From: Fodinibius salsisoli
Lineage (GTDB): Bacteria > Bacteroidota > Rhodothermia > Balneolales > Balneolaceae
DNA: 64,000 nt
Reading direction: 5' to 3'
Assembly: GCF_026229185.1 (NCBI RefSeq)
Contig: NZ_JAGGJA010000004.1
Location: forward strand, 307,852 to 371,851
The position numbers and the translations under genes were made by a program. Positions 1-64,000 of the stretch are shown piece by piece. Under the pieces are notes generated by a model, which did no database searches, was not told the origin of the DNA, and was given only the letters and a program-made list of their open reading frames with translations. The number at the start of each line of letters is the position of its first letter. Position 1 is the stretch's first letter.

Positions 1-481
1 TACGCAACTGAGGCGTATTTCTCTGCGCGGGCATGGCCTTACCGGGGAGTTTCCACAATATGTTAACAATGGGAACTTCCGGGATCTGAATATCCTGATT
101 CTGGCCGGGAACGAGCTGACCGGAACGTTGCCGGACTTCAATAACCTGCAAAGCCTCTACTCCTTAGATGTGGGGTATAATAACCTGACGGGAGATATTG
201 GTACGATTCCCGATTTGCCGGATCATATTCGGATCATACGAATAAGTGGCAATAACTTTAGCGGGCCATTCCCCCAAAGCGGCTGGCCGGAGTATTCTCA
301 ACTTAAAACTATTCAGATGGAGAGCAACGCCCTTACAGGTAGCATACCCTGTAGCTTTTGGTCAAAGATAGATAACCCCACCCTTGACTACGCCTGGTTC
401 CAGGACAATAAGATCAGTGACCCCTGTTCAAGCGGGGCCGAGGCGATGCAGGGTAATGGAAAGCTCAAATTAGCCTATTAG
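1..481 (+). CDS. Leucine-rich-repeat surface protein, 3' end only
   Basis: The reading frame is open from base 2 to the TAG at 479-481, about 159 residues, so the 5' end lies outside the window. It carries repeats of the plant-like LRR type, with the pattern LxxLxLxxNxLTGxxP (for example LILAGNELTGTLP, then LYSLDVGYNNLTGDI, then IQMESNALTGSIP). This pattern forms a curved solenoid used for protein or glycan binding. The last 45 residues hold two cysteines (Ser-Ile-Pro-Cys and Asp-Pro-Cys) and look like a capping region. No type IX sorting domain is visible at the C-terminus. Function beyond binding cannot be said. It lies upstream of a surface-polysaccharide island and is probably a cell-surface or secreted protein. 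Confidence 0.8.
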   Translation, partial: TQLRRISLRGHGLTGEFPQYVNNGNFRDLNILILAGNELTGTLPDFNNLQSLYSLDVGYNNLTGDIGTIPDLPDHIRIIRISGNNFSGPFPQSGWPEYSQLKTIQMESNALTGSIPCSFWSKIDNPTLDYAWFQDNKISDPCSSGAEAMQGNGKLKLAY

Positions 482-540
482 GTTAGGCATAACGACCATT
501 ACACACAGATGGAATTAAGGCATGTGAACTTCAAAAGTAT

Positions 541-555
541 GAGTAGTTTTTACCC
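541..555 (+). promoter_or_regulatory. Imperfect upstream activator palindrome (GAGTAG-TTT-TTACCC)
   Basis: This 15-mer matches 10 of the 12 arm positions of the GAGTAA-N3-TTACTC palindrome found upstream of other sigma-54-like promoters in this window. It lies about 210 bp upstream of the -24/-12-like element at 763-779. The distance suits a bacterial enhancer-binding protein site. It is the weakest of the set within the polysaccharide island. Confidence 0.35.
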
Positions 556-762
556 ATTGTATAAAATGATGGAGAGTGTTTAATGGTTTTATAAAAATTA
601 GGGGCAATGTTTCTAAAAGGACATTTCTAAAAATGCAACCTGCAACTCTAACATATGGGAGAAGTATATACTACTCTATGCATTATTCTAAAGGTCGTTT
701 TAGCTATATAGGATCAAGATCACGGAGCCTAAATTATTTACTAATAACTTTCTGGTAGTAAA

Positions 763-779
763 TTGGCACCAATTTTGTA
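763..779 (+). promoter_or_regulatory. -24/-12 (sigma-54-like) promoter of the lipoprotein gene
   Basis: The sequence TTGGCACCAATTTTGTA has GG and the second G at exactly the spacing of the sigma-54 elements TGGCAC-N5-TTGCW, with GT in place of the canonical GC at -12. It lies about 47 bp before the ATG at 826. The same element recurs before three other genes of the island. Assignment to sigma-54 is inference. Confidence 0.5.
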
Positions 780-825
780 GGTATTATAGTGAGGCTAAAA
801 TCATCTATAATACGTTGGAGGCATT

Positions 826-1503
826 ATGAAAGGTATATCATCTCATACTATCTATATATTAGTAGCTATTTTATTGTTTAATTTTTCATGTACAGAGGAT
901 CCAGTTAGTAATACTTCAGATTTGGAGGATTCACTTGATCCAGTAGAAAAGGTAGTTGCTATTGAAGGCGGAGAGAGCGCTACCATTACAGTTGAAAAAG
1001 ATTCTAAAGCTTTTTTCACCATTAAATTTAGTGAAATAAAGCCAAATAATATTATCCAGAATGGGATTAAGGAGGGCTGGTGTATTGATTGGCAAAAACC
1101 CATTAATTCTAATAATGGGACTTATAATGAGATTAAGCTTTATTCCACCTACTTGGTAGAAAAATGGATGCCCGTCAATTATTTGCTCAATATTCAAGAG
1201 AATTTACAGGCTAATGACCCAGAAATAACCTATCGTGAAATACAGCTGGCCATTTGGTCGCTTCGTGCAAATCCAGAATTTAATTTGGATGAGGTGGATC
1301 TTAATGATTTACCAAACAGGTTTATGAAGGATGGACAGGCTGCTTTTAATGCTAAAAAAGTCAACGAAGTTTTAAATATGGTAGAAACCGGGTATCGGGA
1401 TTACGACTTTTCTCCGTCTGGAACTAAGTTTGCAGTAATTGCTGAAACACCTGTTGATGTACAAACGGTATTTGGTGTGGTGGAAGTAGAAGATGGGAAT
1501 TGA
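826..1503 (+). CDS. Thioester-domain-like lipoprotein
   Basis: A 225-residue protein with a signal peptide ending in a lipobox (Leu-Phe-Asn-Phe-Ser-Cys22), so it is probably a membrane-anchored lipoprotein. A strong ribosome binding site (TTGGAGG) precedes the ATG. No housekeeping family is recognised. The middle contains WCID around Cys86 and IQLAIW around Gln140. These fit the two signatures of thioester domains of Gram-positive adhesins: aromatic-Cys-hydrophobic-acidic, and hydrophobic-Gln-x-x-hydrophobic-aromatic. In those domains Cys and Gln form an internal thioester that bonds covalently to host or surface amines. That reading is inference from motifs only. The gene has its own sigma-54-like promoter and sits at the head of a polysaccharide island, which is consistent with a surface-attachment role. 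Confidence 0.6.
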   Translation: MKGISSHTIYILVAILLFNFSCTEDPVSNTSDLEDSLDPVEKVVAIEGGESATITVEKDSKAFFTIKFSEIKPNNIIQNGIKEGWCIDWQKPINSNNGTYNEIKLYSTYLVEKWMPVNYLLNIQENLQANDPEITYREIQLAIWSLRANPEFNLDEVDLNDLPNRFMKDGQAAFNAKKVNEVLNMVETGYRDYDFSPSGTKFAVIAETPVDVQTVFGVVEVEDGN

Positions 1504-1587
1504 AAAATTCTACTGCATAGAGATTAAAGAAGCAGAAAAGTATACTGCTACACCTTTGTCAGAAATGATTCTATCAAGAGTTTCAGG

Positions 1588-1602
1588 GTTGTAACTTACA
1601 AC
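1588..1602. promoter_or_regulatory. Perfect palindrome upstream of the sulfotransferase operon
   Basis: GTTGTAA-C-TTACAAC is a perfect inverted repeat with 7-bp arms and a 1-bp centre, about 60 bp before the start of the first sulfotransferase gene. It could be an operator. No promoter elements could be assigned with confidence beside it. Confidence 0.3.
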
Positions 1603-1663
1603 ATGGGCACAAAAGAGAGCTATAATTTTATAATGGTTTAAATCATATATCTATATTTAAAAG

Positions 1664-2539
1664 ATGAAAAAAGACGCTTCCTTACAGGTTATTTATATTG
1701 CTGGAAATGCCTTTTCGGGTTCTACGCTGTTGGATATAATTCTGGGATCGAATGAGGGGTGTTTTAGCGCTGGTGAATTAATGTTTATCACGCGGGAAAC
1801 GATCATGAAAGAATATTGTTCCTGTGAAAAAAAGATTCCTGAGTGTGAGATCTGGTCGGAGGTATTAAAAATATGGGAAGCCGAGCGTGAGATAACTTAT
1901 GAAAAATTTCAAGAGCTACATTGGCATTTTGAGAGGAAGAAAACGTTTTTCCGAACACTTTTTAATCATTATTGGCCATCAGCGGCTTTCAAGGATTACC
2001 TTCAGGCAACCTTGCAGTTATTTCAGGCCATAAAGAAAGTAACGGGCTGTTCTTTAATTATAGATTCTTCCAAATCTCCTCAGCGCATCGCCATTTTATC
2101 AAAGATTGTAAATTTAAAAGTAGTCCACCTTTGTCGTGATTTCACCGGTGTTTTAAATTCATTTAAGGGATCTCCCCAAAAGGATCTAAAAGCAGGCATA
2201 GAGGAAAGTCGGCCTCCAGGCAGGACCTGGAAAGTAATGCTGGATTGGGTTTTTACAAATATGGCAATTGAAATTTTTTGTCTGGGGACGGATTCCCAAA
2301 AAGTATTCTATCAAAAATATGTCTCCGACCCCGCAGTCTTACAAAAAATCCATCCGATTTTGAAGCGGATAGATGCAGAACGATCATTTTCGGCCTCCCA
2401 TATGATGGCAGGAAATAAATTGCGCTTAAAAGACAATATAAAAATAAATCCAAAGGTAGGTTTTAGGTACGATAAATTAGACACCAGGCTATTCAAATTT
2501 GGAAAGTTATTGGATAACCTATTTCCCTATTGGAGTTAG
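1664..2539 (+). CDS. Sulfotransferase family protein (PAPS-dependent, DSSK type)
   Basis: A 291-residue cytosolic enzyme expected to transfer sulfate from PAPS to a sugar or lipid acceptor. The N-terminus has the PAPS-binding P-loop-like motif GNAFSGSTLLD (about residues 14-24). This is followed by a Cys-rich segment (CSCEKKIPEC) and a DSSK motif at about 134-137. A HLCRDFTGVLNS segment follows, matching the 3'-phosphate-binding RDpRgv..S motif of this family. It is followed 15 bp later by a second, unrelated-looking sulfotransferase and then glycosyltransferases, so the product of the island is probably a sulfated glycan. The acceptor is unknown. The region is AT-rich relative to the later half of the window, in keeping with horizontally exchanged polysaccharide genes. 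Confidence 0.85.
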   Translation: MKKDASLQVIYIAGNAFSGSTLLDIILGSNEGCFSAGELMFITRETIMKEYCSCEKKIPECEIWSEVLKIWEAEREITYEKFQELHWHFERKKTFFRTLFNHYWPSAAFKDYLQATLQLFQAIKKVTGCSLIIDSSKSPQRIAILSKIVNLKVVHLCRDFTGVLNSFKGSPQKDLKAGIEESRPPGRTWKVMLDWVFTNMAIEIFCLGTDSQKVFYQKYVSDPAVLQKIHPILKRIDAERSFSASHMMAGNKLRLKDNIKINPKVGFRYDKLDTRLFKFGKLLDNLFPYWS

Positions 2540-2554
2540 AAACTATTTTTAGGT

Positions 2555-3238
2555 ATGAAATCAACGAAACTAAAAATTATACTCTATAAATTGTTTGAAA
2601 ATGTATTGGGTCATAATACTATTCGCAGTTTATATTTAAGCTTGTGCTTACAAAGATACTACAGGGCAAACTGTATTTTTATTCATATACCTAAAGCGGG
2701 CGGAACATCTATAGCAAGCGCTGTTATTGGTAAGCGGGCAGGTCATTTTACGGCATCAGAGATTGTAAATCGGATAGGTGAAGATAAATTCAATCAGTTT
2801 TTTTCTTTTTCAGTTACAAGAGACCCATACCGGCGCATACTTTCTTCATATAATTTTGTGAAAAATGGAGGCGGGACGGAAGGATCTGTTCGGCAGGAGG
2901 ACTATTTTAAACGTAAGGAATTTGATTCATTCGAATCATTTATTCTGGACTGGTTACCCAATCAGGATTTAGCGTCTACGAATCTATTATTCAGGCCACA
3001 GTATAAATTTATTTGTGATGATAAGGACAATATTTTAGTCGACTATGTGGGGAGATTAGAGGAGCTGGATATCGTCCGGGGTATTTTAAAAAAAAGACTA
3101 AGTAAAAAAATTAGCATTGGTAAAAAAAATACGACGGATAAGGTAAAGTCTACTCAAGAATCATTAACACCCGAAATAAGGGAAACCATTTTTAGGTTGT
3201 ATCAGAAAGATTTTGAGATGTTTGGTTATGAGAAGTAG
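2555..3238 (+). CDS. Sulfotransferase family 2-like protein
   Basis: A 227-residue protein of the carbohydrate sulfotransferase (Sulfotransfer_2-like) group. The 5'-phosphosulfate loop is HIPKAGGTS at residues 44-52. The 3'-phosphate motif is in TRDPYRRILSSY at roughly residues 90-101. Both are standard for this family, which sulfates sugars using PAPS. It follows the first sulfotransferase by 15 bp and precedes a glycosyltransferase by 38 bp, forming one probable operon up to 6767. Two sulfotransferases of different subfamilies suggest two sulfation positions or substrates, which is inference. Confidence 0.85.
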   Translation: MKSTKLKIILYKLFENVLGHNTIRSLYLSLCLQRYYRANCIFIHIPKAGGTSIASAVIGKRAGHFTASEIVNRIGEDKFNQFFSFSVTRDPYRRILSSYNFVKNGGGTEGSVRQEDYFKRKEFDSFESFILDWLPNQDLASTNLLFRPQYKFICDDKDNILVDYVGRLEELDIVRGILKKRLSKKISIGKKNTTDKVKSTQESLTPEIRETIFRLYQKDFEMFGYEK

Positions 3239-3276
3239 AGAGAAGTTATTTATGGTTTATAATTATTGACTTAAAT

Positions 3277-4428
3277 ATGATTGAGAGAAGAGGATATAGA
3301 TTGAATCATTCAGATGATCATATAAAAAAGAAGGAAAAAGTTTGTTTCCTGATCCCGGGGATGGATGCAGGAGGGATAGAAAATTATCTATTGCGTTTTT
3401 TACAATTTCATGATGATAGAAACTGGAGTTGTACCGTTATTGCCAGAAATGAGAAAACGGGGGATTTGACGAAAGAATATGAGAAGTTAAATGTAAAAAT
3501 CAGGTATCAGGGGGTTGGATATGCGAATCCTATTAAATGGTATAAGCTGTATCAACATTTTAAATCTGAATCGTACGATACAATCTGTGACTTTAATGGC
3601 AACTTTGGCGGTATACCAATGGTTCTCGGTAAATTAGCTGGCATAACCAATAGGATTGTTTTCTACAGGCGTTCATCGCGAGCATATGAATTAACTGTAT
3701 TAAGAGTTTTTTATGACAACTGTCTTAATAAGTTGGTCAGTACATTTTCCACTAAAATTTTATCTAATTCACAACATGCTCTAAATGTTTTTTTTGAGAA
3801 TGGGGCAACCTATAATGGCCAATTTAAAATTATTCCCAATGGAATAAACCTGGAAAGCTTTAGAACTAAATATTCAAAGGAAGAGGCGCGGCAAAAAATG
3901 GATATCCAACTTAATGCCTATGTATTAGGTCATGTTGGTCGCTTTGATCCAGCCAAAAATCATAAAATGATATTTGCTGTAGCTGCTGAATTAACTAAGG
4001 TAATACCCAATATCCGGTTTATCTTTTGTGGAAAGGGGACAGATGGTGATGAGTTTATAGAAGCTACACAGACGTATGGAATTAAGGACCGATGTCACTT
4101 TTTAGGGTTACAGGATGATATCCCAATGGTCTTGAAAACAATGGATCTCTTTTATTTTCCGTCCGTCACAGAAGGTCAGCCAAATGCATTGATAGAAGCA
4201 ATGATTATGGGGATACCGATTTTAGCTTCACAAATTCCGTCCATTTGTGAAATTATTCCAGAAAAATTTCATGATGACATTTTAATTGATCCTAATGACG
4301 TCTCCGCTTCTGTCAAGAAAATAATGGATATATATACTATGAGGTTTGAGCAAGTAAGCCTGGAAGAATTTATGAAGCGTAAATTCAATGCAAATAAAAA
4401 CTTTAAACTATTTGAAAATGAACTCTGA
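3277..4428 (+). CDS. Glycosyltransferase, GT4-like (GT-B fold)
   Basis: A 383-residue glycosyltransferase. The N-terminal domain starts at CFLIPGMDAGGIENYLLRF (about residue 23), the usual acceptor-side glycine-rich loop. The C-terminal domain has GHVGRFDPAKNHKMIF and the nucleotide-sugar-binding segment FPSVTEGQPNALIEAM, with the two glutamates of the EX7E motif. It probably adds one sugar to a lipid-linked oligosaccharide at the cytoplasmic face. Donor and linkage cannot be predicted. Its 3' end overlaps the next glycosyltransferase by 11 bp, indicating translational coupling. Confidence 0.88.
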   Translation: MIERRGYRLNHSDDHIKKKEKVCFLIPGMDAGGIENYLLRFLQFHDDRNWSCTVIARNEKTGDLTKEYEKLNVKIRYQGVGYANPIKWYKLYQHFKSESYDTICDFNGNFGGIPMVLGKLAGITNRIVFYRRSSRAYELTVLRVFYDNCLNKLVSTFSTKILSNSQHALNVFFENGATYNGQFKIIPNGINLESFRTKYSKEEARQKMDIQLNAYVLGHVGRFDPAKNHKMIFAVAAELTKVIPNIRFIFCGKGTDGDEFIEATQTYGIKDRCHFLGLQDDIPMVLKTMDLFYFPSVTEGQPNALIEAMIMGIPILASQIPSICEIIPEKFHDDILIDPNDVSASVKKIMDIYTMRFEQVSLEEFMKRKFNANKNFKLFENEL

Positions 4429-5641
4429 TCCTCAAAAAGTACTATTCGCATTTGATGGGACTTTATTCTCTGATGATAAAGGGAACTATTATGGCGTCCA
4501 CGTTAACGATTCCATTTTTGATAGGTATCTGAATTTAGGAGAGAGTTTATCACTGTTGGTAAGAACAAAGAAAATCAATGAAAAAGATAAAAATCGGATA
4601 CCTAAGATAACAAATCCCTATTGTAATATAGTCCCCGTTCCAAACTTTAAATCGATAACGGATTTTATCGGTAACGGGGCAAAAGCAAAAGCAATCATTC
4701 GTGAAGCGGTTGAACAGAGCAGTGTTATAATAGCAAGACTTCCCAGTGCCATAGGGTCATATGCGGTTCAATTTGCGAATGAATTTAACAAGCCGGTTTT
4801 GGGAGAAGTTGTGGCTTGCAATTGGGACTCTTTCTGGTACTACAATTATAAAGGAAAGTTGGTGGCACCATACTTTTATTGGAAGCAAAGAAAGATTATT
4901 AAAAACATAGACTATGCCATTTACGTGACGCAACATTTTTTGCAGGATCGTTATCCCAACAATGGCGAATCTATAGGATGTTCAGATGTATCTTTGAAAG
5001 AGATTGATAATACAATACTGGATAAAAGGTTAAAGAAAATAGAGGCCCAAAAGTCACCTCTGAAATTGGGTACTGTTGCGGCGCTGAATGTACCTTATAA
5101 AAGCCAGGACAATGTTATAAATGTAGTTTCTAAATTGAAAAGTAAAGGTATACATTTTGAATATTCCCTTGTGGGGCAGGGAGACGATAGCCGCCTGAGA
5201 AATTTGGTTAAAAAGCTTGGATTGGAGAATGAGGTAAACTTTGTTGGGACGTTAAAACATGCCGAAGTATTTAATTTTTTAGATGAAATTGATATCTACA
5301 TTCATCCAAGTAAACAGGAAGGGCTGCCCAGAGCCATGGTGGAAGCATTAAGCAGGGCTTTACCAACATTGGGCGCAAGAACTGCGGGCATACCTGAACT
5401 TCTTAATGAGGAAGATATTTTTGACAAAGGTGACGAGCAAGCGATTGAACAGATGCTGGCAAATTTGGATAAGGAAAAAATGAAAGAACAAGCCAGCAGA
5501 AATTTTGAAAAGTCTAAGAACTACATTGGAGAGAAGCTGAATCAAGAAAGACTCAACTTTTATCATAAATTTTTGAACGACCACAATCTGGAAATCCCCA
5601 ATAAGCTGGAGTCCAAGGTAAAGGAATTCAGTAATATTTAG
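4418..5641 (+). CDS. Glycosyltransferase, GT4-like
   Basis: A 407-residue GT-B enzyme when started at the ATG at 4418. The frame is open 10 codons further upstream to 4388, but 4418 gives a typical 11-bp overlap with the preceding stop. The C-terminal half has LKLGTVAALNVPYKSQDN and IYIHPSKQEGLPRAMVEAL, the donor-binding segment with EX7E glutamates, then GIPELL. The N-terminal domain is less typical (starts VLFAFDGTLFSDDKG), so this is a diverged member. It sits between two other glycosyltransferases in the same operon and probably acts in the same oligosaccharide pathway. Confidence 0.85.
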   Translation: MNSDPQKVLFAFDGTLFSDDKGNYYGVHVNDSIFDRYLNLGESLSLLVRTKKINEKDKNRIPKITNPYCNIVPVPNFKSITDFIGNGAKAKAIIREAVEQSSVIIARLPSAIGSYAVQFANEFNKPVLGEVVACNWDSFWYYNYKGKLVAPYFYWKQRKIIKNIDYAIYVTQHFLQDRYPNNGESIGCSDVSLKEIDNTILDKRLKKIEAQKSPLKLGTVAALNVPYKSQDNVINVVSKLKSKGIHFEYSLVGQGDDSRLRNLVKKLGLENEVNFVGTLKHAEVFNFLDEIDIYIHPSKQEGLPRAMVEALSRALPTLGARTAGIPELLNEEDIFDKGDEQAIEQMLANLDKEKMKEQASRNFEKSKNYIGEKLNQERLNFYHKFLNDHNLEIPNKLESKVKEFSNI

Positions 5642-5654
5642 GTGAATATCATTC

Positions 5655-6767
5655 ATGAGGAAAGTACTTTATACCGCCAATCTTGCGACTCACATTCTTG
5701 CGTTCCATTTACCGTATTTAAAATGGTTTAAAGAGCAGGGATTTGAAGTACACGTTGCTTTTTATGGCGATGAGGGAATCCCTCATGCAGATAAAGTCTG
5801 GAATATCCCATTTGGTAGAAATCCATTTTCAAAGTCTAATATTGTAGCGTTGAGGAAATTATGGGGTCTATTCAAAGAACACCGTTTTGATGTGGTACAC
5901 TGCCACACTCCCATTGCCGGGCTTATCACACGGTTGACAGCAGTTATGTACAGAAGCAAAGGAACCAACGTCTTGTATACTGCTCATGGGTTTCACTTTT
6001 ACAAGGGAGCTCCTTTAAAAAACTGGCTTACCTACCTGCCTGCAGAATGGATTTTGAGTTTGGTAACAGATGGAGTTATCACGATAAATCGAGAAGATTT
6101 TGACTACCTGCATAGATATCATTTTGCCAGTGGTAAACACAAAATTAATGGTATTGGGTTAGACCCAGAGCGATTAAAAGTTAACGGTACAGATAATCGA
6201 TCAAAATTAAGATCGGAGATAGGCTTTTCTGAAGATGAATTTTTGGTACTCTATATTGCTGAATTTATAGATCGGAAGAATCATCGGTTTGTTATTGAAA
6301 ATATCCCGTATTTAATTCAGGAAAATCCTGAATTAACCTTTCTATTTGCAGGTAGAGGGGTTCTGCAAGATGAAATGGAGGCGCTGGTCCGGACGTTACA
6401 AGTTGAAGACCACGTTAAGTTCCTTGGGTTTCGTGAGGATATCGGGAGATTTTTAGAAATAGCGGATATGGGTATATCGTCAAGCAAACATGAAGGTTTA
6501 GGGCTGGGGGTGGCAGAGATGATGTTTAATCAGTTACCCGTTGTTGTCTCTAATGACCGAGGCCACCGAGAGTTAGTTGATCATGGCAGCAATGGATTTA
6601 TTTTTGAACAAGATAATTCCGAACAGTTCAGATATTACATTTCAAAACTCTATAGAGATAAATCGTTAAGAGAAAAGGTTGGTAAAGCGGCCAAAGAAAG
6701 TATGGATAAGTTTATGGTAGATAAGTCGCTCGAGCAAATGACGAGGATTTATAATCAGTACTTATAG
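5655..6767 (+). CDS. Glycosyltransferase family 4 protein (EpsD/CapJ-like)
   Basis: A 370-residue glycosyltransferase with the N-terminal pattern KVLYTANLATHILAFHLPYL that is typical of EpsD/CapJ-like enzymes of capsule and exopolysaccharide clusters. YTAHGFHFYKGAP follows near residue 110. The C-terminal nucleotide-sugar site is SSSKHEGLGLGVAEMM, followed by NDRGHRELV. It starts 13 bp after the previous gene and closes the run of five genes beginning at 1664. It probably uses a UDP-N-acetyl-hexosamine-type donor, judging from the subfamily, but the donor is not proven by sequence. Confidence 0.88.
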   Translation: MRKVLYTANLATHILAFHLPYLKWFKEQGFEVHVAFYGDEGIPHADKVWNIPFGRNPFSKSNIVALRKLWGLFKEHRFDVVHCHTPIAGLITRLTAVMYRSKGTNVLYTAHGFHFYKGAPLKNWLTYLPAEWILSLVTDGVITINREDFDYLHRYHFASGKHKINGIGLDPERLKVNGTDNRSKLRSEIGFSEDEFLVLYIAEFIDRKNHRFVIENIPYLIQENPELTFLFAGRGVLQDEMEALVRTLQVEDHVKFLGFREDIGRFLEIADMGISSSKHEGLGLGVAEMMFNQLPVVVSNDRGHRELVDHGSNGFIFEQDNSEQFRYYISKLYRDKSLREKVGKAAKESMDKFMVDKSLEQMTRIYNQYL

Positions 6768-6909
6768 TCATTTGCATCAGGATAGATAACTGTTGGTAAA
6801 TGGGAACAGAAACATCGGTTAAACAGGGAAGTATTGATACAGGCTATTTTTAATACCCTTTGCCGATAACCAATTTAGGTTAAAGCTATAAAACGCAGGT
6901 AAAAGTATA

Positions 6910-8055
6910 ATGATTGGTTCAGCTTGGAAAAAAAGCATAAAATTAAATGCCAAGAACCTAATAGGATGGCGCACTAAGCGGAAGATAGTTGTATTTTCCG
7001 TTGATGATTACGGCAATGTTCGCCTTGACTCGAAAGAGGCAAGAGATAATCTGGATGCCAATAATATAGCAGTTAAAAGTCCTTTTCCCGGATTCGATTT
7101 GTATGATGCCTTGGAAACAGGGGAAGATCTTGAAATGCTTTTTGAGGTTTTAAGATCCGTACAAGACAAAAATGGAAAAAAAGCCGTTTTTAGTCCTTTT
7201 GCTGTTCCTTGTAATCCTAATTTTGAAAAAATGAGCGAGGGTGGGTATAAGGAATACATTTATGAATTACTCCCTCAAACGTACAGCAAACTTTCAGCAT
7301 ATTACCCAACAGCTTATGAGGGAGCTTGGGACTTGTGGAAGGAAGGGATTAATCAGGGTTTATTAATCCCACAATTTCATGGTAGAGAACATTTTAACTT
7401 AAAAGTCTTTGAGGAAAAGCTAGAAAAAAAAGAAGGTGAGTTGTTAACAATTTTAAAAAATCGGTCTTTTAGCCGAGTACCTGCCGGTACTTATGAGACC
7501 ATATCCATATCATCTGCTTTTGGTTTTTGGGATTTTGAAGAACATACCCGGTTAAAAAGGATCATAAAGGACGGCTTAAATGTTTTTGAAAAGGTTTTTG
7601 GATATCGGGCAAATCACTTTATGTCTCCAGGGGGATGGGAACATCCGCAACTCCATAAGACGTTGAAAGAATGTGGTATAGCGTATATTGATACGCCTAT
7701 GATAAAACGAGAACATCAAGGGATGGGAAAGTATAAAAGAACGTTTAACTATACGGGAAAGCAAAATGAACTGGGGCAAACGTTTATGGTTCGCAACGTG
7801 GTATTTGAACCCATTCATAACAGCGGCGTAGATTGGGTTTCTTATACTATACAGCAGATTGAAGCGGCTTTCCGGTGGAACCGTCCGGCGATTATTAGTT
7901 CACACAGAGTGAATTTTTGTGGACACATTGATGAGGGAAACCGTGACAAAGGATTAGAGGCGCTGCAACAACTGCTGAATGAAATTGTCTCTCGTTGGCC
8001 AGAAGTAGAATTTATGGCCGCTAATGAATTAGGAGACTTGATCAGTTCGGAATAA
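6910..8055 (+). CDS. Polysaccharide deacetylase-like (NodB fold) protein
   Basis: A 381-residue protein with the NodB-homology pattern. FSVDDYG near residue 30 corresponds to the TFDD metal/base motif. HGREHFN near residue 158 corresponds to the HxxxH metal ligands. YRANHFMSPGG at about 235 supplies the arginine motif, and SSHRVNFCGH near 330 the late histidine. Such enzymes remove acetyl groups from N-acetylated sugars using a divalent metal. No signal peptide is seen, so it may act in the cytoplasm on an intermediate or nucleotide-linked sugar. It is separated by 142 bp from the upstream operon and by a regulatory region from the next gene. Confidence 0.75.
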   Translation: MIGSAWKKSIKLNAKNLIGWRTKRKIVVFSVDDYGNVRLDSKEARDNLDANNIAVKSPFPGFDLYDALETGEDLEMLFEVLRSVQDKNGKKAVFSPFAVPCNPNFEKMSEGGYKEYIYELLPQTYSKLSAYYPTAYEGAWDLWKEGINQGLLIPQFHGREHFNLKVFEEKLEKKEGELLTILKNRSFSRVPAGTYETISISSAFGFWDFEEHTRLKRIIKDGLNVFEKVFGYRANHFMSPGGWEHPQLHKTLKECGIAYIDTPMIKREHQGMGKYKRTFNYTGKQNELGQTFMVRNVVFEPIHNSGVDWVSYTIQQIEAAFRWNRPAIISSHRVNFCGHIDEGNRDKGLEALQQLLNEIVSRWPEVEFMAANELGDLISSE

Positions 8056-8095
8056 AAAAGTGGGGATAATGCTTTGACCGCCAATTCATAATGTG

Positions 8096-8114
8096 CCGAG
8101 TAATTTTTACTCGG
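8096..8114. promoter_or_regulatory. Perfect upstream activator palindrome, copy A
   Basis: A perfect 19-bp inverted repeat with 8-bp arms around TTT, core CGAGTAATTTTTACTCG. It lies about 150 bp upstream of the -24/-12-like element at 8260-8276. The identical 17-bp core recurs at 13187-13203 before the pglF-like gene. Position and symmetry fit an enhancer-binding-protein site. Confidence 0.6.
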
Positions 8115-8259
8115 ACATATAAAAATAACACGAGCTCTGTGCCTTTCTACTTGTACCTATTTCATTTCTGAAATACTGTATCCTTCATAGAATGCTTCTT
8201 TAGTATAGAAAATCAGTCCTGTTCTAATCTTATTTACTATTAAACAGAATTATTGCGGA

Positions 8260-8276
8260 TTGGCATAACTGTTGTA
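8260..8276 (+). promoter_or_regulatory. -24/-12 (sigma-54-like) promoter of the ATP-grasp/pglCD unit
   Basis: TTGGCATAACTGTTGTA, 40 bp before the ATG at 8317. It matches the elements at 11725-11741 and 13364-13380 at all positions except one central base. The spacing of GG and G(T) equals that of sigma-54 promoters. The -12 dinucleotide is GT rather than GC. Confidence 0.6.
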
Positions 8277-8316
8277 ATAAACTAAGTGACAGGGATCTAA
8301 ACCAAATTCTATAATA

Positions 8317-9321
8317 ATGAAGGCAAAGAGAGCCCTTTACCTGGGATACTATCTAAAACAACTTGATAAAAAGAAATTCAGTCTTTTTTTAAATTATACC
8401 AGCAAGTTGACCGGACAATCTAAAGCAACTATTCTGTCTGACCTACTGAAATGTGTGTTTAACTATAACATTTCGATTTTGGAATATTTTCAGTTTAGAT
8501 TTTATGACCTATCTAAACAAGAGAGGAGAAGCTGGGCAGGAACAGGATATATGTACGAGTATCAACTTAAAATGAATCCACCTGATAAGCGTCATATTCT
8601 GGAAGATAAAACGCTCTTCTACAAACACTACCGTGATTTTTTTGTACACACAGCAGCGGATATTGAGGCTCTTGAGAGCCAGCCAGCGATTGCAGAGACC
8701 ATTCTGTCTAATCCGTCGGGCAAGTTGGTACTCAAATCAGCTGATGGGAATTGCGGTAAAGAGGTAGAAATTAAAAGATGTGATGACTTTAGCCCTGGAA
8801 GCCTTATTTCTTTTATGAAAGATTCCGGCTACCAGGTAGTTGAGGAATTTGTTGAGCAGCATGCCGAGTTAAATCGATTATCACCTTCTGCTGTTAACAC
8901 TATCCGGATTTTTACAGAGCTCAACGCTAAAAATGAAGTGAATATATTAGGTTGCCGGCTTCGAATTTCCGTCAATTCATCTGTGGATAATATGGCTGCT
9001 GGTAATTTGGCGGCTCCTATTGATGAGAAAAGCGGTCAACTGAGCGGACCGGCGGTATACAGTGATATAACAAAAGAGGAACAAATATATCATCCCATCA
9101 CGAAGGTTAAAATAACCGGATTTCAGATTCCATTTTGGGAAGAAACAATTAAGATGGTCAAAAAAGCGGCAAAACTACATCCTCAGAATAGGTCCATCGG
9201 ATGGGATGTAGTCATAACCCCCAAAGGGCCTGGCTTGATTGAAGGGAACCATGATTGGTGTAAGTTATTGTGGCAGCTCCCGGTTAAAAAGGGGATGAAA
9301 TCTCTGCTTAATGAGTTTTAA
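8317..9321 (+). CDS. Sugar-transfer-associated ATP-grasp protein
   Basis: A 334-residue protein of the ATP-grasp family found in polysaccharide clusters next to sugar transferases. Visible ATP-grasp features are LVLKSADGNCGKEVEI (about residues 137-152), the adenine-side VVEEFVEQH near 177, and the metal/phosphate segment SIGWDVVITPKGPGLIEGNHDW near the C-terminus. Members are predicted to ligate a carboxylate to an amine on sugars, for instance adding an amino acid. The substrate is not known. It is expressed from a sigma-54-like promoter and overlaps the next gene (sugar transferase) by 11 bp. Confidence 0.82.
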   Translation: MKAKRALYLGYYLKQLDKKKFSLFLNYTSKLTGQSKATILSDLLKCVFNYNISILEYFQFRFYDLSKQERRSWAGTGYMYEYQLKMNPPDKRHILEDKTLFYKHYRDFFVHTAADIEALESQPAIAETILSNPSGKLVLKSADGNCGKEVEIKRCDDFSPGSLISFMKDSGYQVVEEFVEQHAELNRLSPSAVNTIRIFTELNAKNEVNILGCRLRISVNSSVDNMAAGNLAAPIDEKSGQLSGPAVYSDITKEEQIYHPITKVKITGFQIPFWEETIKMVKKAAKLHPQNRSIGWDVVITPKGPGLIEGNHDWCKLLWQLPVKKGMKSLLNEF

Positions 9322-9943
9322 ACAATGGATTAAGATGATGTATCGAAGCTATGGCAAAAGAATTTTTGATGTTATTATTTCAGTACTTCTTTTAACAGCT
9401 TTTTCTCCGCTTTTGGTGGTGATTAGCATTCTGTTGTTTATTCAAAATAAGGGGGACATTTTTTTCTATCAACGACGGCCAGGGTTTAAGGAGCAGCCAT
9501 TTGAAATCATTAAATTCAAGACCATGACTGATAGAAGGGACGAACAGGGTAATTTGCTACCAGATATGCAGCGAATTACAAAGGTTGGAAGCTGGATTCG
9601 CAAGTTGTCGCTGGATGAGCTTCCACAGCTTATCAATGTGTTGAATGGGGATATGAGTCTTATTGGTCCACGGCCGTTACTATTTGAATATATTCCTTAT
9701 TATAATGAACAGCAGCGGAAAAGACACGAAGTTAAACCCGGGATCACCGGCTGGGCCCAGGTAAATGGGCGGAACTCTATTGATTGGAAGAAAAAATTTG
9801 AGCTGGATTGTTTCTATATTGAGCATCTTTCTTTTTCTTTAGACATGAAAATAATAGTTTTAACCGTTGTTAAAATATTGAAAAGGGAAGGTATCAATCA
9901 GTCCGAGAATCAACCTATGCAGCCGTTTAGAGGGAGTAACTGA
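9311..9943 (+). CDS. pglC: Initiating sugar-phosphate transferase, PglC-like
   Basis: A 210-residue monotopic phosphoglycosyl transferase. One N-terminal hydrophobic segment (about residues 18-38, IISVLLLTAFSPLLVVIS) is followed by the conserved FFYQRRPGF, KFKTM, LRKLSLDELPQ-type segment (here IRKLSLDELPQLINVLNGDMSLIGPRP) and GITGWAQVNGRN. The Asp-Glu of LDELPQ is the catalytic dyad of the family. It transfers a sugar-1-phosphate to undecaprenyl phosphate. The short length and the directly adjacent PglD, PglE and PglF homologues point to di-N-acetylbacillosamine phosphate as substrate. The start overlaps the upstream stop, and pglD starts right after its own stop. Confidence 0.88.
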   Translation: MSFKQWIKMMYRSYGKRIFDVIISVLLLTAFSPLLVVISILLFIQNKGDIFFYQRRPGFKEQPFEIIKFKTMTDRRDEQGNLLPDMQRITKVGSWIRKLSLDELPQLINVLNGDMSLIGPRPLLFEYIPYYNEQQRKRHEVKPGITGWAQVNGRNSIDWKKKFELDCFYIEHLSFSLDMKIIVLTVVKILKREGINQSENQPMQPFRGSN

Positions 9944-10573
9944 ATGAAGAAAGAGCTATATATCATTGGTGCGGGGAGTGTTGGTGGGCATATAGCCTTA
10001 AATATTGATGAATATTCCGACAAGTTTAACATTGTTGGTTTTTTAGATGACGATCCTGAGAAAATTGGGACAGAGCAATTCGGGTTTAAGGTAATAGATA
10101 AGGTTGATAAAGCACTGGATTTAAAGACTGCAGCTGTAGTGGTTGGCATTGCCTTCCCAAAAATCAAACGGCTATTACTTAAAAAATTAGCCTCCAATTC
10201 ATCACTGTCATATCCTACGTTGATTCATGAGAAAGCGTGGGTTTCGAAAAGTGTTAAAATAGGAGGGGGCTGTATTATCTATCCAGGGACAACAATTAAT
10301 TTTAGATCTGAATTGCAGGATTTCGTTGTTATCAATGCGAACTGTTCTCTGGGCCATCATACAAAGGTGGGCAGATATTCAAGCTTTGCCCCGGGCGTAT
10401 GTACCGGAGGGCATACTACAATCGAAGAGGCCGTTGATATGGGTATTGGGGTATCTACGCTTCAAGATATAAGGATCGGCAGAGAAAGTACCATTGGTGG
10501 ACAAAGCATGGTTATACATCCTGTTGAAGCTAAATCTGCAGTTGCCGGGGTACCCGCTAAAACTATAGAATAA
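9944..10573 (+). CDS. pglD: UDP-amino-sugar acetyltransferase, PglD-like (NeuD family)
   Basis: A 209-residue acyltransferase. The N-terminus is a small Rossmann-like domain (IIGAGSVGGHIA, FLDDDPEKIG). The C-terminal two thirds are left-handed beta-helix hexapeptide repeats (IGGGCIIYPGTTIN to the terminal GVPAKTIE). SLGHHTKVG near residue 125-133 holds the catalytic histidine region of PglD. In the pathway it acetylates UDP-4-amino-sugar to UDP-di-N-acetylbacillosamine using acetyl-CoA. It abuts pglC with no spacer and its 3' end overlaps the convergent porin-like gene by 11 bp. Confidence 0.88.
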   Translation: MKKELYIIGAGSVGGHIALNIDEYSDKFNIVGFLDDDPEKIGTEQFGFKVIDKVDKALDLKTAAVVVGIAFPKIKRLLLKKLASNSSLSYPTLIHEKAWVSKSVKIGGGCIIYPGTTINFRSELQDFVVINANCSLGHHTKVGRYSSFAPGVCTGGHTTIEEAVDMGIGVSTLQDIRIGRESTIGGQSMVIHPVEAKSAVAGVPAKTIE

Positions 10574-11288
10574 GATAAACCGAAAAGGTAACGGCCATAT
10601 TGTGTGGTTCAAAAGATAGTGTCGGATCGTTACCAGAATCAAAAACCGAATATTGGGCACGGGCTTCTATCCCGATTTTTCTACTCGTCCCATGTTCAAG
10701 GCCTATTCCTGCTATTACCCCACCATCGTATTCATAATATTGGGCTGATACATCATTGGAGAAATTACCCTCAAAAGCAACACCAACCGGGGCTCCGCTG
10801 TTGGTTCCTTTAAAACGAGCATCTAAAAGGTATCCTCCAAAAAAACCGCCACTAAGGTGATAAGTAGTTTTTGCCATTTCCCGACCATAAACTACTCTTT
10901 CAGGGGGAACCGTCGTGAGTTGAAACAAAAGTGGCAGCTGGAGATAGAGTAATTTTGTTCGGCTGTTTGTTTGAAATTCTGATCCCCGCAGCGTAAAAGG
11001 TTCGTCATACCTTGCACCAAGAAGAATGGCAGAAGGCTCCAGCTGTATGCGAAACGCCTTGGTGATATTGTGCCGGAGTATGAGCCCGCCCTGATAACCA
11101 GATACTATATTGGGGTTTAAATTCAACTGAATGTCAGCTCTTTCAAATTTGAACGAATTGAGATGAGAGCTAATATTTAGTCCACCGGATATTCCAACCT
11201 TTGTTTGAGCCTTGGCGTTCTCAGTGAACCCTAAAAGAATGACGAATGATAAAACCGAAAGAATAGACAATAGCCGGATGTAAGTCAT
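10563..11288 (-). CDS. Outer-membrane beta-barrel (PorT-like) protein
   Basis: A 241-residue protein with a signal peptide ending near Ala-Lys-Ala-Gln (about residue 28). The mature part is rich in alternating polar/hydrophobic beta-strands with glycine turns (KVGISGGLNISSHL, YQGGLILRHNITKAFRIQLEPSAIL, VAVTFSVYLIL-like C-terminal strand MAVTFSVYLIL). The C-terminal strand ending in a hydrophobic residue is typical of small outer-membrane barrels in Bacteroidota. Function is unknown. It is the only minus-strand gene in the polysaccharide island and separates pglCD from pglE. Convergent overlap with pglD leaves no room for a terminator. Confidence 0.75.
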   Translation of the reverse strand: MTYIRLLSILSVLSFVILLGFTENAKAQTKVGISGGLNISSHLNSFKFERADIQLNLNPNIVSGYQGGLILRHNITKAFRIQLEPSAILLGARYDEPFTLRGSEFQTNSRTKLLYLQLPLLFQLTTVPPERVVYGREMAKTTYHLSGGFFGGYLLDARFKGTNSGAPVGVAFEGNFSNDVSAQYYEYDGGVIAGIGLEHGTSRKIGIEARAQYSVFDSGNDPTLSFEPHNMAVTFSVYLIL

Positions 11289-11587
11289 TTTTATTCTGTA
11301 TTTAAAAAATCGGTTAACGTTTTCTTATTGCTCCGAATAGCCCGGAGGTATTCAAATGGAAGTATGGAGATACTACCTGGTCCATTATATGAGCATTATT
11401 GTTGCATGCTCTTATTTATTAAGCAAGAATAGGTCCAAAATATTCGGATATAATGCAATACCATTGATAAGACCGGCGGCAGATTCTCAAATAAAGCAGT
11501 ACAGCTGATTTAGGCTCAAGGGGGGCGTTAGGAAAGTAATTATCGCACAGAGGTATAAGCAGGAGGACGGCTCTTGATGCAGGAAAT

Positions 11588-11604
11588 CAAGTAAAATTTA
11601 CTCA
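11588..11604. promoter_or_regulatory. Upstream activator palindrome, copy C
   Basis: CAAGTAAAATTTACTCA keeps AGTAA/TTACT of the palindrome seen at 8097 and 13187, with two arm changes. It lies about 122 bp upstream of the -24/-12-like element at 11725. It is followed 20-odd bases later by TAACACATC, as at 13187. Confidence 0.5.
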
Positions 11605-11724
11605 TCCATTTGAATAAATGTAACACATCCTACGTAGATATTTGCTTTTTATGGAATGAGAGTTAAACCTAAAAAAACATCTCTCTTTATCCTTAAACGG
11701 CTAACAACATACCATCAGATTAAC

Positions 11725-11741
11725 TTGGCATAACTATTGTA
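11725..11741 (+). promoter_or_regulatory. -24/-12 (sigma-54-like) promoter of the pglE-like gene
   Basis: TTGGCATAACTATTGTA, differing in one base from the elements at 8260 and 13364. The start codon is 103 bp downstream. Confidence 0.6.
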
Positions 11742-11843
11742 ACTGAGAATAATATAAGCGGGTTTTTAACTGTGGATATATGAGCGGTTAAAAAACTGGA
11801 ACTAAGGTCAACGATTTCTATGAATTGATTTGATTAATGTATT

Positions 11844-13070
11844 ATGGATTACTCAGCTCAACGTATTTATCTTTCAACGCCCCATATGGGAGGAGAAGAA
11901 TTGGATTATGTTCATGATGCATTTCAAAAAAATTGGATTGCTCCATTGGGGGAGAACGTCGATGGGTTTGAGGAAGATTTGCAAAACTATACGCGCAGAG
12001 AACATGTAACAGCGGTAACTTCGGGTACGGCTGCAATGCACTTGGCATTGATTATATGTGACGTGCAGCCGGGTGATGAAGTGATCTGCCAGTCACTGAC
12101 TTTTGCAGCAACAGCAAATCCCATCAAATATCAGGGGGCAACCCCAATTTTTGTAGACTCTGAGGCAGAGACGTGGAATATGGATCCTCAGCTTTTGGAA
12201 CAGACTATTTTAGATCGGATACAGCAAAAAGGGGAAAAGCCTAAGGCTATTATCGTAGTACATCTCTATGGCATGCCGGCCAAAATTGATTCTATTCTTA
12301 AAATCGGTCAAAAATATGACATTCCTGTGATAGAAGATGCCGCGGAAGCGTTAGGAGCCTCTGTCAATGGGAGGAAATGTGGCAACTTTGGAAAATTGTC
12401 CATTCTCTCTTTCAATGGAAACAAGATAATTACCACTTCGGGAGGCGGTGCTTTATTGGGAAATGAGGAAGGTTTAATATCTAAAGCCCGATTCCTTTCA
12501 ACACAGGCCAGAGACCCGGCTCCGCACTATCAGCATTCAGAGCTTGGCTACAATTATCGGATGAGCAATATTGTTGCAGGTATTGGAAGGGGACAGATAA
12601 AGGTTTTGGATAAGCATGTAGAGAAGAGGCGGTCCAATCACAATTATTATTTTGAAGAATTAAATGGAAACTGGCTCGAAACCGGGTATAACGATTCTTC
12701 ATCTGAGGTAGGTTTTAGTAGAAATAATGAAACAAACGGAATTTATTTTTTACAAGAACCGGACGGGTACTTTAGCAACCGCTGGCTAACGACAATCCTT
12801 GTCAATCCAGAAGAGTCTGGCGGGATAACCAGAGAGCATATCCGGCTATCATTAGCAGAGCAGAATATAGAATGCCGTCCGTTGTGGAAACCTATGCACC
12901 AGCAACCGCTCTATAAAGACTCCATATATTATGGGAATGGGCTGTCTGATACATTATTTAAATATGGGCTTTGTCTTCCCTCGGGAAGTAATCTGACTGA
13001 GCAGGAGTTATCGCGTATTGTAGATAGTATCAAAGTTTGTCTAAGAGAGTATCGGTCTCAGGTTATATAA
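11844..13070 (+). CDS. pglE: PLP-dependent sugar aminotransferase, PglE-like (DegT/DnrJ/EryC1/StrS)
   Basis: A 408-residue aminotransferase. It opens with IYLSTPHMGGEELDYVHDAF, as PglE-type enzymes do. VTSGTAAMHLAL holds the PLP-phosphate site, VIEDAAEALGA the Asp that contacts the pyridine nitrogen, and LSFNGNKIITTSGGGALL the lysine that forms the Schiff base (about residue 192). RMSNI follows near residue 235. In the bacillosamine pathway it converts the UDP-4-keto sugar made by PglF to UDP-4-amino sugar, with glutamate as donor. Length is normal. It is a single-gene unit with its own sigma-54-like promoter, between barrel-protein and pglF-like genes. Confidence 0.9.
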   Translation: MDYSAQRIYLSTPHMGGEELDYVHDAFQKNWIAPLGENVDGFEEDLQNYTRREHVTAVTSGTAAMHLALIICDVQPGDEVICQSLTFAATANPIKYQGATPIFVDSEAETWNMDPQLLEQTILDRIQQKGEKPKAIIVVHLYGMPAKIDSILKIGQKYDIPVIEDAAEALGASVNGRKCGNFGKLSILSFNGNKIITTSGGGALLGNEEGLISKARFLSTQARDPAPHYQHSELGYNYRMSNIVAGIGRGQIKVLDKHVEKRRSNHNYYFEELNGNWLETGYNDSSSEVGFSRNNETNGIYFLQEPDGYFSNRWLTTILVNPEESGGITREHIRLSLAEQNIECRPLWKPMHQQPLYKDSIYYGNGLSDTLFKYGLCLPSGSNLTEQELSRIVDSIKVCLREYRSQVI

Positions 13071-13185
13071 ATACACAGCTGTAAACCTCAAATCTTTGTT
13101 AATGCATCCTTTGATGCCACTGCCTTCAATAGGATAGTGACTTTTTAACCAGCCTACCATTACCCAAAGGTTAAAAATGAATTTG

Positions 13186-13204
13186 TCGAGTAATTTTTAC
13201 TCGA
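13186..13204. promoter_or_regulatory. Perfect upstream activator palindrome, copy B
   Basis: A perfect 19-bp inverted repeat with 8-bp arms around TTT; its 17-bp core is identical to that at 8097-8113. It lies about 160 bp upstream of the -24/-12-like element at 13364. Such exact conservation between two otherwise different intergenic regions indicates a protein-binding site. Confidence 0.6.
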
Positions 13205-13363
13205 TACGTTGAACAATAATAACACATCTAATTGCAGAGGGTACGTTTCTGTTTTTTACGAGAGCCTTCCTTTTATAAAACTTGATAAGACTAAAGGGGC
13301 ATCATAGACATATAGTACCGTTTATCACACAATGCCAAAGCTTGTTTGAGTATACATATTGAA

Positions 13364-13380
13364 TTGGCATAACTCTTGTA
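13364..13380 (+). promoter_or_regulatory. -24/-12 (sigma-54-like) promoter of the pglF-like gene
   Basis: TTGGCATAACTCTTGTA, 116 bp before the ATG at 13496. It differs from its two closest relatives only at the central base. Confidence 0.6.
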
Positions 13381-13495
13381 TTATAAAAATAGTCGGATCA
13401 GTATGTGAACTAAGGTTCGAAAGTAATTGGCTGAGAGGGAATAATAGTAGAATACAGTCATTAGATTTCAAAAAATGCTATAAAGACAGGAGAAA

Positions 13496-15421
13496 ATGAT
13501 TGAGGCTCAAATGGAAATAGAATCTTATAAGGATAAATATAAGTATAGAAATAAGTATACAAGAGGATTATGTTTTTTGGTTGGGGATGCGTTCTTACTA
13601 CTCTTTTCAGCATTTTTTGCCTATAAGCTTCTTTCTACATCTGTAACCACTTTTGAATTATTCCCCATTATACAGACCGTAATTATAATGGGATCAGTAT
13701 TGGTGGCTCTTGCTGCTTTCAGGATGTATTTGGTAAACTGGAGATACACAAGTTTGAGAGAGATGATTAGAATTATTCTGGCAGTAGTTGTGGGAGGAGG
13801 GGTATCGCTTGTTTTAGCCGGACTTTTGCCAGATCTGATCAACTATGAAAATGCATTTGCTGCTCTTATGCTGACCAGTGCTACCTTACTAATAGGTGGA
13901 TTTAGGATTAGTAAAAGATTGTATTGTGAGTTTGTAAATCCCTCCCATAAGGAGAAAAAGCATACGATTATTTATGGGGGAGAAAGCATGGGCGAACAGA
14001 TACTACGCGATATTCTTAGAAATGATGAGTGGAATCTATCGGTTTACGGCATTTTTGATGATCGAATTCTGCCAGGTTTGCTTATGCATGGGGTATACAC
14101 ATTGGGAGGTCAGGAAGAGATGATTAATCATATACGCCAATATCCGGTAAAACTCTTAATTATTGCCTTTCCTGAAATACCAAAGGGAGATTTGAAAAGA
14201 CTCATTGATGAAGTTAAAGAAATACGTCCGGATATGGATATCAAAGTCCTTCCGTCTTTTCATTCCATAACAGATGATCCGGTTGGAGTCAGACATATAC
14301 GAGATGTTAGTTATGAAGATATTTTGGGTAGAGATCCTGTAGAAATTGATATAGACTCAATAAAAGCCAGCATTGAAGGAAAGAACGTTTTAGTTACGGG
14401 GGCCGGGGGATCAATAGGTAGCGAGCTGGTTCGGCAGTGTGCAGGGCAAAGCCCTAATAAATTGATTGCCTTAGACATTGATGAGACCGAGTTATTTTAT
14501 CTGAAAAATGAATTTAAAGGAACGGGGACAGAAGTTATTTCCTATGTAGGAAACATTACAGATGAGGCCAAGATGGACCGCGTTATGAACCAGGTTCAGC
14601 CTGATATCATCTTTCATGCTGCAGCTTATAAACATGTTCCAATGATGGAAAGTTTTCCAGATGAAGCCATCAAAGTAAATATGGGAGGGACCTCTACATT
14701 GGCAACACTCGCTTGTAAATATAAGGTTGATAAGTTTGTGATGATATCGACTGATAAAGCTGTGAATCCTACCAATGTAATGGGGGCCACAAAACGAGTA
14801 GCTGAAGAAATTTGCATGGCCAAGAATGGGACATGCCAGACAAAATTTATTTCAGTTCGGTTTGGCAATGTCTTAGGCTCAAGAGGATCGGTGGTACCCA
14901 TATTTATTGATCAGATTAAGAACGGTGGCCCGGTAACGGTAACCGACCCCCGAATGAAACGCTACTTCATGACGATCCCGGAAGCCGTGTTGTTAGTAAT
15001 GCAGGCAGGGTCTATGGGCAATGGAGGAGAAGTTTTTGTTCTGGATATGGGAGAGCCAGTTAAGATACTGGATATGGCCAAAGATCTTATCCGTCTGCAT
15101 AATCTGGAGCCTGGGAAAGATATCCATATTCAGATTACTGGCCTTCGGCCGGGTGAAAAGTTATTTGAAGAACTTTTAAATGCTGAAGAGGGCGTAACGG
15201 AAACCAAGCATAAAGAGATTTTCAAAGCCGTTTGTAGCAGAAAGATGAATGCTGAAGAACTTGAGGAAAGGGTTTACCATTTATTGAACCATCTTGAAAA
15301 TGGTAGTACTGAGTATGTTAGAGAGCATTTGAGGGCTATTGTACCAACCTATTCATATAAAGAAATAAATAAAGTTAATGGAAAAATAAGAGTATCGGAT
15401 AGATCACTGCTTGCCGGATGA
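13496..15421 (+). CDS. pglF: Membrane UDP-sugar 4,6-dehydratase, PglF/CapD-like
   Basis: A 641-residue protein. Four hydrophobic segments lie in the first 140 residues, followed by a CoA-binding-like Rossmann domain (HTIIYGGESMGEQILRD) and the catalytic SDR domain starting VLVTGAGGSIGSELVRQ near residue 298. STDKAVNPTNVMGATKR carries the family's active site, with Met in place of the usual Tyr of YxxxK, as in FlaA1/PglF enzymes. It should convert UDP-GlcNAc to the 4-keto-6-deoxy sugar, the first step towards UDP-di-N-acetylbacillosamine. WbpM and CapD are the alternative names for this family. With PglE, PglD and PglC nearby the bacillosamine route is the simplest reading. Confidence 0.9.
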   Translation: MIEAQMEIESYKDKYKYRNKYTRGLCFLVGDAFLLLFSAFFAYKLLSTSVTTFELFPIIQTVIIMGSVLVALAAFRMYLVNWRYTSLREMIRIILAVVVGGGVSLVLAGLLPDLINYENAFAALMLTSATLLIGGFRISKRLYCEFVNPSHKEKKHTIIYGGESMGEQILRDILRNDEWNLSVYGIFDDRILPGLLMHGVYTLGGQEEMINHIRQYPVKLLIIAFPEIPKGDLKRLIDEVKEIRPDMDIKVLPSFHSITDDPVGVRHIRDVSYEDILGRDPVEIDIDSIKASIEGKNVLVTGAGGSIGSELVRQCAGQSPNKLIALDIDETELFYLKNEFKGTGTEVISYVGNITDEAKMDRVMNQVQPDIIFHAAAYKHVPMMESFPDEAIKVNMGGTSTLATLACKYKVDKFVMISTDKAVNPTNVMGATKRVAEEICMAKNGTCQTKFISVRFGNVLGSRGSVVPIFIDQIKNGGPVTVTDPRMKRYFMTIPEAVLLVMQAGSMGNGGEVFVLDMGEPVKILDMAKDLIRLHNLEPGKDIHIQITGLRPGEKLFEELLNAEEGVTETKHKEIFKAVCSRKMNAEELEERVYHLLNHLENGSTEYVREHLRAIVPTYSYKEINKVNGKIRVSDRSLLAG

Positions 15422-15587
15422 TTGGTAAGCCATAAAGAATAAAATATAGTACCAATGTCGTTTACAGTTACTTTTATAATAATTATCCAAAGTCATCTAC
15501 TTAGTTTTACCAACGGTTATACCCTGGGATTGGATGATAGAGATGAGAATTAAAAGAAATGCAATTTAATATAAATAAGGTCTTAAA

Positions 15588-17924
15588 ATGTCCAATTTAC
15601 TTCATAAAAATAACAATCCGCATGGGGAATTAGATAAGTTCCAGTATGTCCCCAGGTCAAATGCGTCTAATAGCCAAACCAGCGTTCTGGATCCGCATAA
15701 AATTATATCTATTCTGCTTAAATATAAATGGATTGTAGCTCTGTTCTTAGTGATGGGCGCGACGGCCGCTTGGTTCTACGCTGATACCGTAACTCCTACT
15801 TATCTGAGTAACGGGAAGATAATAATAAGCTCTACTGATCAGTCGCCTACTGATGAGCTTTCCAAGATAATTTCCCAAACTACAGGGCAGGGTACCAGCT
15901 CAACCCTTGAAAATGAACTACAAGTGTTACAGTCTCGGAAGTTTGCGCTACAAGTAGCTGAAGACCTAATATCTAAAGAACCGGGAAGCCGAAAAGAGTT
16001 TCCCATTTTGTGGCAAGCAGATGAAAATGGAGATGTTTATAAATCATCACAAGATAAAGTAGCCGATAAAATAGAAAAAGGGACCAAGTTTCAGAAAGTC
16101 CAGGAAGAGTCGGATGTTATTGAGGTCAGCTTTATAAGTCCCTCGCCAGAGGAAGCGGCTGAAGTGGTAAATGCAGTGATGGAAACTTATATCACAATTT
16201 CAAAGCAACAAAGCAGGAAAGCTGCTCAGGCAACCACAGAGTTTCTGGAACAGGAAAAGCAAAAGCTGCAGGGTAAATTACAGGAGTCTGAACAGGAGCT
16301 TCGAAGATATATGGATTCTACGGGTCTTGTCGATGTTGAAGAACAGAGTACAGGCATGGTAGCGCAAAAGTCAGATACTGAGGCTGAATTGCGGCGCATT
16401 AATTTAGAGTTGGAAGCTATTACAGAAAATATAGGTAATTATGAGAATCAACTTGAAAGAGTAAAGCCCGGACTTTCCGAGCAATTTTCAGAGGCCATTG
16501 GACCTCGGATTCGAAACTCACAAGAAATGCTGGCTCGTATGGAACAGGAAAAGTCTTTAATTATTGCTAAGAACCCGGGGGTTTTACAACGGGATCCTCT
16601 GCCATCGCGATTACAGTATCTTAATAAAGAAATTACCCGCCTGAAAAGTGAAATAGACAGCATGTCCCAAAAGCTTTTCACAAGTGATAATGAGTTTTTG
16701 GGTATCAATGGTGAAGACAGGGCAGAGATGGTTTCCAGGATTCAAACTCGGTTGGTTGAGTTACGGATGCAGAAAAATCAGTTGGAGTCTCGACGCAGCA
16801 CACTTTCCACCCACAAAAATGAGATGGATGCCAACTTTAATTCTTTACCCGAGGGAATGGTCAAGTTGGCTAAATTGCAGAGAGAGGTTAGAATCAATGA
16901 GGAGCTTTATCTGAATGTACTACGGCAGTATGCAGACATGTCTGTGCTAAGGCAGTCCCAATTTGGATTTGGTCGCGTTGTGGATCCGGGTTATGTACCT
17001 GATATACCGGTCGGGCCAAATAAGAAGATCTTTTTAGTACTGGGCTTAATGTTGGGAGGGATTTTAGCAGCTGGCTATATCTTTATAAAAGAGTTCAGAG
17101 ATAATAGTATTAACAATGTGGGGCAGCTCAGAACCATTTACTTGCCCCCGATTACTGTTATCCCTTCATTCGAGAAGCTATCAAATGGAGACATAAAGTC
17201 GTTTGAAAAGGGTAAGGGAAAGGTACCTAAAGAGTTAGTCTTATTACAAAACAATTCAAGTATTGCCTCAGAAGCGGTTAGGCGTCTGAAAAACAATATT
17301 ATCTACCAGCAGGGCGAAAAACCACCCCAGACTATTGTTATTACCAGCGCTGAAAAGGGAGACGGAAAATCAACAGTGGCATCCAATTTAGGCATTGCTC
17401 TGGCTGAAGAGGGCTATTGGACCTTGATCATCGGAACTGATTTTCGTCGACCTAAACTTCATAAATATTTTGGCTTAGACGGTGAAAATGGGTTGGTGAA
17501 TTATTTGCAGGGCGAGCTCACATTCGACGAGCTAATCCAGGATACCGATGTAGATACCCTCAAGATAATTTCAGCAGGGAGTGGTGCTGATATTCCTGAT
17601 GTCATTAGTAACAGTACCAAGTTCCAGAAACTGATGGAGAAAATGAAGGAAGTGTTTGATGTTATCATTCTGGATACTCCACCATATGGTATCATCAGTG
17701 ATTCTACTGCAATGCTTAAACAGGCAGATGCAACAGTGGTAGTAGCTAAATATAGAAAGACTAATAAGGGAATGATGTTTAGAACGATGGAAGAACTTGA
17801 ACAGATTAATGCCAATGTAATAAGTATTGTTCTCAATGATTTTGATTATCGCAAAGAGACCAACAGTTATTATGGCAGTGGTTATTACCAATCGCTCTAC
17901 AGTAATTACGAAGATTATCTATAG
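15588..17924 (+). CDS. Polysaccharide co-polymerase with tyrosine autokinase (Wzc-like)
   Basis: A 778-residue inner-membrane protein. Residues 1-60 precede the first membrane segment (WIVALFLVMGATAAWFYA), then comes a Wzz domain with long coiled coil (about 200-440). The second membrane segment (about 480-500) is preceded by a proline-rich VDPGYVPDIPVGPN, and the cytoplasmic BY-kinase domain follows. Its Walker A is SAEKGDGKST near residue 585, and Walker B is VIILDTPPYG. The Walker A' segment reads LIIGTDFRRP, so the family's first aspartate position (usually VDADLRRP) is glycine. The C-terminus has eight tyrosines in about 29 residues, the usual autophosphorylation cluster. It regulates chain length and export of a polysaccharide made by the surrounding genes. 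Confidence 0.92.
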   Translation: MSNLLHKNNNPHGELDKFQYVPRSNASNSQTSVLDPHKIISILLKYKWIVALFLVMGATAAWFYADTVTPTYLSNGKIIISSTDQSPTDELSKIISQTTGQGTSSTLENELQVLQSRKFALQVAEDLISKEPGSRKEFPILWQADENGDVYKSSQDKVADKIEKGTKFQKVQEESDVIEVSFISPSPEEAAEVVNAVMETYITISKQQSRKAAQATTEFLEQEKQKLQGKLQESEQELRRYMDSTGLVDVEEQSTGMVAQKSDTEAELRRINLELEAITENIGNYENQLERVKPGLSEQFSEAIGPRIRNSQEMLARMEQEKSLIIAKNPGVLQRDPLPSRLQYLNKEITRLKSEIDSMSQKLFTSDNEFLGINGEDRAEMVSRIQTRLVELRMQKNQLESRRSTLSTHKNEMDANFNSLPEGMVKLAKLQREVRINEELYLNVLRQYADMSVLRQSQFGFGRVVDPGYVPDIPVGPNKKIFLVLGLMLGGILAAGYIFIKEFRDNSINNVGQLRTIYLPPITVIPSFEKLSNGDIKSFEKGKGKVPKELVLLQNNSSIASEAVRRLKNNIIYQQGEKPPQTIVITSAEKGDGKSTVASNLGIALAEEGYWTLIIGTDFRRPKLHKYFGLDGENGLVNYLQGELTFDELIQDTDVDTLKIISAGSGADIPDVISNSTKFQKLMEKMKEVFDVIILDTPPYGIISDSTAMLKQADATVVVAKYRKTNKGMMFRTMEELEQINANVISIVLNDFDYRKETNSYYGSGYYQSLYSNYEDYL

Positions 17925-17973
17925 AAAGACCAACGTAAAAAGCAGGCTATTTAAAATTTAAATAAATAAAGTT

Positions 17974-18498
17974 ATGCAAAGGAAAATAATATATATCATC
18001 ATTGCTGTCACATCATTTGTTCTGTACGGAGTTTCCCCATTATATGCGCAGATACCTGCAGATGGAGGGCTCAGTAACCGATATATCCGAGTTGCTGAAA
18101 TAGGACAATTGACGGATTCAGTAAGCGTTTGGGGAGACGTAGCCAGTGCTGGTCGTTATATTATACCAGAGGGAACGAATCTTCCAGAATTGATATCTTA
18201 TAGTTTTGGATATACCCAACTTCGAGGTAGGGAATCAGACATAAACTGGGCAAAAACCCAAATTGAAGTCAAAGTATCTCGTTATCAAGAGCACAGAAGT
18301 CAGGTGGATGTCGCTTTATTCAGATACAGATACCAAGATCCTGAACCTGTGGAGATGTTTGAGTTTGATCTTCAAAATAATGATATCGTGACGCTCCAGG
18401 TAAGGAGGAAACCGTCATTTGGCGACTATGTAGGGGTCGTTGCTCCAGTATTGAGTGTTCTTGCAACCTCAATACTGCTATTAGAAAACCTCAGATAA
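17974..18498 (+). CDS. SLBB-domain exported protein with C-terminal membrane segment
   Basis: A 174-residue protein with an N-terminal signal sequence ending at Tyr-Ala-Gln (about residue 26). A single SLBB-like beta-grasp segment follows (SVSVWGDVASAGRYIIPEGT, then LPELISYSFG). The C-terminus is hydrophobic (VVAPVLSVLATSILLL) and looks like a membrane anchor. It follows the Wzc-like gene by 49 bp and precedes the ABC transporter by 46 bp. Wza-type export lipoproteins have a polysaccharide-export domain plus SLBB domains and no C-terminal anchor of this kind. This one lacks the export domain, so it may be an accessory periplasmic part of the export complex. Exact function is not known. Confidence 0.7.
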   Translation: MQRKIIYIIIAVTSFVLYGVSPLYAQIPADGGLSNRYIRVAEIGQLTDSVSVWGDVASAGRYIIPEGTNLPELISYSFGYTQLRGRESDINWAKTQIEVKVSRYQEHRSQVDVALFRYRYQDPEPVEMFEFDLQNNDIVTLQVRRKPSFGDYVGVVAPVLSVLATSILLLENLR

Positions 18499-18544
18499 AG
18501 CTGTCGGTAGTTATGGCTATAATTTAAATTTTGGAGATTCAATT

Positions 18545-20341
18545 TTGCCTAAAACATTAAAAAAAATATTCTACGTCCTTCCTGAAGGCGACCCGCTTAA
18601 ATTATTTATACTTCTGTTGCTCATGCTTTTTGCGGCTGTCATGGAAGTGGTTGGTATCGGGATGATTCCAGCTTTTGTGGCCATTGTAGCTGATCCGGAG
18701 AGGGTTATGCAAATACAGTGGTTACAGCCTATGTTTTCGATCCTGCAGATAGAATCCTCCCGCGATCTTTTAATCTGGGGATCTGTTGCATTGTTAGGTA
18801 TTTTCATCATCAAGAGCGCTTATATCATTACATTCAATTATTATGAAGCCCGGTTTTTGTATACCAGGAGATATACCATCAGTCACCGGATGATGAAATC
18901 ATATATGCATGCTCCTTATACTTTTCATCTAAATAGGAATACGGCTGAATTATTACGGAATATAGCGCATGAGGTTAATGTATTTATAAATAATGTGGTC
19001 TCAAATATGCTAAAGATGACCAGAGAGGGAGTGATGGCATTTTCCATTCTGACTTTTCTTTTCGTTATGGAACCGCTGATAACATTGCTTGTGATAAGTT
19101 TGTCAGGGGTAGGGGCCGGTACTTTTATTTTGTTTAATAAAAGGAAAATGAAGGAATATGGAGAGGAGGAACAGAAACGAAGAACAGGGATGATTAAGGC
19201 ATTGAATCAAGGATTAGGGGGAATAAAAGATGCGCGTGTTTTAAATAGAGAAGAAGAGTTTATAGATAAATTTAGTATAGAAACACTCATAAGCACGCGA
19301 CTAAAGATCTATATTAGGTTTATCCAGCAAATACCACGACCAGTTGTAGAAACTACAGCAGTACTGGGAATGCTTTTAGTCGCAGTGCTGCTGGTATGGC
19401 AGGAGCGATCAATGGGAGCCATAATCCCAATATTAACGCTGTTTGCTATGGCTACCGTACGTTTGATGCCTTCAATACAGCAGCTGGTATCGAACTATAC
19501 CAATTTAAGGTATAATATGGTTTCCCTTGAACCCTTGTATAATGACCTGAAGGAACTGGAAGAATATAATACCAAATTTTTAGAAGATCGCAGGAGTAAC
19601 AAGCTCCTTGACTTTAACAAGAAAATTGAAATCAGAAATGTTAACTATCGTTATCCGCAAGGAGACGTTGAGGCCTTACACCAGATTTCTATTACTATTC
19701 CCAAGGGAAAGGCCGTAGCTTTTGTGGGAGCCTCAGGAGCGGGTAAAACTACAATGGTAGACCTTATATTGGGACTGTTAGAACCGAACGAAGGCGATAT
19801 TCTTGTAGATGGTACCAACATTAATGGCTGTATTTCAGCTTGGCAAAGGAATATAGGGTATATTCCGCAATCAATTTATCTGGCTGATGAAACCTTGCGT
19901 TCGAATATTGCATTTGGGCTTCCAGAGGCCGAGATTGATGACTCAAAAGTAAAGGAGGCCATTAGGTTAGCACAATTAGAAACAATGGTAAGCCATCTTC
20001 CTCATGGCTTAGATACCATCGTAGGGGAAAATGGTACCCGGCTTTCCGGGGGACAACGTCAGCGTGTGGGTATTGCTCGAGCTCTTTATCATAACCCAAA
20101 GGTTTTGATAATGGATGAGGCTACCTCTGCGTTGGACAATATCACAGAGAAACAAATTACCAGTGCCATAGAATCATTGAAAGGGGAGCGTACACTAATT
20201 ATGATCGCTCACAGACTTACAACCGTAAAAAATTGTGATAAGCTCTATTTTATGGAAGAGGGAGAAATAATCCAAGAGGGAAGCTATCATGATCTGGTCG
20301 ATTCAAATATAAAGTTTCGAGAAATGGCCTTGGAAAGCTGA
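18545..20341 (+). CDS. ABC transporter, fused permease-ATPase, PglK-like flippase
   Basis: A 598-residue half-transporter with a TTG start and GGAG about 10 bases upstream. Six membrane segments occupy residues 18-310. The ATPase has Walker A GASGAGKTT (about 398-406), Q-loop YIPQSIYL, signature LSGGQRQRVGIARAL and Walker B VLIMDEATSALD. The segment VRLMPSIQQLVSNYTNLRYN just before the ATPase resembles the equivalent part of Campylobacter PglK, which flips undecaprenyl-linked oligosaccharide across the inner membrane. The presence of PglC/D/E/F homologues makes this role likely. An MsbA-like lipid exporter is the alternative. It forms an operon with the Wzc-like and SLBB genes. Confidence 0.85.
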   Translation: MPKTLKKIFYVLPEGDPLKLFILLLLMLFAAVMEVVGIGMIPAFVAIVADPERVMQIQWLQPMFSILQIESSRDLLIWGSVALLGIFIIKSAYIITFNYYEARFLYTRRYTISHRMMKSYMHAPYTFHLNRNTAELLRNIAHEVNVFINNVVSNMLKMTREGVMAFSILTFLFVMEPLITLLVISLSGVGAGTFILFNKRKMKEYGEEEQKRRTGMIKALNQGLGGIKDARVLNREEEFIDKFSIETLISTRLKIYIRFIQQIPRPVVETTAVLGMLLVAVLLVWQERSMGAIIPILTLFAMATVRLMPSIQQLVSNYTNLRYNMVSLEPLYNDLKELEEYNTKFLEDRRSNKLLDFNKKIEIRNVNYRYPQGDVEALHQISITIPKGKAVAFVGASGAGKTTMVDLILGLLEPNEGDILVDGTNINGCISAWQRNIGYIPQSIYLADETLRSNIAFGLPEAEIDDSKVKEAIRLAQLETMVSHLPHGLDTIVGENGTRLSGGQRQRVGIARALYHNPKVLIMDEATSALDNITEKQITSAIESLKGERTLIMIAHRLTTVKNCDKLYFMEEGEIIQEGSYHDLVDSNIKFREMALES

Positions 20342-20408
20342 AGTTTAAGAGGAAAGAAATGGTCCAAACCTTCTCGTGGTTTCTCTTTTATTAAGACTAA
20401 AATAACAT

Positions 20409-20443
20409 CCGTAAATATTTACTCGCCGGAGTAAATATTACTC
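20409..20443. promoter_or_regulatory. Tandem activator palindromes upstream of the epimerase gene
   Basis: Two neighbouring sites. The first is GTAAATATTTAC within 20409-20425. The second is the perfect GAGTAA-ATA-TTACTC at 20429-20443, with centres about 19 bp apart, close to two helical turns. They lie about 110-140 bp upstream of a -24/-12-like element at 20550. The arms are those of the palindromes at 8097 and 13187. Confidence 0.55.
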
Positions 20444-20549
20444 ACTTGAAATTACCACAGGTAAAATTAAAAGCCATTTTAAAGGGCTGAATAAACGTTT
20501 TGTTGGATTTATAAGAGGGAGGATGAATAAAAAATAGGTAGCAAGATGT

Positions 20550-20566
20550 ATGGCACGTTTTTTGAA
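20550..20566 (+). promoter_or_regulatory. -24/-12 (sigma-54-like) promoter of the epimerase gene
   Basis: ATGGCACGTTTTTTGAA has the full TGGCACG -24 consensus and TTGA at -12 with correct spacing. It is 73 bp before the ATG at 20639. The -12 GC dinucleotide is GA here. Confidence 0.5.
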
Positions 20567-20638
20567 ATATATGTGATACATCCATGTAAACTTACAGAAT
20601 AGTATTTTGAATGCTTCAAAAAATAGAGAGAAAACTTT

Positions 20639-21721
20639 ATGAAGATATTAGTAACAGGAATTGCGGGTTTTATCGGATTTCATCTTACCAAACGATTGGT
20701 TAGGGAAGGGCACAAAGTTGTTGGCCTGGATAATATTAATGATTACTATTCTACCGATTTGAAATATGATCGGTTGGCTGAATTGGGAATTTTAAGAGAA
20801 AGTATTGTTGAAGAAAATATAGTAAAGAGCTGTACCAACAAAAATTTACAGTTCACAAAGGCAGATCTGGAAAATAAACCTCTTATTGACCACCTTTTTG
20901 ATACAGAAGACTTTGATGTTGTAATTAATCTTGCGGCACAGGCAGGTGTCAGGTACAGTTTAAAAGATCCTTATCGTTATATAGACAGTAATATTTTTGG
21001 ATTTTTAAATCTATTGGAAGGTGCAAGACACCATTCCATAAAACATTTCATATACGCCTCATCCAGCTCGGTATATGGGGGTAATACAAATATGCCTTTT
21101 TCTACTAAAGATAATGTAGATCACCCGATGAGTTTATATGCCGCCAGTAAGAAATCGAATGAACTGATGGCGCATACCTATTCGAACCTTTTCAATATAC
21201 CAACCACAGGGCTACGTTTCTTTACCGTGTATGGCCCTTGGGGACGGCCGGATATGGCATTATTTTTATTTGCGGAAGCAATGCTGAAGGGAGATCCCAT
21301 TAAGGTATTTAACTACGGTAAGATGGAGCGTGATTTTACATATATCGATGATATTGTAGAGGGCATTACTCGATTAATTCCCCGGCCACCGTCTTCAAAT
21401 ACAGATTGGTCTGGTAATAATCCGGATCCGTCTACAAGTTTTGCCCCTTACCACATCTTCAATATTGGCAACAGCAATCCTGTTAAGCTAATGGATTTTA
21501 TCGGTGAAATTGAGAAGCAGCTGGGTATTGAGGCTAAGAAAAATATGTTACCGATGCAGCCAGGAGATGTACCCAAAACGTGGGCAAAAGTAGATGATTT
21601 CTTTGACTATACTGATTTTAAACCCGAAGTGGGTGTTGAGGAAGGAATTGAAGCATTCATGAGCTGGTATAAAAGCTACTATGTAGAAAGTAAACAGTAT
21701 AATATCGCTTTACCTTCTTAG
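20639..21721 (+). CDS. NAD-dependent sugar epimerase, UDP-glucuronate 4-epimerase-like
   Basis: A 360-residue SDR enzyme. The NAD loop is GIAGFIGFHL (residues 7-16), followed by VVGLDNINDYYS, which is characteristic of the GAE family of UDP-glucuronate 4-epimerases. The active site has ASSSSVYGGN and YAASKKSNE (Tyr-x3-Lys). TVYGPWGRPDMALFLF and ERDFTYIDDIVEGI also match this family. It should interconvert UDP-glucuronate and UDP-galacturonate. It is the last gene of the plus-strand polysaccharide island and has its own sigma-54-like promoter, so an acidic sugar is likely part of the glycan. Confidence 0.88.
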   Translation: MKILVTGIAGFIGFHLTKRLVREGHKVVGLDNINDYYSTDLKYDRLAELGILRESIVEENIVKSCTNKNLQFTKADLENKPLIDHLFDTEDFDVVINLAAQAGVRYSLKDPYRYIDSNIFGFLNLLEGARHHSIKHFIYASSSSVYGGNTNMPFSTKDNVDHPMSLYAASKKSNELMAHTYSNLFNIPTTGLRFFTVYGPWGRPDMALFLFAEAMLKGDPIKVFNYGKMERDFTYIDDIVEGITRLIPRPPSSNTDWSGNNPDPSTSFAPYHIFNIGNSNPVKLMDFIGEIEKQLGIEAKKNMLPMQPGDVPKTWAKVDDFFDYTDFKPEVGVEEGIEAFMSWYKSYYVESKQYNIALPS

Positions 21722-21930
21722 GAGTCTATTTGTGGATACACTGCTACAATGTATTCAAAAAAATATTGGTAGCCATGGGCGGCGACATCGAATACTACTT
21801 TGGTAGGTGAACTTTAGCCTTGAATTCGGGTTAGGTGCACGAGATTTACCAACGGATGGAATAATAATTGGGTACACCACAAGCCTAAAAGTGGTTATCC
21901 CCGATAAAGAGTAAGTTTATATTCATAAAT

Positions 21931-22836
21931 TTAGGGCTTGGTGCCTTGTAGGATGGTGCTGAGTGTATCCATAAATGGTCCAGGCCGTTCCAGCTTGGGA
22001 TCATCACGTGTTTTTTCAATGATGTGTAGTGGCCATCCGTAACGTTGGCTCACCTTGTGGGCTATTTTTAGCTTATTTGCTTTGTCATGTCGCCCCCAAA
22101 TCAGGGCAGTAGGTACGTCTATTTTTTGGAGGTCATCGTCAGGGATTTTTGGGATGCCAAGCGTTTTCATAAGTAATTGCAGGGCATCACTGCGTTCTTT
22201 ATCGCGGGCACATTCGAGATTGTATTCCACAAAGGGTTTCCATTTTTCTCCCATCTGATTTTGTAGTTCATCCACGTCGTACATGCAGTGTGGAAAAAAC
22301 TTGTCGAAGTTCTTCTCGGTTGGCCAGATCATGAACCGAAATAATCCGAAAGCAAATCCCGGTGTTGGTCTGAATTTGTCCAGTCCAAGTGAATCAACGA
22401 GCACCAATTGTTTAATTTGCTCACCGTGATTAACGGCAAAACGAGCGGAGATAGCACCGCCCAGGATATGACCTACTAAGATAGGAGAAGTTGAGCAGGT
22501 TTTGGTAATCAGTTCGCTGAGCCACTGGAATACGAGATCTGTATCCAATGCATCATGGCTAACTTTTGACGCTCCGTGTCCCGGTAAGTCTGGGACAATC
22601 AGTCGATGGTTTTTCACCAGTCCTGGAATAACACGCATCCACCAGAGGGATGTTTCGCCGGGCCCATGTAGTAAGATTATAGGTTCTCCTTCACCGCTAA
22701 CAAGAACGGCCGTGGATATTCCAGCAAGGTCCATCCGATGTTCAGTGGCTGGGATGTCTGCCAAGAGTTCGCCCCGATATTTACTATTAGATGTGCTACT
22801 TTGCTTTGTTGAATGGTCAGATAACAGTGTATACAT
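21931..22836 (-). CDS. Alpha/beta-hydrolase-fold protein lacking the catalytic Ser and His
   Basis: A 301-residue protein from the ATG at 22836, chosen because AGGAG lies 6 bases upstream; a GTG at 22854 would add six residues. The fold is clear: the oxyanion region is LLHGPGETSLWW, then VPDLPGHGAS, the nucleophile elbow, and the acid segment ALIWGRHDK. However the elbow reads GHILGG (residues 122-127) where active enzymes have GHSLGG, so the nucleophilic Ser is Ile124 (codon ATC). The C-terminal segment that should carry the histidine reads TRDDPKLERP with no His. Only the acid Asp251 remains. It is therefore probably not a hydrolase but a ligand-binding or partner protein. It lies downstream of, and on the same strand as, a LuxR-type regulator. 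Confidence 0.85.
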   Translation of the reverse strand: MYTLLSDHSTKQSSTSNSKYRGELLADIPATEHRMDLAGISTAVLVSGEGEPIILLHGPGETSLWWMRVIPGLVKNHRLIVPDLPGHGASKVSHDALDTDLVFQWLSELITKTCSTSPILVGHILGGAISARFAVNHGEQIKQLVLVDSLGLDKFRPTPGFAFGLFRFMIWPTEKNFDKFFPHCMYDVDELQNQMGEKWKPFVEYNLECARDKERSDALQLLMKTLGIPKIPDDDLQKIDVPTALIWGRHDKANKLKIAHKVSQRYGWPLHIIEKTRDDPKLERPGPFMDTLSTILQGTKP

Positions 22837-22956
22837 TTTACTCCTCTCATTCACTTTATATTTATTTGTTAATCCCCCTATGGCATAAAGTTTTTCTTGA
22901 GGGGAAGATCTTATTTCAAATATAAGTGGTGGGAGATCGCAGTGAATCGGAGAAAG

Positions 22957-22997
22957 TACCCAAATTTTAGAAAGGTAAAATTTGGGTAATATTACCC
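22957..22997. promoter_or_regulatory. Overlapping palindromes between the LuxR-type gene and the pseudo-hydrolase gene
   Basis: A perfect 13-bp-arm inverted repeat (TACCCAAATTTTA, 6-base spacer, then its complement) spans 22957-22988. It overlaps a perfect 14-bp palindrome GGGTAATATTACCC at 22984-22997. They lie about 120-160 bp upstream of the pseudo-hydrolase start. Without a T-run on the minus-strand 3' side this looks like an operator rather than a terminator. The neighbouring LuxR-type protein is the natural candidate to bind it. Confidence 0.5.
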
Positions 22998-23013
22998 ACA
23001 GATTAGTTTTAGA

Positions 23014-23053
23014 GTTATTCGTTATTAGCTATTGGATGTCTATAACGAATAAC
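23014..23053 (-). terminator. Inverted repeat just after the LuxR-type gene
   Basis: Perfect 12-bp arms GTTATTCGTTAT / ATAACGAATAAC are separated by 16 bases and start about 14 bases beyond the minus-strand stop at 23067. The stem is AT-rich and lacks a clean U-tract, so termination is possible but an mRNA-stabilising structure is as likely. Confidence 0.35.
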
Positions 23054-23066
23054 AATTAACTAATAA

Positions 23067-24701
23067 CTAAATCATATCATGTTCATAGGCGTACGCGGTG
23101 GCTGCCGCCCGTGAATCCACACCAAATTTGCCCAGAATGTTGCTGACGTGCCGGTCTACTGTTCGTTCACTGATAAAAAGCTCGTTGGCAATTTCTTTGT
23201 TCGTTTTGCCGGTAGCCAAAATTTGCAGTACCTCCAGCTCTCTGGGGGTAAGCCCATGTGTTTTATCTGATTCATGTTTCGGAATGAGTGAATCAACTTT
23301 ATGAATATCTGTTGTAGCACCAAGCTGCTGAAAGACCGCTCGGGCGGCACTGATCTCTATTTTTGCCGTATCATGATCATTAAGTTTGAGATAAGCCAAT
23401 CCCATTAGTCTCTGGGTTCGTGCGGACTCATATCTTGCTTCAACTTTATTAAAAAGCTGCCAACAGTGACGCAGTTTTTTAATCGCTTCCCTTGGCTTTG
23501 ACTTTCTAAGCAGAACATTTCCAGTTGATTGCTCAGCGATAGCTATTAAAAATGGGCTATCGAGTTCAGCGGCGATTCCAGCGAGCTCATCTGCACTGTC
23601 TTCTGCGCTCTGTAATTCTGCCGCCTCCAACATGATTTCTATGAAAGCCGGCAGTATATTGGCGCGAGCCATCCGGTTTGCAGTCTCTTTTGCTATATGT
23701 TGGATGGCTGTTTTAGCGGCCTGAACTTCTCCCTGGGCTAACCTAAGAAGTGCGAAACCCGGCTGTGGATTACGTCCCCATTTACTGGCTTGATGGTAGG
23801 CGTTCTCAGCGTGTGAAAATTGTCCCTGTAGGCGATAGAGCTCAGCTTGTCGGTAAAAAGCTTCTCCTGTTGCTGATGGGTGGGATGGCCGGGGAAGGTT
23901 ACAGGCCTGTTGGGCTTCTTGCAATGCAACCGGCCATTTACCTTGTAGTTGCATGATTTCAGCGCGACGGACCAGACATTGTCCGCGATAAGGAATAAGG
24001 TCGGGCTGAGAGTCGCACCAGCGGCTTAAGGCGTCGGTCCATTCCCGGGCACGTTGCAGATCATAAATCTTTTGGCATGTTTCAATAACAGCACAGTATA
24101 CAATACCGGCCACAATAGGAGAGGTTTCATCCGACACTACCGCTACCATCGCCTCATCAAGCAGAGTGGTACCATTAGTAATTTTGCCCTGATGGATTAA
24201 AGCCTGACCAGATCCAAGCCGTGAAAATGTAAGTAGGTCTGGATTATTAAATTGATTCCCGATCTCTCCAGCTTTACTAAATAGTTCAAATGCGTTCTCG
24301 GGATCATCCTGACGGAGGCATTGTAAGGCCTCAGGTATCAGTAAAAAACCTTGCTGTACACATTGTTGTCCATACTCATCGATGAGTCGTCCAGCACGGG
24401 CAAACCAACCACTACCTTGGGCGTGTTCTCCCTGGTTAAATAGTATCATCCCCAACCAAAACGCACAATTTATGGCTTTTGGGGTATCATCTTTGTTTAA
24501 AAATTGATGATGTGCACGACTAAGGAGATCAATATATTCGGATTCCCTTCCAATCAGGTAAGCGGCTTTAGCTAATTGTTCAAGATCATGGGTTCCAAGT
24601 GGGTTTTTATTATCTGCAGCTGACAGAAATTTATAAGCGTCGCTCCAAGATTGTTGCTGAAATGCTTGACGCCCCTGTTTAAGTCGTTTATTCGCATTCA
24701 T
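23067..24701 (-). CDS. LuxR-family transcriptional regulator with TPR-like repeats
   Basis: A 544-residue protein from the ATG at 24701, which has GGGGAGAAAG upstream; the frame extends 24 codons further to 24773 without a better site. Residues 1-470 are helical repeats of TPR type (SDAYKFLSAADNKNPLG, AINCAFWLGMILFNQGEHAQ, ARTQRLMGLAYLKLNDHD). The last 65 residues are a LuxR/GerE helix-turn-helix (GLTPRELEVLQILATGKTNKEIANELFISERTVDRHVSNIL). No ATPase domain of MalT type and no receiver domain are seen. It probably senses something through the repeats or a partner protein and controls the downstream pseudo-hydrolase gene, which is inference from adjacency. Confidence 0.88.
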   Translation of the reverse strand: MNANKRLKQGRQAFQQQSWSDAYKFLSAADNKNPLGTHDLEQLAKAAYLIGRESEYIDLLSRAHHQFLNKDDTPKAINCAFWLGMILFNQGEHAQGSGWFARAGRLIDEYGQQCVQQGFLLIPEALQCLRQDDPENAFELFSKAGEIGNQFNNPDLLTFSRLGSGQALIHQGKITNGTTLLDEAMVAVVSDETSPIVAGIVYCAVIETCQKIYDLQRAREWTDALSRWCDSQPDLIPYRGQCLVRRAEIMQLQGKWPVALQEAQQACNLPRPSHPSATGEAFYRQAELYRLQGQFSHAENAYHQASKWGRNPQPGFALLRLAQGEVQAAKTAIQHIAKETANRMARANILPAFIEIMLEAAELQSAEDSADELAGIAAELDSPFLIAIAEQSTGNVLLRKSKPREAIKKLRHCWQLFNKVEARYESARTQRLMGLAYLKLNDHDTAKIEISAARAVFQQLGATTDIHKVDSLIPKHESDKTHGLTPRELEVLQILATGKTNKEIANELFISERTVDRHVSNILGKFGVDSRAAATAYAYEHDMI

Positions 24702-24861
24702 AGTCAGCTTTCTCCCCAATCCATTGTTACATTTATGGTTCAGAACCCAAGGTACTTTTACGGTAAAAGGCACCCTATTATTTTAAGTTAACAGTATTGC
24801 TATAAACTTCAAGGAATGAACAATAGAGAGGAGAGGTTTCTAAAGGGCCAAAATAAAAAAA

Positions 24862-24890
24862 GGGAAGAAATTGATTTCCAATTTCTTCCC
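24862..24890 (-). terminator. Bidirectional rho-independent terminator after nuoH
   Basis: A perfect 12-bp stem GGGAAGAAATTG / CAATTTCTTCCC with a 5-base loop. Runs of A on the left and T on the right provide a U-tract in both directions. It closes the nuoA-H operon 24 bp after the nuoH stop and separates it from the LuxR-type gene. Confidence 0.85.
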
Positions 24891-24913
24891 TTAATTTTTT
24901 TAAAAATTATAGA

Positions 24914-25924
24914 CTATCCTAACCAATGGTGGTAGCCATAGATCAGAACTGCCAGAATAAGAAAGTTAAAAATGCTAATGGGGAGCATTCGTTTCCAGCC
25001 CAACTTCATAACCTGGTTGTACTTGAACCGTGGAATAGTCCATCGAACCCAGATGAAAGTGAATGCCCAGAAAAGGGTTTTAATTGTAAAAACGGAAACA
25101 TCCAGAATCATTTTCATGGTTGAACCCATCTCCGGCAACCAATACCCCGCAAAGGGCAGATGGTAACCACCGAAAAAGAAAGTAGTGATGAGCATACTTC
25201 CGATGACGACATGCATATACTCAGCAAGAAAGAACATTCCGAATTTCATAGAACTGTATTCGGTATGGAACCCACCAACAAGCTCTTGTTCAGCTTCTAC
25301 CAAGTCAAATGGAGTTCTGTTTGCTTCTGCAAAGGCCGCTACAATAAAAATGACTGCTGCAATGGGATTTCGGAAAATGTTCCACCATATTTCCTGTGAA
25401 TTAACCACGTCAATCATGCTTAAGGAGCCAGAAAATAAAATACAGGAAGCAACGGCCATCCCCATAGGAAGCTCGTAACTGATCATCTGCGCTGCGGCAC
25501 GAAGTCCTCCAAGAAGAGAGTATTTACTGTTAGAGGCCCAACCGCCAAGTGTAACGCCATAGACTCCTAAGGAGTTAACAGCCAGCAGGTAGAGCACAGC
25601 CGCGTTGATGTCGGTTACATATAAACCATCTCCAAAAGGGATGACGGCAACCGTCATCAGTGCGGTAACCACCGGAATGACTGGCGCAATAGCATGTATT
25701 GTTTTAAAACCTTTGGCCGGGGTAACATCCTCTTTGAGCAGCAGCTTAACAACATCCGCCAAAGGCTGGAACAGCCCAAGTGGACCCACTCGGTTTGGAC
25801 CAAGCCGATTTTGAATAAAAGCTGATACCCGTCGTTCGGCATAAACGGCAATAGCTGCAGAATTGAGCAGCATGAATAGGGCAATTCCTAAAACAATATA
25901 TGAGGTTGTTGTTACAGGCTCCAT
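24914..25924 (-). CDS. nuoH: NADH-quinone oxidoreductase subunit H
   Basis: A 336-residue integral membrane subunit of complex I with about eight membrane helices, at the junction of the peripheral and membrane arms near the quinone chamber. Diagnostic segments are ERRVSAFIQNRLGPNRVGP near residue 30, MISYELPMG near 155 and AEANRTPFDLVEAEQELVGG near 205-225, all typical of NuoH/ND1. It is the last gene of the nuoA-H run, 13 bp after nuoG, and is followed by a strong terminator. nuoI and later genes do not follow. Confidence 0.95.
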   Translation of the reverse strand: MEPVTTTSYIVLGIALFMLLNSAAIAVYAERRVSAFIQNRLGPNRVGPLGLFQPLADVVKLLLKEDVTPAKGFKTIHAIAPVIPVVTALMTVAVIPFGDGLYVTDINAAVLYLLAVNSLGVYGVTLGGWASNSKYSLLGGLRAAAQMISYELPMGMAVASCILFSGSLSMIDVVNSQEIWWNIFRNPIAAVIFIVAAFAEANRTPFDLVEAEQELVGGFHTEYSSMKFGMFFLAEYMHVVIGSMLITTFFFGGYHLPFAGYWLPEMGSTMKMILDVSVFTIKTLFWAFTFIWVRWTIPRFKYNQVMKLGWKRMLPISIFNFLILAVLIYGYHHWLG

Positions 25925-25937
25925 GTAATAGTGTTAT

Positions 25938-27674
25938 TTACGCTTGAGTTACTTCTTGTTGTTCGATAGGAAGTTGAACACCCTGCTCTTCATCCATCCG
26001 TTCATAGGTAATCTCTTCAAGAGCAGGAAATTGATTACTTAACTCAGCAAAAATGGTTCGTGAATGATCTTGCTGGTAAGCCAGGCCAAGGCGGTCTCCT
26101 AAGTGATTGAGGAACTCCCAAACCGGCAAGCAATCGACTTTATTTTCTTCGCTTACCCAGTTATCGAAATTGGTACCGTATCGATCCAACCGTCCTTCAG
26201 ACATTTCGAGATTCAGCCGACGATTGGTGTATTTTGTTTCTTTCGCAGGATAGGATCGTTGAATGCGTCCATCAACATTAATATAGCTTGCAGCATGTTC
26301 AGCGATACAAGTAATAGGAATGACAAGGTCAGATGCTTCTACCGTTGGTGTTTGATTGGTAGCAAGTGAAATAATGTATTTGTCATCAAGATCCTCAGCA
26401 GAAAATACATCACGGCCTATCAAATCGTCCGATAGGATGATGACTACTTCGGCATTCTGTATAGCAGCTTTGATGCCATCAGCTTCTGATTCATCAAGGT
26501 TGATCAGTCGGCAGCCGTTAGCGTTGGGAGCCTGATCGTCTGTAATCAAAAAGTCATCGCCATAACCGGGGATAACGTGAGGAGTGAATTTAGCATTCGC
26601 GGCCCCTAAGAGGTTAAAAAACTTGTTGAAAGCATAATTTTCTTCAACCGAAGCGTGGGGACTACCAATGACAGCCAGATTATCAGCCTCGTGAGCCTCC
26701 AGTACTTCAGCAAAAGTCTCTATGGCATTATTCCAGGATGTGTTGGATTGATTGTCCCCATCCAGCTTAATTGAGGGACGCGAAACCCGGTTTTCATTAA
26801 ATTGTTGATAAGCATCACGTCCTTCGTCCGGCATCCAGTAGTCATTTACATCTTCATTCTGCCGGGGAGTGATGCGAAGCACGAGGTTGTCGCGGGTCCA
26901 GAGATCGACGTTGCAGCCCTTGCCATTGGTAATGTCGATACTTGGAGTTTGATTCATTTCCCACACTCGCGCTTTGAACCGGAAATCGGTGGATGTAAGA
27001 GCACCAACCGGACAAATGTCCACGGTATTCATAGAATAGGGATCATCAAACTCTTCACCGGGAGCGGTCATCGGGTAGTTTTTATCTCCTCGGGAAACAA
27101 TGGTTAGCTGGTTGGTCTCGCTAATTTCTTCCGTAAATCGTACGCACCGAGTGCAGTTAATACATCGTTCGGCATCCAGCGTTACACGTTCTCCCAGCTG
27201 AACACGTTTAGGCTTATGAACTTTCTTAACCTCGAAACGACTACCTTCAGGACCATATTTATAAGTCTGAATTTGAAGCGGACATTCACCGGCCTGATCA
27301 CAAATAGGGCAATCCAACGGATGGTTGATAAGAATAAACTCAAGGGTGTCCTTTTGTGCCCGTGCTACTTCTTCAGAAGATTCTTGGGTATGCACCACCA
27401 TACCGTCAGAAACGGTCGTTGAACATGACGTCTGAAACTTTGGGAACCAACGAATTTTTCGTTCTCCATTTTCATCCAACTCATACTCCCCGGTATCTTT
27501 ATCGGCTATGGGAGTACCAACTTTAACCATACACTGGCGGCAGTTGGCGGGAATAGACATAGAGGGGTGGTAACAGAAGAAGGGGACCTCTAAGCCTTGG
27601 TCCAGGATAAACTGGAGAAGCTTGGGTTTACCTTCAAATTCGTAACGTTTACCGTCTATAAATACTTCAGGCAT
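25938..27674 (-). CDS. nuoG: NADH-quinone oxidoreductase subunit G
   Basis: A 578-residue iron-sulfur subunit. The N-terminal ferredoxin-like 2Fe-2S domain has VPFFCYHPSMSIPANCRQCMV. The His-Cys3 4Fe-4S segment is HPLDCPICDQAGECPLQ. A further pair of motifs, CINCTRCVRF and then DICPVGALTSTDF, coordinates the next cluster. The rest is a shortened molybdopterin-oxidoreductase-like domain without cofactor motifs. The enterobacterial protein is about 900 residues, so this is the short form. It carries electrons from NuoF towards NuoB. An 80-bp spacer separates it from nuoF. Confidence 0.93.
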   Translation of the reverse strand: MPEVFIDGKRYEFEGKPKLLQFILDQGLEVPFFCYHPSMSIPANCRQCMVKVGTPIADKDTGEYELDENGERKIRWFPKFQTSCSTTVSDGMVVHTQESSEEVARAQKDTLEFILINHPLDCPICDQAGECPLQIQTYKYGPEGSRFEVKKVHKPKRVQLGERVTLDAERCINCTRCVRFTEEISETNQLTIVSRGDKNYPMTAPGEEFDDPYSMNTVDICPVGALTSTDFRFKARVWEMNQTPSIDITNGKGCNVDLWTRDNLVLRITPRQNEDVNDYWMPDEGRDAYQQFNENRVSRPSIKLDGDNQSNTSWNNAIETFAEVLEAHEADNLAVIGSPHASVEENYAFNKFFNLLGAANAKFTPHVIPGYGDDFLITDDQAPNANGCRLINLDESEADGIKAAIQNAEVVIILSDDLIGRDVFSAEDLDDKYIISLATNQTPTVEASDLVIPITCIAEHAASYINVDGRIQRSYPAKETKYTNRRLNLEMSEGRLDRYGTNFDNWVSEENKVDCLPVWEFLNHLGDRLGLAYQQDHSRTIFAELSNQFPALEEITYERMDEEQGVQLPIEQQEVTQA

Positions 27675-27754
27675 CGGTTTCTCAATTTATTTTTTGAGAT
27701 ACTGTTGAAAGCATCTGCAAGATCTAACTTTAAATTCCATTAATAACTGCAAAA

Positions 27755-29047
27755 TCAAGCGACAGCGTGAACTGATTTTTTACAACGTGCTTCAAATTCG
27801 TCTCGGAAGCGGTTGATCGTATGGCGAACCGGCCATGCAGCGGCATCAGCGAGGGCGCAAATAGTACGTCCTTCCATCTGAGTGGTAAGATCCAGTAACA
27901 TATCCAGATCTTTAATTTCACCGTCACCATTTTTAATCTTAAGTAATACTTTTTCAAGCCAGCCTGTTCCTTCACGGCATGGGGTACATTGTCCACAGGA
28001 CTCGTGGTGGAAGAAGTGGCTAATACGCCATAGTAAATCTACCATGTCGGTATCTTCATCCATGACTACCATACCGGCCGTTCCCATCATGGAGCCCGCT
28101 TCGCGCAGGGAGTTTGAATCCATCGAAACCCCCTCAAGCTGATCGGCGCGCAACACGGGGGTAGAAGTCCCCCCTGGAATTAAAGCTTTTAAATCTTTAC
28201 CGCCACGAATACCACCAGCTACCTCATTAATAAGGTCCATTACCGGCATACCTGCGGGGTATTCATAAACACCCGGCTTGTTCACATGACCAGAGATACC
28301 ATAAAGTACAGGACCATTATGTCCTTCTGCCCCAATAGACTGATACCATTCAGCTCCATTATTTATAACGAGCGGAACATTGGCCAGGGTTTCAATATTG
28401 TTAATAGTCGTGGGATTTCCCCAGAGACCTTTTTGTGCAGGGAAGGGAGGCTTGATTCGAGGATATCCCCGCTTGCCTTCAAGGGATTCGAGCATACCGG
28501 TTTCTTCTCCACAAATATAAGCGCCGGCACCATAGGTGGTATGAAGATCAATATCGATGCCACTCCCTAAAATGTCGTTGCCCAAATATCCTTTTTCATA
28601 AGCCTCTTCAACGGCTTCTTCAAAAATGTTAACCCAATCGATGTATTCACCCCGAATATAAACGTAAATAGTGTCGATCGTCATGGCGTAAGCCGCAATG
28701 AGTGCACCCTCAATAAAAAGGTGGGGGTTAAACTCAAAGATGTTACGATCTTTGAAGGTGCCGGGTTCAGACTCATCACCGTTACAAGCCAGGTATCGCG
28801 GACGATCGTCGGGATCGGGCATGAAACTCCATTTTAGCCCGGCATTAAAACCAGCACCACCACGCCCCCTAATATTAGCTGCCTTTACTTCATTTGTAAC
28901 ATTATTGCGTGTCCATTTACCTTCCCGGTTATCCAGAATATTGCGGAGAGCCTGGTAGCCTCCGTTTTCTTCATAAACATCAATTTCATGAAGGTTGGGA
29001 ATATCGGGAATAAGAAGTGGTTCGTATGATCTCCAGTCTTCAGCCAT
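27755..29047 (-). CDS. nuoF: NADH-quinone oxidoreductase subunit F
   Basis: A 430-residue subunit that binds NADH and FMN and starts electron transfer in complex I. The FMN/NADH glycine-rich loop is RGRGGAGFNAGLKWSF near residues 55-70. GAYICGEETGMLESLEGKRG lies near 175. The N3 4Fe-4S ligands are SCGQCTPCREG near 350 and a later Cys in TICALADAAAWP. Its start overlaps the nuoE stop by one base, so the two are translationally coupled. Confidence 0.95.
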   Translation of the reverse strand: MAEDWRSYEPLLIPDIPNLHEIDVYEENGGYQALRNILDNREGKWTRNNVTNEVKAANIRGRGGAGFNAGLKWSFMPDPDDRPRYLACNGDESEPGTFKDRNIFEFNPHLFIEGALIAAYAMTIDTIYVYIRGEYIDWVNIFEEAVEEAYEKGYLGNDILGSGIDIDLHTTYGAGAYICGEETGMLESLEGKRGYPRIKPPFPAQKGLWGNPTTINNIETLANVPLVINNGAEWYQSIGAEGHNGPVLYGISGHVNKPGVYEYPAGMPVMDLINEVAGGIRGGKDLKALIPGGTSTPVLRADQLEGVSMDSNSLREAGSMMGTAGMVVMDEDTDMVDLLWRISHFFHHESCGQCTPCREGTGWLEKVLLKIKNGDGEIKDLDMLLDLTTQMEGRTICALADAAAWPVRHTINRFRDEFEARCKKSVHAVA

Positions 29048-29604
29048 TATTCTGATACCGCTTTCTTACGTTTTTCATTTTGACGCATCACCATCGATTC
29101 AAACTCGGGCATATTGCCATTGCGAAGGTTCTCAATAAGCTTGTCAACCTTTTCTTTGGTCAGGTTGTTGGCATACACTCCATTGGTTACTTGTAGCATG
29201 GGGGCATATCCACAGGCACCGAGGCACTCAACACTCTGAATGCTAAACATGCCATCCTCAGTCGTTTCTCCTGCTTTAATACCTAACTCGTCTTCGAGAT
29301 GATGCAAAATTTCATATCCTCCACAGAGCTGACAGCTTAAGCAGGTGCAGACATCCAATACAAATTTGCCCATTTCCTCTTTGTAGTATTGGGTGTAGAA
29401 TGTAGCTACCCCATGGACATGAGCCGGTGAAATATCGAGTGTCTCAGCAACAAGCTGTTGAACTTCAGGTTCCACATGCCCGTATTTTTCCTGGGCTACC
29501 CAAAGGACACGCAATGTTGCGGCCTTATCTGTAGGAAATTTGGCTTTAAGCCGTTCTATTTCGTCAAGTTCTTCCTGTGTAAAACTATAATCTTGTTCTG
29601 CCAT
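29047..29604 (-). CDS. nuoE: NADH-quinone oxidoreductase subunit E
   Basis: A 185-residue thioredoxin-like 2Fe-2S subunit that pairs with NuoF. The four cluster cysteines lie in DVCTCLSCQLCGG (about 85-97) and ECLGACGYAP (about 127-136), in the standard C-x4-C...C-x3-C arrangement. GVATFYTQY is also characteristic. The C-terminal 20 residues are charged and extend a little beyond the domain. It sits 7 bp after nuoD. Confidence 0.93.
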   Translation of the reverse strand: MAEQDYSFTQEELDEIERLKAKFPTDKAATLRVLWVAQEKYGHVEPEVQQLVAETLDISPAHVHGVATFYTQYYKEEMGKFVLDVCTCLSCQLCGGYEILHHLEDELGIKAGETTEDGMFSIQSVECLGACGYAPMLQVTNGVYANNLTKEKVDKLIENLRNGNMPEFESMVMRQNEKRKKAVSE

Positions 29605-29611
29605 AAAATCT

Positions 29612-30904
29612 TTATTTGTCTGCTTCTCCCATTACAGGGTCAACTCCTCCAATAATTACTACGGTGTCAGCGACCATTTCTCCATCCAGCATATCTTCAA
29701 GTGCCTGAAGGTTTTTGAAAGAGGGAGAATTAATTGACAGTCGCCAGGGATGCCCGGTTCCATCACTTTTAATATAGTATCCGAGTTCTCCTTTAGGGCC
29801 TTCAACCGCGTGGTAGCTTTCTTCGCCTTCCGGCGGACAGATACCGGTATCTGTCATCATAAAGTCATGAATCATACCCTCCATCGAATAATAAACCTCG
29901 TCTTTGGATGGATATGCCTGCTTGGCATTGTCCGTTCGAACAGGACCTTTTGGAAGTTTATCGAGGCACTGCTCAATGATACGGATGCTTTGCTGCATCT
30001 CTTCCATACGAACATAGTACCGGGCCAAGTTATCTCCTTCAAGGCGGGTAGGTATTTCAAAATCTACCTCATCATAACGGGCATAAGGTTCAAAGTCCCG
30101 AATATCATAAGCATAGCCCGAGCCGCGCAGGGTAGGGCCGGTAGCTCCAATTTCGAGAGCTCTTTCCGGCGTTAATACTCCCACCTCTCGGTTTCGGTCA
30201 AAGAAGATACGGTTACGGTCGAGTAAGCCGTGAAAATCGTTGAGCTCTTTTGGAAATTCATTAACAAACTCCTTAATCATCGCCAAGGCGTCATCTGTGA
30301 GGTCATTCGCTACCCCACCGATACGGGCGTGGGAAATCGTAAAACGATGTCCACCAATGTTGTCAAAAATATCATATAATTTTTCACGCTCACGGAAAGT
30401 CCAGATAAAAAATGAGACGGCCCCGGCATCCATAACCATGGTACCGAGCCAAAGGAGGTGTGAAGAAATCCGTGCCAGCTCACATCCTATCATCCGGATG
30501 TAGTGCGCCCGTTCGGGTACTTCAACGTCGGCAATTTTCTCTACGGCCGTACAGAGCGCCACGTTATTACTGTAGGGAGAAAGGTAATCCATGCGATCAG
30601 TGTAGGGCATGAATTCCTGGTAGGTCTTATTCTCAGCAATTTTCTCGACCCCGCGATGCAAATAGCCTATATCGAGCTTCGCTTTTTCAATAAGTTCGCC
30701 GTTCAATTGGAGAATGAGTCGTAAAACCCCGTGCGTAGCCGGGTGCTGGGGACCCATATTCAAGATCATCTTGGTATTAAGAGGATCTTCTTCATCCATT
30801 AACTCAATTGTGGTATGCTTATCCTCGAGCGCCTGGTACAGCGATTCCTGATGCTCCTTGAAAAACTGAGGATCAACTGCGTTTTTAATATTTTTAGTAT
30901 CCAT
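29612..30904 (-). CDS. nuoD: NADH-quinone oxidoreductase subunit D
   Basis: A 430-residue quinone-module subunit related to hydrogenase large subunits. MGPQHPATHGVLRL (about residue 51) is the NuoD signature, containing the quinone-binding histidine. YLHRGVEKIAE and DYLSPYSNN follow. The C-terminal SINSPSFKNLQAL and IGGVDPVMGEADK complete the family pattern. The N-terminus has about 40 extra residues. It is separate from nuoC, from which it is 8 bp away. Confidence 0.95.
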   Translation of the reverse strand: MDTKNIKNAVDPQFFKEHQESLYQALEDKHTTIELMDEEDPLNTKMILNMGPQHPATHGVLRLILQLNGELIEKAKLDIGYLHRGVEKIAENKTYQEFMPYTDRMDYLSPYSNNVALCTAVEKIADVEVPERAHYIRMIGCELARISSHLLWLGTMVMDAGAVSFFIWTFREREKLYDIFDNIGGHRFTISHARIGGVANDLTDDALAMIKEFVNEFPKELNDFHGLLDRNRIFFDRNREVGVLTPERALEIGATGPTLRGSGYAYDIRDFEPYARYDEVDFEIPTRLEGDNLARYYVRMEEMQQSIRIIEQCLDKLPKGPVRTDNAKQAYPSKDEVYYSMEGMIHDFMMTDTGICPPEGEESYHAVEGPKGELGYYIKSDGTGHPWRLSINSPSFKNLQALEDMLDGEMVADTVVIIGGVDPVMGEADK

Positions 30905-30912
30905 AAAGTAGG

Positions 30913-31425
30913 TTATTCAGTGTCAGGAGTTGTGCTCGGTAATTCAATAGAGCCCGGAATTCCCAACAGGGGAAATTCTTTACGCATAGGATGGTAATTG
31001 TAATCTTCGGGCATAAAAATACGGCGAAAGTCGGGATGGTTGCGAAACTTTATGCCAAACATATCATATACTTCCCGCTCGAGCCAACTGGCTGATTTCC
31101 AAACATCCGTGACAGAATCAAGCTCTGGATTTTCTTCCGGTAAGCACGCTTTGAGAAACAAGCGTTCCCGATCGCGCAACGAAATAAGGTTATAGTAAAC
31201 CTCAAATCGATCTTCGGAGGTAAAGTTGTCACTTCCAAAGAGGTCGCTGAGGTAGATAAAGCGATGTTCATCAAATAAATACTGACAGATATCAGCTACG
31301 GCTTCCGCCTCGATCTGCACGAAAGTGTCACCTGTCGATTGATAGACATTGACTAAGGAATCCGTGAAGTTCTCAGATAAGTCGTCAATAACGTTTTGAA
31401 GCGAGTCAGATAATTCTAAATCCAT
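30913..31425 (-). CDS. nuoC: NADH-quinone oxidoreductase subunit C
   Basis: A 170-residue peripheral subunit that pairs with NuoD. The C-terminal signature is WLEREVYDMFGIKFRNHPD (about residues 113-131), followed by RRIFMPEDYNYHPMRKEFPL. This is the respiratory-chain 30-kDa subunit pattern. Only one base separates it from nuoB. Confidence 0.93.
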   Translation of the reverse strand: MDLELSDSLQNVIDDLSENFTDSLVNVYQSTGDTFVQIEAEAVADICQYLFDEHRFIYLSDLFGSDNFTSEDRFEVYYNLISLRDRERLFLKACLPEENPELDSVTDVWKSASWLEREVYDMFGIKFRNHPDFRRIFMPEDYNYHPMRKEFPLLGIPGSIELPSTTPDTE

Positions 31426-31426
31426 A

Positions 31427-31909
31427 TTAGGTATCGAGCATTACGGAGTGTTCGGTACGAATTTTATCCTGAATTTTCATCAGAGCATGAAGCAGCGCAT
31501 CGGGTCGGGGAGGGCAGCCGGAAACATAAGCATCGACCGGTAAAAAGTTATCACAGCCCTGAACAACACCATAGCAGCGATGCATCCCACCAGTGGAGGC
31601 ACAAGCTCCCATGGCAATACACCATTTGGGGTCGGGCATCTGGTCCCAAATCCGCCGGATGGCGTGAGACATCTTATAGTTAACCCATCCCGCAACAATC
31701 ATGACATCACTTTGTCGCGGTGAAAAACGCATAACTTCAGAACCGAATCGGGCTGCATCATACTTTGGGCCGGCAAAAGCCATCATTTCAATAGCGCAAC
31801 AAGCCAATCCCATAGGCATTGGCCAGGCTGCATTAGATCGAGCCCAATTTGTCAAAGAATCAATTTGAGTGGTGAAATAACCATCACCAAGCGAACTTTC
31901 TATACCCAT
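31427..31909 (-). CDS. nuoB: NADH-quinone oxidoreductase subunit B
   Basis: A 160-residue subunit holding cluster N2, the last cluster before quinone. Ligand cysteines are visible in GLACCAIEM (the tandem Cys, about residues 35-36), in GACASTGG (about 101) and in [12 protein letters not shown] (about 131). Its length is usual for the family. It lies 21 bp after nuoA. Confidence 0.95.
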
Positions 31910-31930
31910 AAAATTACAGGCTTAAATTAA

Positions 31931-32308
31931 TTAGTTAAACATTCCTTTTTTCATGTCCCAATCCAGACTTCCTTTTTTGATCAGGTAAATAAGTCCAACG
32001 AACAATTCTAAAATAAAGATAATCATGGAGACAAGCGTTCCGACTTCAAAGTCGAGAAATCGAACGGCCCAGGGATAGACAAAAACAACTTCAAGGTCAA
32101 AAACGATAAATGAGATTGCAATCAGGTAGAAGCTAATTGAATATCGATCAGCCGCTTCTCCAACGGGATCCATACCACTTTCGTAAGGCTTTAGTTTGGT
32201 TTTGTTAGGTCGGTAAGGGCCTAAAAGCCGCGAAAGGGCCATGAGCAGAAAGGCCAAAACAATAGCTATACCGCCCAGGATGAGGATTGGTAAATAGTTA
32301 GATAGCAT
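31931..32308 (-). CDS. nuoA: NADH-quinone oxidoreductase subunit A
   Basis: A 125-residue membrane subunit with three hydrophobic helices (about residues 5-27, 63-83, 90-112). KPYESGMDP (about 43-51) and FDLEVVFVYPWAV (about 70-82) are the NuoA/ND3 signature segments. It is the first gene of the nuoA-H operon. A 186-bp spacer separates it from the upstream Mth938-like gene on the same strand. Confidence 0.94.
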   Translation of the reverse strand: MLSNYLPILILGGIAIVLAFLLMALSRLLGPYRPNKTKLKPYESGMDPVGEAADRYSISFYLIAISFIVFDLEVVFVYPWAVRFLDFEVGTLVSMIIFILELFVGLIYLIKKGSLDWDMKKGMFN

Positions 32309-32494
32309 GTGTCAATTTCAATTAAGATTGCAAGTCAGAAATTAGGACCAAACGCTTATAATGTCAATAAAATCAGTCAAAGAATATAGGACTTCTGATC
32401 TTCAAAACACACCCAATTTTCAGAGGTTTTTGTTATTTAAAACCATTTTAAACAGTGAGCAGATCATCCCCTTAGGTCCTGTATCGGGCGTCGG

Positions 32495-32869
32495 TTAACA
32501 GGTAGAATGTATGAGGGCGCCCACCTTATGATCTTTTCGAAGTTCATTGTATTTATCTACGGCGCTTTCAGTCTGTAAAATATGGTAAGGAATATCTTTG
32601 CGAGTTAAAAACTGTTCGGTTTTTCTACTGGTTTGCAGTCGTTCATGGAAACCCCTGGAAAGGATAACAATTTCTGCACCATGGTCCAACAGTTCCTCTA
32701 CATCAGCCGGTTGAATACCAGGGGTATGGTGGGTGCCTGTTTCATTCCAGTCCCATGCGCGCGAGCCTCCGGGATATAGTTTAGCATCCTTATATTGTTG
32801 ACCCTCATCAGTTTTAATGCTTCCCCATTTTATGGAATTAATTTTTGGAGACAAGTTGTTAGTAGGCAT
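32495..32869 (-). CDS. Mth938/NDUFAF3-like (DUF498) protein
   Basis: A 124-residue small domain protein. INSIKWGSIKTDEGQQYKDAKLYPGGSRAWDW, GTHHTPGIQPADVEELLDHGAEIVILSRG and the short C-terminal segment ALIHSTC match the Mth938-like/DUF498 fold. The eukaryotic member NDUFAF3 is a complex I assembly factor. The gene lies immediately upstream of nuoA on the same strand, so a role in complex I assembly is suggested but not shown. Bacterial members have no agreed biochemical function. Confidence 0.8.
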   Translation of the reverse strand: MPTNNLSPKINSIKWGSIKTDEGQQYKDAKLYPGGSRAWDWNETGTHHTPGIQPADVEELLDHGAEIVILSRGFHERLQTSRKTEQFLTRKDIPYHILQTESAVDKYNELRKDHKVGALIHSTC

Positions 32870-32972
32870 AGCTAAAGAATCTTTTATTTGTTGTTATCGT
32901 TTTAAACAAAAAACAGTTAAAATACGTTTAAGATTAGTTGGCAAACAGTTTACGGGCACCAGAAAAATCAGT

Positions 32973-32981
32973 AAATTTGTA
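32973..32981 (+). promoter_or_regulatory. Possible Bacteroidota-type -7 element before the bifunctional nuclease gene
   Basis: TAAATTTG matches the TAnnTTTG -7 consensus known from Bacteroidota promoters and lies about 45 bp upstream of the start. A convincing -33 TTTG at the usual distance is not clear, so confidence is low. Confidence 0.25.
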
Positions 32982-33022
32982 TTCTTGAATTTAAATAACT
33001 TTAAAAAGTAACTGATATAGCT

Positions 33023-33595
33023 TTGGATAAAATCAAGATGGATATTTTAGGGCTCTCGACCAGTCCCAGCAGTGGTGGAGCTTATGCATTAATTCTCAAT
33101 GAGGTGCATGGCAATCGTCGCCTCCCCATTATTATAGGTACATTTGAAGCACAAGCTATTGCGCTTGAGTTAGAACACATAAAGCCGCCTCGGCCTATGA
33201 CGCATGATTTGTTAAAGAATATGGTGCAAGCTTTTGGGGCCAGTGTCAACCAAGTATTTATTAATGACTTGAGTGAGGGCACGTTCTTTGCCAAAATCAT
33301 TTATGATGACAACGGCGAGGAAAGGCAGCAGGATGCACGTCCCAGCGATGCCATCGCACTGGCCGTACGTTTTGATGCTTCCATCTATGTAGATAGTGAA
33401 ATATTGGATGAGGCTGGTATTGTATCAGAATCAGAGCAAGAGGGTGAGTTGAGTGTTTCGCCCCAAGCCAGAGAGCAGAGCAAAGAGATGAGCAAACTTG
33501 AAAAGCTTGAAAGCGAGCTGCAGACTGCCATTGATACCGAGAATTATGAGAAAGCTGCCCGTCTGCGGGACGAAATTCAGAAGCTTAAAAGTTAA
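33023..33595 (+). CDS. Bifunctional nuclease-family (DUF151) protein with UVR motif
   Basis: A 190-residue protein. The N-terminal domain is of the BFN/DUF151 family (SSGGAYALILNEVHGNRRLP, IGTFEAQAIALEL, RPSDAIALAVRF), members of which have reported nuclease activity. The last 35 residues are a UVR motif (ELQTAIDTENYEKAARLRDE), the UvrB/UvrC-interaction helix hairpin often found in this family. The TTG at 33023 gives the usual MDKIK-type N-terminus. The ATG at 33038 is an alternative. It is followed by bshC after 5 bp. Confidence 0.85.
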   Translation: MDKIKMDILGLSTSPSSGGAYALILNEVHGNRRLPIIIGTFEAQAIALELEHIKPPRPMTHDLLKNMVQAFGASVNQVFINDLSEGTFFAKIIYDDNGEERQQDARPSDAIALAVRFDASIYVDSEILDEAGIVSESEQEGELSVSPQAREQSKEMSKLEKLESELQTAIDTENYEKAARLRDEIQKLKS

Positions 33596-33600
33596 ATCCA

Positions 33601-35226
33601 TTGCACAGAAAAAATACTTCGTTCCAAAACTTACCCTTTTCAAAACTTTTTAAAACATATACATCTGACTTCTCGAAGGTTGATCCCTTCTACAGCACAA
33701 ACCCCTTTGATAAGGAAGCAGTCCTAGAAAAAGCTAATCAGCTTCACTTATCAGGAGATCGATCTCGCACAGTAGAGATCCTAAAAGAATTTAATGAACC
33801 GTTTGATGTGCATGAGCAGGCCCTGCAAAATATGGATCGCTTGCAGGAAGAAGAGACATTGGCCATTGTAACGGGTCAGCAGCTAGGCCTGTATGGCGGC
33901 CCGTTGTTCACCGTACTTAAGACGATTAGTGCCATTCACCTGTCCCGGCAGATGGAAGAACTGTTGGAGCGTCCGGTGGTTCCTATTTTTTGGCTGGCAG
34001 ATGAAGATCATGATTACGATGAAGTGCGTAGCATTCATTTATTGAATCGACAGGATGAACTTCAGGATTTTGAGCTACCCAAGCGAACCTCGCCATTACC
34101 GCCAGTAGCAGATTTGTCATTACCCCCGGAGCTAAAGTTGCTCCGGAAAGAAGTACGGAATGTGCTGTACGAAACGGACTTTTCTGCGGATCTCTGGGAG
34201 CTGTTGGATCAACATTTTAGTCCCGGAAACACATTTTTGGAAGCATTTGGTGGCTTTATTAACCATCTTTTTTCGAAGCATGGGCTTATTTTAGCGGGTA
34301 GCAACCATCCGGATGTCAAAGCTCATACCAAAGAAATTCTTAAGTATTCAGTGAATGAAGCCGAAGCTATAAAAGAAGCTCTTGAGGAGCAGTCTGAGAA
34401 AATAAGCGAACAGTTCCATCAGCAAGTGACCCTATACGATTCCAACCTGTTTTTCCTTTCCGAGGAAGGCAATCGGTTGAAGATTAATGTTCAGGAGGAT
34501 CATTGGACGACCGAGGAAGGTCATAAATGGACGACCGAGGAACTCCTGCAAAAGATAGATGAGATGCCGGAGCAGTTTTCACCCAACGTTTTTTTGCGGC
34601 CGCTGTTACAGGATGAGTTTTTGCCTACGCTGGGATATGTGGCCGGACCGGGAGAACTGGCGTACTATGGACAGATGAAAGAACTCTATGCTTGCTTTGA
34701 CCACGAGATGCCCGTCATTTTTCCTCGACTGAGTGCCGCTATCATTGAGCCGTCCATTGAGCGAATTATTGACAAACTTCCCTTTGGGTACGAAGCGTAT
34801 TCACAACGAATCGAAGATCTTGAATCGGCTTATGTGGAACAATCTGACCAAGTAGATATTGAAGCGATCTTTGATGGTTGGAAACAGAAAGTAGAACAAG
34901 CGATAGCCCCGGAGAAAGAGAAAGTAGCAGCAGTCGACCCAACTCTGGATGGAGCGGCCGGCAAGGCAACAGCCGTTTATTTCGGTGAGCTGGACAAGCT
35001 GAAAGGAAAGGTGTATAGGGCGGCCAAACAGCAGGATCAGACCCAGCTCAATCGTATCCGGAAAATAAAAAAGAATATTTTCCCGGATGGTTCGCTCCAG
35101 GAGCGTTCGATATCAGTCATCTATTTTATGAATAAATTTGGAGTTGAAATCTGGGACGAGCTCTTAGCCTCTCTGGAAGAAGGGGAAATATTCGATCAGC
35201 ATAAGCTATTTTATTTACAGTCGTGA
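33601..35226 (+). CDS. bshC: Bacillithiol biosynthesis cysteine-adding enzyme
   Basis: A 541-residue protein matching BshC in length and motifs. These are AIVTGQQLGLYGGPLFTVLK near residue 90, PIFWLADEDHDYDEV near 125-140, PNVFLRPLLQDEFLPTLGYVAGPGELAYY near 325-352, and PRLSAAIIEP. BshC adds cysteine to GlcN-malate in the last step of bacillithiol synthesis, so the cell probably uses bacillithiol as low-molecular-weight thiol. The start is TTG at 33601; no ATG is available nearby. The stop overlaps the next gene start. Confidence 0.92.
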   Translation: MHRKNTSFQNLPFSKLFKTYTSDFSKVDPFYSTNPFDKEAVLEKANQLHLSGDRSRTVEILKEFNEPFDVHEQALQNMDRLQEEETLAIVTGQQLGLYGGPLFTVLKTISAIHLSRQMEELLERPVVPIFWLADEDHDYDEVRSIHLLNRQDELQDFELPKRTSPLPPVADLSLPPELKLLRKEVRNVLYETDFSADLWELLDQHFSPGNTFLEAFGGFINHLFSKHGLILAGSNHPDVKAHTKEILKYSVNEAEAIKEALEEQSEKISEQFHQQVTLYDSNLFFLSEEGNRLKINVQEDHWTTEEGHKWTTEELLQKIDEMPEQFSPNVFLRPLLQDEFLPTLGYVAGPGELAYYGQMKELYACFDHEMPVIFPRLSAAIIEPSIERIIDKLPFGYEAYSQRIEDLESAYVEQSDQVDIEAIFDGWKQKVEQAIAPEKEKVAAVDPTLDGAAGKATAVYFGELDKLKGKVYRAAKQQDQTQLNRIRKIKKNIFPDGSLQERSISVIYFMNKFGVEIWDELLASLEEGEIFDQHKLFYLQS

Positions 35227-35807
35227 TGGAGGGTAAGTCTAAGGAAGAGATACGAAAGCAGCTGCGGGCGAAGCGCAACCAAATCCCGGAAACTGACTTT
35301 ATTCGGAAATCGCAGCTCATAATTAAGTTACTCCAACAGCAGGAGGAGTATCTCGCTGCTGAGAAAATCCACTGCTATGTATCGATGAATGGCCGGCGAG
35401 AGGTCAATACCCATCCACTTATTAAAGAAATGATAGCCAACAATAAGCAGGTAGTGGTTCCCGTCACAAATTTCCAGGAACAATCATTGGAACATTGTAA
35501 ACTGGAGTCATTTGATGATTTGGAACTGAATAAGTGGGGGGTATTGGAACCTCGTGAAGGCGAGCAATATAACCTGGCAGCGCTTGATCTTATTATCGTG
35601 CCTATGGTCGGGGGGGATGAGCACGCCCAGCGCATTGGCTATGGTGGTGGCTTTTATGATCGGTTCCTCCAGGATTTGAAGTGCCCTACCATAGGTTTGT
35701 GCTTTGAGCAGAATATGGTCTCAGAACTTCCCACCGAGTCTTTCGACATTCCATTAGATAAAATCATCACAGAGAGTCGCATCATTATTTCGCAGCAAAA
35801 GAAGTAG
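35226..35807 (+). CDS. 5-formyltetrahydrofolate cyclo-ligase
   Basis: A 193-residue ATP-dependent enzyme converting 5-formyl-THF to methenyl-THF. The signature is GGDEHAQRIGYGGGFYDRFL (about residues 122-141). KEEIRKQLRAKRNQIP at the N-terminus and VSMNGRREVNT in the middle also fit. The ATG at 35226 overlaps the bshC stop (TGATG). A GTG one codon earlier is possible. It is translationally coupled to bshC. Confidence 0.92.
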   Translation: MEGKSKEEIRKQLRAKRNQIPETDFIRKSQLIIKLLQQQEEYLAAEKIHCYVSMNGRREVNTHPLIKEMIANNKQVVVPVTNFQEQSLEHCKLESFDDLELNKWGVLEPREGEQYNLAALDLIIVPMVGGDEHAQRIGYGGGFYDRFLQDLKCPTIGLCFEQNMVSELPTESFDIPLDKIITESRIIISQQKK

Positions 35808-35979
35808 TTCAGACAGGCGGCGCTATAGCTAATAAGAATTGCTTGGCAAAGTGATTCTTTGCATTTCTTATCAATTATTACTCTCTTAATGATCCCAAAA
35901 GTGCGTTGCAGGACAGGCACATACATAAGATTTCTAAGACATTAAGAGCAGAACATATATAGATAATAAAGGTACTACC

Positions 35980-36504
35980 ATGAAGAGAATATATTGTGCT
36001 GTTTTATTAGTAATTACGATAACTACGCTGGGGAAAGCCCAGCAAACCCATTCTTCGGGCCAGCAAACTATTTTTGACAGGCTTCAATCTAACTTGCGAG
36101 TTGAGCTAAGTGGTAGTGTTATAACTGCTACGCATGGCATGCAGCTTACTTTTCCGGCATTTTGGATAGGACATCAAGTAAAGGTGGAACCACTCATTGG
36201 CTTCTTTTGGGACGACTTCTCCGCGCCAGCTCCTGAAACTGGAATACGGATGATCTATTATTTTAAAAGCCAGCCTTTAAATGGAGGCGTAGAGAACTCT
36301 CTTTACGCAGGACTAAGCGGTATGTCTACCAAATTTACACATTTCGGTAGAGAAGTTACGGATGTTGCGGTGGGTGGACTTGTATTAGGACATTCATTTG
36401 GATTGAGCTCCAGCATAGAACTTAGTCCGGAGATTCTTTTGGGATTTGATGAATCAAGTGAGTTTGAGCCCGAGGCAGGAGTGAGTTTGGTTATTCATTT
36501 CTAA
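35980..36504 (+). CDS. Small secreted or outer-membrane beta-barrel-like protein
   Basis: A 174-residue protein with a signal peptide ending near Gly-Lys-Ala-Gln (about residue 20). The rest is beta-rich with glycine/aromatic alternation (VKVEPLIGFFWDDF, GIRMIYYFKS, LYAGLSGMSTKF, GHSFGLSSSIELSPEILLGF) and ends in VSLVIHF, a C-terminal strand ending in Phe as in outer-membrane barrels. No specific family is recognised. It is a monocistronic gene after a 172-bp gap. Confidence 0.65.
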   Translation: MKRIYCAVLLVITITTLGKAQQTHSSGQQTIFDRLQSNLRVELSGSVITATHGMQLTFPAFWIGHQVKVEPLIGFFWDDFSAPAPETGIRMIYYFKSQPLNGGVENSLYAGLSGMSTKFTHFGREVTDVAVGGLVLGHSFGLSSSIELSPEILLGFDESSEFEPEAGVSLVIHF

Positions 36505-36573
36505 CATTAATCCGTTGAGTGGTTGAAACTAAGGATAAAGGCCTATAAACAGGCTTCAATCTCCCTAAATTCT

Positions 36574-36750
36574 TCTTACCGCCGGCAGGCGGTCATGGCT
36601 CCAAAGCCTGTCCCGAACACTTTCGGGGAGGGAATCTGCATTGCCCGCCCGGTAAGCAATCCGCAGCACTCATATGGAACAATGAGTTCCTCCTTGCGTG
36701 TCCCGAGTCCCGATTTTTCGGGAGGGGAGAAGGAGGTCAGGAGGATTGAT
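36574..36750. repeat. Composite palindrome-rich repeat element, copy 1
   Basis: GC-rich relative to its surroundings and built of short hairpins. CCGCC-GGCA-GGCGG lies near 36580, CCCGAA-CACT-TTCGGG near 36612 and TCCCGA-TTTTT-CGGGA near 36709. Its right part (about 36682-36750) is repeated in inverted orientation at 58335-58403 with one mismatch in about 69 bases. It sits in the intergenic gap between the small barrel protein and the ThuA-like gene, with short frames that have no gene character. It resembles dispersed intergenic repeats of the REP/BIME kind. Confidence 0.7.
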
Positions 36751-36802
36751 TTGTTAAGTCTCACCCTATATTGGACGATTTTTAACCGCTAAACGCATAA
36801 CA

Positions 36803-37702
36803 TTATTTAAAAACTGGTGGATCAGTAGAAGGTTGATGCTCACTTGGGAAGTTGGAAGGCACAGGAAGGGTTACATTGCCTGTGGCAGTCCATTCGATAC
36901 CCCGGGCTAACAAGGTGATAAATCCAACGGAAGAAACGCCGGGCTTATGATGGCCGGGCGTGAGACAGAAAATACGTCCCTGCTCGTGTCGGCGTACCCA
37001 TGCTTGCGGGTTAAATGTACCATCCGGGCCTTTCGCTACAGCGAGGGTATGCAGGTTTGTATTGGGGCCGCGGAGGTGGTAGTACAGCTCATCGCGCGAT
37101 TGCATCCATTTCTGGGGGAGCCCCTGCATGATCGGGTGATTCGGGTCTTGCGTATGTATTTGGAAGGTATCAATAGGGGCATGGCCCGATCCACCACCTT
37201 CGCCGGGCGGTCGGATGATTCGATTCTTTTCGTTGTCAAAGACCAGGCTGTGACCATAGTGGGCATCTCGTTCGCGATAAGCAATGCCGGTCCAATCATC
37301 AAAGATATCCTGGTTCCAGAATCCTGCGAGGGCTGAATGGGCCACAACCAAAGCTCCACCGTTGCGAACATAGCGATCCAGCTTCTTGAGTTTTGCTTCC
37401 GGAGCCTGCGACCAATAGTAGATAATAAGGATGGCATCATAATCGCTGAATTGTCCCTCCCATTTCCGCCAGTCTTCGAGCCCTTTGGCAATAAGATATT
37501 CGGTATCTATTTTGCCAAAAGCCTTAAGGCGAGACTCCATGATCTCGATATTACTTTCCCAGGGATGGTAGCCGTATGGAGCTGCCCCGGTAATGACCAG
37601 GGTCCGAATGGAGTCTTTTTCCGGGGTAGATACTGCCCACAACGGATCACCACCCAAGATTAACATAAGTATCATTCCTATAAGCCATCGACCATTTTTC
37701 AT
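36803..37702 (-). CDS. ThuA-like domain protein, exported
   Basis: A 299-residue protein from the ATG at 37702, which gives a clean signal peptide (MKNGRWLIGMILMLILGG, cut near Ala-Val-Ser). The frame is open to a TTG at 37741. It matches ThuA-like proteins: TLVITGAAPYGYHPWESN, YDAILIIYYWSQAP, GGALVVAHSALAGFWN, HPIMQGLPQ and GRIFCLTPGHHKPG. The fold is glutamine-amidotransferase-like without the classical triad. In Bacteroidota such proteins are linked to carbohydrate use, but substrates are mostly unknown. It stands alone. Confidence 0.82.
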   Translation of the reverse strand: MKNGRWLIGMILMLILGGDPLWAVSTPEKDSIRTLVITGAAPYGYHPWESNIEIMESRLKAFGKIDTEYLIAKGLEDWRKWEGQFSDYDAILIIYYWSQAPEAKLKKLDRYVRNGGALVVAHSALAGFWNQDIFDDWTGIAYRERDAHYGHSLVFDNEKNRIIRPPGEGGGSGHAPIDTFQIHTQDPNHPIMQGLPQKWMQSRDELYYHLRGPNTNLHTLAVAKGPDGTFNPQAWVRRHEQGRIFCLTPGHHKPGVSSVGFITLLARGIEWTATGNVTLPVPSNFPSEHQPSTDPPVFK

Positions 37703-37944
37703 CGCAGATAATTTTTGGTTGAAGGGTAATGGGGGGATCAAAAGTCTTTATCGAACGTTAGGGTGAACTGAAACTGAATATTGATCATGAAAATTTAAAA
37801 AAATGACGGGATATTCCATTTTTTTGGCAAATTTGAATCATTTTAAGGTTCATGTTCAATTTTTTTTGAATTTTTATGTAAGGATTTCCTCCAAAATATA
37901 TCTTACCTTTAAGCAGAACAATAAAAAAGAAGAGGTAAATTACT

Positions 37945-38397
37945 ATGAGCTCATTAAATAAAGCAATGATCATTGGCCGGTTAGGTCAAGATCCAGACGT
38001 TCGCTATACGCAATCAAATACTGCTGTTGCTAACTTGTCTATCGCTACATCAGAGCGGTATAAAGACAAGCAGGGGGAGTGGAAAGAAAACACCGAATGG
38101 CATCGTGTGGTGGCATGGGGACGAACCGCAGAAATATGCCAGGAATACTTGAAAAAAGGTTCCCAGGTTTATGTTGAAGGTCCCATACAGACCCGCCAGT
38201 GGGAAGATAAAGACGGGCAGACCCGTTATACCACTGAGGTTAAAGCGCTGACGTTGACGATGCTCGACAGCAAAGGATCTGGATCTGGGGGCGGAGCAGA
38301 AAAAGCACCCAGCAAACCTGATAACGCACAACAGGTTTCCAGCAGTGTAGATCTAAACGATAATTTTGATGATATTGATGATGATCTGCCATTTTAA
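37945..38397 (+). CDS. ssb: Single-stranded DNA-binding protein
   Basis: A 150-residue SSB. The OB fold spans residues 1-110 ([80 protein letters not shown]). The linker is glycine-rich, and the acidic C-terminal tail ends DDDLPF, which recruits replication and repair partners. It is followed by a terminator and then by the gldE-like gene, an order common in Bacteroidota. Confidence 0.95.
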
Positions 38398-38415
38398 ATC
38401 TAATGCCAACTATCT

Positions 38416-38455
38416 GAAAAAGCGGCAGGACTGAGTAAGTGTTGCCGCTTTTTTC
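38416..38455 (+). terminator. Rho-independent terminator after ssb
   Basis: Stem GAAAAAGCGGCA / TGCCGCTTTTTTC with a loop of about 15 bases and a T-run in the right arm, 18 bases after the ssb stop. Confidence 0.8.
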
Positions 38456-38517
38456 ATTCTTGCACCCAAAGTGCTAAGTGCATAGCTTTAAAGAAAAAAT
38501 GAGGCCTGATTAGCTCG

Positions 38518-39918
38518 TTGAACGAACCGAACACTCTGTTATTTATTTTAACATCTTTATGGCAGCCGCAGAATGTGGTGGAGTTATCTACCGCACTCGA
38601 CCCTGTGGCCTTAGGCATTCAACTGCTGTTGATCATCATTGGCCTCCTTTTTTCAGCGCTGTTTTCAGGTTCGGAAGTCGCCTTCTTTTCGCTCTCCAAC
38701 CAGCAGGAGTTACTTTCAGAGAGTGAAAACGAACGATCTTCGGATCGGTTGATTGTCCGAATGCTGGACCATCCCCGTAAGCTTTTGGCTACCATACTGA
38801 TTGGTAATACCTTTGCTAACGTAATTACATCGGTATTAGCCGCCGTTGTAACAGGCAATATAGTTGCCCAATTTGGGTTTTCTCAGTTCTGGGTGTACCT
38901 GTTTGAGGTTGTTGTACTCACATTTACCATCCTTATACTCAGCGAAATTACGCCTAAAATTATTGCTATCAACGAGCCGCTTAAGAACGCTCGTCGCATC
39001 AGCCGGTTTATTTATGTGATGTACGTGCTGCTTAAGCCGCTGTCGAGTATTATTGCCAACAGTACACTGAACTTGGAGGAGCGTTTGCCAAAGCCGAACA
39101 GTAAGATGACCTCCGAAGATATTATGACGATGGCGGAAGTCAGCGAAGAGGAGGGATCGTTGAAGCGAGACGAACGCGAGATCATCGAAAATGTGATTGA
39201 GTTTGGTAATATCAGTGTTCGAGAAATAATGACCTCGCGGGTTAATATCGTAGCTATTTCGGCGAACGACTCGCTGGACGAAGTGCTTACCCTTATCCGG
39301 GAAAAAGGGCTCTCGAGGATGCCCATTTATGATGCCGACCTGGACTCTATTATTGGAGTGATCCATTCAAAAGATGTGTTGCCCTATATTAATTCCGATA
39401 TTGAACGAACGACCATCAATTGGCGCACCATCGCCCGCAAGGCTCTATTTATTCCCGCTACGAAGAAACTGGATGACCTGCTCAGAGATTTTCAGCAGGA
39501 GAAAACACATATCGCTATTGTTGTGGATGAATATGGAGGTACGGAGGGACTCATTACCCTGGATGATATCCTGGAAGAAATTGTCGGTGATATTTCGGAT
39601 GAATACGACGAGACCGAAGAACAGCTTTTTACGCGGTTTCGCAGTGGCGTTTATGTCTTCGATGCTAAAATAGATCTGGATGATATGGAAGAAATCCTGG
39701 AATGCGAGCTCACCTCCGAGGACGATGATTTCGAGACATTGGGCGGACTGATGTATCATCTGACCGAACGTATTCCCAATGTGGGCGAGCGGGTGTATTA
39801 TCGGAATATCGAATTTACGATCCATTCTGTACTCAAAAACCGGGTACGCAAAGTACGCGTGAAAGTACAGGGTAATCCTGCTAAAGCTTCACAAGAATCT
39901 TCAAAATCTAAAGATTAA
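38518..39918 (+). CDS. GldE-like CNNM/CBS/CorC-domain membrane protein
   Basis: A 466-residue protein. An N-terminal CNNM (DUF21) transmembrane domain (residues about 30-190, starting FSALFSGSEVAFFSLSNQQ) is followed by a CBS pair (about 205-330, MTSRVNIVAISANDS and IVVDEYGGTEGLITLDD) and a C-terminal CorC/HlyC transporter-associated domain. In Bacteroidota the ssb neighbour of this type is called GldE. Homologues are linked to Mg/Co transport or, in flavobacteria, to gliding; nothing here proves either. A TTG start is used, with no clear alternative ATG upstream of the first helix. Confidence 0.82.
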   Translation: MNEPNTLLFILTSLWQPQNVVELSTALDPVALGIQLLLIIIGLLFSALFSGSEVAFFSLSNQQELLSESENERSSDRLIVRMLDHPRKLLATILIGNTFANVITSVLAAVVTGNIVAQFGFSQFWVYLFEVVVLTFTILILSEITPKIIAINEPLKNARRISRFIYVMYVLLKPLSSIIANSTLNLEERLPKPNSKMTSEDIMTMAEVSEEEGSLKRDEREIIENVIEFGNISVREIMTSRVNIVAISANDSLDEVLTLIREKGLSRMPIYDADLDSIIGVIHSKDVLPYINSDIERTTINWRTIARKALFIPATKKLDDLLRDFQQEKTHIAIVVDEYGGTEGLITLDDILEEIVGDISDEYDETEEQLFTRFRSGVYVFDAKIDLDDMEEILECELTSEDDDFETLGGLMYHLTERIPNVGERVYYRNIEFTIHSVLKNRVRKVRVKVQGNPAKASQESSKSKD

Positions 39919-39932
39919 TTCCCCTTTTGTAC

Positions 39933-40967
39933 ATGTCTAAATCGATCGATGAAACCGTGCAGCATGATGTTGAACTACGTCCTTACAATACGTTGAATAT
40001 TTCAGCCCGGGCACAATCGTTCGTTTCGATCCATTCTATTGAACAGTTGCAGGATATCCTGAAGAAAAAGGACCGGCATGAGGATATTTTTGTACTTGGA
40101 GGGGGCAGTAATATCCTATTTGCCAACGACTACAACGGCTTGGTTCTGAAGGTAGCTATTGAGGGAAAGAAAGTTATCCGGGAGACGGACCAACACCTTT
40201 GGCTGGAGGTAGGAGCCGGAGAAAATTGGCATCAGACCGTACAATATGCCGTGGAAAGGGGATGGGGTGGTATCGAGAACTTATCACTTATTCCGGGAAC
40301 CGTCGGAGCTGCCCCCATCCAGAATATTGGAGCGTATGGGGTTGAACTCAAGGATGTTTTTGAAAAGTTGCAGGCTGTTGAAATTGCTACGGGAGAAGTG
40401 CATACCTTTAACAACGAGCAATGCCAGTTTGGCTATAGAGACAGTATTTTTAAAGGCAAGCTGAAAGAGCAGTATGTGATTACCCGAGTGGTACTTAAAC
40501 TGAATAAGAAGCCTGTCCTAAACACCTCGTATGGAGCCATTCAGGCCGAAATAGAGGAGCGGAAAATTGAAAGGCCGACCATCCGGGATATTAGTGATAT
40601 CGTGATTGACATCAGAAATAGTAAGCTTCCCCATCCTGATACCCTGGGCAATGCCGGGAGTTTTTTTAAGAACCCGGTTATTGATGTTGACCAGTATGAA
40701 AGGCTTAAGGAATCGTTTGCAGAAGTTCCCGGGTACCGGGTCAACGAACACCGGATAAAAGTACCGGCTGGCTGGCTGATCGAAGAAACTGGCTGGAAGG
40801 GAAAAGTGGTGGGGGATGCGGGAACGTACAAACAGCAGGCTTTGGTTATTGTCAATCATGGCGAGGCCTCTGCGGCCGATATTTTAAGTCTTGCAGAAGC
40901 TATCCAAGATGCGGTGAAAGAGCAATTTGGCATTAAGCTTGTTCCTGAGGTGAATATCATTGGGTAA
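39933..40967 (+). CDS. murB: UDP-N-acetylenolpyruvoylglucosamine reductase
   Basis: A 344-residue FAD enzyme of peptidoglycan synthesis, reducing UDP-GlcNAc-enolpyruvate with NADPH. FAD-binding FVLGGGSNILFANDYNG lies near residue 55-71, and SLIPGTVGAAPIQNIGAYGVEL near 118-139. The catalytic Ser region is LGNAGSFFKNP near 232-242, and the C-terminal Glu lies in LVPEVNIIG. The long insertion and IQNIGAYG make it the type I (Escherichia coli-like) form. The ATG at 39933 is preferred over a TTG two codons earlier. It overlaps the next gene by 8 bp. Confidence 0.94.
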   Translation: MSKSIDETVQHDVELRPYNTLNISARAQSFVSIHSIEQLQDILKKKDRHEDIFVLGGGSNILFANDYNGLVLKVAIEGKKVIRETDQHLWLEVGAGENWHQTVQYAVERGWGGIENLSLIPGTVGAAPIQNIGAYGVELKDVFEKLQAVEIATGEVHTFNNEQCQFGYRDSIFKGKLKEQYVITRVVLKLNKKPVLNTSYGAIQAEIEERKIERPTIRDISDIVIDIRNSKLPHPDTLGNAGSFFKNPVIDVDQYERLKESFAEVPGYRVNEHRIKVPAGWLIEETGWKGKVVGDAGTYKQQALVIVNHGEASAADILSLAEAIQDAVKEQFGIKLVPEVNIIG

Positions 40968-42873
40968 TACGAAGAAAGGCAACCGTGGCGATACGTACTT
41001 TACGAAACATCTTTTTAGAGCAGGATTGCAGTGTGCAACGAAGCTCTTTTACAAAGCCCACAATTATCCACAAAATCGTGAAGCGTTGCCGTTTATCCGG
41101 CATGCAAGGTACAATAAGAAGCTGCTAAAATCGCTGGTGCGATCTATCTATCCAGAGGGTAAGTTTATCGATGAAGGTTCGATAGCTGCATCAGTTGCAG
41201 AGACAAAAAGGCAACTGGAGAAAGATAATGTCATTCTTTTTGATGCCGTTTTTACTCATCAACAGATGATGGCAAAGCTGCCTGTTATTGTAAAAAGTGG
41301 GGACCGGATCACTGCAATCCACATCCGCACCAAGGCATTTAGTGCTCGTAAGCATCAACTATTAAATAATCGCGGGACGATTAACAGCAGGTGGCGAAAA
41401 TACATGATCGATTTCGCCTTCCAGCTGCATGTCTTTAAACAGCAATATCCCGACTGCAGAATACTACCACTATTGGTGTTGCCCGACAAACTGGGCTATG
41501 CCCAAACGGATGCTCTGCCGATACAGTTACAGCCGTTGGCCCGGCATAAGGTGGCTTCCGATGTTTCTTCATCAAATCAACAGTTGTTGGTTAAGTTGGA
41601 TGTCAGTGATCCGCTTGCTAAGGTTTGGGAAGATCCGGCTTTTGCAGAGGAACATTTCCCCAGGGCTACATTTGCAAAAAGTTTGGACTACTTGAAAGAG
41701 CTTTACCTGGATAAGGAGAAAACAAAACCGGAACTTGGCTATAAGTGCAAGTCATGTGAATTTAGAATTGAATCCAAGCGCAAAGCATCCGGGGTAAAAA
41801 GTGGATTTGCTCGTTGTTGGAAGCCAACGGAGCGCCCCGATCAGCATGAGGCTACCCATGTATTTGATTTAATTGGTCCGGGTACCAAGCCCTGGATACA
41901 GCAAGGAACTTTCTATGCACAAGATGTTGATGCTGGTGAAATACCATCAGTGGATTCGGTGGTACATGGCAAGGGACGTATCTCAGAAAAGCTGCGCCAA
42001 GCGCTGCAAATTCATAAAGCCAAAGGGGAGAAAGTTCCGGATGAAATCATTCGTCCCCCCCTCATTAAGGAACTTCGCCGTTGGAAATATCCGCTTCATT
42101 TTCTTGATTTTGAGGCTGGAAATTATGCCGTACCCATCCGCAAAGGACGTCCGCCATATCACTTGGTGGTCTTCCAGTTTTCGTGCCACACCTTACAGAA
42201 AGATGGTAGCTGGCAGCATCATCAGTGGATTGATGACTTAAGTAGTGGCTATCCCAACTATGAGCTTATCCGCCAGCTGATGAAGGTTCCGAACATTAAG
42301 GAAGGGACCATTGTGCAATATTCAAATTTTGAGCGGAATGCGCTTAAGGTTATAAGGAGAGAGCTTCGGGAAGAGGCGGAGGTAATTCCCGATAGTCAGT
42401 GGTTAATGCAGTGGATCGATCATATTGTAAATCGTAAGGATTCCAAACATCCACAACCACCTTATGTAGCTGATCTGAGCCGCCAGGTAAAACATTTTTA
42501 TTATAACAGCCAGATGGAGAACTCGTTGAGTATTAAGGATGTTCTGCAATCGGCTATGTCACAGAGTGCTTTTTTAAAAGAAAAATATAGCAAGCCGTAT
42601 CGCAGCCATAACTATGATGATATTGTTTGGTGGCAACCCAACGGGGATGGAGGAGCTCAGAATCCATATACTATTTTGAAAGAAAGCAGTAAAGGGGCTG
42701 TAAAACGGGGGACCGAAGCAATGGTACTTTATGGGAAACTTATTGCCGGAGGTATGAGTAAGAAAGAGAAGCAGGCCAGCAGGCAGTCATTGTTACGATA
42801 CTGCGAGCTGGATACTTTGGCTATGGTTATGATCTATGAACATTGGAAGCAAAAGATGAATCAATTATATTAA
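40960..42873 (+). CDS. DUF2779-type Fe-S nuclease/exonuclease-like protein
   Basis: A 637-residue two-part protein. The N-terminal half resembles the RecB/Cas4-type PD-(D/E)XK region with an iron-sulfur-like cysteine set: Cys25 in GLQCATKLFY, Cys263 and Cys266 in KCKSC, and a fourth in GFARCW. The expected catalytic Asp and Glu-x-Lys of the nuclease core are not visible, as the segment reads KLPVIVKSGDRITAIHIRTK. The C-terminal half is an RNase H-like 3'-5' exonuclease domain with HFLDFEAGN (about 382-390) and RYCELDTLAM near the end, which supply acidic metal ligands. It starts at TTG within murB, in the same operon. Its role is unknown; a DNA-processing function is inferred. Confidence 0.75.
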   Translation: MGNTKKGNRGDTYFTKHLFRAGLQCATKLFYKAHNYPQNREALPFIRHARYNKKLLKSLVRSIYPEGKFIDEGSIAASVAETKRQLEKDNVILFDAVFTHQQMMAKLPVIVKSGDRITAIHIRTKAFSARKHQLLNNRGTINSRWRKYMIDFAFQLHVFKQQYPDCRILPLLVLPDKLGYAQTDALPIQLQPLARHKVASDVSSSNQQLLVKLDVSDPLAKVWEDPAFAEEHFPRATFAKSLDYLKELYLDKEKTKPELGYKCKSCEFRIESKRKASGVKSGFARCWKPTERPDQHEATHVFDLIGPGTKPWIQQGTFYAQDVDAGEIPSVDSVVHGKGRISEKLRQALQIHKAKGEKVPDEIIRPPLIKELRRWKYPLHFLDFEAGNYAVPIRKGRPPYHLVVFQFSCHTLQKDGSWQHHQWIDDLSSGYPNYELIRQLMKVPNIKEGTIVQYSNFERNALKVIRRELREEAEVIPDSQWLMQWIDHIVNRKDSKHPQPPYVADLSRQVKHFYYNSQMENSLSIKDVLQSAMSQSAFLKEKYSKPYRSHNYDDIVWWQPNGDGGAQNPYTILKESSKGAVKRGTEAMVLYGKLIAGGMSKKEKQASRQSLLRYCELDTLAMVMIYEHWKQKMNQLY

Positions 42874-42930
42874 TTTTCTTTAACTGTGATTGTTTGTCGG
42901 TACTAATTATAAACTATTGGTGAGGTTTTT

Positions 42931-44421
42931 ATGAGATTAAGTTGGATGCGTAATATAGTCTTTATGGTGCTAGTCGGACTTTTAGTGAGCTCTTGTGTGG
43001 TTCAACGGAGTCCGGTCACCGGGCAAAAGCGAGCCTATGGGTACAGCTGGGAAGAGGAGGTAAAGCTTGGCGCCCAGTCTGATAAACAGATACAGCAGCA
43101 GTATGGCCTGTATAACGATGAGGCTTTACAGAATTATGTGGACGAGGTAGCACAGGATGTGTTGGCAACCAGCCACATGCGGGGAGAAGGGACCGAAGAA
43201 AAATACAAAAATACAGAATTCTATTTCCGAGTGCTTGATAGCCCGGTCATCAATGCTTTTGCGTTGCCGGGGGGCTATGTGTACGTAACCCGGGGACTTT
43301 TGGGGCATTTGCGAAATGAAGCCCAGCTGGCCGTCGTCCTTGGCCATGAAATTGGTCACGTTGCCGCGCGGCACGCTTCTCAACGGGCTTTTGAGCAACA
43401 AGTGGGGCAACTGGCTCTGATTGGCGGGGCTGTAGGAGGGGAATTAATGGGACTCCCGGGCGGTGATATCCTGCAGATGGGTAGCCAGGCTGCACAGTTA
43501 ATGTTTTTGAAGTACGGTCGTGATGATGAGCGGGAATCCGATCAGCTGGGGGTAGAGTATGCGGCAAAACAGCATTATATGGCCTCCGAGGGTGCAGACT
43601 TCTTTACTACACTTCGACGGATGTCAGAGCAATCCGGGCAGAGTATCCCTACCTGGCAGTCTACCCACCCGGATCCCTCCGCCCGGGCGAATACCATTCC
43701 ACAATTAGCGGAAGAATGGCGTCAAAAAGGATACGAGCAGAATGTGACCGATCGCGATCAGTTTATGAGGGCCATTGATGATATCGTTTTTGGGATGAAT
43801 CCACGTCAAGGGTTTACAGAAAACGGAATATTTTATCATCCTGATCTTGCTTTTCAGTTTCCTCATCCCGAGGGCTGGCAGGTTGTAAACCAGGCCAGCG
43901 CCGTACAGATGGTCAATGAAGAGCAAAACGCGATTATTGTGTTCCAAATTGATAGCAAAAATGATTCTCCCCAGGCCTCCGTTAAGGAGTTTCTCAACCA
44001 GGAGGGGATCACTTCTACCGGGGGAAGTGGAACTTCAAGCAATGGATTAAATGCCTACAGGGCCACCGCAAATGCAGAATCTCAGGATGGTTCCAAAGTA
44101 CAATTCTACCTTTATTCTGCAGAGTATAATGGAAATATCTATCGCTTTGTCTGCTATACGCTTGCTGACCAGTTTGATAGTTATCAGAACCAGTTTGCCG
44201 AGACCACCGGTAAGTTTCGAGAACTGAATGACTCTGACATTCTGAATATCCGGCCGGCGAAGTTGCGAGTTTATCAGGCCGATCGGTCTGGAACGCTTCA
44301 ATCCTTCTTGCCGGATAACCTGCCGCTGGATATTACGGCCGAAGATGTAGCTATTGCCAACCAAATGGAGCTCAGTGATAGAGTGGAAGCGGGCACCTGG
44401 ATTAAGATTCCCCGCCAATAA
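42931..44421 (+). CDS. M48-family metalloprotease lipoprotein
   Basis: A 496-residue protein with lipobox Leu-Leu-Val-Ser-Ser-Cys22, so probably a periplasm-facing lipoprotein. The N-terminal segment PVTGQKRAYGYSWEEEVKLG is typical of BepA/LoiP-like M48 proteases. The zinc site is HEIGHVAARH (about residues 139-148) with the third ligand in ERESDQLGVEYA. The C-terminal 200 residues are an additional domain (FQFPHPEGWQVVNQ) ending in a LysM-like segment (DRVEAGTWIKIP). Such enzymes handle misfolded outer-membrane proteins. It is probably monocistronic. Confidence 0.88.
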   Translation: MRLSWMRNIVFMVLVGLLVSSCVVQRSPVTGQKRAYGYSWEEEVKLGAQSDKQIQQQYGLYNDEALQNYVDEVAQDVLATSHMRGEGTEEKYKNTEFYFRVLDSPVINAFALPGGYVYVTRGLLGHLRNEAQLAVVLGHEIGHVAARHASQRAFEQQVGQLALIGGAVGGELMGLPGGDILQMGSQAAQLMFLKYGRDDERESDQLGVEYAAKQHYMASEGADFFTTLRRMSEQSGQSIPTWQSTHPDPSARANTIPQLAEEWRQKGYEQNVTDRDQFMRAIDDIVFGMNPRQGFTENGIFYHPDLAFQFPHPEGWQVVNQASAVQMVNEEQNAIIVFQIDSKNDSPQASVKEFLNQEGITSTGGSGTSSNGLNAYRATANAESQDGSKVQFYLYSAEYNGNIYRFVCYTLADQFDSYQNQFAETTGKFRELNDSDILNIRPAKLRVYQADRSGTLQSFLPDNLPLDITAEDVAIANQMELSDRVEAGTWIKIPRQ

Positions 44422-44452
44422 AGAGATCGCCCCATAGTTTAATCAAAGAATT

Positions 44453-44472
44453 CCCCGAGGCTTGCCTCGGGG
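44453..44472 (+). terminator. GC-rich hairpin after the M48 protease gene
   Basis: CCCCGAGGC-TT-GCCTCGGGG, a perfect 9-bp stem 31 bases after the stop. The following bases (TAAAAC) lack a T-run, so it may be a 3'-end stabiliser rather than a classical terminator. A related hairpin (CCTCGGG / CCCGAGG) stands at 44543-44563, and TGAAAACC-TAA-GGTTTTCA at 44489-44507. Confidence 0.5.
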
Positions 44473-44575
44473 TAAAACAATGAAAGTTTGAAAACCTAAG
44501 GTTTTCATTAAGATAAGAAGTGAACATATTCCTGTTTTAATACCTCGGGACTCTGCCCCGAGGATTGTTTATTGT

Positions 44576-44620
44576 GAGTAAAAATTTCACACCCTCTTTC
44601 CCAGGGAGAAGTTTTTACTC
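44576..44620. promoter_or_regulatory. Two imperfect activator-type palindromes upstream of the pilin promoter
   Basis: GAGTAAAAATTTCAC (44576-44590) and GAGAAGTTTTTACTC (44606-44620) each match 10 of 12 arm positions of GAGTAA-N3-TTACTC and are spaced 30 bp start to start. They lie almost 500 bp upstream of the -24/-12-like element, which is far but workable for an enhancer. Alternatively the outer arms form one long hairpin. Confidence 0.3.
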
Positions 44621-45109
44621 TCTATGGGCTATTTATCGTTTGTCATGGGAAAGGTAGGGGGCGTCCCACTTTTTTGACCCTTTTAGGAAGGCGGGACTTA
44701 TACCTCAAACTCATAAATTTGTTCCCCGGAAAATTCACTGTACTCTTTTAATAACTTCGATTTTAAAAAGTCGGCTGTATGTTGAATTCTATAAAAAAAC
44801 CGTTTTTAGCTTCTTAATGGGGTTTTTAGGAAAGAGCGCCATTCTATTTACAGAGAAAAATGCGAAGAGAGAACAGGCCTACCGTCAAGTAGTCATGGGT
44901 AAATGACTAAATGTCCTTCTCCAGATGTAGGGTACTGACATACGCTATAAAGAAAAGAATTAGGAAAAGCTAATAAAGAAGGATTTAACGACTATTTCGG
45001 CACTTGATTTACTCTTCATAAGCTATGAAAAAATAGCGACTTAGGTTCTGGAAGAATTGATGTAAAAATTCGTTTTAGCAGACAGTAATAGTGTTATAGC
45101 ATGTAAATA

Positions 45110-45126
45110 TTGGCACGGGGATTGAT
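45110..45126 (+). promoter_or_regulatory. -24/-12 (sigma-54-like) promoter upstream of the pilin gene
   Basis: TTGGCACGGGGATTGAT carries the complete TTGGCACG -24 consensus and TTGA at the -12 position with correct spacing. The pilin start is 262 bp downstream, leaving a long leader. Sigma-54 control of pilin genes is established in Pseudomonas, Geobacter and Myxococcus. Confidence 0.45.
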
Positions 45127-45387
45127 ACATAGAGGGGCAAAGAGGTACAGATCACTACAGTATGTTCTCATAATAAAGTACGGGAATCGGCACACAAATA
45201 AATGCCCTACACCGGCTAAATACAGAGAGAAAAAGTTGTCAGAAGTTTCATAGACAATTTTTCTGAAAAAGCTTTCGAGCTTTGAAAGAAAGATTACCGT
45301 GGAAGAACTGAACCTCACCTAAACATGTCGCTGGAAAAACCGGCGGCTAACAAAACACACATATAATAAAACAAATAGGTAATAATC

Positions 45388-45813
45388 ATGGGACAGCAAC
45401 AACTATTACTCGTAATTCTTGTTACTATCATCGTAGGAGTCGCAACCGTCGTAGCCATCAACATTTTCGGCCAAAGTGCCGCAAATGCTAATATTGATGC
45501 TACGCGTCAGGATGTGTTAACCTTGGCTGCACAAATGCAAGGTTATGCACTTAAGCCCGAACTGATGGGCGGCGGTGGCGGTGACTTCGTCGATTTAACT
45601 GTTGATAAGTTGGGTTTTGGCTATGACTCAGACAACAGTACAAGTGGTGTTGATTTTGTAAATGCTAATGCGCATTTCGTAATTGATCCTGCTACTGGCG
45701 GTATCACAGCTACGCCGGTCAGAATAGATGGATCCACTGATTGGACTACAGAAGATTTTGTAGCCACAGTAACTATGGACGATATCACATTTGACACTGT
45801 ACCAGCCAAATAA
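45388..45813 (+). CDS. Type IV pilin-like major subunit, very short leader, no Glu5
   Basis: A 141-residue protein whose first 28 residues are a hydrophobic pilin-like helix directly after Met-Gly (MGQQQLLLVILVTIIVGVAT). If cut after Gly2 the mature protein starts with Gln and has Leu, not Glu, at position 5. The remainder has a glycine run (GGGGG near residue 62) and a small beta-rich domain. It is the first gene of the pilus locus, has its own sigma-54-like promoter and is followed by a hairpin, as expected for a subunit made in excess. Identity as pilin is inferred from the helix and the context. Confidence 0.72.
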   Translation: MGQQQLLLVILVTIIVGVATVVAINIFGQSAANANIDATRQDVLTLAAQMQGYALKPELMGGGGGDFVDLTVDKLGFGYDSDNSTSGVDFVNANAHFVIDPATGGITATPVRIDGSTDWTTEDFVATVTMDDITFDTVPAK

Positions 45814-45885
45814 AAGTAACCAATCCAAAGGTTTAGCAAAAAGCTTTGCATATACTGAAGATTGGTAAGAAATAAAATTCGAGTA

Positions 45886-45914
45886 AGGAGGGGCTGGTAT
45901 CAGTAGCCCTTCCT
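45886..45914 (+). terminator. Hairpin between pilin and pilC-like genes
   Basis: AGGAGGGGCT / AGCCCTTCCT form a 10-bp stem with one G-U pair around a 9-base loop. No T-run follows, so it is likely an attenuator or RNA-stabilising element that separates pilin expression from the downstream machinery genes. Confidence 0.45.
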
Positions 45915-45966
45915 GATCGAATCCAAGGGTACAAATAGGGTAATAAAAAATAAATCATCTACTATT

Positions 45967-47304
45967 ATGGCTCGCTTCAGATTCAAGGGACGGACGAATA
46001 ATAATAAATTAGTTCAGGCGGAATTCGATTCACCGAGCAAACGTGAGGCCAAACAGAAAGTAAATAAATTGGCCCGGGCTAAAAGTATTAATGTTTCTAC
46101 CGTCGAAAAGAAATCACTTTATAAATTCAAGGTACAGCGAAACGGCTCTGCAGTTATACAGGGAGAACAGGAGGCGTTCAACAAGGAAGAGCTAAGCAAA
46201 GCACTCAGCAAGCTGGGGTATAAGGTTCTTAGCGTAAAAAAGAAATTATTTCAATTTAAAGGGCTTGTTTCATCTTCGGAGGTGGTTACCTTTATACGGC
46301 TGTCGGCGGATTTGCTGCGCCAGGAGCTTCCCTACAGCGAGATTTTGACGCTGCTCTATGAAGATACGACCAACAAGCGCCTTAAAGAGGTGATTCGGCA
46401 GATTCAGAAGGACCTGCAGGATGGCAAAGAGGGATACGAAGTCTACGGTAAGCATGAAGACATCTTTGGCAAGTTTGGCGCCCATATGCTGGGGATTGCT
46501 TCTACCAGCGGTAATATGGCCGAAGTGTTCGAAAGTACGGCTAAATTTATGGAGAGAGACAGTGCCTTTAAGAAAAGTTTGCGGCGCGCCTTGATGATGC
46601 CCTCCATCGCATTAGTGGCCGTCATGGGGGTCATTCTGTTTTATGTGGGATATATTTTCCCGCTGATGGCTGAGATGTTTTTAAAGTATGATATCGTCTT
46701 GCCGCCGATGACTGCTGCCACGCTTGAAATGAGTTACTTCATGCAGGATCACTGGTTAGCCATCACCCTGATATTTACCGTGCCTATAGTAGCTTTTCTC
46801 TATTACATACAGACGAACAAAGGCCGGTATATGCTGGATAAATACATCATACGCATACCGGTCATTGGGGATCTGCTGCACAAAATGAGTATAGAAATCT
46901 TTGCCCGGGTTTTTTACACACTCTACAGCGATTCCGGGCAAAATGTGGAGGTTATCAAAACGGCATCGGAGGCCTGTCGTAACGTCTATATGGAGCGACA
47001 GATAAAAGACATCGCGATCAAGAAGATGCTTATGGACGGTACCGGACTGGTGGATGCGCTGACCGCATCCGGGGTCTTTACCCGTCCGGCCCTGAGTCGA
47101 TTTAAGCTGGGGGCGGAATCGGGATCGGTAAGGGAAAATGCCGAGCAACTGGCGGATTATTACGAGGTGCAAACCGAGTACAAGCTTGCGGCAACGGTAG
47201 AAATGATTACGGTATTTGTCAACATCATTATTGCTATTGCCTTGACAGCTATCACGATCGTTTCATCCGAGGCGGCTCTTATTCAGCCTAATATTGAAGT
47301 ATAG
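45967..47304 (+). CDS. Type IV pilus/T2SS platform protein, PilC/GspF-like
   Basis: A 445-residue inner-membrane platform protein. Two GspF domains lie at about residues 98-230 and 290-420, with three hydrophobic segments (about 210-232, 258-280, 415-438). The N-terminus is unusual: two successive beta-alpha-beta units (RFKGRTNNNKLVQAEFDSPS... and YKFKVQRNGSAVIQGEQEAF...KLGYKVLSVKK) resemble each other. They look like a duplicated version of the single small N-terminal domain of PilC/GspF. It organises the assembly ATPase under the pilus base. Confidence 0.9.
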   Translation: MARFRFKGRTNNNKLVQAEFDSPSKREAKQKVNKLARAKSINVSTVEKKSLYKFKVQRNGSAVIQGEQEAFNKEELSKALSKLGYKVLSVKKKLFQFKGLVSSSEVVTFIRLSADLLRQELPYSEILTLLYEDTTNKRLKEVIRQIQKDLQDGKEGYEVYGKHEDIFGKFGAHMLGIASTSGNMAEVFESTAKFMERDSAFKKSLRRALMMPSIALVAVMGVILFYVGYIFPLMAEMFLKYDIVLPPMTAATLEMSYFMQDHWLAITLIFTVPIVAFLYYIQTNKGRYMLDKYIIRIPVIGDLLHKMSIEIFARVFYTLYSDSGQNVEVIKTASEACRNVYMERQIKDIAIKKMLMDGTGLVDALTASGVFTRPALSRFKLGAESGSVRENAEQLADYYEVQTEYKLAATVEMITVFVNIIIAIALTAITIVSSEAALIQPNIEV

Positions 47305-47340
47305 CAGCAAATAAATTTAACATCTAAAAGTGAGATTAAG

Positions 47341-49122
47341 ATGGGGAAAGTACAGACACACCGGCATATCGGAGAAATGATGCAAGAGAATGGCATTATT
47401 ACCCAGGAGCAGCTGGACAAAGCACGCCAGATCCAGGCTTCAGGGGTGGATATGTCGACCCGAAAATTTGCACAAATACTGCAGGACCAGCTGGATGTGG
47501 ATCGCCATCTTGTACTGAAATCGATTGCCGATATTTTTGGGATCAAAGAATTTCGGATGCTGGAAGGAGAAGCCGGGGAGCAGCAGCTCCAGGAAATCAA
47601 GGATCTGCTTGAGGAATTGACGGAGGAGGTGACCAATGATTTTATCGATCAAAGCGCCTTGCCGATATCCCGACAAAATCAGAAGCTTGTTATTCTTACG
47701 GCTGATCCCACGAATCCACGTATTACTGACTTGGCTGGTGAGTTGTCGGCCAACCATTTTGAGCTGGTCTATTGCGAGCGAGGCACGCTTCGAACGTTGA
47801 TAGAACAGGTGCTTTATAAGCAGAATAACATCCTTGAGCAGCTTAATGATGTAGAAATCGAAGAGCCTGAGATTAATGAGAAGGCCGACGAAATAAAAGA
47901 AGAAGAGCTGGATGCTGAAATTAACCAGAGCATGCTCAACAAGCTGGTTGAAGGGATGCTGGTAGAAGCAGTCCGGCGTGGTGCCAGTGATGTGCATGTG
48001 ATCCCGACGGGCAACAGGTCGACGGATATACGGTTCCGTATTGACGGGAAGCTTCAGCTTTGGCACCAGCAGGAGAAAGTGAAGCCGGAAGCTATAGTGG
48101 CGGTCGTAAAAGATAAGACGAAAAATGTGGATCGTTTTGAACGGGACAGTTCCCAGGACGGCTTCATTCAGCGAAAAATTGATAACGTCAATATCCGGTT
48201 TCGGGTTTCCATCATGCCGATCGTCGGCACTGAATTCAACCGTAAGTTTGAATCGGTAGTAATCAGGATCCTGGACGACCGAAAAGTAATTACCGACTTA
48301 AATAAGTTGGGCTTGCAGAGTAATGCGCTGCATCTTTTCAGGAAAGCGATCAATAAACCGTCGGGTATCGTGATTATAACGGGTCCCACAGGTAGCGGGA
48401 AGTCCACGAGCCTGATTGCCGCGCTGCACCATGTCATGGATCCTTCCAAAAATGTATTGACGGTTGAAGATCCGACGGAGTACATCATCAAGGGAGCGCG
48501 ACAGCTGAAGATCAACAGCCACATGACGTTCGATATGTCGATGCGAGGAATTCTGCGGCACGATCCGGACATTGTGCTGGTGGGAGAAATTCGTGACCTG
48601 AACACAGCAGAAATTGCGATCAAGTTGGCCAATACCGGGCACTTGACCTTTTCAACGTTGCATACCAACGATGCTCCAAGTGCCGTATCGAGGCTGTATA
48701 AAATGGGGGTCGAACCGTTTCTGATTGCAAATGCGGTAAACCTGATTATGGCCCAGCGGCTGGTGCGTAAGCTGTGCGACCATTGTAAGATCGAGGACAC
48801 TGATCTCCATCCAGAACTGGCTCGGGGCATCGGCTTCACGGATGAAGAAATTGCGGAGTCAACGTTTTATAAAGCCCGGGAGCTGGGGTGTGACCATTGT
48901 ATCAATGGTTATAAGGGACGGGCCGCTATTATTGAAGCGCTCTATTTCACCAAGGAGATTCGCAACCTCATTCTGGATGCAGGGGCCAATATTGATGAAG
49001 AAGAAATTCGCAGTTATGCCATCAAAAACGGCATGATGAGTTTGAGAGCATCGGGCAGAGAGCGTGTCAAAGAAGGGCTTACTTCCATTGAGGAAATCCT
49101 GGCCATGACGGTCGAAGACTAA
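47341..49122 (+). CDS. Pilus/T2SS assembly ATPase, PilB/GspE-like
   Basis: A 593-residue ATPase. An N-terminal GspE_N (MshEN-like) domain begins RHIGEMMQENGIITQEQLDKA. The RecA-like core has Walker A GPTGSGKS (348-355), Asp box TVEDPTEY, Walker B DIVLVGEIRD and His box STLHTNDAPSA. The zinc motif has its four cysteines at 479, 482, 517 and 520. All catalytic residues are present, so it should power pilin extraction and assembly. It lies 36 bp after pilC. Its antisense frames are shadows. Confidence 0.93.
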   Translation: MGKVQTHRHIGEMMQENGIITQEQLDKARQIQASGVDMSTRKFAQILQDQLDVDRHLVLKSIADIFGIKEFRMLEGEAGEQQLQEIKDLLEELTEEVTNDFIDQSALPISRQNQKLVILTADPTNPRITDLAGELSANHFELVYCERGTLRTLIEQVLYKQNNILEQLNDVEIEEPEINEKADEIKEEELDAEINQSMLNKLVEGMLVEAVRRGASDVHVIPTGNRSTDIRFRIDGKLQLWHQQEKVKPEAIVAVVKDKTKNVDRFERDSSQDGFIQRKIDNVNIRFRVSIMPIVGTEFNRKFESVVIRILDDRKVITDLNKLGLQSNALHLFRKAINKPSGIVIITGPTGSGKSTSLIAALHHVMDPSKNVLTVEDPTEYIIKGARQLKINSHMTFDMSMRGILRHDPDIVLVGEIRDLNTAEIAIKLANTGHLTFSTLHTNDAPSAVSRLYKMGVEPFLIANAVNLIMAQRLVRKLCDHCKIEDTDLHPELARGIGFTDEEIAESTFYKARELGCDHCINGYKGRAAIIEALYFTKEIRNLILDAGANIDEEEIRSYAIKNGMMSLRASGRERVKEGLTSIEEILAMTVED

Positions 49123-49144
49123 CAAAATTAAATGGAGATCAATC

Positions 49145-49618
49145 ATGGTTGATACATCTGACTTTATACTGCTGATAGCCGCATTATTTATCTTTGCGAT
49201 GCTGCAACTGGGCTTGAACAGCGTGTTGTTGAACAACAGCAAAGTGATGGTACGGACCGAGCTGGATTATACCGCGGTGGCACTGGCACAAAACATGGCT
49301 GATGAGTCGAGAAGAAAAGCCTTTGATGAAAATGAGGGAATTTCATTGAGCGTGCCGGGCGATTTTTCATCAACACTGGGGCCGGAAGTTGGCGAAAGCT
49401 ACCCGGATTTTAACGATTTTGACGACTACCATAACTATTCACGGACGGATACCACGGAGCACGGAGTTTATGAAATACAGTGTACCGTTGACTATGTGAG
49501 CACCAGTAATTTAAAAGAGCCTTCAGCCGTAAAGACACCATATAAACGACTGCTGGTGGAAGTAGTTTCTGAAACAAAGGATACGGTAGCGGTTACCTAT
49601 ATCAAACCATATTACTAA
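49145..49618 (+). CDS. Pseudopilin-like membrane-anchored protein 1
   Basis: A 157-residue protein with a single N-terminal hydrophobic helix (about residues 7-27, FILLIAALFIFAMLQLG) and a soluble C-terminal domain ending IKPYY. There is no classical prepilin cleavage motif (Gly before the helix plus Glu5). Its place between the ATPase and two more proteins of the same architecture suggests a minor pseudopilin that primes the pilus. No family is recognised with certainty. Confidence 0.6.
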   Translation: MVDTSDFILLIAALFIFAMLQLGLNSVLLNNSKVMVRTELDYTAVALAQNMADESRRKAFDENEGISLSVPGDFSSTLGPEVGESYPDFNDFDDYHNYSRTDTTEHGVYEIQCTVDYVSTSNLKEPSAVKTPYKRLLVEVVSETKDTVAVTYIKPYY

Positions 49619-49691
49619 GAATCATTTTAAGTGCCTCTTGAAGGGGGTAATTAAAGTTGGCGGCAATTAATAATAAAAAAGAGAGGTCATT

Positions 49692-50240
49692 ATGAATTTA
49701 TCACTTATATCCGGTTTTGTGATTGGCAGCATACTTCTGCTGTCATTGGTGAAGGTTAATCTAAACCTGGTGGAGACCTCCGTGGATTCCATGAATGACC
49801 ATGTGGCGAAGATTAATGTTGATAATATCGTACCTCTTGTCAGTCATGACTTTAGGAAGATAGGGTATGGTAGGGCCGGTACCAGTGTATCGGAGATAAC
49901 CGCAACTAAAATCACCTTCCAATGGGATTTGGACCGAGATGGCACTTCAGAGGTCGTATCCTGGGAGTGGGATCAAACCCAGCCGGTGACAGAGACGCCC
50001 AACAACAACCAGGACTATGTACTGAAAAGAACCATAAATGGAGTGACTACTGAAATTAAGCAGGGGGTCATAAAATTTGAACTATCCTATTATAATGAGC
50101 AAAACGTACCTACGACTGTTCTGGATGAGGTGCGAAAGGTAAAGGTAACGCTGGTCTGTGAGAGTGCGGAACCTATGGCCGGTAAATATATGAGGGCTGC
50201 CTGGAATAAAACATTTATGCCATTGAGCATAGTAAATTAA
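49692..50240 (+). CDS. Pseudopilin-like protein 2 (GspJ/PilW-like position)
   Basis: A 182-residue protein with an N-terminal hydrophobic helix (LISGFVIGSILLLSLVKV, residues 5-22). The long amphipathic continuation and a beta-rich domain (TKITFQWDLDRDG, VSWEWDQ, GVIKFELSYYNEQ, VKVTLVCES) recall PilW/GspJ minor pseudopilins. No Gly-Glu prepilin motif is evident, since the leader is only a few residues. It is 73 bp after pseudopilin 1 and 30 bp before the PilX-like gene. Confidence 0.6.
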   Translation: MNLSLISGFVIGSILLLSLVKVNLNLVETSVDSMNDHVAKINVDNIVPLVSHDFRKIGYGRAGTSVSEITATKITFQWDLDRDGTSEVVSWEWDQTQPVTETPNNNQDYVLKRTINGVTTEIKQGVIKFELSYYNEQNVPTTVLDEVRKVKVTLVCESAEPMAGKYMRAAWNKTFMPLSIVN

Positions 50241-50270
50241 TAGTCATTAAAGAAAAAAGAGAGGATTAAA

Positions 50271-51347
50271 ATGGGAAGGCCACTGATTATAGTATGTGCA
50301 ATAACAATAGTAGTACTAGGAGTTATACAGATCAATCTTAACGACCGGCAAGTAGCCCTTGCAGAGCGCACCTCCTCGTATGCTAATGAAGCTGAAATGA
50401 TAAACATGGCGCATGCCGGAGCAGAATTTACGCTTAACAGGCTGCGCAGCGATACGGACTGGAGAAATGGATACGCTGAGTATGAGGTTCCACTGGATTA
50501 CGGTACCGCTTATGTGTTGATCGAGGATAAAAGTATAGACGCTTCCCTGGCAGATGACCAGTTACGCCTCAAATCACGGGTCCCGTTGCAGGGAGAAGAA
50601 GTCAAGGTTGATTATCTGGTGGAAGTACAAACCGCTCAAATTCCCAACATTCCGGGCGCCCTGGCGCTGACGGATCCAAATTTTACAACCATGCTGGGCG
50701 GGTCTTTTTACATAAATGGGATAGATGAGAGCGGAGTAGATACTGAAGGTTTGCCCGGTATTACGGTCATCGACCAGGCAAGCAAGGATCAAATTATTGA
50801 TGAGAATAAATATCAACATCTTGATCAGATTGATGGAAACACCAGCACAGGCGAAGATCCCAGTATTGTCGTGGATCCAACCATGGATTTTGCCCCATTG
50901 TCAGAACTGATTGAAGCGCTTGCGCCAAGTGCTACCCGGTTAAGTGGTGGGCCTTACAGCACAGATGATCTTGGCACTGAATCAAACCCCGGCGTCTTCA
51001 TGATTGAGGATTATGCCACAATCAAGGGGAATACCACGGGCTATGGAATCATGATTGTCAGGGAAAATGCAGACCTCGATGTAGAAACGACCCTGGACGT
51101 AGCAGGAACATTCGATTTTCACGGCTTGGTATTATTTGAAAATTCTTGGGCCTTAGACGGCCAGGGAAATGTGACTTTTCACGGCACGACGGTGGTGGGC
51201 TCAACGGTAGAAAATCCGCCCACAACAACCATTGATTTAACGGGAAACATAACTATTCAGTATAACAGTCAATCGCTGGATTTTGCGCGAAGTGCTGCGC
51301 AGAAGGCTATCGCGGCTAATTTTAACATACTGGACATCTACGAATAA
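50271..51347 (+). CDS. PilX/GspK-like minor pilin-like protein
   Basis: A 358-residue protein beginning Met-Gly, then a hydrophobic helix (PLIIVCAITIVVLGVIQI). The segment AEMINMAHAGAEFTLNRLRSD is characteristic of PilX/GspK-type N-terminal helices. The large C-terminal part (GYGIMIVRENADLDVETTLDVAG, FHGLVLFENSWALDGQGNVTF, then a TVVGSTV segment) is repetitive beta-helix-like, as in PilX-like proteins of delta-proteobacteria. It would cap the pilus tip complex. Confidence 0.65.
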   Translation: MGRPLIIVCAITIVVLGVIQINLNDRQVALAERTSSYANEAEMINMAHAGAEFTLNRLRSDTDWRNGYAEYEVPLDYGTAYVLIEDKSIDASLADDQLRLKSRVPLQGEEVKVDYLVEVQTAQIPNIPGALALTDPNFTTMLGGSFYINGIDESGVDTEGLPGITVIDQASKDQIIDENKYQHLDQIDGNTSTGEDPSIVVDPTMDFAPLSELIEALAPSATRLSGGPYSTDDLGTESNPGVFMIEDYATIKGNTTGYGIMIVRENADLDVETTLDVAGTFDFHGLVLFENSWALDGQGNVTFHGTTVVGSTVENPPTTTIDLTGNITIQYNSQSLDFARSAAQKAIAANFNILDIYE

Positions 51348-51403
51348 TAAAAAGAGAAGAGTATCTACAGGCAAACAATAAAATAAAAGAGATAAAAAAT
51401 ATC

Positions 51404-52684
51404 ATGGAAATTTACATTGACGATCAACCCAGTTTAGCAGAAGTATCTGCCATGATTCGACCACTGACTGAGCGGCTGTCACCCATGCTTAGCGGAACGG
51501 CACACCATGAGGAAATGATCGGTCTCATCGAAGAGCAAACCGAAGAGTGGCAGTTGAAAATGAAGCAGTTCATAGAGTATTACCTCCATCAAATGAAAGA
51601 GATGGAGGCCTCCGATATTGATATGGGGGGACCCGGCTGCGTCGGTCAAATTTGGTTTCGTATCCACGGCTACAAAAAGCCGATCGCGGGCGATGCCAAA
51701 CTGACCCCCGTGGAAACCGATATCCTATTGCTCAACCTGTTGCTGCCCCGCCAAAGGAAGATATTATTTGAAGAGCGGAATTTTGACTTTTCCTATACCA
51801 TGGATACGGATGAAGGTCTAGACCAGCGATTTCGGGCAGATATTTATTACGATATGGATCACCTGGCGTTAAATATGCGGCGTATCGATAATGAAATTCG
51901 TCCGTTCAAAGGATTAGAATTGCATCCCGAAGTGTCCAGGGCGGTCAGCCTCAAATACTACCAGTACGGATTGACCCTGGTAACCGGTATTACCGGTTCC
52001 GGTAAGTCGAGTACGCTGGATACCATTATCGATGCCAATAACCGAAGCATGGAAGCGCATGTGGTGATTATTGCTTCCCCGGTAGAATTGGTGCACAAAC
52101 CGATTCGCTCCATCATCCGCCACCGAGAAGTAGGTCGTGATGTTGCATCCTTTAAAGAGGGTGCGGTTCAGGCGCTTCGACAAGACCCTGATATCATCGT
52201 CATTGGAGAACTTCGTGATCCGGAAACCATTCAAACGGCGCTTGAAATTACGGACTCCGGTCACAAAACCTTTGGTACGCTGCATACGTCTTCGGCTATG
52301 GAGAGTATCGATCGTATTATCGGGGAAATTCCGGTTGATGAGCAAAACCGGGTACGGATGAGGCTGGCCGATGTATTGACTTGTGTGATCAGCCAGAAGC
52401 TGATCCCCAGCCTGGATGGTAAACGAGTACTGGCCAAAGAAGTGCTGCTGGTAACGCCTTCAGTCAAAGCAGCAATCCGCAATAACAATATAGGAGAGAT
52501 TTACCAGATGCTTATGGAAGGCGGAAAGATGGGAATGCATACGATGGAACAGGATTTAAAGAGGCTCTGCGATCAAGGTAAAATATCCAAAGAGATGGCC
52601 TTGAACAATTCAAACAATAAAAAACGAATGGAGAAACTGCTTAATCCTTCTGCAGTGGATAAATTAAACACAATGGTGGGGTAA
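51404..52684 (+). CDS. PilT-like retraction ATPase with an altered Asp box
   Basis: A 426-residue hexameric ATPase of the PilT/PilU group. Walker A is GITGSGKS (195-202), Walker B DIIVIGELRD (263-272) and the His box TFGTLHTSSAMESIDRI. AIRNNNIGEIYQMLMEGG near 365 is the PilT C-terminal signature. The Asp box normally reads EDPIE, but here it is Ala224-Ser225-Pro-Val-Glu, so the Asp is lost. The N-terminal 130 residues are longer than in PilT (about 345 residues in total for that family) and have no recognised domain. It could be a weak or regulatory (PilU-like) motor. Confidence 0.88.
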   Translation: MEIYIDDQPSLAEVSAMIRPLTERLSPMLSGTAHHEEMIGLIEEQTEEWQLKMKQFIEYYLHQMKEMEASDIDMGGPGCVGQIWFRIHGYKKPIAGDAKLTPVETDILLLNLLLPRQRKILFEERNFDFSYTMDTDEGLDQRFRADIYYDMDHLALNMRRIDNEIRPFKGLELHPEVSRAVSLKYYQYGLTLVTGITGSGKSSTLDTIIDANNRSMEAHVVIIASPVELVHKPIRSIIRHREVGRDVASFKEGAVQALRQDPDIIVIGELRDPETIQTALEITDSGHKTFGTLHTSSAMESIDRIIGEIPVDEQNRVRMRLADVLTCVISQKLIPSLDGKRVLAKEVLLVTPSVKAAIRNNNIGEIYQMLMEGGKMGMHTMEQDLKRLCDQGKISKEMALNNSNNKKRMEKLLNPSAVDKLNTMVG

Positions 52685-52688
52685 CATT

Positions 52689-54338
52689 ATGGGTACAAAA
52701 GAATACATTGGACTGTCACTGGACGGGGATCTGCTTAAGATTGCCCGAATACGTAAAAAGAAAAAGAGATGGACGCTAACACATTTGGACCGGGTGGAAC
52801 TTAAGGTTTCCGTCGATAAGGAACGGCACGACAACCGGTCTAAGGAAATGGCGAAAGAGTATGATGAGGATTTTCATTTTGGGATTGATCATCACTATGA
52901 TGAAGAATCTCAGTCAGCTGAAGATTTAAGTCGCCTGTTGAATGCAGATAAGGAAACCAATGGATCGAATAACGATTCCTTTCATGGCAATGTATTGCTG
53001 CTGAAAGAGGCACTGGAAGATATTAGTACTAAGAAGGTCAATATTGGTACCGTAATACGACCGGGAGATACCAACATCCAGGTGCTGAAGGATAAAAATT
53101 ACGGGGAATTAAAGAGTAAGGATCTGCAGGCCCAAATTGAAAGTCACCTAAAGAAGGTATACGGATACCTTCCGGACAGTGACCGGTACACCTACAGCAT
53201 ACGCAAGGACGGCTCCCTGTTATTGTTTTCCAATATAGAAGAATCATATTTGTTGAAAGTGTTGGAAGATACAAGGCAGGTATATTCGGGCAAAATCAAG
53301 CATCTGCAGATGCTGCCCGATGAGACGATCCTTGCAACCCTGGTTAACAAAACCTATGACCTTGATGCCGAGGAGATAACCTGTGTCATTCACCAGGCAT
53401 ATAACCGCAGCCGGGTGTTTTTTATGAAGGGCAATCAAATACTGCAGGTTATTCCCCCCGTTGAAGAGGGGCGGAATTCATCAAACGTGCTGCCGGTTAT
53501 CTTTAGCAAGATGCTTTTTCAGCTCGAGACGGGGGAAATTTCCGGGCTCGACCGTATTATTCTCACGAATAATGACTTTCATGAAGCTTCGGTGAACTAT
53601 TTCAAACGACAGTTTTCGGATGTAAAAGTGGAAGAATTTACTTTTGCCCCGGCACATATAGAAATACCGGAGCATCTCAAAAGCGTATCCGGATTTTTCA
53701 CCTCGGCCATCGGTATGGCATGGGCTACGGCAGAGCCTAAAGACGCTGAATTTTCGGATTATTCGTTACTACCAGCTGACATACGGGAGCGACAGAATAC
53801 CTTAAAGCTTCGTTGGCACGGGTACCTGATGATCTTCCTGCTCTTAATAACGCCGTTGGTATGGAACTACCTGTACCAGGGGAAACAGCAGCAGATAACC
53901 GACCTGAATAATGAGCTTTTTCATACTGACATCAAGATTATGAATCTTGAACCAGTGGTTGCAGAGGCCAATGAAATTCAGCGTTTATACAATGCAGAGC
54001 AGACCAAACTGGAGCTACTCAGCGATTTGTCCACGGGGACCGACTACTGGAGTCAAAACCTGAAAACGTTGAATGACGGACTTGCCAACATACGCAGGGT
54101 TTGGATCAACAGCTACAAATACGTTGACGATGGCTACCTGATGCAGGGATACAGCATGAGCCGTGAGCGTATACCAATGGTCACGAACTTATTTAAACGG
54201 GCTGATTTGCAGGCGGTAACTGTAGTCGAAATGAGAGACCTACGGCTCTATAAATTTTCGATCAAGGTTTACTACAACTTTACAGACGACTTGGGCGGAA
54301 AGGAAGATAATCCACCCAAAAATAATACAGACAACTAA
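52689..54338 (+). CDS. PilM-PilN-like fusion protein
   Basis: A 549-residue protein combining two pilus alignment components. The N-terminal part begins EYIGLSLDGDLLKIARI, an actin-like ATPase opening as in PilM, with a charged insert (about residues 40-100). One membrane segment at about 378-396 (YLMIFLLLITPLVWNYLY) is followed by a coiled coil and a periplasmic domain (NIRRVWINSYKYVDDGYLMQ...FSIKVYYNF) as in PilN. In most bacteria these are separate adjacent genes. It lies 4 bp after the PilT-like gene. Confidence 0.72.
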   Translation: MGTKEYIGLSLDGDLLKIARIRKKKKRWTLTHLDRVELKVSVDKERHDNRSKEMAKEYDEDFHFGIDHHYDEESQSAEDLSRLLNADKETNGSNNDSFHGNVLLLKEALEDISTKKVNIGTVIRPGDTNIQVLKDKNYGELKSKDLQAQIESHLKKVYGYLPDSDRYTYSIRKDGSLLLFSNIEESYLLKVLEDTRQVYSGKIKHLQMLPDETILATLVNKTYDLDAEEITCVIHQAYNRSRVFFMKGNQILQVIPPVEEGRNSSNVLPVIFSKMLFQLETGEISGLDRIILTNNDFHEASVNYFKRQFSDVKVEEFTFAPAHIEIPEHLKSVSGFFTSAIGMAWATAEPKDAEFSDYSLLPADIRERQNTLKLRWHGYLMIFLLLITPLVWNYLYQGKQQQITDLNNELFHTDIKIMNLEPVVAEANEIQRLYNAEQTKLELLSDLSTGTDYWSQNLKTLNDGLANIRRVWINSYKYVDDGYLMQGYSMSRERIPMVTNLFKRADLQAVTVVEMRDLRLYKFSIKVYYNFTDDLGGKEDNPPKNNTDN

Positions 54339-54355
54339 AAAAAGAGGGTACAAAA

Positions 54356-55201
54356 GTGACTTACGCAATAAGAAATACACTCATCATACTCGGAGTTTGG
54401 CTGGTGATTGCAGGCGCGGGGTGGGCGCGATTCTACCTTGTTGAAGATGCGGAGATAAACCGTTTGGAAGAGCAGTTAGCTCCCAAGAAAGTTACTCTGC
54501 AGGAGCATCAAACAATTGCCAATAACTACGAGCAGCTTAGGAAGAAATACGAGGAACTAAAGGCCGAGGTAGACGATAATGCCAAGGTACTGGTAAGAGC
54601 AAGAGATGCCGACGAGGTGTACAGCAATTTGATAGCACTAAGCGCAGACAGTGCGTTTACCTATTTCAATTTCATTGCTACCGATTCGACACACTACGAT
54701 AATTTCGGCTTGCTGAAATTTGATGTCAGCGGCGAAGGCTACTACCGAAATTTTAACAAGTTTATAAACCGGCTGGAGTACGGAAGGTCTTTGTTTAAGG
54801 TCAGAGATTTGACTATAGAGCCGATCACGAACCTGGAACACCTGGGTAAGGTGCACTTCAGCTTTAAGCTGCAAAGCCTGTTTGATCGGGATTCTCTATA
54901 CCAAGAGTACCCTACACAGCCGAAGGCTAAGATGCCGGTTTATACCTACAACTCATTTTATCCCCTGATACATGATGTGGAGGAAAATGAAGAGGGCTTG
55001 CCGGATGTGGAAAACAGTGAGCTGGTAAGTGTAGCAGAAGACTTTGTCTCATTAAGAGATCAAAACGACAACATAAAATACATCTACAAAGGAGACCGGG
55101 TTTACCTGGGTAAACTGATTTCAGTTGATACAGTGAATAAGTCGGCGACCTTCAGATTAAATAAAGGCGGAATAATAAAATACATTACACGGGGGCTATA
55201 A
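54356..55201 (+). CDS. PilO-PilP-like fusion protein
   Basis: A 281-residue protein with a GTG start. It has an N-terminal membrane anchor (TLIILGVWLVIAGAGW), a coiled coil (about 35-75) and a ferredoxin-like domain as in PilO. From about residue 195 an extra proline-rich linker leads to a small beta-domain (NIKYIYKGDRVYLGKLISVD...GGIIKYI) like the HR/PilP domain that docks on the secretin. The fusion reading is by architecture and gene order; sequence similarity is weak. It is 17 bp after the PilMN-like gene and ends 2 bp before the secretin. Confidence 0.65.
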   Translation: MTYAIRNTLIILGVWLVIAGAGWARFYLVEDAEINRLEEQLAPKKVTLQEHQTIANNYEQLRKKYEELKAEVDDNAKVLVRARDADEVYSNLIALSADSAFTYFNFIATDSTHYDNFGLLKFDVSGEGYYRNFNKFINRLEYGRSLFKVRDLTIEPITNLEHLGKVHFSFKLQSLFDRDSLYQEYPTQPKAKMPVYTYNSFYPLIHDVEENEEGLPDVENSELVSVAEDFVSLRDQNDNIKYIYKGDRVYLGKLISVDTVNKSATFRLNKGGIIKYITRGL

Positions 55202-55203
55202 TA

Positions 55204-56580
55204 ATGAATAGGTTAGATATCACAACTACAGCGTACAGATGGTTAATAGCAGGGCTTGTCATGCCAGTGTTGATCTTGGCAGGAACGGCCGGGGCACAGG
55301 TGAATAACGAGCTGGAACGGGAATACATAAGCCCGAAGGAGTTGGTCAGTTTAAGCAAAAATATGATGTTCGATGAAGCCGTCGACTTGCTTAATGAGTA
55401 TGCACAGCAATACTCGGGCCGATTTATCGTGGACCGGACCAATACGACCGAGGAAATCGGCATTCCGATTAACAATCGGTATTGGAAAGAAGTACTGCAG
55501 TATATGGCCGATGTAAAAGGCTTGCAGGTGGTTGAGACCCCCCGCTTTTTAGAGATCATTGAGGGAGAGCAAACAGGGGCCACTGAGGGAAAGAGGACAG
55601 GCAAACAAGAAATCTTAAAAGAAATAGACTTTAGCAGCCGCGAGGTACGTATTAAAGCTATTTTCTTTGAGGGAAATAAGCGTGCACTCCGTGAAATCGG
55701 GGTGGACTGGAGCACGATTCATAATTTGACGTCGCGTCCGGAAGGGTTAAGTGAGGTTCTTAACCCCAGCTCAGGCGGATCCGGCGGCGGTGGCGGAGGC
55801 CGTGGTGGTGGCAACCAAACACTGCCTGATCTGGATTTCGGTAACGAATACGTCGAAATTAATACCGGGGCTGCACAACAGGTTACGGAGAACCTGTTCA
55901 ATGGTGTTCTTAATTTAGGAGAGATCGCCGGCAGTGGTATCGAAGTGCGTGCCTTATTTAAAGCTTTCGAAGCCAATGACCTGGGTAAGATTTTGGCGAC
56001 ACCCGAAATTAAAGTGCTTGACGGCGAGGAGGGCCGGATTCAGGTCGGCCAGGATTTCTCGATCAAACAGCGGGACTTTGCCGGCAACGTGATTGATAAG
56101 TTCTTTAGTGTGGGTACCATCCTTACCGTAACCCCTCATATAATTCACCACGGAGACTCCACCTTCATCGATATGGTGATTAATGCGGAACGCTCGACGG
56201 CAGCTCCCAGCGTAGTAAGTACGGTTATCAACAAGCAGCAGGCAGATTCTGAGATCCTGTTGCTGGATGGAGAGTCCAGCGTTATTGCCGGGCTATACCG
56301 AACGGAGAATACCGAGATTCGCAAGGGCGTTCCATTGCTGAAAGATTTGCCAAAATGGTTCTTCGGCCTGCGTTACCTCTTCGGCTATAATTCAACCGAA
56401 CGGATCGAACAGGAACTGGTCATTCTTATTAAGGCCAGCATTGAGCCTACGCTTGCAGAACGACGCAACGGACGTTTGAAAAGCACCCAGGAACTTTTGA
56501 AGGAAAAACGATCAAGCTTCCAGGAAGATCGCGAAACCTACAAAGAAATGACCAAAAAAGGGGACGAACAGGAACAATAA
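55204..56580 (+). CDS. Secretin, PilQ/GspD-like
   Basis: A 458-residue outer-membrane secretin with a signal peptide (cut near Ala-Gly-Ala-Gln, about residue 32). A small STN/N0-like domain (about 60-120: FDEAVDLLNEYAQQYSGRFIV) is followed by a central region with a glycine run at about 190-200. The C-terminal secretin domain (about 255-430) has LATPEIKVLDGEEGRIQVG, TLTVTPHI-type ILTVTPHIIHHGDSTFIDM and IAGLYRTENTEIRKGVPLLKD. Only one N-domain is visible, so it is shorter than PilQ or GspD. A charged C-terminal tail may recruit a pilotin. It is the last gene of the locus, followed by a terminator. Confidence 0.9.
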   Translation: MNRLDITTTAYRWLIAGLVMPVLILAGTAGAQVNNELEREYISPKELVSLSKNMMFDEAVDLLNEYAQQYSGRFIVDRTNTTEEIGIPINNRYWKEVLQYMADVKGLQVVETPRFLEIIEGEQTGATEGKRTGKQEILKEIDFSSREVRIKAIFFEGNKRALREIGVDWSTIHNLTSRPEGLSEVLNPSSGGSGGGGGGRGGGNQTLPDLDFGNEYVEINTGAAQQVTENLFNGVLNLGEIAGSGIEVRALFKAFEANDLGKILATPEIKVLDGEEGRIQVGQDFSIKQRDFAGNVIDKFFSVGTILTVTPHIIHHGDSTFIDMVINAERSTAAPSVVSTVINKQQADSEILLLDGESSVIAGLYRTENTEIRKGVPLLKDLPKWFFGLRYLFGYNSTERIEQELVILIKASIEPTLAERRNGRLKSTQELLKEKRSSFQEDRETYKEMTKKGDEQEQ

Positions 56581-56890
56581 ATATACCCATACATACCTCT
56601 GTACCCGTGCGTATTTAATACGCATCTTAAGAGGATTACCAACCTGGGCCGGTGGAAGCTGGTCCAGGTTTTTTATTAGTTTTGGGTAGTGGTGTCAGAT
56701 TCATTGTTTATGATATCCTCAAAAGGACTGGATAGATAGCATATCCTCAAGTCAATTTTATCTCAAATCTGTTTGCAAAATCCCTCTAGAATTTGGAATT
56801 CAGATAAAATCAGGTTTTTTAAGATATAGATTTTTAAAACCTATATCTTTGGGCTGAGTTTGAATCCACAATAAAATATTAGACAATCTC
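56581..56890. other. 310-bp intergenic region
   Basis: Between the secretin gene and purB. It contains the terminator at 56641-56670 and otherwise AT-rich sequence with no gene, repeat or clear promoter. Confidence 0.6.
56641..56670 (+). terminator. Rho-independent terminator of the pilus operon
   Basis: AACCTGGGCC / GGTCCAGGTT form a 10-bp stem with one G-U pair and a 10-base loop, followed directly by TTTTATT. It lies 60 bp after the secretin stop. Confidence 0.85.
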
Positions 56891-58189
56891 ATGATTGAGC
56901 GATATTCCCGTAAAGAGATGGCCGATATATGGTCGCTGGAAAATCAATTTCAAGCCTGGTTAGACGTTGAACTGGCCGCCTGTAATGCCTGGAGTAAGTT
57001 GGGCAAAATTCCTAAAGAAGATGTCCAAAAGCTTTATGATAAGGCTTCCTTCGACGTTGACCGGATCAAAGAGATCGAAAAGAAGACCCGTCACGATGTG
57101 GTAGCTTTTACCCGATCGGTGTCAGAATCGCTCGGTGATGAAAAGAAGTGGGTGCACTATGGGTTGACCTCCACGGATGTTGTGGATACCGCTAACGGCT
57201 ACCGCCTGAAGCAGGCCAATGAAATTCTCCGAAAGGATATCCAGCATATTATTGATGTGTTGGCAGAGAAAGCCAAGAAGCATAAGTTTTCGGTTATGAT
57301 GGGCCGCACACATGGCGTGCACGCCGAACCGACAACCTTTGGACTTAAGTGCGCGCTCTGGTATGCCGAGATGAAGCGTAACCAAGAGCGGTTTGAACGA
57401 GCAGCCAAGGCCGTAGAGTTTGGAAAAATGAGTGGCTCAGTTGGCACCTTTGCGAACATTCCACCGGAAGTGGAAGAATCTGTTTGCGAAGAGCTCGGAC
57501 TCTCACCAGCTCCCATTTCTACCCAGACTTTACAGCGCGATCGTCATGCAGATTATGTTTCCACATTGGCGCTTATTGGCTCAACCATGGAAAAAATGGC
57601 GGTTGAAATCCGCCATTTGCAGCGCAGTGAAGTTCGGGAAGCCGAAGAATTTTTCCGAAAAGGCCAGAAAGGATCTTCTTCCATGCCGCATAAACGAAAT
57701 CCAGTGAGCTCCGAAAATATTTCTGGATGTTCACGGGTTCTTCGTGGATACATGATGTCGGCTTACGAAAATATACCACTCTGGCACGAGCGCGACATTT
57801 CGCATTCTTCCGTCGAACGTATCATCCTGCCGGATGCGACGATCTTGTTGGATTACATGCTTAATCGCTTCTCCGGTGTCGTCGAAAAATTGACGATCTA
57901 CGAAGATAATATGAAGGAAAATATCTTTAAAACATACGGACTTACATTCTCTCAGCGCGTGCTGCACATGCTGATTGACGAAGGAGGGATGTCCCGGGAG
58001 AAGGCGTATGACACCGTGCAACCATTGGCTATGCAGTCGTGGAATGAGAAGAAAATGTTTCGCGATTTAGTGGAAGCCGATGAGACGGTGCAAGAATATC
58101 TTTCTGAAGAAGACATCGACGAAGCTTTTAACCTGGATCATCATACCCGCAACGTTGAGCGTATTTTCGAACGCGTGGGATTAGAATAG
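56891..58189 (+). CDS. purB: Adenylosuccinate lyase
   Basis: A 432-residue fumarase/aspartase-superfamily enzyme acting twice in purine synthesis, on SAICAR and on adenylosuccinate. It starts [15 protein letters not shown], characteristic of Pur[15 protein letters not shown] holds the catalytic histidine region (about residue 138). The mobile signature loop is [11 protein letters not shown] (about 261-271). Its length is normal and it stands as a single gene. Confidence 0.96.
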
Positions 58190-58519
58190 AATGAAAACCT
58201 GTTACACGAAGATGCACAGAGGAGACACAAAGATTTACGGAGGCTAAGGTCTTCTTTGTGATAAAATGTTCAAAGAGTTAAGCTGTTTACCAGTATAAAA
58301 ATATAACATTAGTTATTAATGTATATCAATGAAGTCAATCCTCCTGTCCTCCTTCTCCCCTCCCGAAAAATCGGGACTCGGGACACGCAAGGAGGAACTC
58401 ATTGGACCAATTTTTGGGCTTTTGCAGCTTGTAGGTGCAGATATTTAGGGAGATTACCCCTCTACTTAAAAGTTATAACCGAATTCTAACTGGTAAACAC
58501 ATTAAGGAATAATCAGCTA
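58190..58519. other. 330-bp intergenic region with a dispersed repeat
   Basis: Between purB and the luxE-like gene. It contains the inverted copy of the repeat at 36682-36750 (see 58335-58403). Nearer purB are short CACAGAG/ACACAAAG-type stretches (about 58210-58235) of low complexity. No gene is seen. Confidence 0.6.
58335..58403. repeat. Dispersed repeat element, copy 2 (inverted)
   Basis: About 69 bases match the reverse complement of 36682-36750 with a single mismatch, including the hairpin TCCCGAAAAATCGGGA. The flanks differ on both sides, so the unit has sharp edges. The left part of copy 1 (36574-36660) is absent here. Confidence 0.8.
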
Positions 58520-59542
58520 ATGCAAGATTGGAATAAGCTTATATTTTCTGATAATTGTACTTTTGAAGAAAAAGCCCGGCAGGTCTTTGAATATCAGTTC
58601 GAAAATAACCCTGTTTATAAGCGGTATTGCCAGGCCCTTGAGAATACAAGTTCTTGTCATCCTGAACTCGTTTCAGGATCTCTGGATGAAATAGACTTGG
58701 AGGCTATTCCGCTACTGCCCATCAAGGCATTTAAAGATGCAGTGGTAACAGCCCAGCCCAACGATGAGCCAGATCTGGTATTTAAAAGCAGTGGCACTTC
58801 TGACATGCAGCGGAGTGTACACCGGGTACATGATGCGGATTTGTATAAACAGTCACTACTCAACGGCTTTCGACATTTTTATGATCTGGATCGGTCCGTT
58901 ATCTGGGGCTATACGCCGGGTTATGCCGATAATCCGCATTCCTCGCTGATTCATATGATCCAAGAACTTATTGAGCAGGATGACAGTGGATTCAGCCGGT
59001 TTTTACCGCTGGGGGAGCCATTGGATAAACAGCAACTAACGGAAGTAGCCCAAAGTGGGAAGCAACTCATTATCTTTGGGGCTGCGTTCGGCTTTTTAGA
59101 TCTACTGGAGATGCGAGAGGTCAAGCTACCTTCCAATAGCATCATTATTGAAACTGGGGGAATGAAGACGCATCGGCGCGAGATTTCACGCCGGGAGTTG
59201 CACCGACGACTGGCTGAAGGTTTTGGCTTAGACAGCAGTCGTATTCACTCCGAATATGGCATGGCCGAACTGCTTAGCCAGGCTTATGCCACCGGCAGCA
59301 GTTGGTTTCGCACGGTCCCGTGGATGCAGGTGAGTATCCGGAATCCGGAAAATCCGGCAGAAGTATTGCCACCTTATGAAGAGGGCCTCATCGGCATTAT
59401 TGATTTGGCAAACATCCACAGTTGTCCATTTCTGTTGACAGGTGATAAGGGTATGATGAATAATAACGGACGCTTCCAGGTATTGGGTCGCTGGAATCCC
59501 AAGGACCTTCGTGGCTGTAACTTTTTAATTGAGGAAGATTAA
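58520..59542 (+). CDS. LuxE/PaaK-family acyl-protein synthetase-like
   Basis: A 340-residue adenylating enzyme of the LuxE group, which activates a fatty acid with ATP and passes the acyl group to LuxC. FKSSGTSDMQRSVHRVHD (about residues 92-109) is the adenylation loop. YTPGYADNPHSSLIHMI and HSEYGMAELLSQAY also fit. Residues about 46-57 (SCHPELVSGSLD) come from an inserted palindromic repeat that interrupts an otherwise conserved region in frame. The gene is followed 10 bp later by a LuxC-like reductase, so the pair should make an aldehyde. No luciferase gene is nearby. Confidence 0.85.
   Translation: MQDWNKLIFSDNCTFEEKARQVFEYQFENNPVYKRYCQALENTSSCHPELVSGSLDEIDLEAIPLLPIKAFKDAVVTAQPNDEPDLVFKSSGTSDMQRSVHRVHDADLYKQSLLNGFRHFYDLDRSVIWGYTPGYADNPHSSLIHMIQELIEQDDSGFSRFLPLGEPLDKQQLTEVAQSGKQLIIFGAAFGFLDLLEMREVKLPSNSIIIETGGMKTHRREISRRELHRRLAEGFGLDSSRIHSEYGMAELLSQAYATGSSWFRTVPWMQVSIRNPENPAEVLPPYEEGLIGIIDLANIHSCPFLLTGDKGMMNNNGRFQVLGRWNPKDLRGCNFLIEED
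58652..58684. repeat. In-frame palindromic repeat inside the luxE-like gene
   Basis: ATCCTGAA (58659-58666) and TTCAGGAT (58672-58679) form an 8-bp hairpin inside the coding sequence. Its translation HPELVSGS is the well-known peptide of a repeat found dispersed in many bacterial genomes, usually intergenic. It keeps the frame open. Confidence 0.7.
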
Positions 59543-59552
59543 AATAACAAGG

Positions 59553-60626
59553 ATGTCTGATTTACAGAACCGTATAGATACACTGCTGAAAGCCATTGAC
59601 AACTGGCTTTCCTCCGATAATGATTACCTGATGGATGCCATCGATCGTACGGTGCGGGAGGGATATTTCAGTTTTCCAGATATTACATTTGCACTGGATG
59701 CGCTTCGGCAAAGTATTAGCAAGGAATCGCTTGAGGCATGGGTTGAACAAGCTGGCTTAAGCGATGATGTTGATGCTAAAGGACAAAATGTGTTTTGTCT
59801 CCATGCCGGAAACCTGCCGCTGGTGGGCTTTCAGGATGCGTTCAGTACGTTGTTAAGCGGAGCCCGTTATACCGGAAAGATCTCTCGAAAAGATCCGTAT
59901 CTGCTACCTACTTTCCTGAATGAAGTTAAAAAGACGGCTGTCTGGACGGATATGGATGTACAGTGGACCCACCGGCTGCGCGACTTTGAAGACATGCGTC
60001 ATGATGCTATTATTTTTGCCGGATCGGAATCCTCGGTGCCGGATGTGAAGGAAGCCATCCGGGAATATAATCTCGCTAAAGAAGATACACGATATTTGAT
60101 TCGAACGGCCCATTTTTCCATGGCTTATTTGGATAGCACGAATCAAGAATCCATCAAGCAATTAGCGGAAGGAATGTTACGATATGGAGGCCAGGGATGC
60201 CGATCGGTGGCTATCGTTGTATCGCCATTTGGGCTGAGTGAAGTTAGAGATGAACTGCGGGAGGCAAATATCAACTTTTGGAAAGAAAATCCGCAGCATA
60301 CCAAACCGGGACCTAGGCTGAGACAGCAATACGCTTATAACCAAGCGGTAGAGCGCCCACAACTTTGGCAGGAGCATTATCTCATTCAGGAGGGAGGCCT
60401 GGAGTTTGATCAGGGTTTTATCTGCTACTGGGTAGAGGGGGATCGATCAACTGTGTCCGAATTGGCTGACGAATATGGAGAGCATCTTCAAAGTATTTAT
60501 ACGACAAATGCTAATGAGGAGATATCCGGTTTGGAAACTAAAATTGAGTCTCTTGCCTCGGTGCAAAAACCGCTGATATCATGGAAACCAGATGGGGTAG
60601 ATACGCTCGAGTGGCTAATGAAATAA
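59553..60626 (+). CDS. Acyl-CoA reductase, LuxC-like
   Basis: A 357-residue aldehyde-dehydrogenase-superfamily enzyme that reduces a bound acyl group to aldehyde with NADPH. CLHAGNLPLVGFQDAFSTLL (about residues 86-105) and YTGKISRKDPYLLP are LuxC signatures. The nucleophilic cysteine is in YGGQGCRSVAIVV (about residue 216). The ATG at 59553 follows AAGG at a short distance and avoids the eight extra residues available upstream. Together with the LuxE-like protein it forms a fatty-acid reductase pair. It ends 6 bp from the convergent membrane protein gene. Confidence 0.87.
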   Translation: MSDLQNRIDTLLKAIDNWLSSDNDYLMDAIDRTVREGYFSFPDITFALDALRQSISKESLEAWVEQAGLSDDVDAKGQNVFCLHAGNLPLVGFQDAFSTLLSGARYTGKISRKDPYLLPTFLNEVKKTAVWTDMDVQWTHRLRDFEDMRHDAIIFAGSESSVPDVKEAIREYNLAKEDTRYLIRTAHFSMAYLDSTNQESIKQLAEGMLRYGGQGCRSVAIVVSPFGLSEVRDELREANINFWKENPQHTKPGPRLRQQYAYNQAVERPQLWQEHYLIQEGGLEFDQGFICYWVEGDRSTVSELADEYGEHLQSIYTTNANEEISGLETKIESLASVQKPLISWKPDGVDTLEWLMK

Positions 60627-60632
60627 TGATGA

Positions 60633-61628
60633 TTAATTTCCCATCAACATCTTTTTAAACTGGGTTCGTACACTGGGAGTAGCCTCTCTATAAGTTTTAA
60701 AACTTATATGTTGGTCGGGATTTAGCGTGTCTATTTTGATACCCCAAAGTGGTGAGAGAGAGGTCGGAAGCATGGCATAGCGGCCGTCACCAATGATGTT
60801 GTCATATTCAGGATGAGCGATGAGGATATCCTCAGAGAGGGTACTAAATCGCTGAATATCCTCATACATTGTAGATCCTTTAAACCGAGCATATTTTTGC
60901 CGCCAGTTAAGTAGTTGAGTGGATTGTCCTTTATAGATCTTCGGTTTCGTAAAGGGCAGTAGCCGCACGCCGTCTGCATAAAGACTGTCGGTATGAACAT
61001 ACCGGAGGCTCCAGAGCAGCTGATTGGCAATGGTCGGTTTTAGGATTAATTGCTTGACTTGGTGTCCACGCTGATCAGCAAGTTCGTAGGCAAGCGTTTG
61101 CGCTTTTTGATGCTGTGAAAAGCCGAAGGATAGATAAACAACCATCCAGCTAAGCCCGACCCAGGCAAAGAGTTGCTTTCTTTTATAGAATGCGAGTCCC
61201 ACAAGGAGAACAAGTACAATAGAAAAAAGCGGATCGAATACGGATATCAGGTTCCAGTTGAAGCGCTCGTCTGTAAAGGGCCAAAGCAGCTGTACACCAT
61301 AACTGGTAAAGGTATCGGCGAGGCCTGCAGTGCTATAGGCCAGTAAACTAAAAAGATATGTTTGTTTAAAATTCAGTCGCTTTTTGACAAACCACCAAGT
61401 GAGGCCGGTAGCGATAAGTGCTCCAATGGGAATGAAAAGAAGGGCATGGCTAAATTGCCGGTGATATTCCAAGTTAAGAAGGGGATCAGCTGAGCGACCG
61501 ATCAGTATATCCAGGTCGGGCAATAGGGCACTGATAAATCCAATGAAAGATAGCGAACGTAACTTTTGTTTGTCAGCAAAAGACTGGGTGGCTGTAGCGC
61601 CAATCAGCCCGTGGGTAACAGGATCCAT
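60633..61628 (-). CDS. YdjM-like (DUF457) membrane metal-dependent hydrolase
   Basis: A 331-residue membrane protein from the ATG at 61628, two codons after a TTG. MDPVTHGLIGATATQSF is the family's N-terminal signature. ALLPDLDILIG and EYHRQFSHALLFIPIG supply the conserved Asp and His residues. Five or so membrane helices lie in the first 170 residues, and the last 160 residues are a soluble extension. Biochemical function is poorly known; homologues include the SOS-linked YdjM. Confidence 0.82.
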   Translation of the reverse strand: MDPVTHGLIGATATQSFADKQKLRSLSFIGFISALLPDLDILIGRSADPLLNLEYHRQFSHALLFIPIGALIATGLTWWFVKKRLNFKQTYLFSLLAYSTAGLADTFTSYGVQLLWPFTDERFNWNLISVFDPLFSIVLVLLVGLAFYKRKQLFAWVGLSWMVVYLSFGFSQHQKAQTLAYELADQRGHQVKQLILKPTIANQLLWSLRYVHTDSLYADGVRLLPFTKPKIYKGQSTQLLNWRQKYARFKGSTMYEDIQRFSTLSEDILIAHPEYDNIIGDGRYAMLPTSLSPLWGIKIDTLNPDQHISFKTYREATPSVRTQFKKMLMGN

Positions 61629-61953
61629 AACCAATTCTTAAATTCATCGGAAGATAGTAAAGACAACCTAACTCTACACATCAAAAGATAACTATTATAA
61701 TAAAGAAGATAGATAAAACCATGTGGAGGGCAGAATTTGCCACTTCATAGAGCCCAAAATTTTATGTATATTTGCCCTCGACTTAATAGGTAGTAAAAGC
61801 CCGAAAGTGGTCAGGATAAGCACAAATAAACGAAATCATACTGGTTGTTAACGAACTGTTTGCTTGTTCTTATATCGCTATCCTGTTTATTTGTGTACTA
61901 ATATCAACAGTCTGCAACCAAAAGAATTTTAACCAAGGTTTAACCACATTTTA
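61629..61953. other. Leader and promoter region of leuS
   Basis: Divergent 325-bp region. TATATTTG at 61767-61774 matches the Bacteroidota -7 element. An inverted repeat CACAAATAAAC (61821-61831) / GTTTATTTGTG (61885-61895) lies in the presumptive leuS leader. No T-box or leader peptide with leucine codons was recognised. Confidence 0.4.
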
Positions 61954-64000
61954 ATGAGCTCGTATAAGCCAGAACAAATTGAATCTAAGTGGCAGCAGTA
62001 TTGGCAGTCTAATAAAACGTTTAAGACGCCAGAAAACCACGATAAGCCCAAGTATTATGTGTTGGATATGTTTCCCTATCCAAGTGGTTCCGGGCTACAC
62101 GTAGGTCACCCCGAAGGTTATACGGCTACTGATATTCTGGCTCGATACAAGCGGATGAATGGGTTTAATGTATTGCATCCGATTGGCTGGGATGCTTTTG
62201 GGCTCCCTGCAGAACAATATGCGGTTAAAACGGGTACGCATCCACGGGATACCACCGAGAAAAATATCAACCGGTTTCGGGAGCAGCTGCAGTCGCTTGG
62301 TTTTAGCTACGACTGGGATCGCGAGGTCAATACCACCGACCCGGACTACTATAAATGGACCCAGTGGATTTTTCTGAAGTTGTATGAAAAAGGTCTGGCT
62401 TATGAGGACGATGTACCGGTAAACTGGTGCCCGAAGTTGGGTACGGTCTTGGCAAACGAAGAAGTGATCGATGGAAAAAGTGAGGTGGGCGGCTTTCCGG
62501 TGGTGAAGAAGCCGATGCGGCAGTGGGTGTTAAAAATAACAGAATACGCCGAACGCCTGTTAGAAGGGCTGGATGACCTTGATTGGCCACAGTCGACCAA
62601 ACAGATGCAGCGCAACTGGATTGGTAAATCTATTGGTGCTGATATTGATTTTGAAATTGCTGATCATGGCGAGGAAATAAAGGTATTTACCACCCGGCCC
62701 GATACGATTTTCGGTGCTACCTATATGGTTTTGGCGCCCGAACATGATTTGATTGATACAATTACGACCGAAGAGCAGCTGGCAGCCGTTGAGGATTATC
62801 AGGAACAAGCCGCTCGGAAAACGGATTTGGAACGTACCGAACTTAGCAAAGAAAAGACGGGCGTATTTACCGGCGCTTATGCGATCAATCCAGCGAATGG
62901 TAAAAAAGTTCCTATTTGGGTGGCCGATTATGTGTTGGCTACCTACGGCACAGGGGCGATTATGGCAGTTCCGGGGCAGGATGAACGCGACTGGGAGTTT
63001 GCCAAAAAATTTGATCTGCCAATCGTCCGAACGGTCCAGCCTCCCGAAGATTTTGAAGGCAAGGCCTACACCGAAGAAGGAAAGGTCATCAATAGTGATT
63101 TCTTAAATGGAGCCACTACGGAAGAAGCCAAAAAACAGATTATTAATTGGTTAGAAGAACAGGGGGCGGGCAAAGAGGCCGTCAACTATAAGTTGCGCGA
63201 CTGGTTGTTCTCTCGTCAGCGGTATTGGGGCGAACCCTTCCCGATTATCCATGTTGATGGTGAGCCTAAACCATTGGATGAAGACGGCTTGCCGGTGACT
63301 CTTCCTGAAGTAGAAGATTTTGAACCTACCCCCGATGGAAATCCACCATTAGCTCGTGCCGAAGATTGGGTGAATACCACTGATCCTGAAACGGGTAAAC
63401 CTGCTATTCGGGAGACCAATACGATGCCGCAGTGGGCCGGTTCATGCTGGTATTACTTGCGGTATTGCAGTCCTGATTTTAAAGAAGCACCGGTAGATTT
63501 AGCTGAAGAAAATTATTGGATGCCGGTCGATCTCTATGTTGGTGGAGCCGAACACAGCGTGCTTCATTTGTTATACGCCCGATTCTGGCATAAGGTGCTG
63601 TATGACTGTGGCATTGTTTCTACCAAAGAACCTTTCCAGAAGCTGGTTCACCAGGGGATGATTCTTGGTGAGATGGAATACACCGGCTTTAAAAAGGATG
63701 GAGAGTGGGTATCACCGGATTCGGATGAGAAAGACCTGGATGCTGTTAAACTCGTTGAAGATCAGGTTGAAAAGAAAGGCGATTACTTCGTTGTTAAGGG
63801 CACGGATATCAAAGTAGATTCCAAGGCCCACAAGATGTCAAAGTCGCGTGGGAATGTGGTCAATCCGGATGATATTGTGGATCAGTACGGCGCGGATTCA
63901 ATGCGCCTCTATGAAATGTTTATGGGTCCGCTGGAGCAGGTAAAACCGTGGAGCACCAAAGATGTGGATGGGGTATATCGGTTCTTGGGACGCGTTTGGC
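61954..64000 (+). CDS. leuS: Leucyl-tRNA synthetase, 5' part (runs off the window)
   Basis: 682 codons of a class I synthetase are present and the frame is still open at the window edge. [20 protein letters not shown] (about residues 31-50) contains the HIGH-type motif as HVGH. The CP1 editing domain has [14 protein letters not shown] (about 249-262) and [16 protein letters not shown] (about 333-348), including the threonine-rich and aspartate motifs needed for editing. The C-terminal KMSKS loop is at about residue 628-632. It charges tRNA-Leu. Intact as far as visible. Confidence 0.96.

Follow-up and report, generated by a model that had tools for sequence, protein, structure and literature searches.

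A cluster of ten genes at 45388-56580 of the analysed stretch of Fodinibius salsisoli DNA (64 kb in all, hereafter the window) probably encodes a complete and retractile pilus machine, derived from the type IVa pilus (T4aP), whose pilins would be made directly in their mature form. As far as its genes tell, the system is like T4aP in its machinery, without two defining features of such pili, the prepilin leader and the prepilin peptidase. Reviews take the class III signal peptide as what defines type IV pilins and count the prepilin peptidase among the conserved machinery proteins (PMC4471445), and the peptidase was described as a key component of the whole superfamily (Denise et al., 2019; PMC6668835). 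No description of leaderless pilins, or of the MGQQQ motif with which the major pilin begins, was found in the open-licence literature, and a paywalled or preprint account is possible.

The cluster and its machine components

All ten ORFs are intact, lie on the + strand and are spaced almost head to tail in a genome of 98% completeness. They are arranged as major pilin, PilC, PilB, three minor pilins, PilT, PilM-PilN fusion, PilO fusion and secretin:

45388..45813, +, putative major pilin (PilA-like), leaderless, with MGQQQLLL start; no alternative start, pilin fold in a model, conserved position in relatives
45967..47304, +, PilC/GspF inner-membrane platform, long form of 445 aa; T2SSF 1.8e-27
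47341..49122, +, PilB extension ATPase with MshEN domain; T2SSE 5.4e-104, MshEN 6e-7
49145..49618, +, putative minor pilin 1 (PilV/GspI-like), without leader motif; weak PilV match (0.031), conserved position
49692..50240, +, putative minor pilin 2 (PilW/GspJ-like), without leader motif; weak match (0.015) to a prepilin-peptidase-dependent protein
50271..51347, +, putative minor pilin 3 (PilX/GspK-like), with MGR start; assigned from its place in the cluster and its N-terminal pattern
51404..52684, +, PilT-like retraction ATPase with altered Asp box; PilT family, 310 bits
52689..54338, +, PilM-PilN fusion (P0008); PilN by profile, PilM by fold
54356..55201, +, PilO with a C-terminal domain of about 90 residues (P0009); PilO by profile, PilP-like by position only
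55204..56580, +, outer-membrane secretin (PilQ-like) with one N-domain (P0010); Secretin 8e-31

The cluster is flanked by a gene for an M48 peptidase upstream and one for adenylosuccinate lyase downstream. A search for a riboswitch upstream of pilA gave no Rfam match within the 64-kb window. No conserved flanking genes were evident near the cluster, the exception being a cyclic-nucleotide-binding gene inside it in relatives (see below), and the other frames common to the relatives' loci are mostly antisense to the pilus genes. Positions 1-22000 of the window have a GC of about 0.39 versus 0.45 and carry exopolysaccharide-type genes (DegT aminotransferase, Polysacc_synt_2 and Wzz/tyrosine kinase).

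The core of the type IV filament superfamily, that is a PilB-family ATPase, a T2SSF platform and pilins of type IV fold, is present. PilC is the sole T2SSF protein in the source genome. Besides the T2SSE and MshEN domains, PilB matched the PilB model (1.7e-132) and the PilB structure 6olj (2.6e-101), and its Walker A, Walker B, Asp box, His box and zinc cysteines are kept in 39/39 sequences. In some relatives of the same class PilB contains a large extra region, reaching 1127-1161 aa (L058:8812-12297, L062:9340-12723). The second ATPase matched the PilT/PilU family (1.5e-92, with 310 bits where the cut-off is 319) and PilT 2ewv (1.3e-69). Its Walker A, Walker B Glu and His box are intact, and the Glu of TIEDP in the Asp box is replaced by Ala, Gly or Ser in 39/39 (TIEDPIEY to IIASPVEL), so that pilus retraction, which we infer from the gene content, may be weak or absent.

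With regard to the alignment subunits, a profile of 35 PilMN proteins matched Myxococcus PilN (3jc8) with E 2.3e-12 over positions 377-502. Residues 4-363 of the AF2 model of P0008 (pLDDT 81) resembled PilM (5eou, Z 23.7; 2ych, 23.5; 3jc8, 22.9) above the non-PilM folds (FtsA, Z 20.1 and below; cyto-EpsL, 14.9). Such a fusion has precedent, since GspL has the same architecture. In P0009, PilO was recognised by Pfam (1.6e-4) and by profile against PilO of 3jc8 (1.3e-5). The C-terminal residues, about 90 in number and conserved (VYLGxLxxID...ATFxLNKGGI), gave no match to PilP or any other solved domain, and thus an identity as PilP was not established. The secretin P0010 has PilQ (3e-25) and GspD (1e-19) as its top matches, and a single, weakly recognisable N-domain (PilQ N-domain 4ar0, 6e-4) ahead of the secretin domain. 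The sequence-only reading had described a compact type IV pilus or T2SS-like machine with fused alignment subunits, which is correct, and its ten genes in one direction, including pilin, platform, two ATPases and three pseudopilin-like proteins, are borne out by ORF coordinates and profiles. Its PilM-PilN fusion and single-N-domain secretin agree with the matches above, and of its PilO-PilP-like fusion the PilO half stands while the PilP half does not.

The features of T4aP are thus found here as a PilT-type ATPase, PilM and PilN in one protein, PilO and a PilQ-type secretin. The two systems have PilB, PilC, PilT, PilM, PilN, PilO, secretin, pilin fold and minor pilins in common. They differ in that the MGQQQ system has no class III leader, Glu5 or prepilin peptidase, has PilM fused to PilN and PilO fused to a domain unrecognisable as PilP, and has divergent PilT and PilC clades. 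The T2SS criteria, no PilT and a cytoplasmic domain of the GspL type, do not describe it, as PilT is present and the PilM fold scores well above EpsL. It is therefore unlikely that the cluster builds a T2SS-like pseudopilus for protein secretion and not a surface pilus, although the minor pilins are similar to the GspI/J/K set, the PilM-PilN fusion is similar to GspL in architecture and a related, peptidase-bearing Cytophaga cluster was named T2SS and affects cellulose use (PMC5553014). PilT occurs in every examined cluster of relatives, the cytoplasmic part is PilM-like (Z 23.7) over GspL-like (14.9), secretin and ATPase matched PilQ and PilB best, and a homologue of GspC was not recognised. 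Moreover, the Cytophaga cluster belongs to another class, with A24 and a short PilC.

The latter cluster, CHU_3191-3201 of Cytophaga hutchinsonii, encodes a Peptidase_A24 (CHU_3197) (PMC5553014), and was placed with T4aP by Denise et al. (2019; PMC6668835). It shares with the MGQQQ system the phylum-level group, a secretin, an ATPase, a platform and PilM/N/O-like genes. On the other hand, its class has A24, a PilC of about 375 aa, prepilins with leader and Glu5, and a separate PilC clade.

The major and minor pilins

The four pilin-like proteins, searched singly against Pfam and NCBIfam, gave no convincing match to a pilin model. A profile of the major pilin searched against the PDB had type IV pilins as its top five matches, all of them weak (0.013 to 0.19), and the AF2 model (pLDDT 89) predicts a long helix at residues 2-55 followed by a beta sheet. 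In the VIA-align ranking of this model, type IV pilins fill rows 1-23, with Z from 7.7 down to 5.0, before the first unrelated row at Z 4.2; a Z below 8 is modest by itself, but an unbroken run of one family is not. Foldseek on its own gave a pilin match with E of only 0.24. The profile and fold matches rule out that these proteins are unrelated to pilins, despite the lack of a single-sequence match. Profile and model agree on a register in which residue 4 is residue 1 of the mature pilin, Leu8 occupies the position of Glu5, Gly17 corresponds to Gly14 and Phe27 to Phe24; MGQ therefore makes three extra residues.

The class III prepilin leader and Glu5, a feature of type IV filaments, are absent in the major pilin. 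An in-frame stop lies 4 codons upstream of the ATG of MGQQQLLL, with no other start. Among MGQQQ pilins in general, an in-frame ATG, GTG or TTG is found upstream in only 6 of 191 distinct proteins, a stop lies within 5 codons upstream in 124/189, and GGAG stretches resembling the Shine-Dalgarno sequence are common upstream of the ATG. A wrong start codon that hides a leader is ruled out by these stops and by the rarity of upstream starts. Residues 3-5 are Gln in 188/188 MGQQQ pilins, as the search pattern itself fixes MGQQQLLL; independent of it are the upstream stops, the absence of D, E, K and R from residues 1-20 (n=188), and the syntenic major pilins found by homology, of which 50/50 begin with MGQQQ or MAQQQ (the latter once) and so have Gly or Ala as residue 2. 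That the pilin is encoded without a leader is close to certain.

Similarly, the class III motif was not found in the families of minor pilin 1 (n=15) and minor pilin 2 (n=14). The family of minor pilin 3 has a conserved MG start in 14/15 members and two matches to the motif, which fall inside the hydrophobic helix or beyond it. Between pilB and pilT, most Balneolaceae have a cyclic-nucleotide-binding protein instead of the three minor pilins. Its domain was recognised by Pfam (8e-11) at L036:8383-8886, and this gene or a related one is found between pilB and pilT at 22 loci (L036-L057), hinting at second-messenger control of the pilus. Several of the far relatives (L063-L071) have no minor pilins in the interval from pilB to pilT, and many of them show a tandem array of two or three major pilins upstream of pilC.

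Prepilin peptidases in the source genome and its relatives

The superfamily feature of an A24 peptidase in the genome, dedicated or shared, is missing. The source genome gave no Peptidase_A24 (PF01478) match at E<=10, while 12/14 control genomes were positive, and none at E<=1 with a phylum-tuned profile of 19 FCB peptidases, which detected only two clear peptidases among 39 genomes. N_methyl prepilins (PF07963) were not found in the source genome either; this model was positive in 4/39 genomes, two of them being the peptidase genomes. The sequence-only reading had noticed that the peptidase was missing from the cluster, which extends to the whole genome by the two profiles, and had overlooked that the pilins are without class III leader and Glu5. 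A peptidase encoded elsewhere is ruled out in the source genome (two profiles) and in most relatives. Because the major and minor pilins lack the class III leader and Glu5, the absence of the peptidase belongs to the system itself and is not just a matter of a gene located elsewhere.

To compare the phylum, we used 198 genomes, each at least 90% complete. MGQQQ pilins were found in 73 of them, against 0 for a reversed-pattern control, and T2SSF in 73/73 of these. A24 was absent in 65 of the 73, versus present in 21 of the 28 T2SSF genomes without MGQQQ (Fisher p about 1e-9, only indicative since related genomes were counted as independent). Nine of the 65 A24-free genomes are single-contig assemblies (G031, G041, G067, G107, G153, G161, G207, G216 and G219). 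A negative HMM result is not absolute, because some Bacteroidota have a divergent A24, and in 7 T2SSF genomes without MGQQQ the peptidase scored below threshold. Among 50 named genomes picked for MGQQQ, many of them MAGs without known completeness, 38 were without A24 and 12 with it.

In the eight of the 73 MGQQQ genomes with A24, the peptidase mostly serves a second system. Where both occur, A24 is usually encoded within or close to a separate system, whose PilC has about 350-410 aa and whose prepilins have leader and Glu5. Such a second system, with prepilins like GFTLPELLIVLVIIGI and the other PilC clade, was found in a congener (G009), in G016, G057, G146 and in others. Examples of its prepilins are MKWIQSIKKEEGFTLPELLIVLVIIGIL at locus L222 of the congener and EDGFSLTELLIVLAIIGIL at locus L216. 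The congener combines two MGQQQ clusters with one peptidase-bearing system, which makes three type IV filament systems in its genome (L034, L039 and L222). MSH loci also have no prepilin peptidase gene, and their genomes use that of another system (PMC6668835). The MSHA and MGQQQ loci are alike in this, whereas most MGQQQ genomes (65/73) are without any A24 and their pilins have no leader to cut.

Another explanation is that pilin processing does take place, MGQ being a three-residue leader cut before Gln4, and that the enzyme is either an unrecognised protease or a highly divergent prepilin peptidase encoded elsewhere. The register sets Gln4 at the canonical +1 position, A24 is strongly divergent in some Bacteroidota, and the invariance of MGQQQ implies that something must read it. 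We nevertheless consider this quite unlikely, as known leaders have 6-26 residues (PMC4471445), no Gly precedes the cut at -1, A24 is absent by two profiles in the source genome and by the Pfam model in the nine single-contig genomes, and ordinary leaders and Glu5 are retained in A24 systems within the phylum and even within the same genome. Trimming of the pilin N-terminus by some other protease could occur.

Distribution and proposed assembly

The order pilA-pilC-pilB-(minor pilins)-pilT-pilMN-pilOP-secretin is kept in 38 of 39 relatives' loci, from the same genus to other classes, the exception being the peptidase-class locus L069. It is conserved in Balneolia, Rhodothermia, Ignavibacteria, Kryptonia, Calditrichota, KSB1, Neomarinimicrobiota and others, nearly all of the FCB group. 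The pattern MGQQQLLLxxL, searched for in 84,980 species genomes, matched at least 118 loci. Names among the matches listed are Balneolia, Rhodothermia, Salinibacter, Ignavibacteria, Kryptonia, Melioribacter, Calditrichota, KSB1, Neomarinimicrobiota, Zixibacteria and Cloacimonadota, together with plain 'Bacteroidetes' or 'bacterium', and another cluster gene lies on 74 of the 118 listed loci (loci of at most 8 kb). Only two names among the matches listed are outside the FCB group, both metagenome bins (L177, Deltaproteobacteria; L187, Desulfobacteraceae); the latter is likely mis-binned, because its pilin N-terminus is that of a Neomarinimicrobiota bin (L106). The genome paper of Melioribacter roseus (2013) reported pilT, Q, B and C and did not find pilA and pilD. 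At a locus labelled with this species (L169), pilC, pilB, pilT, pilMN and pilOP are preceded by two MGQQQ pilins. The suggestion of a lineage-specific pilus or secretion system is refuted by the same cluster across much of the FCB superphylum. The earlier reading also hung on the genes being linked in relatives, and they stay linked across many families, so that the cluster is not due to chance.

Each machine component examined by tree forms one clade in the MGQQQ system (PilC 100/100, PilT 100/100, PilB 86/97). The PilC clade is apart from A24-class PilC and from GspF and HofC of E. coli, and the branches leading to the clades are long (3.3 changes per column for PilT and 3.1 for PilC). The trees do not fix the root or the wider placement, and several of their reference rows sit on long branches. 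A decaying or non-assembling relic, which the missing peptidase and the altered Asp box of PilT might suggest, is very improbable in view of the ten intact ORFs, the strict N-terminal conservation across several phylum-level lineages, PilB with its intact Walker motifs and the single clade per component.

We consider it fairly likely that this is an ancient, FCB-wide clade of type IV pili without prepilin processing, with leaderless pilins, maturation by Met aminopeptidase at most and a Glu5-independent, triple-glutamine N-terminal contact. In this assembly, the pilins would be inserted N-in/C-out via the first helix, and Met aminopeptidase may take off Met1, residue 2 being Gly or Ala, to leave Gly-Gln-Gln-Gln two residues ahead of the canonical mature start. 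The invariant glutamines would substitute for the contact between Glu5 and the N-terminal amine in subunit docking. Filament extension would be driven by PilB via the PilC platform, retraction may be the task of PilT with its changed Asp box, and the PilM-PilN and PilO fusions would couple the motor to the short secretin. The MGQQQ clade may have done away with prepilin processing, which is obligatory elsewhere.

Finally, MGQQQLLL is a sequence signature with which pili can be found in Balneolota, Ignavibacteria, Calditrichota and their relatives. If our explanation is true, leader cleavage and Glu5 would be dispensable in pilus assembly, which bears on how subunits exit the membrane and dock, and the leaderless system would be a natural test of what PilD is for.
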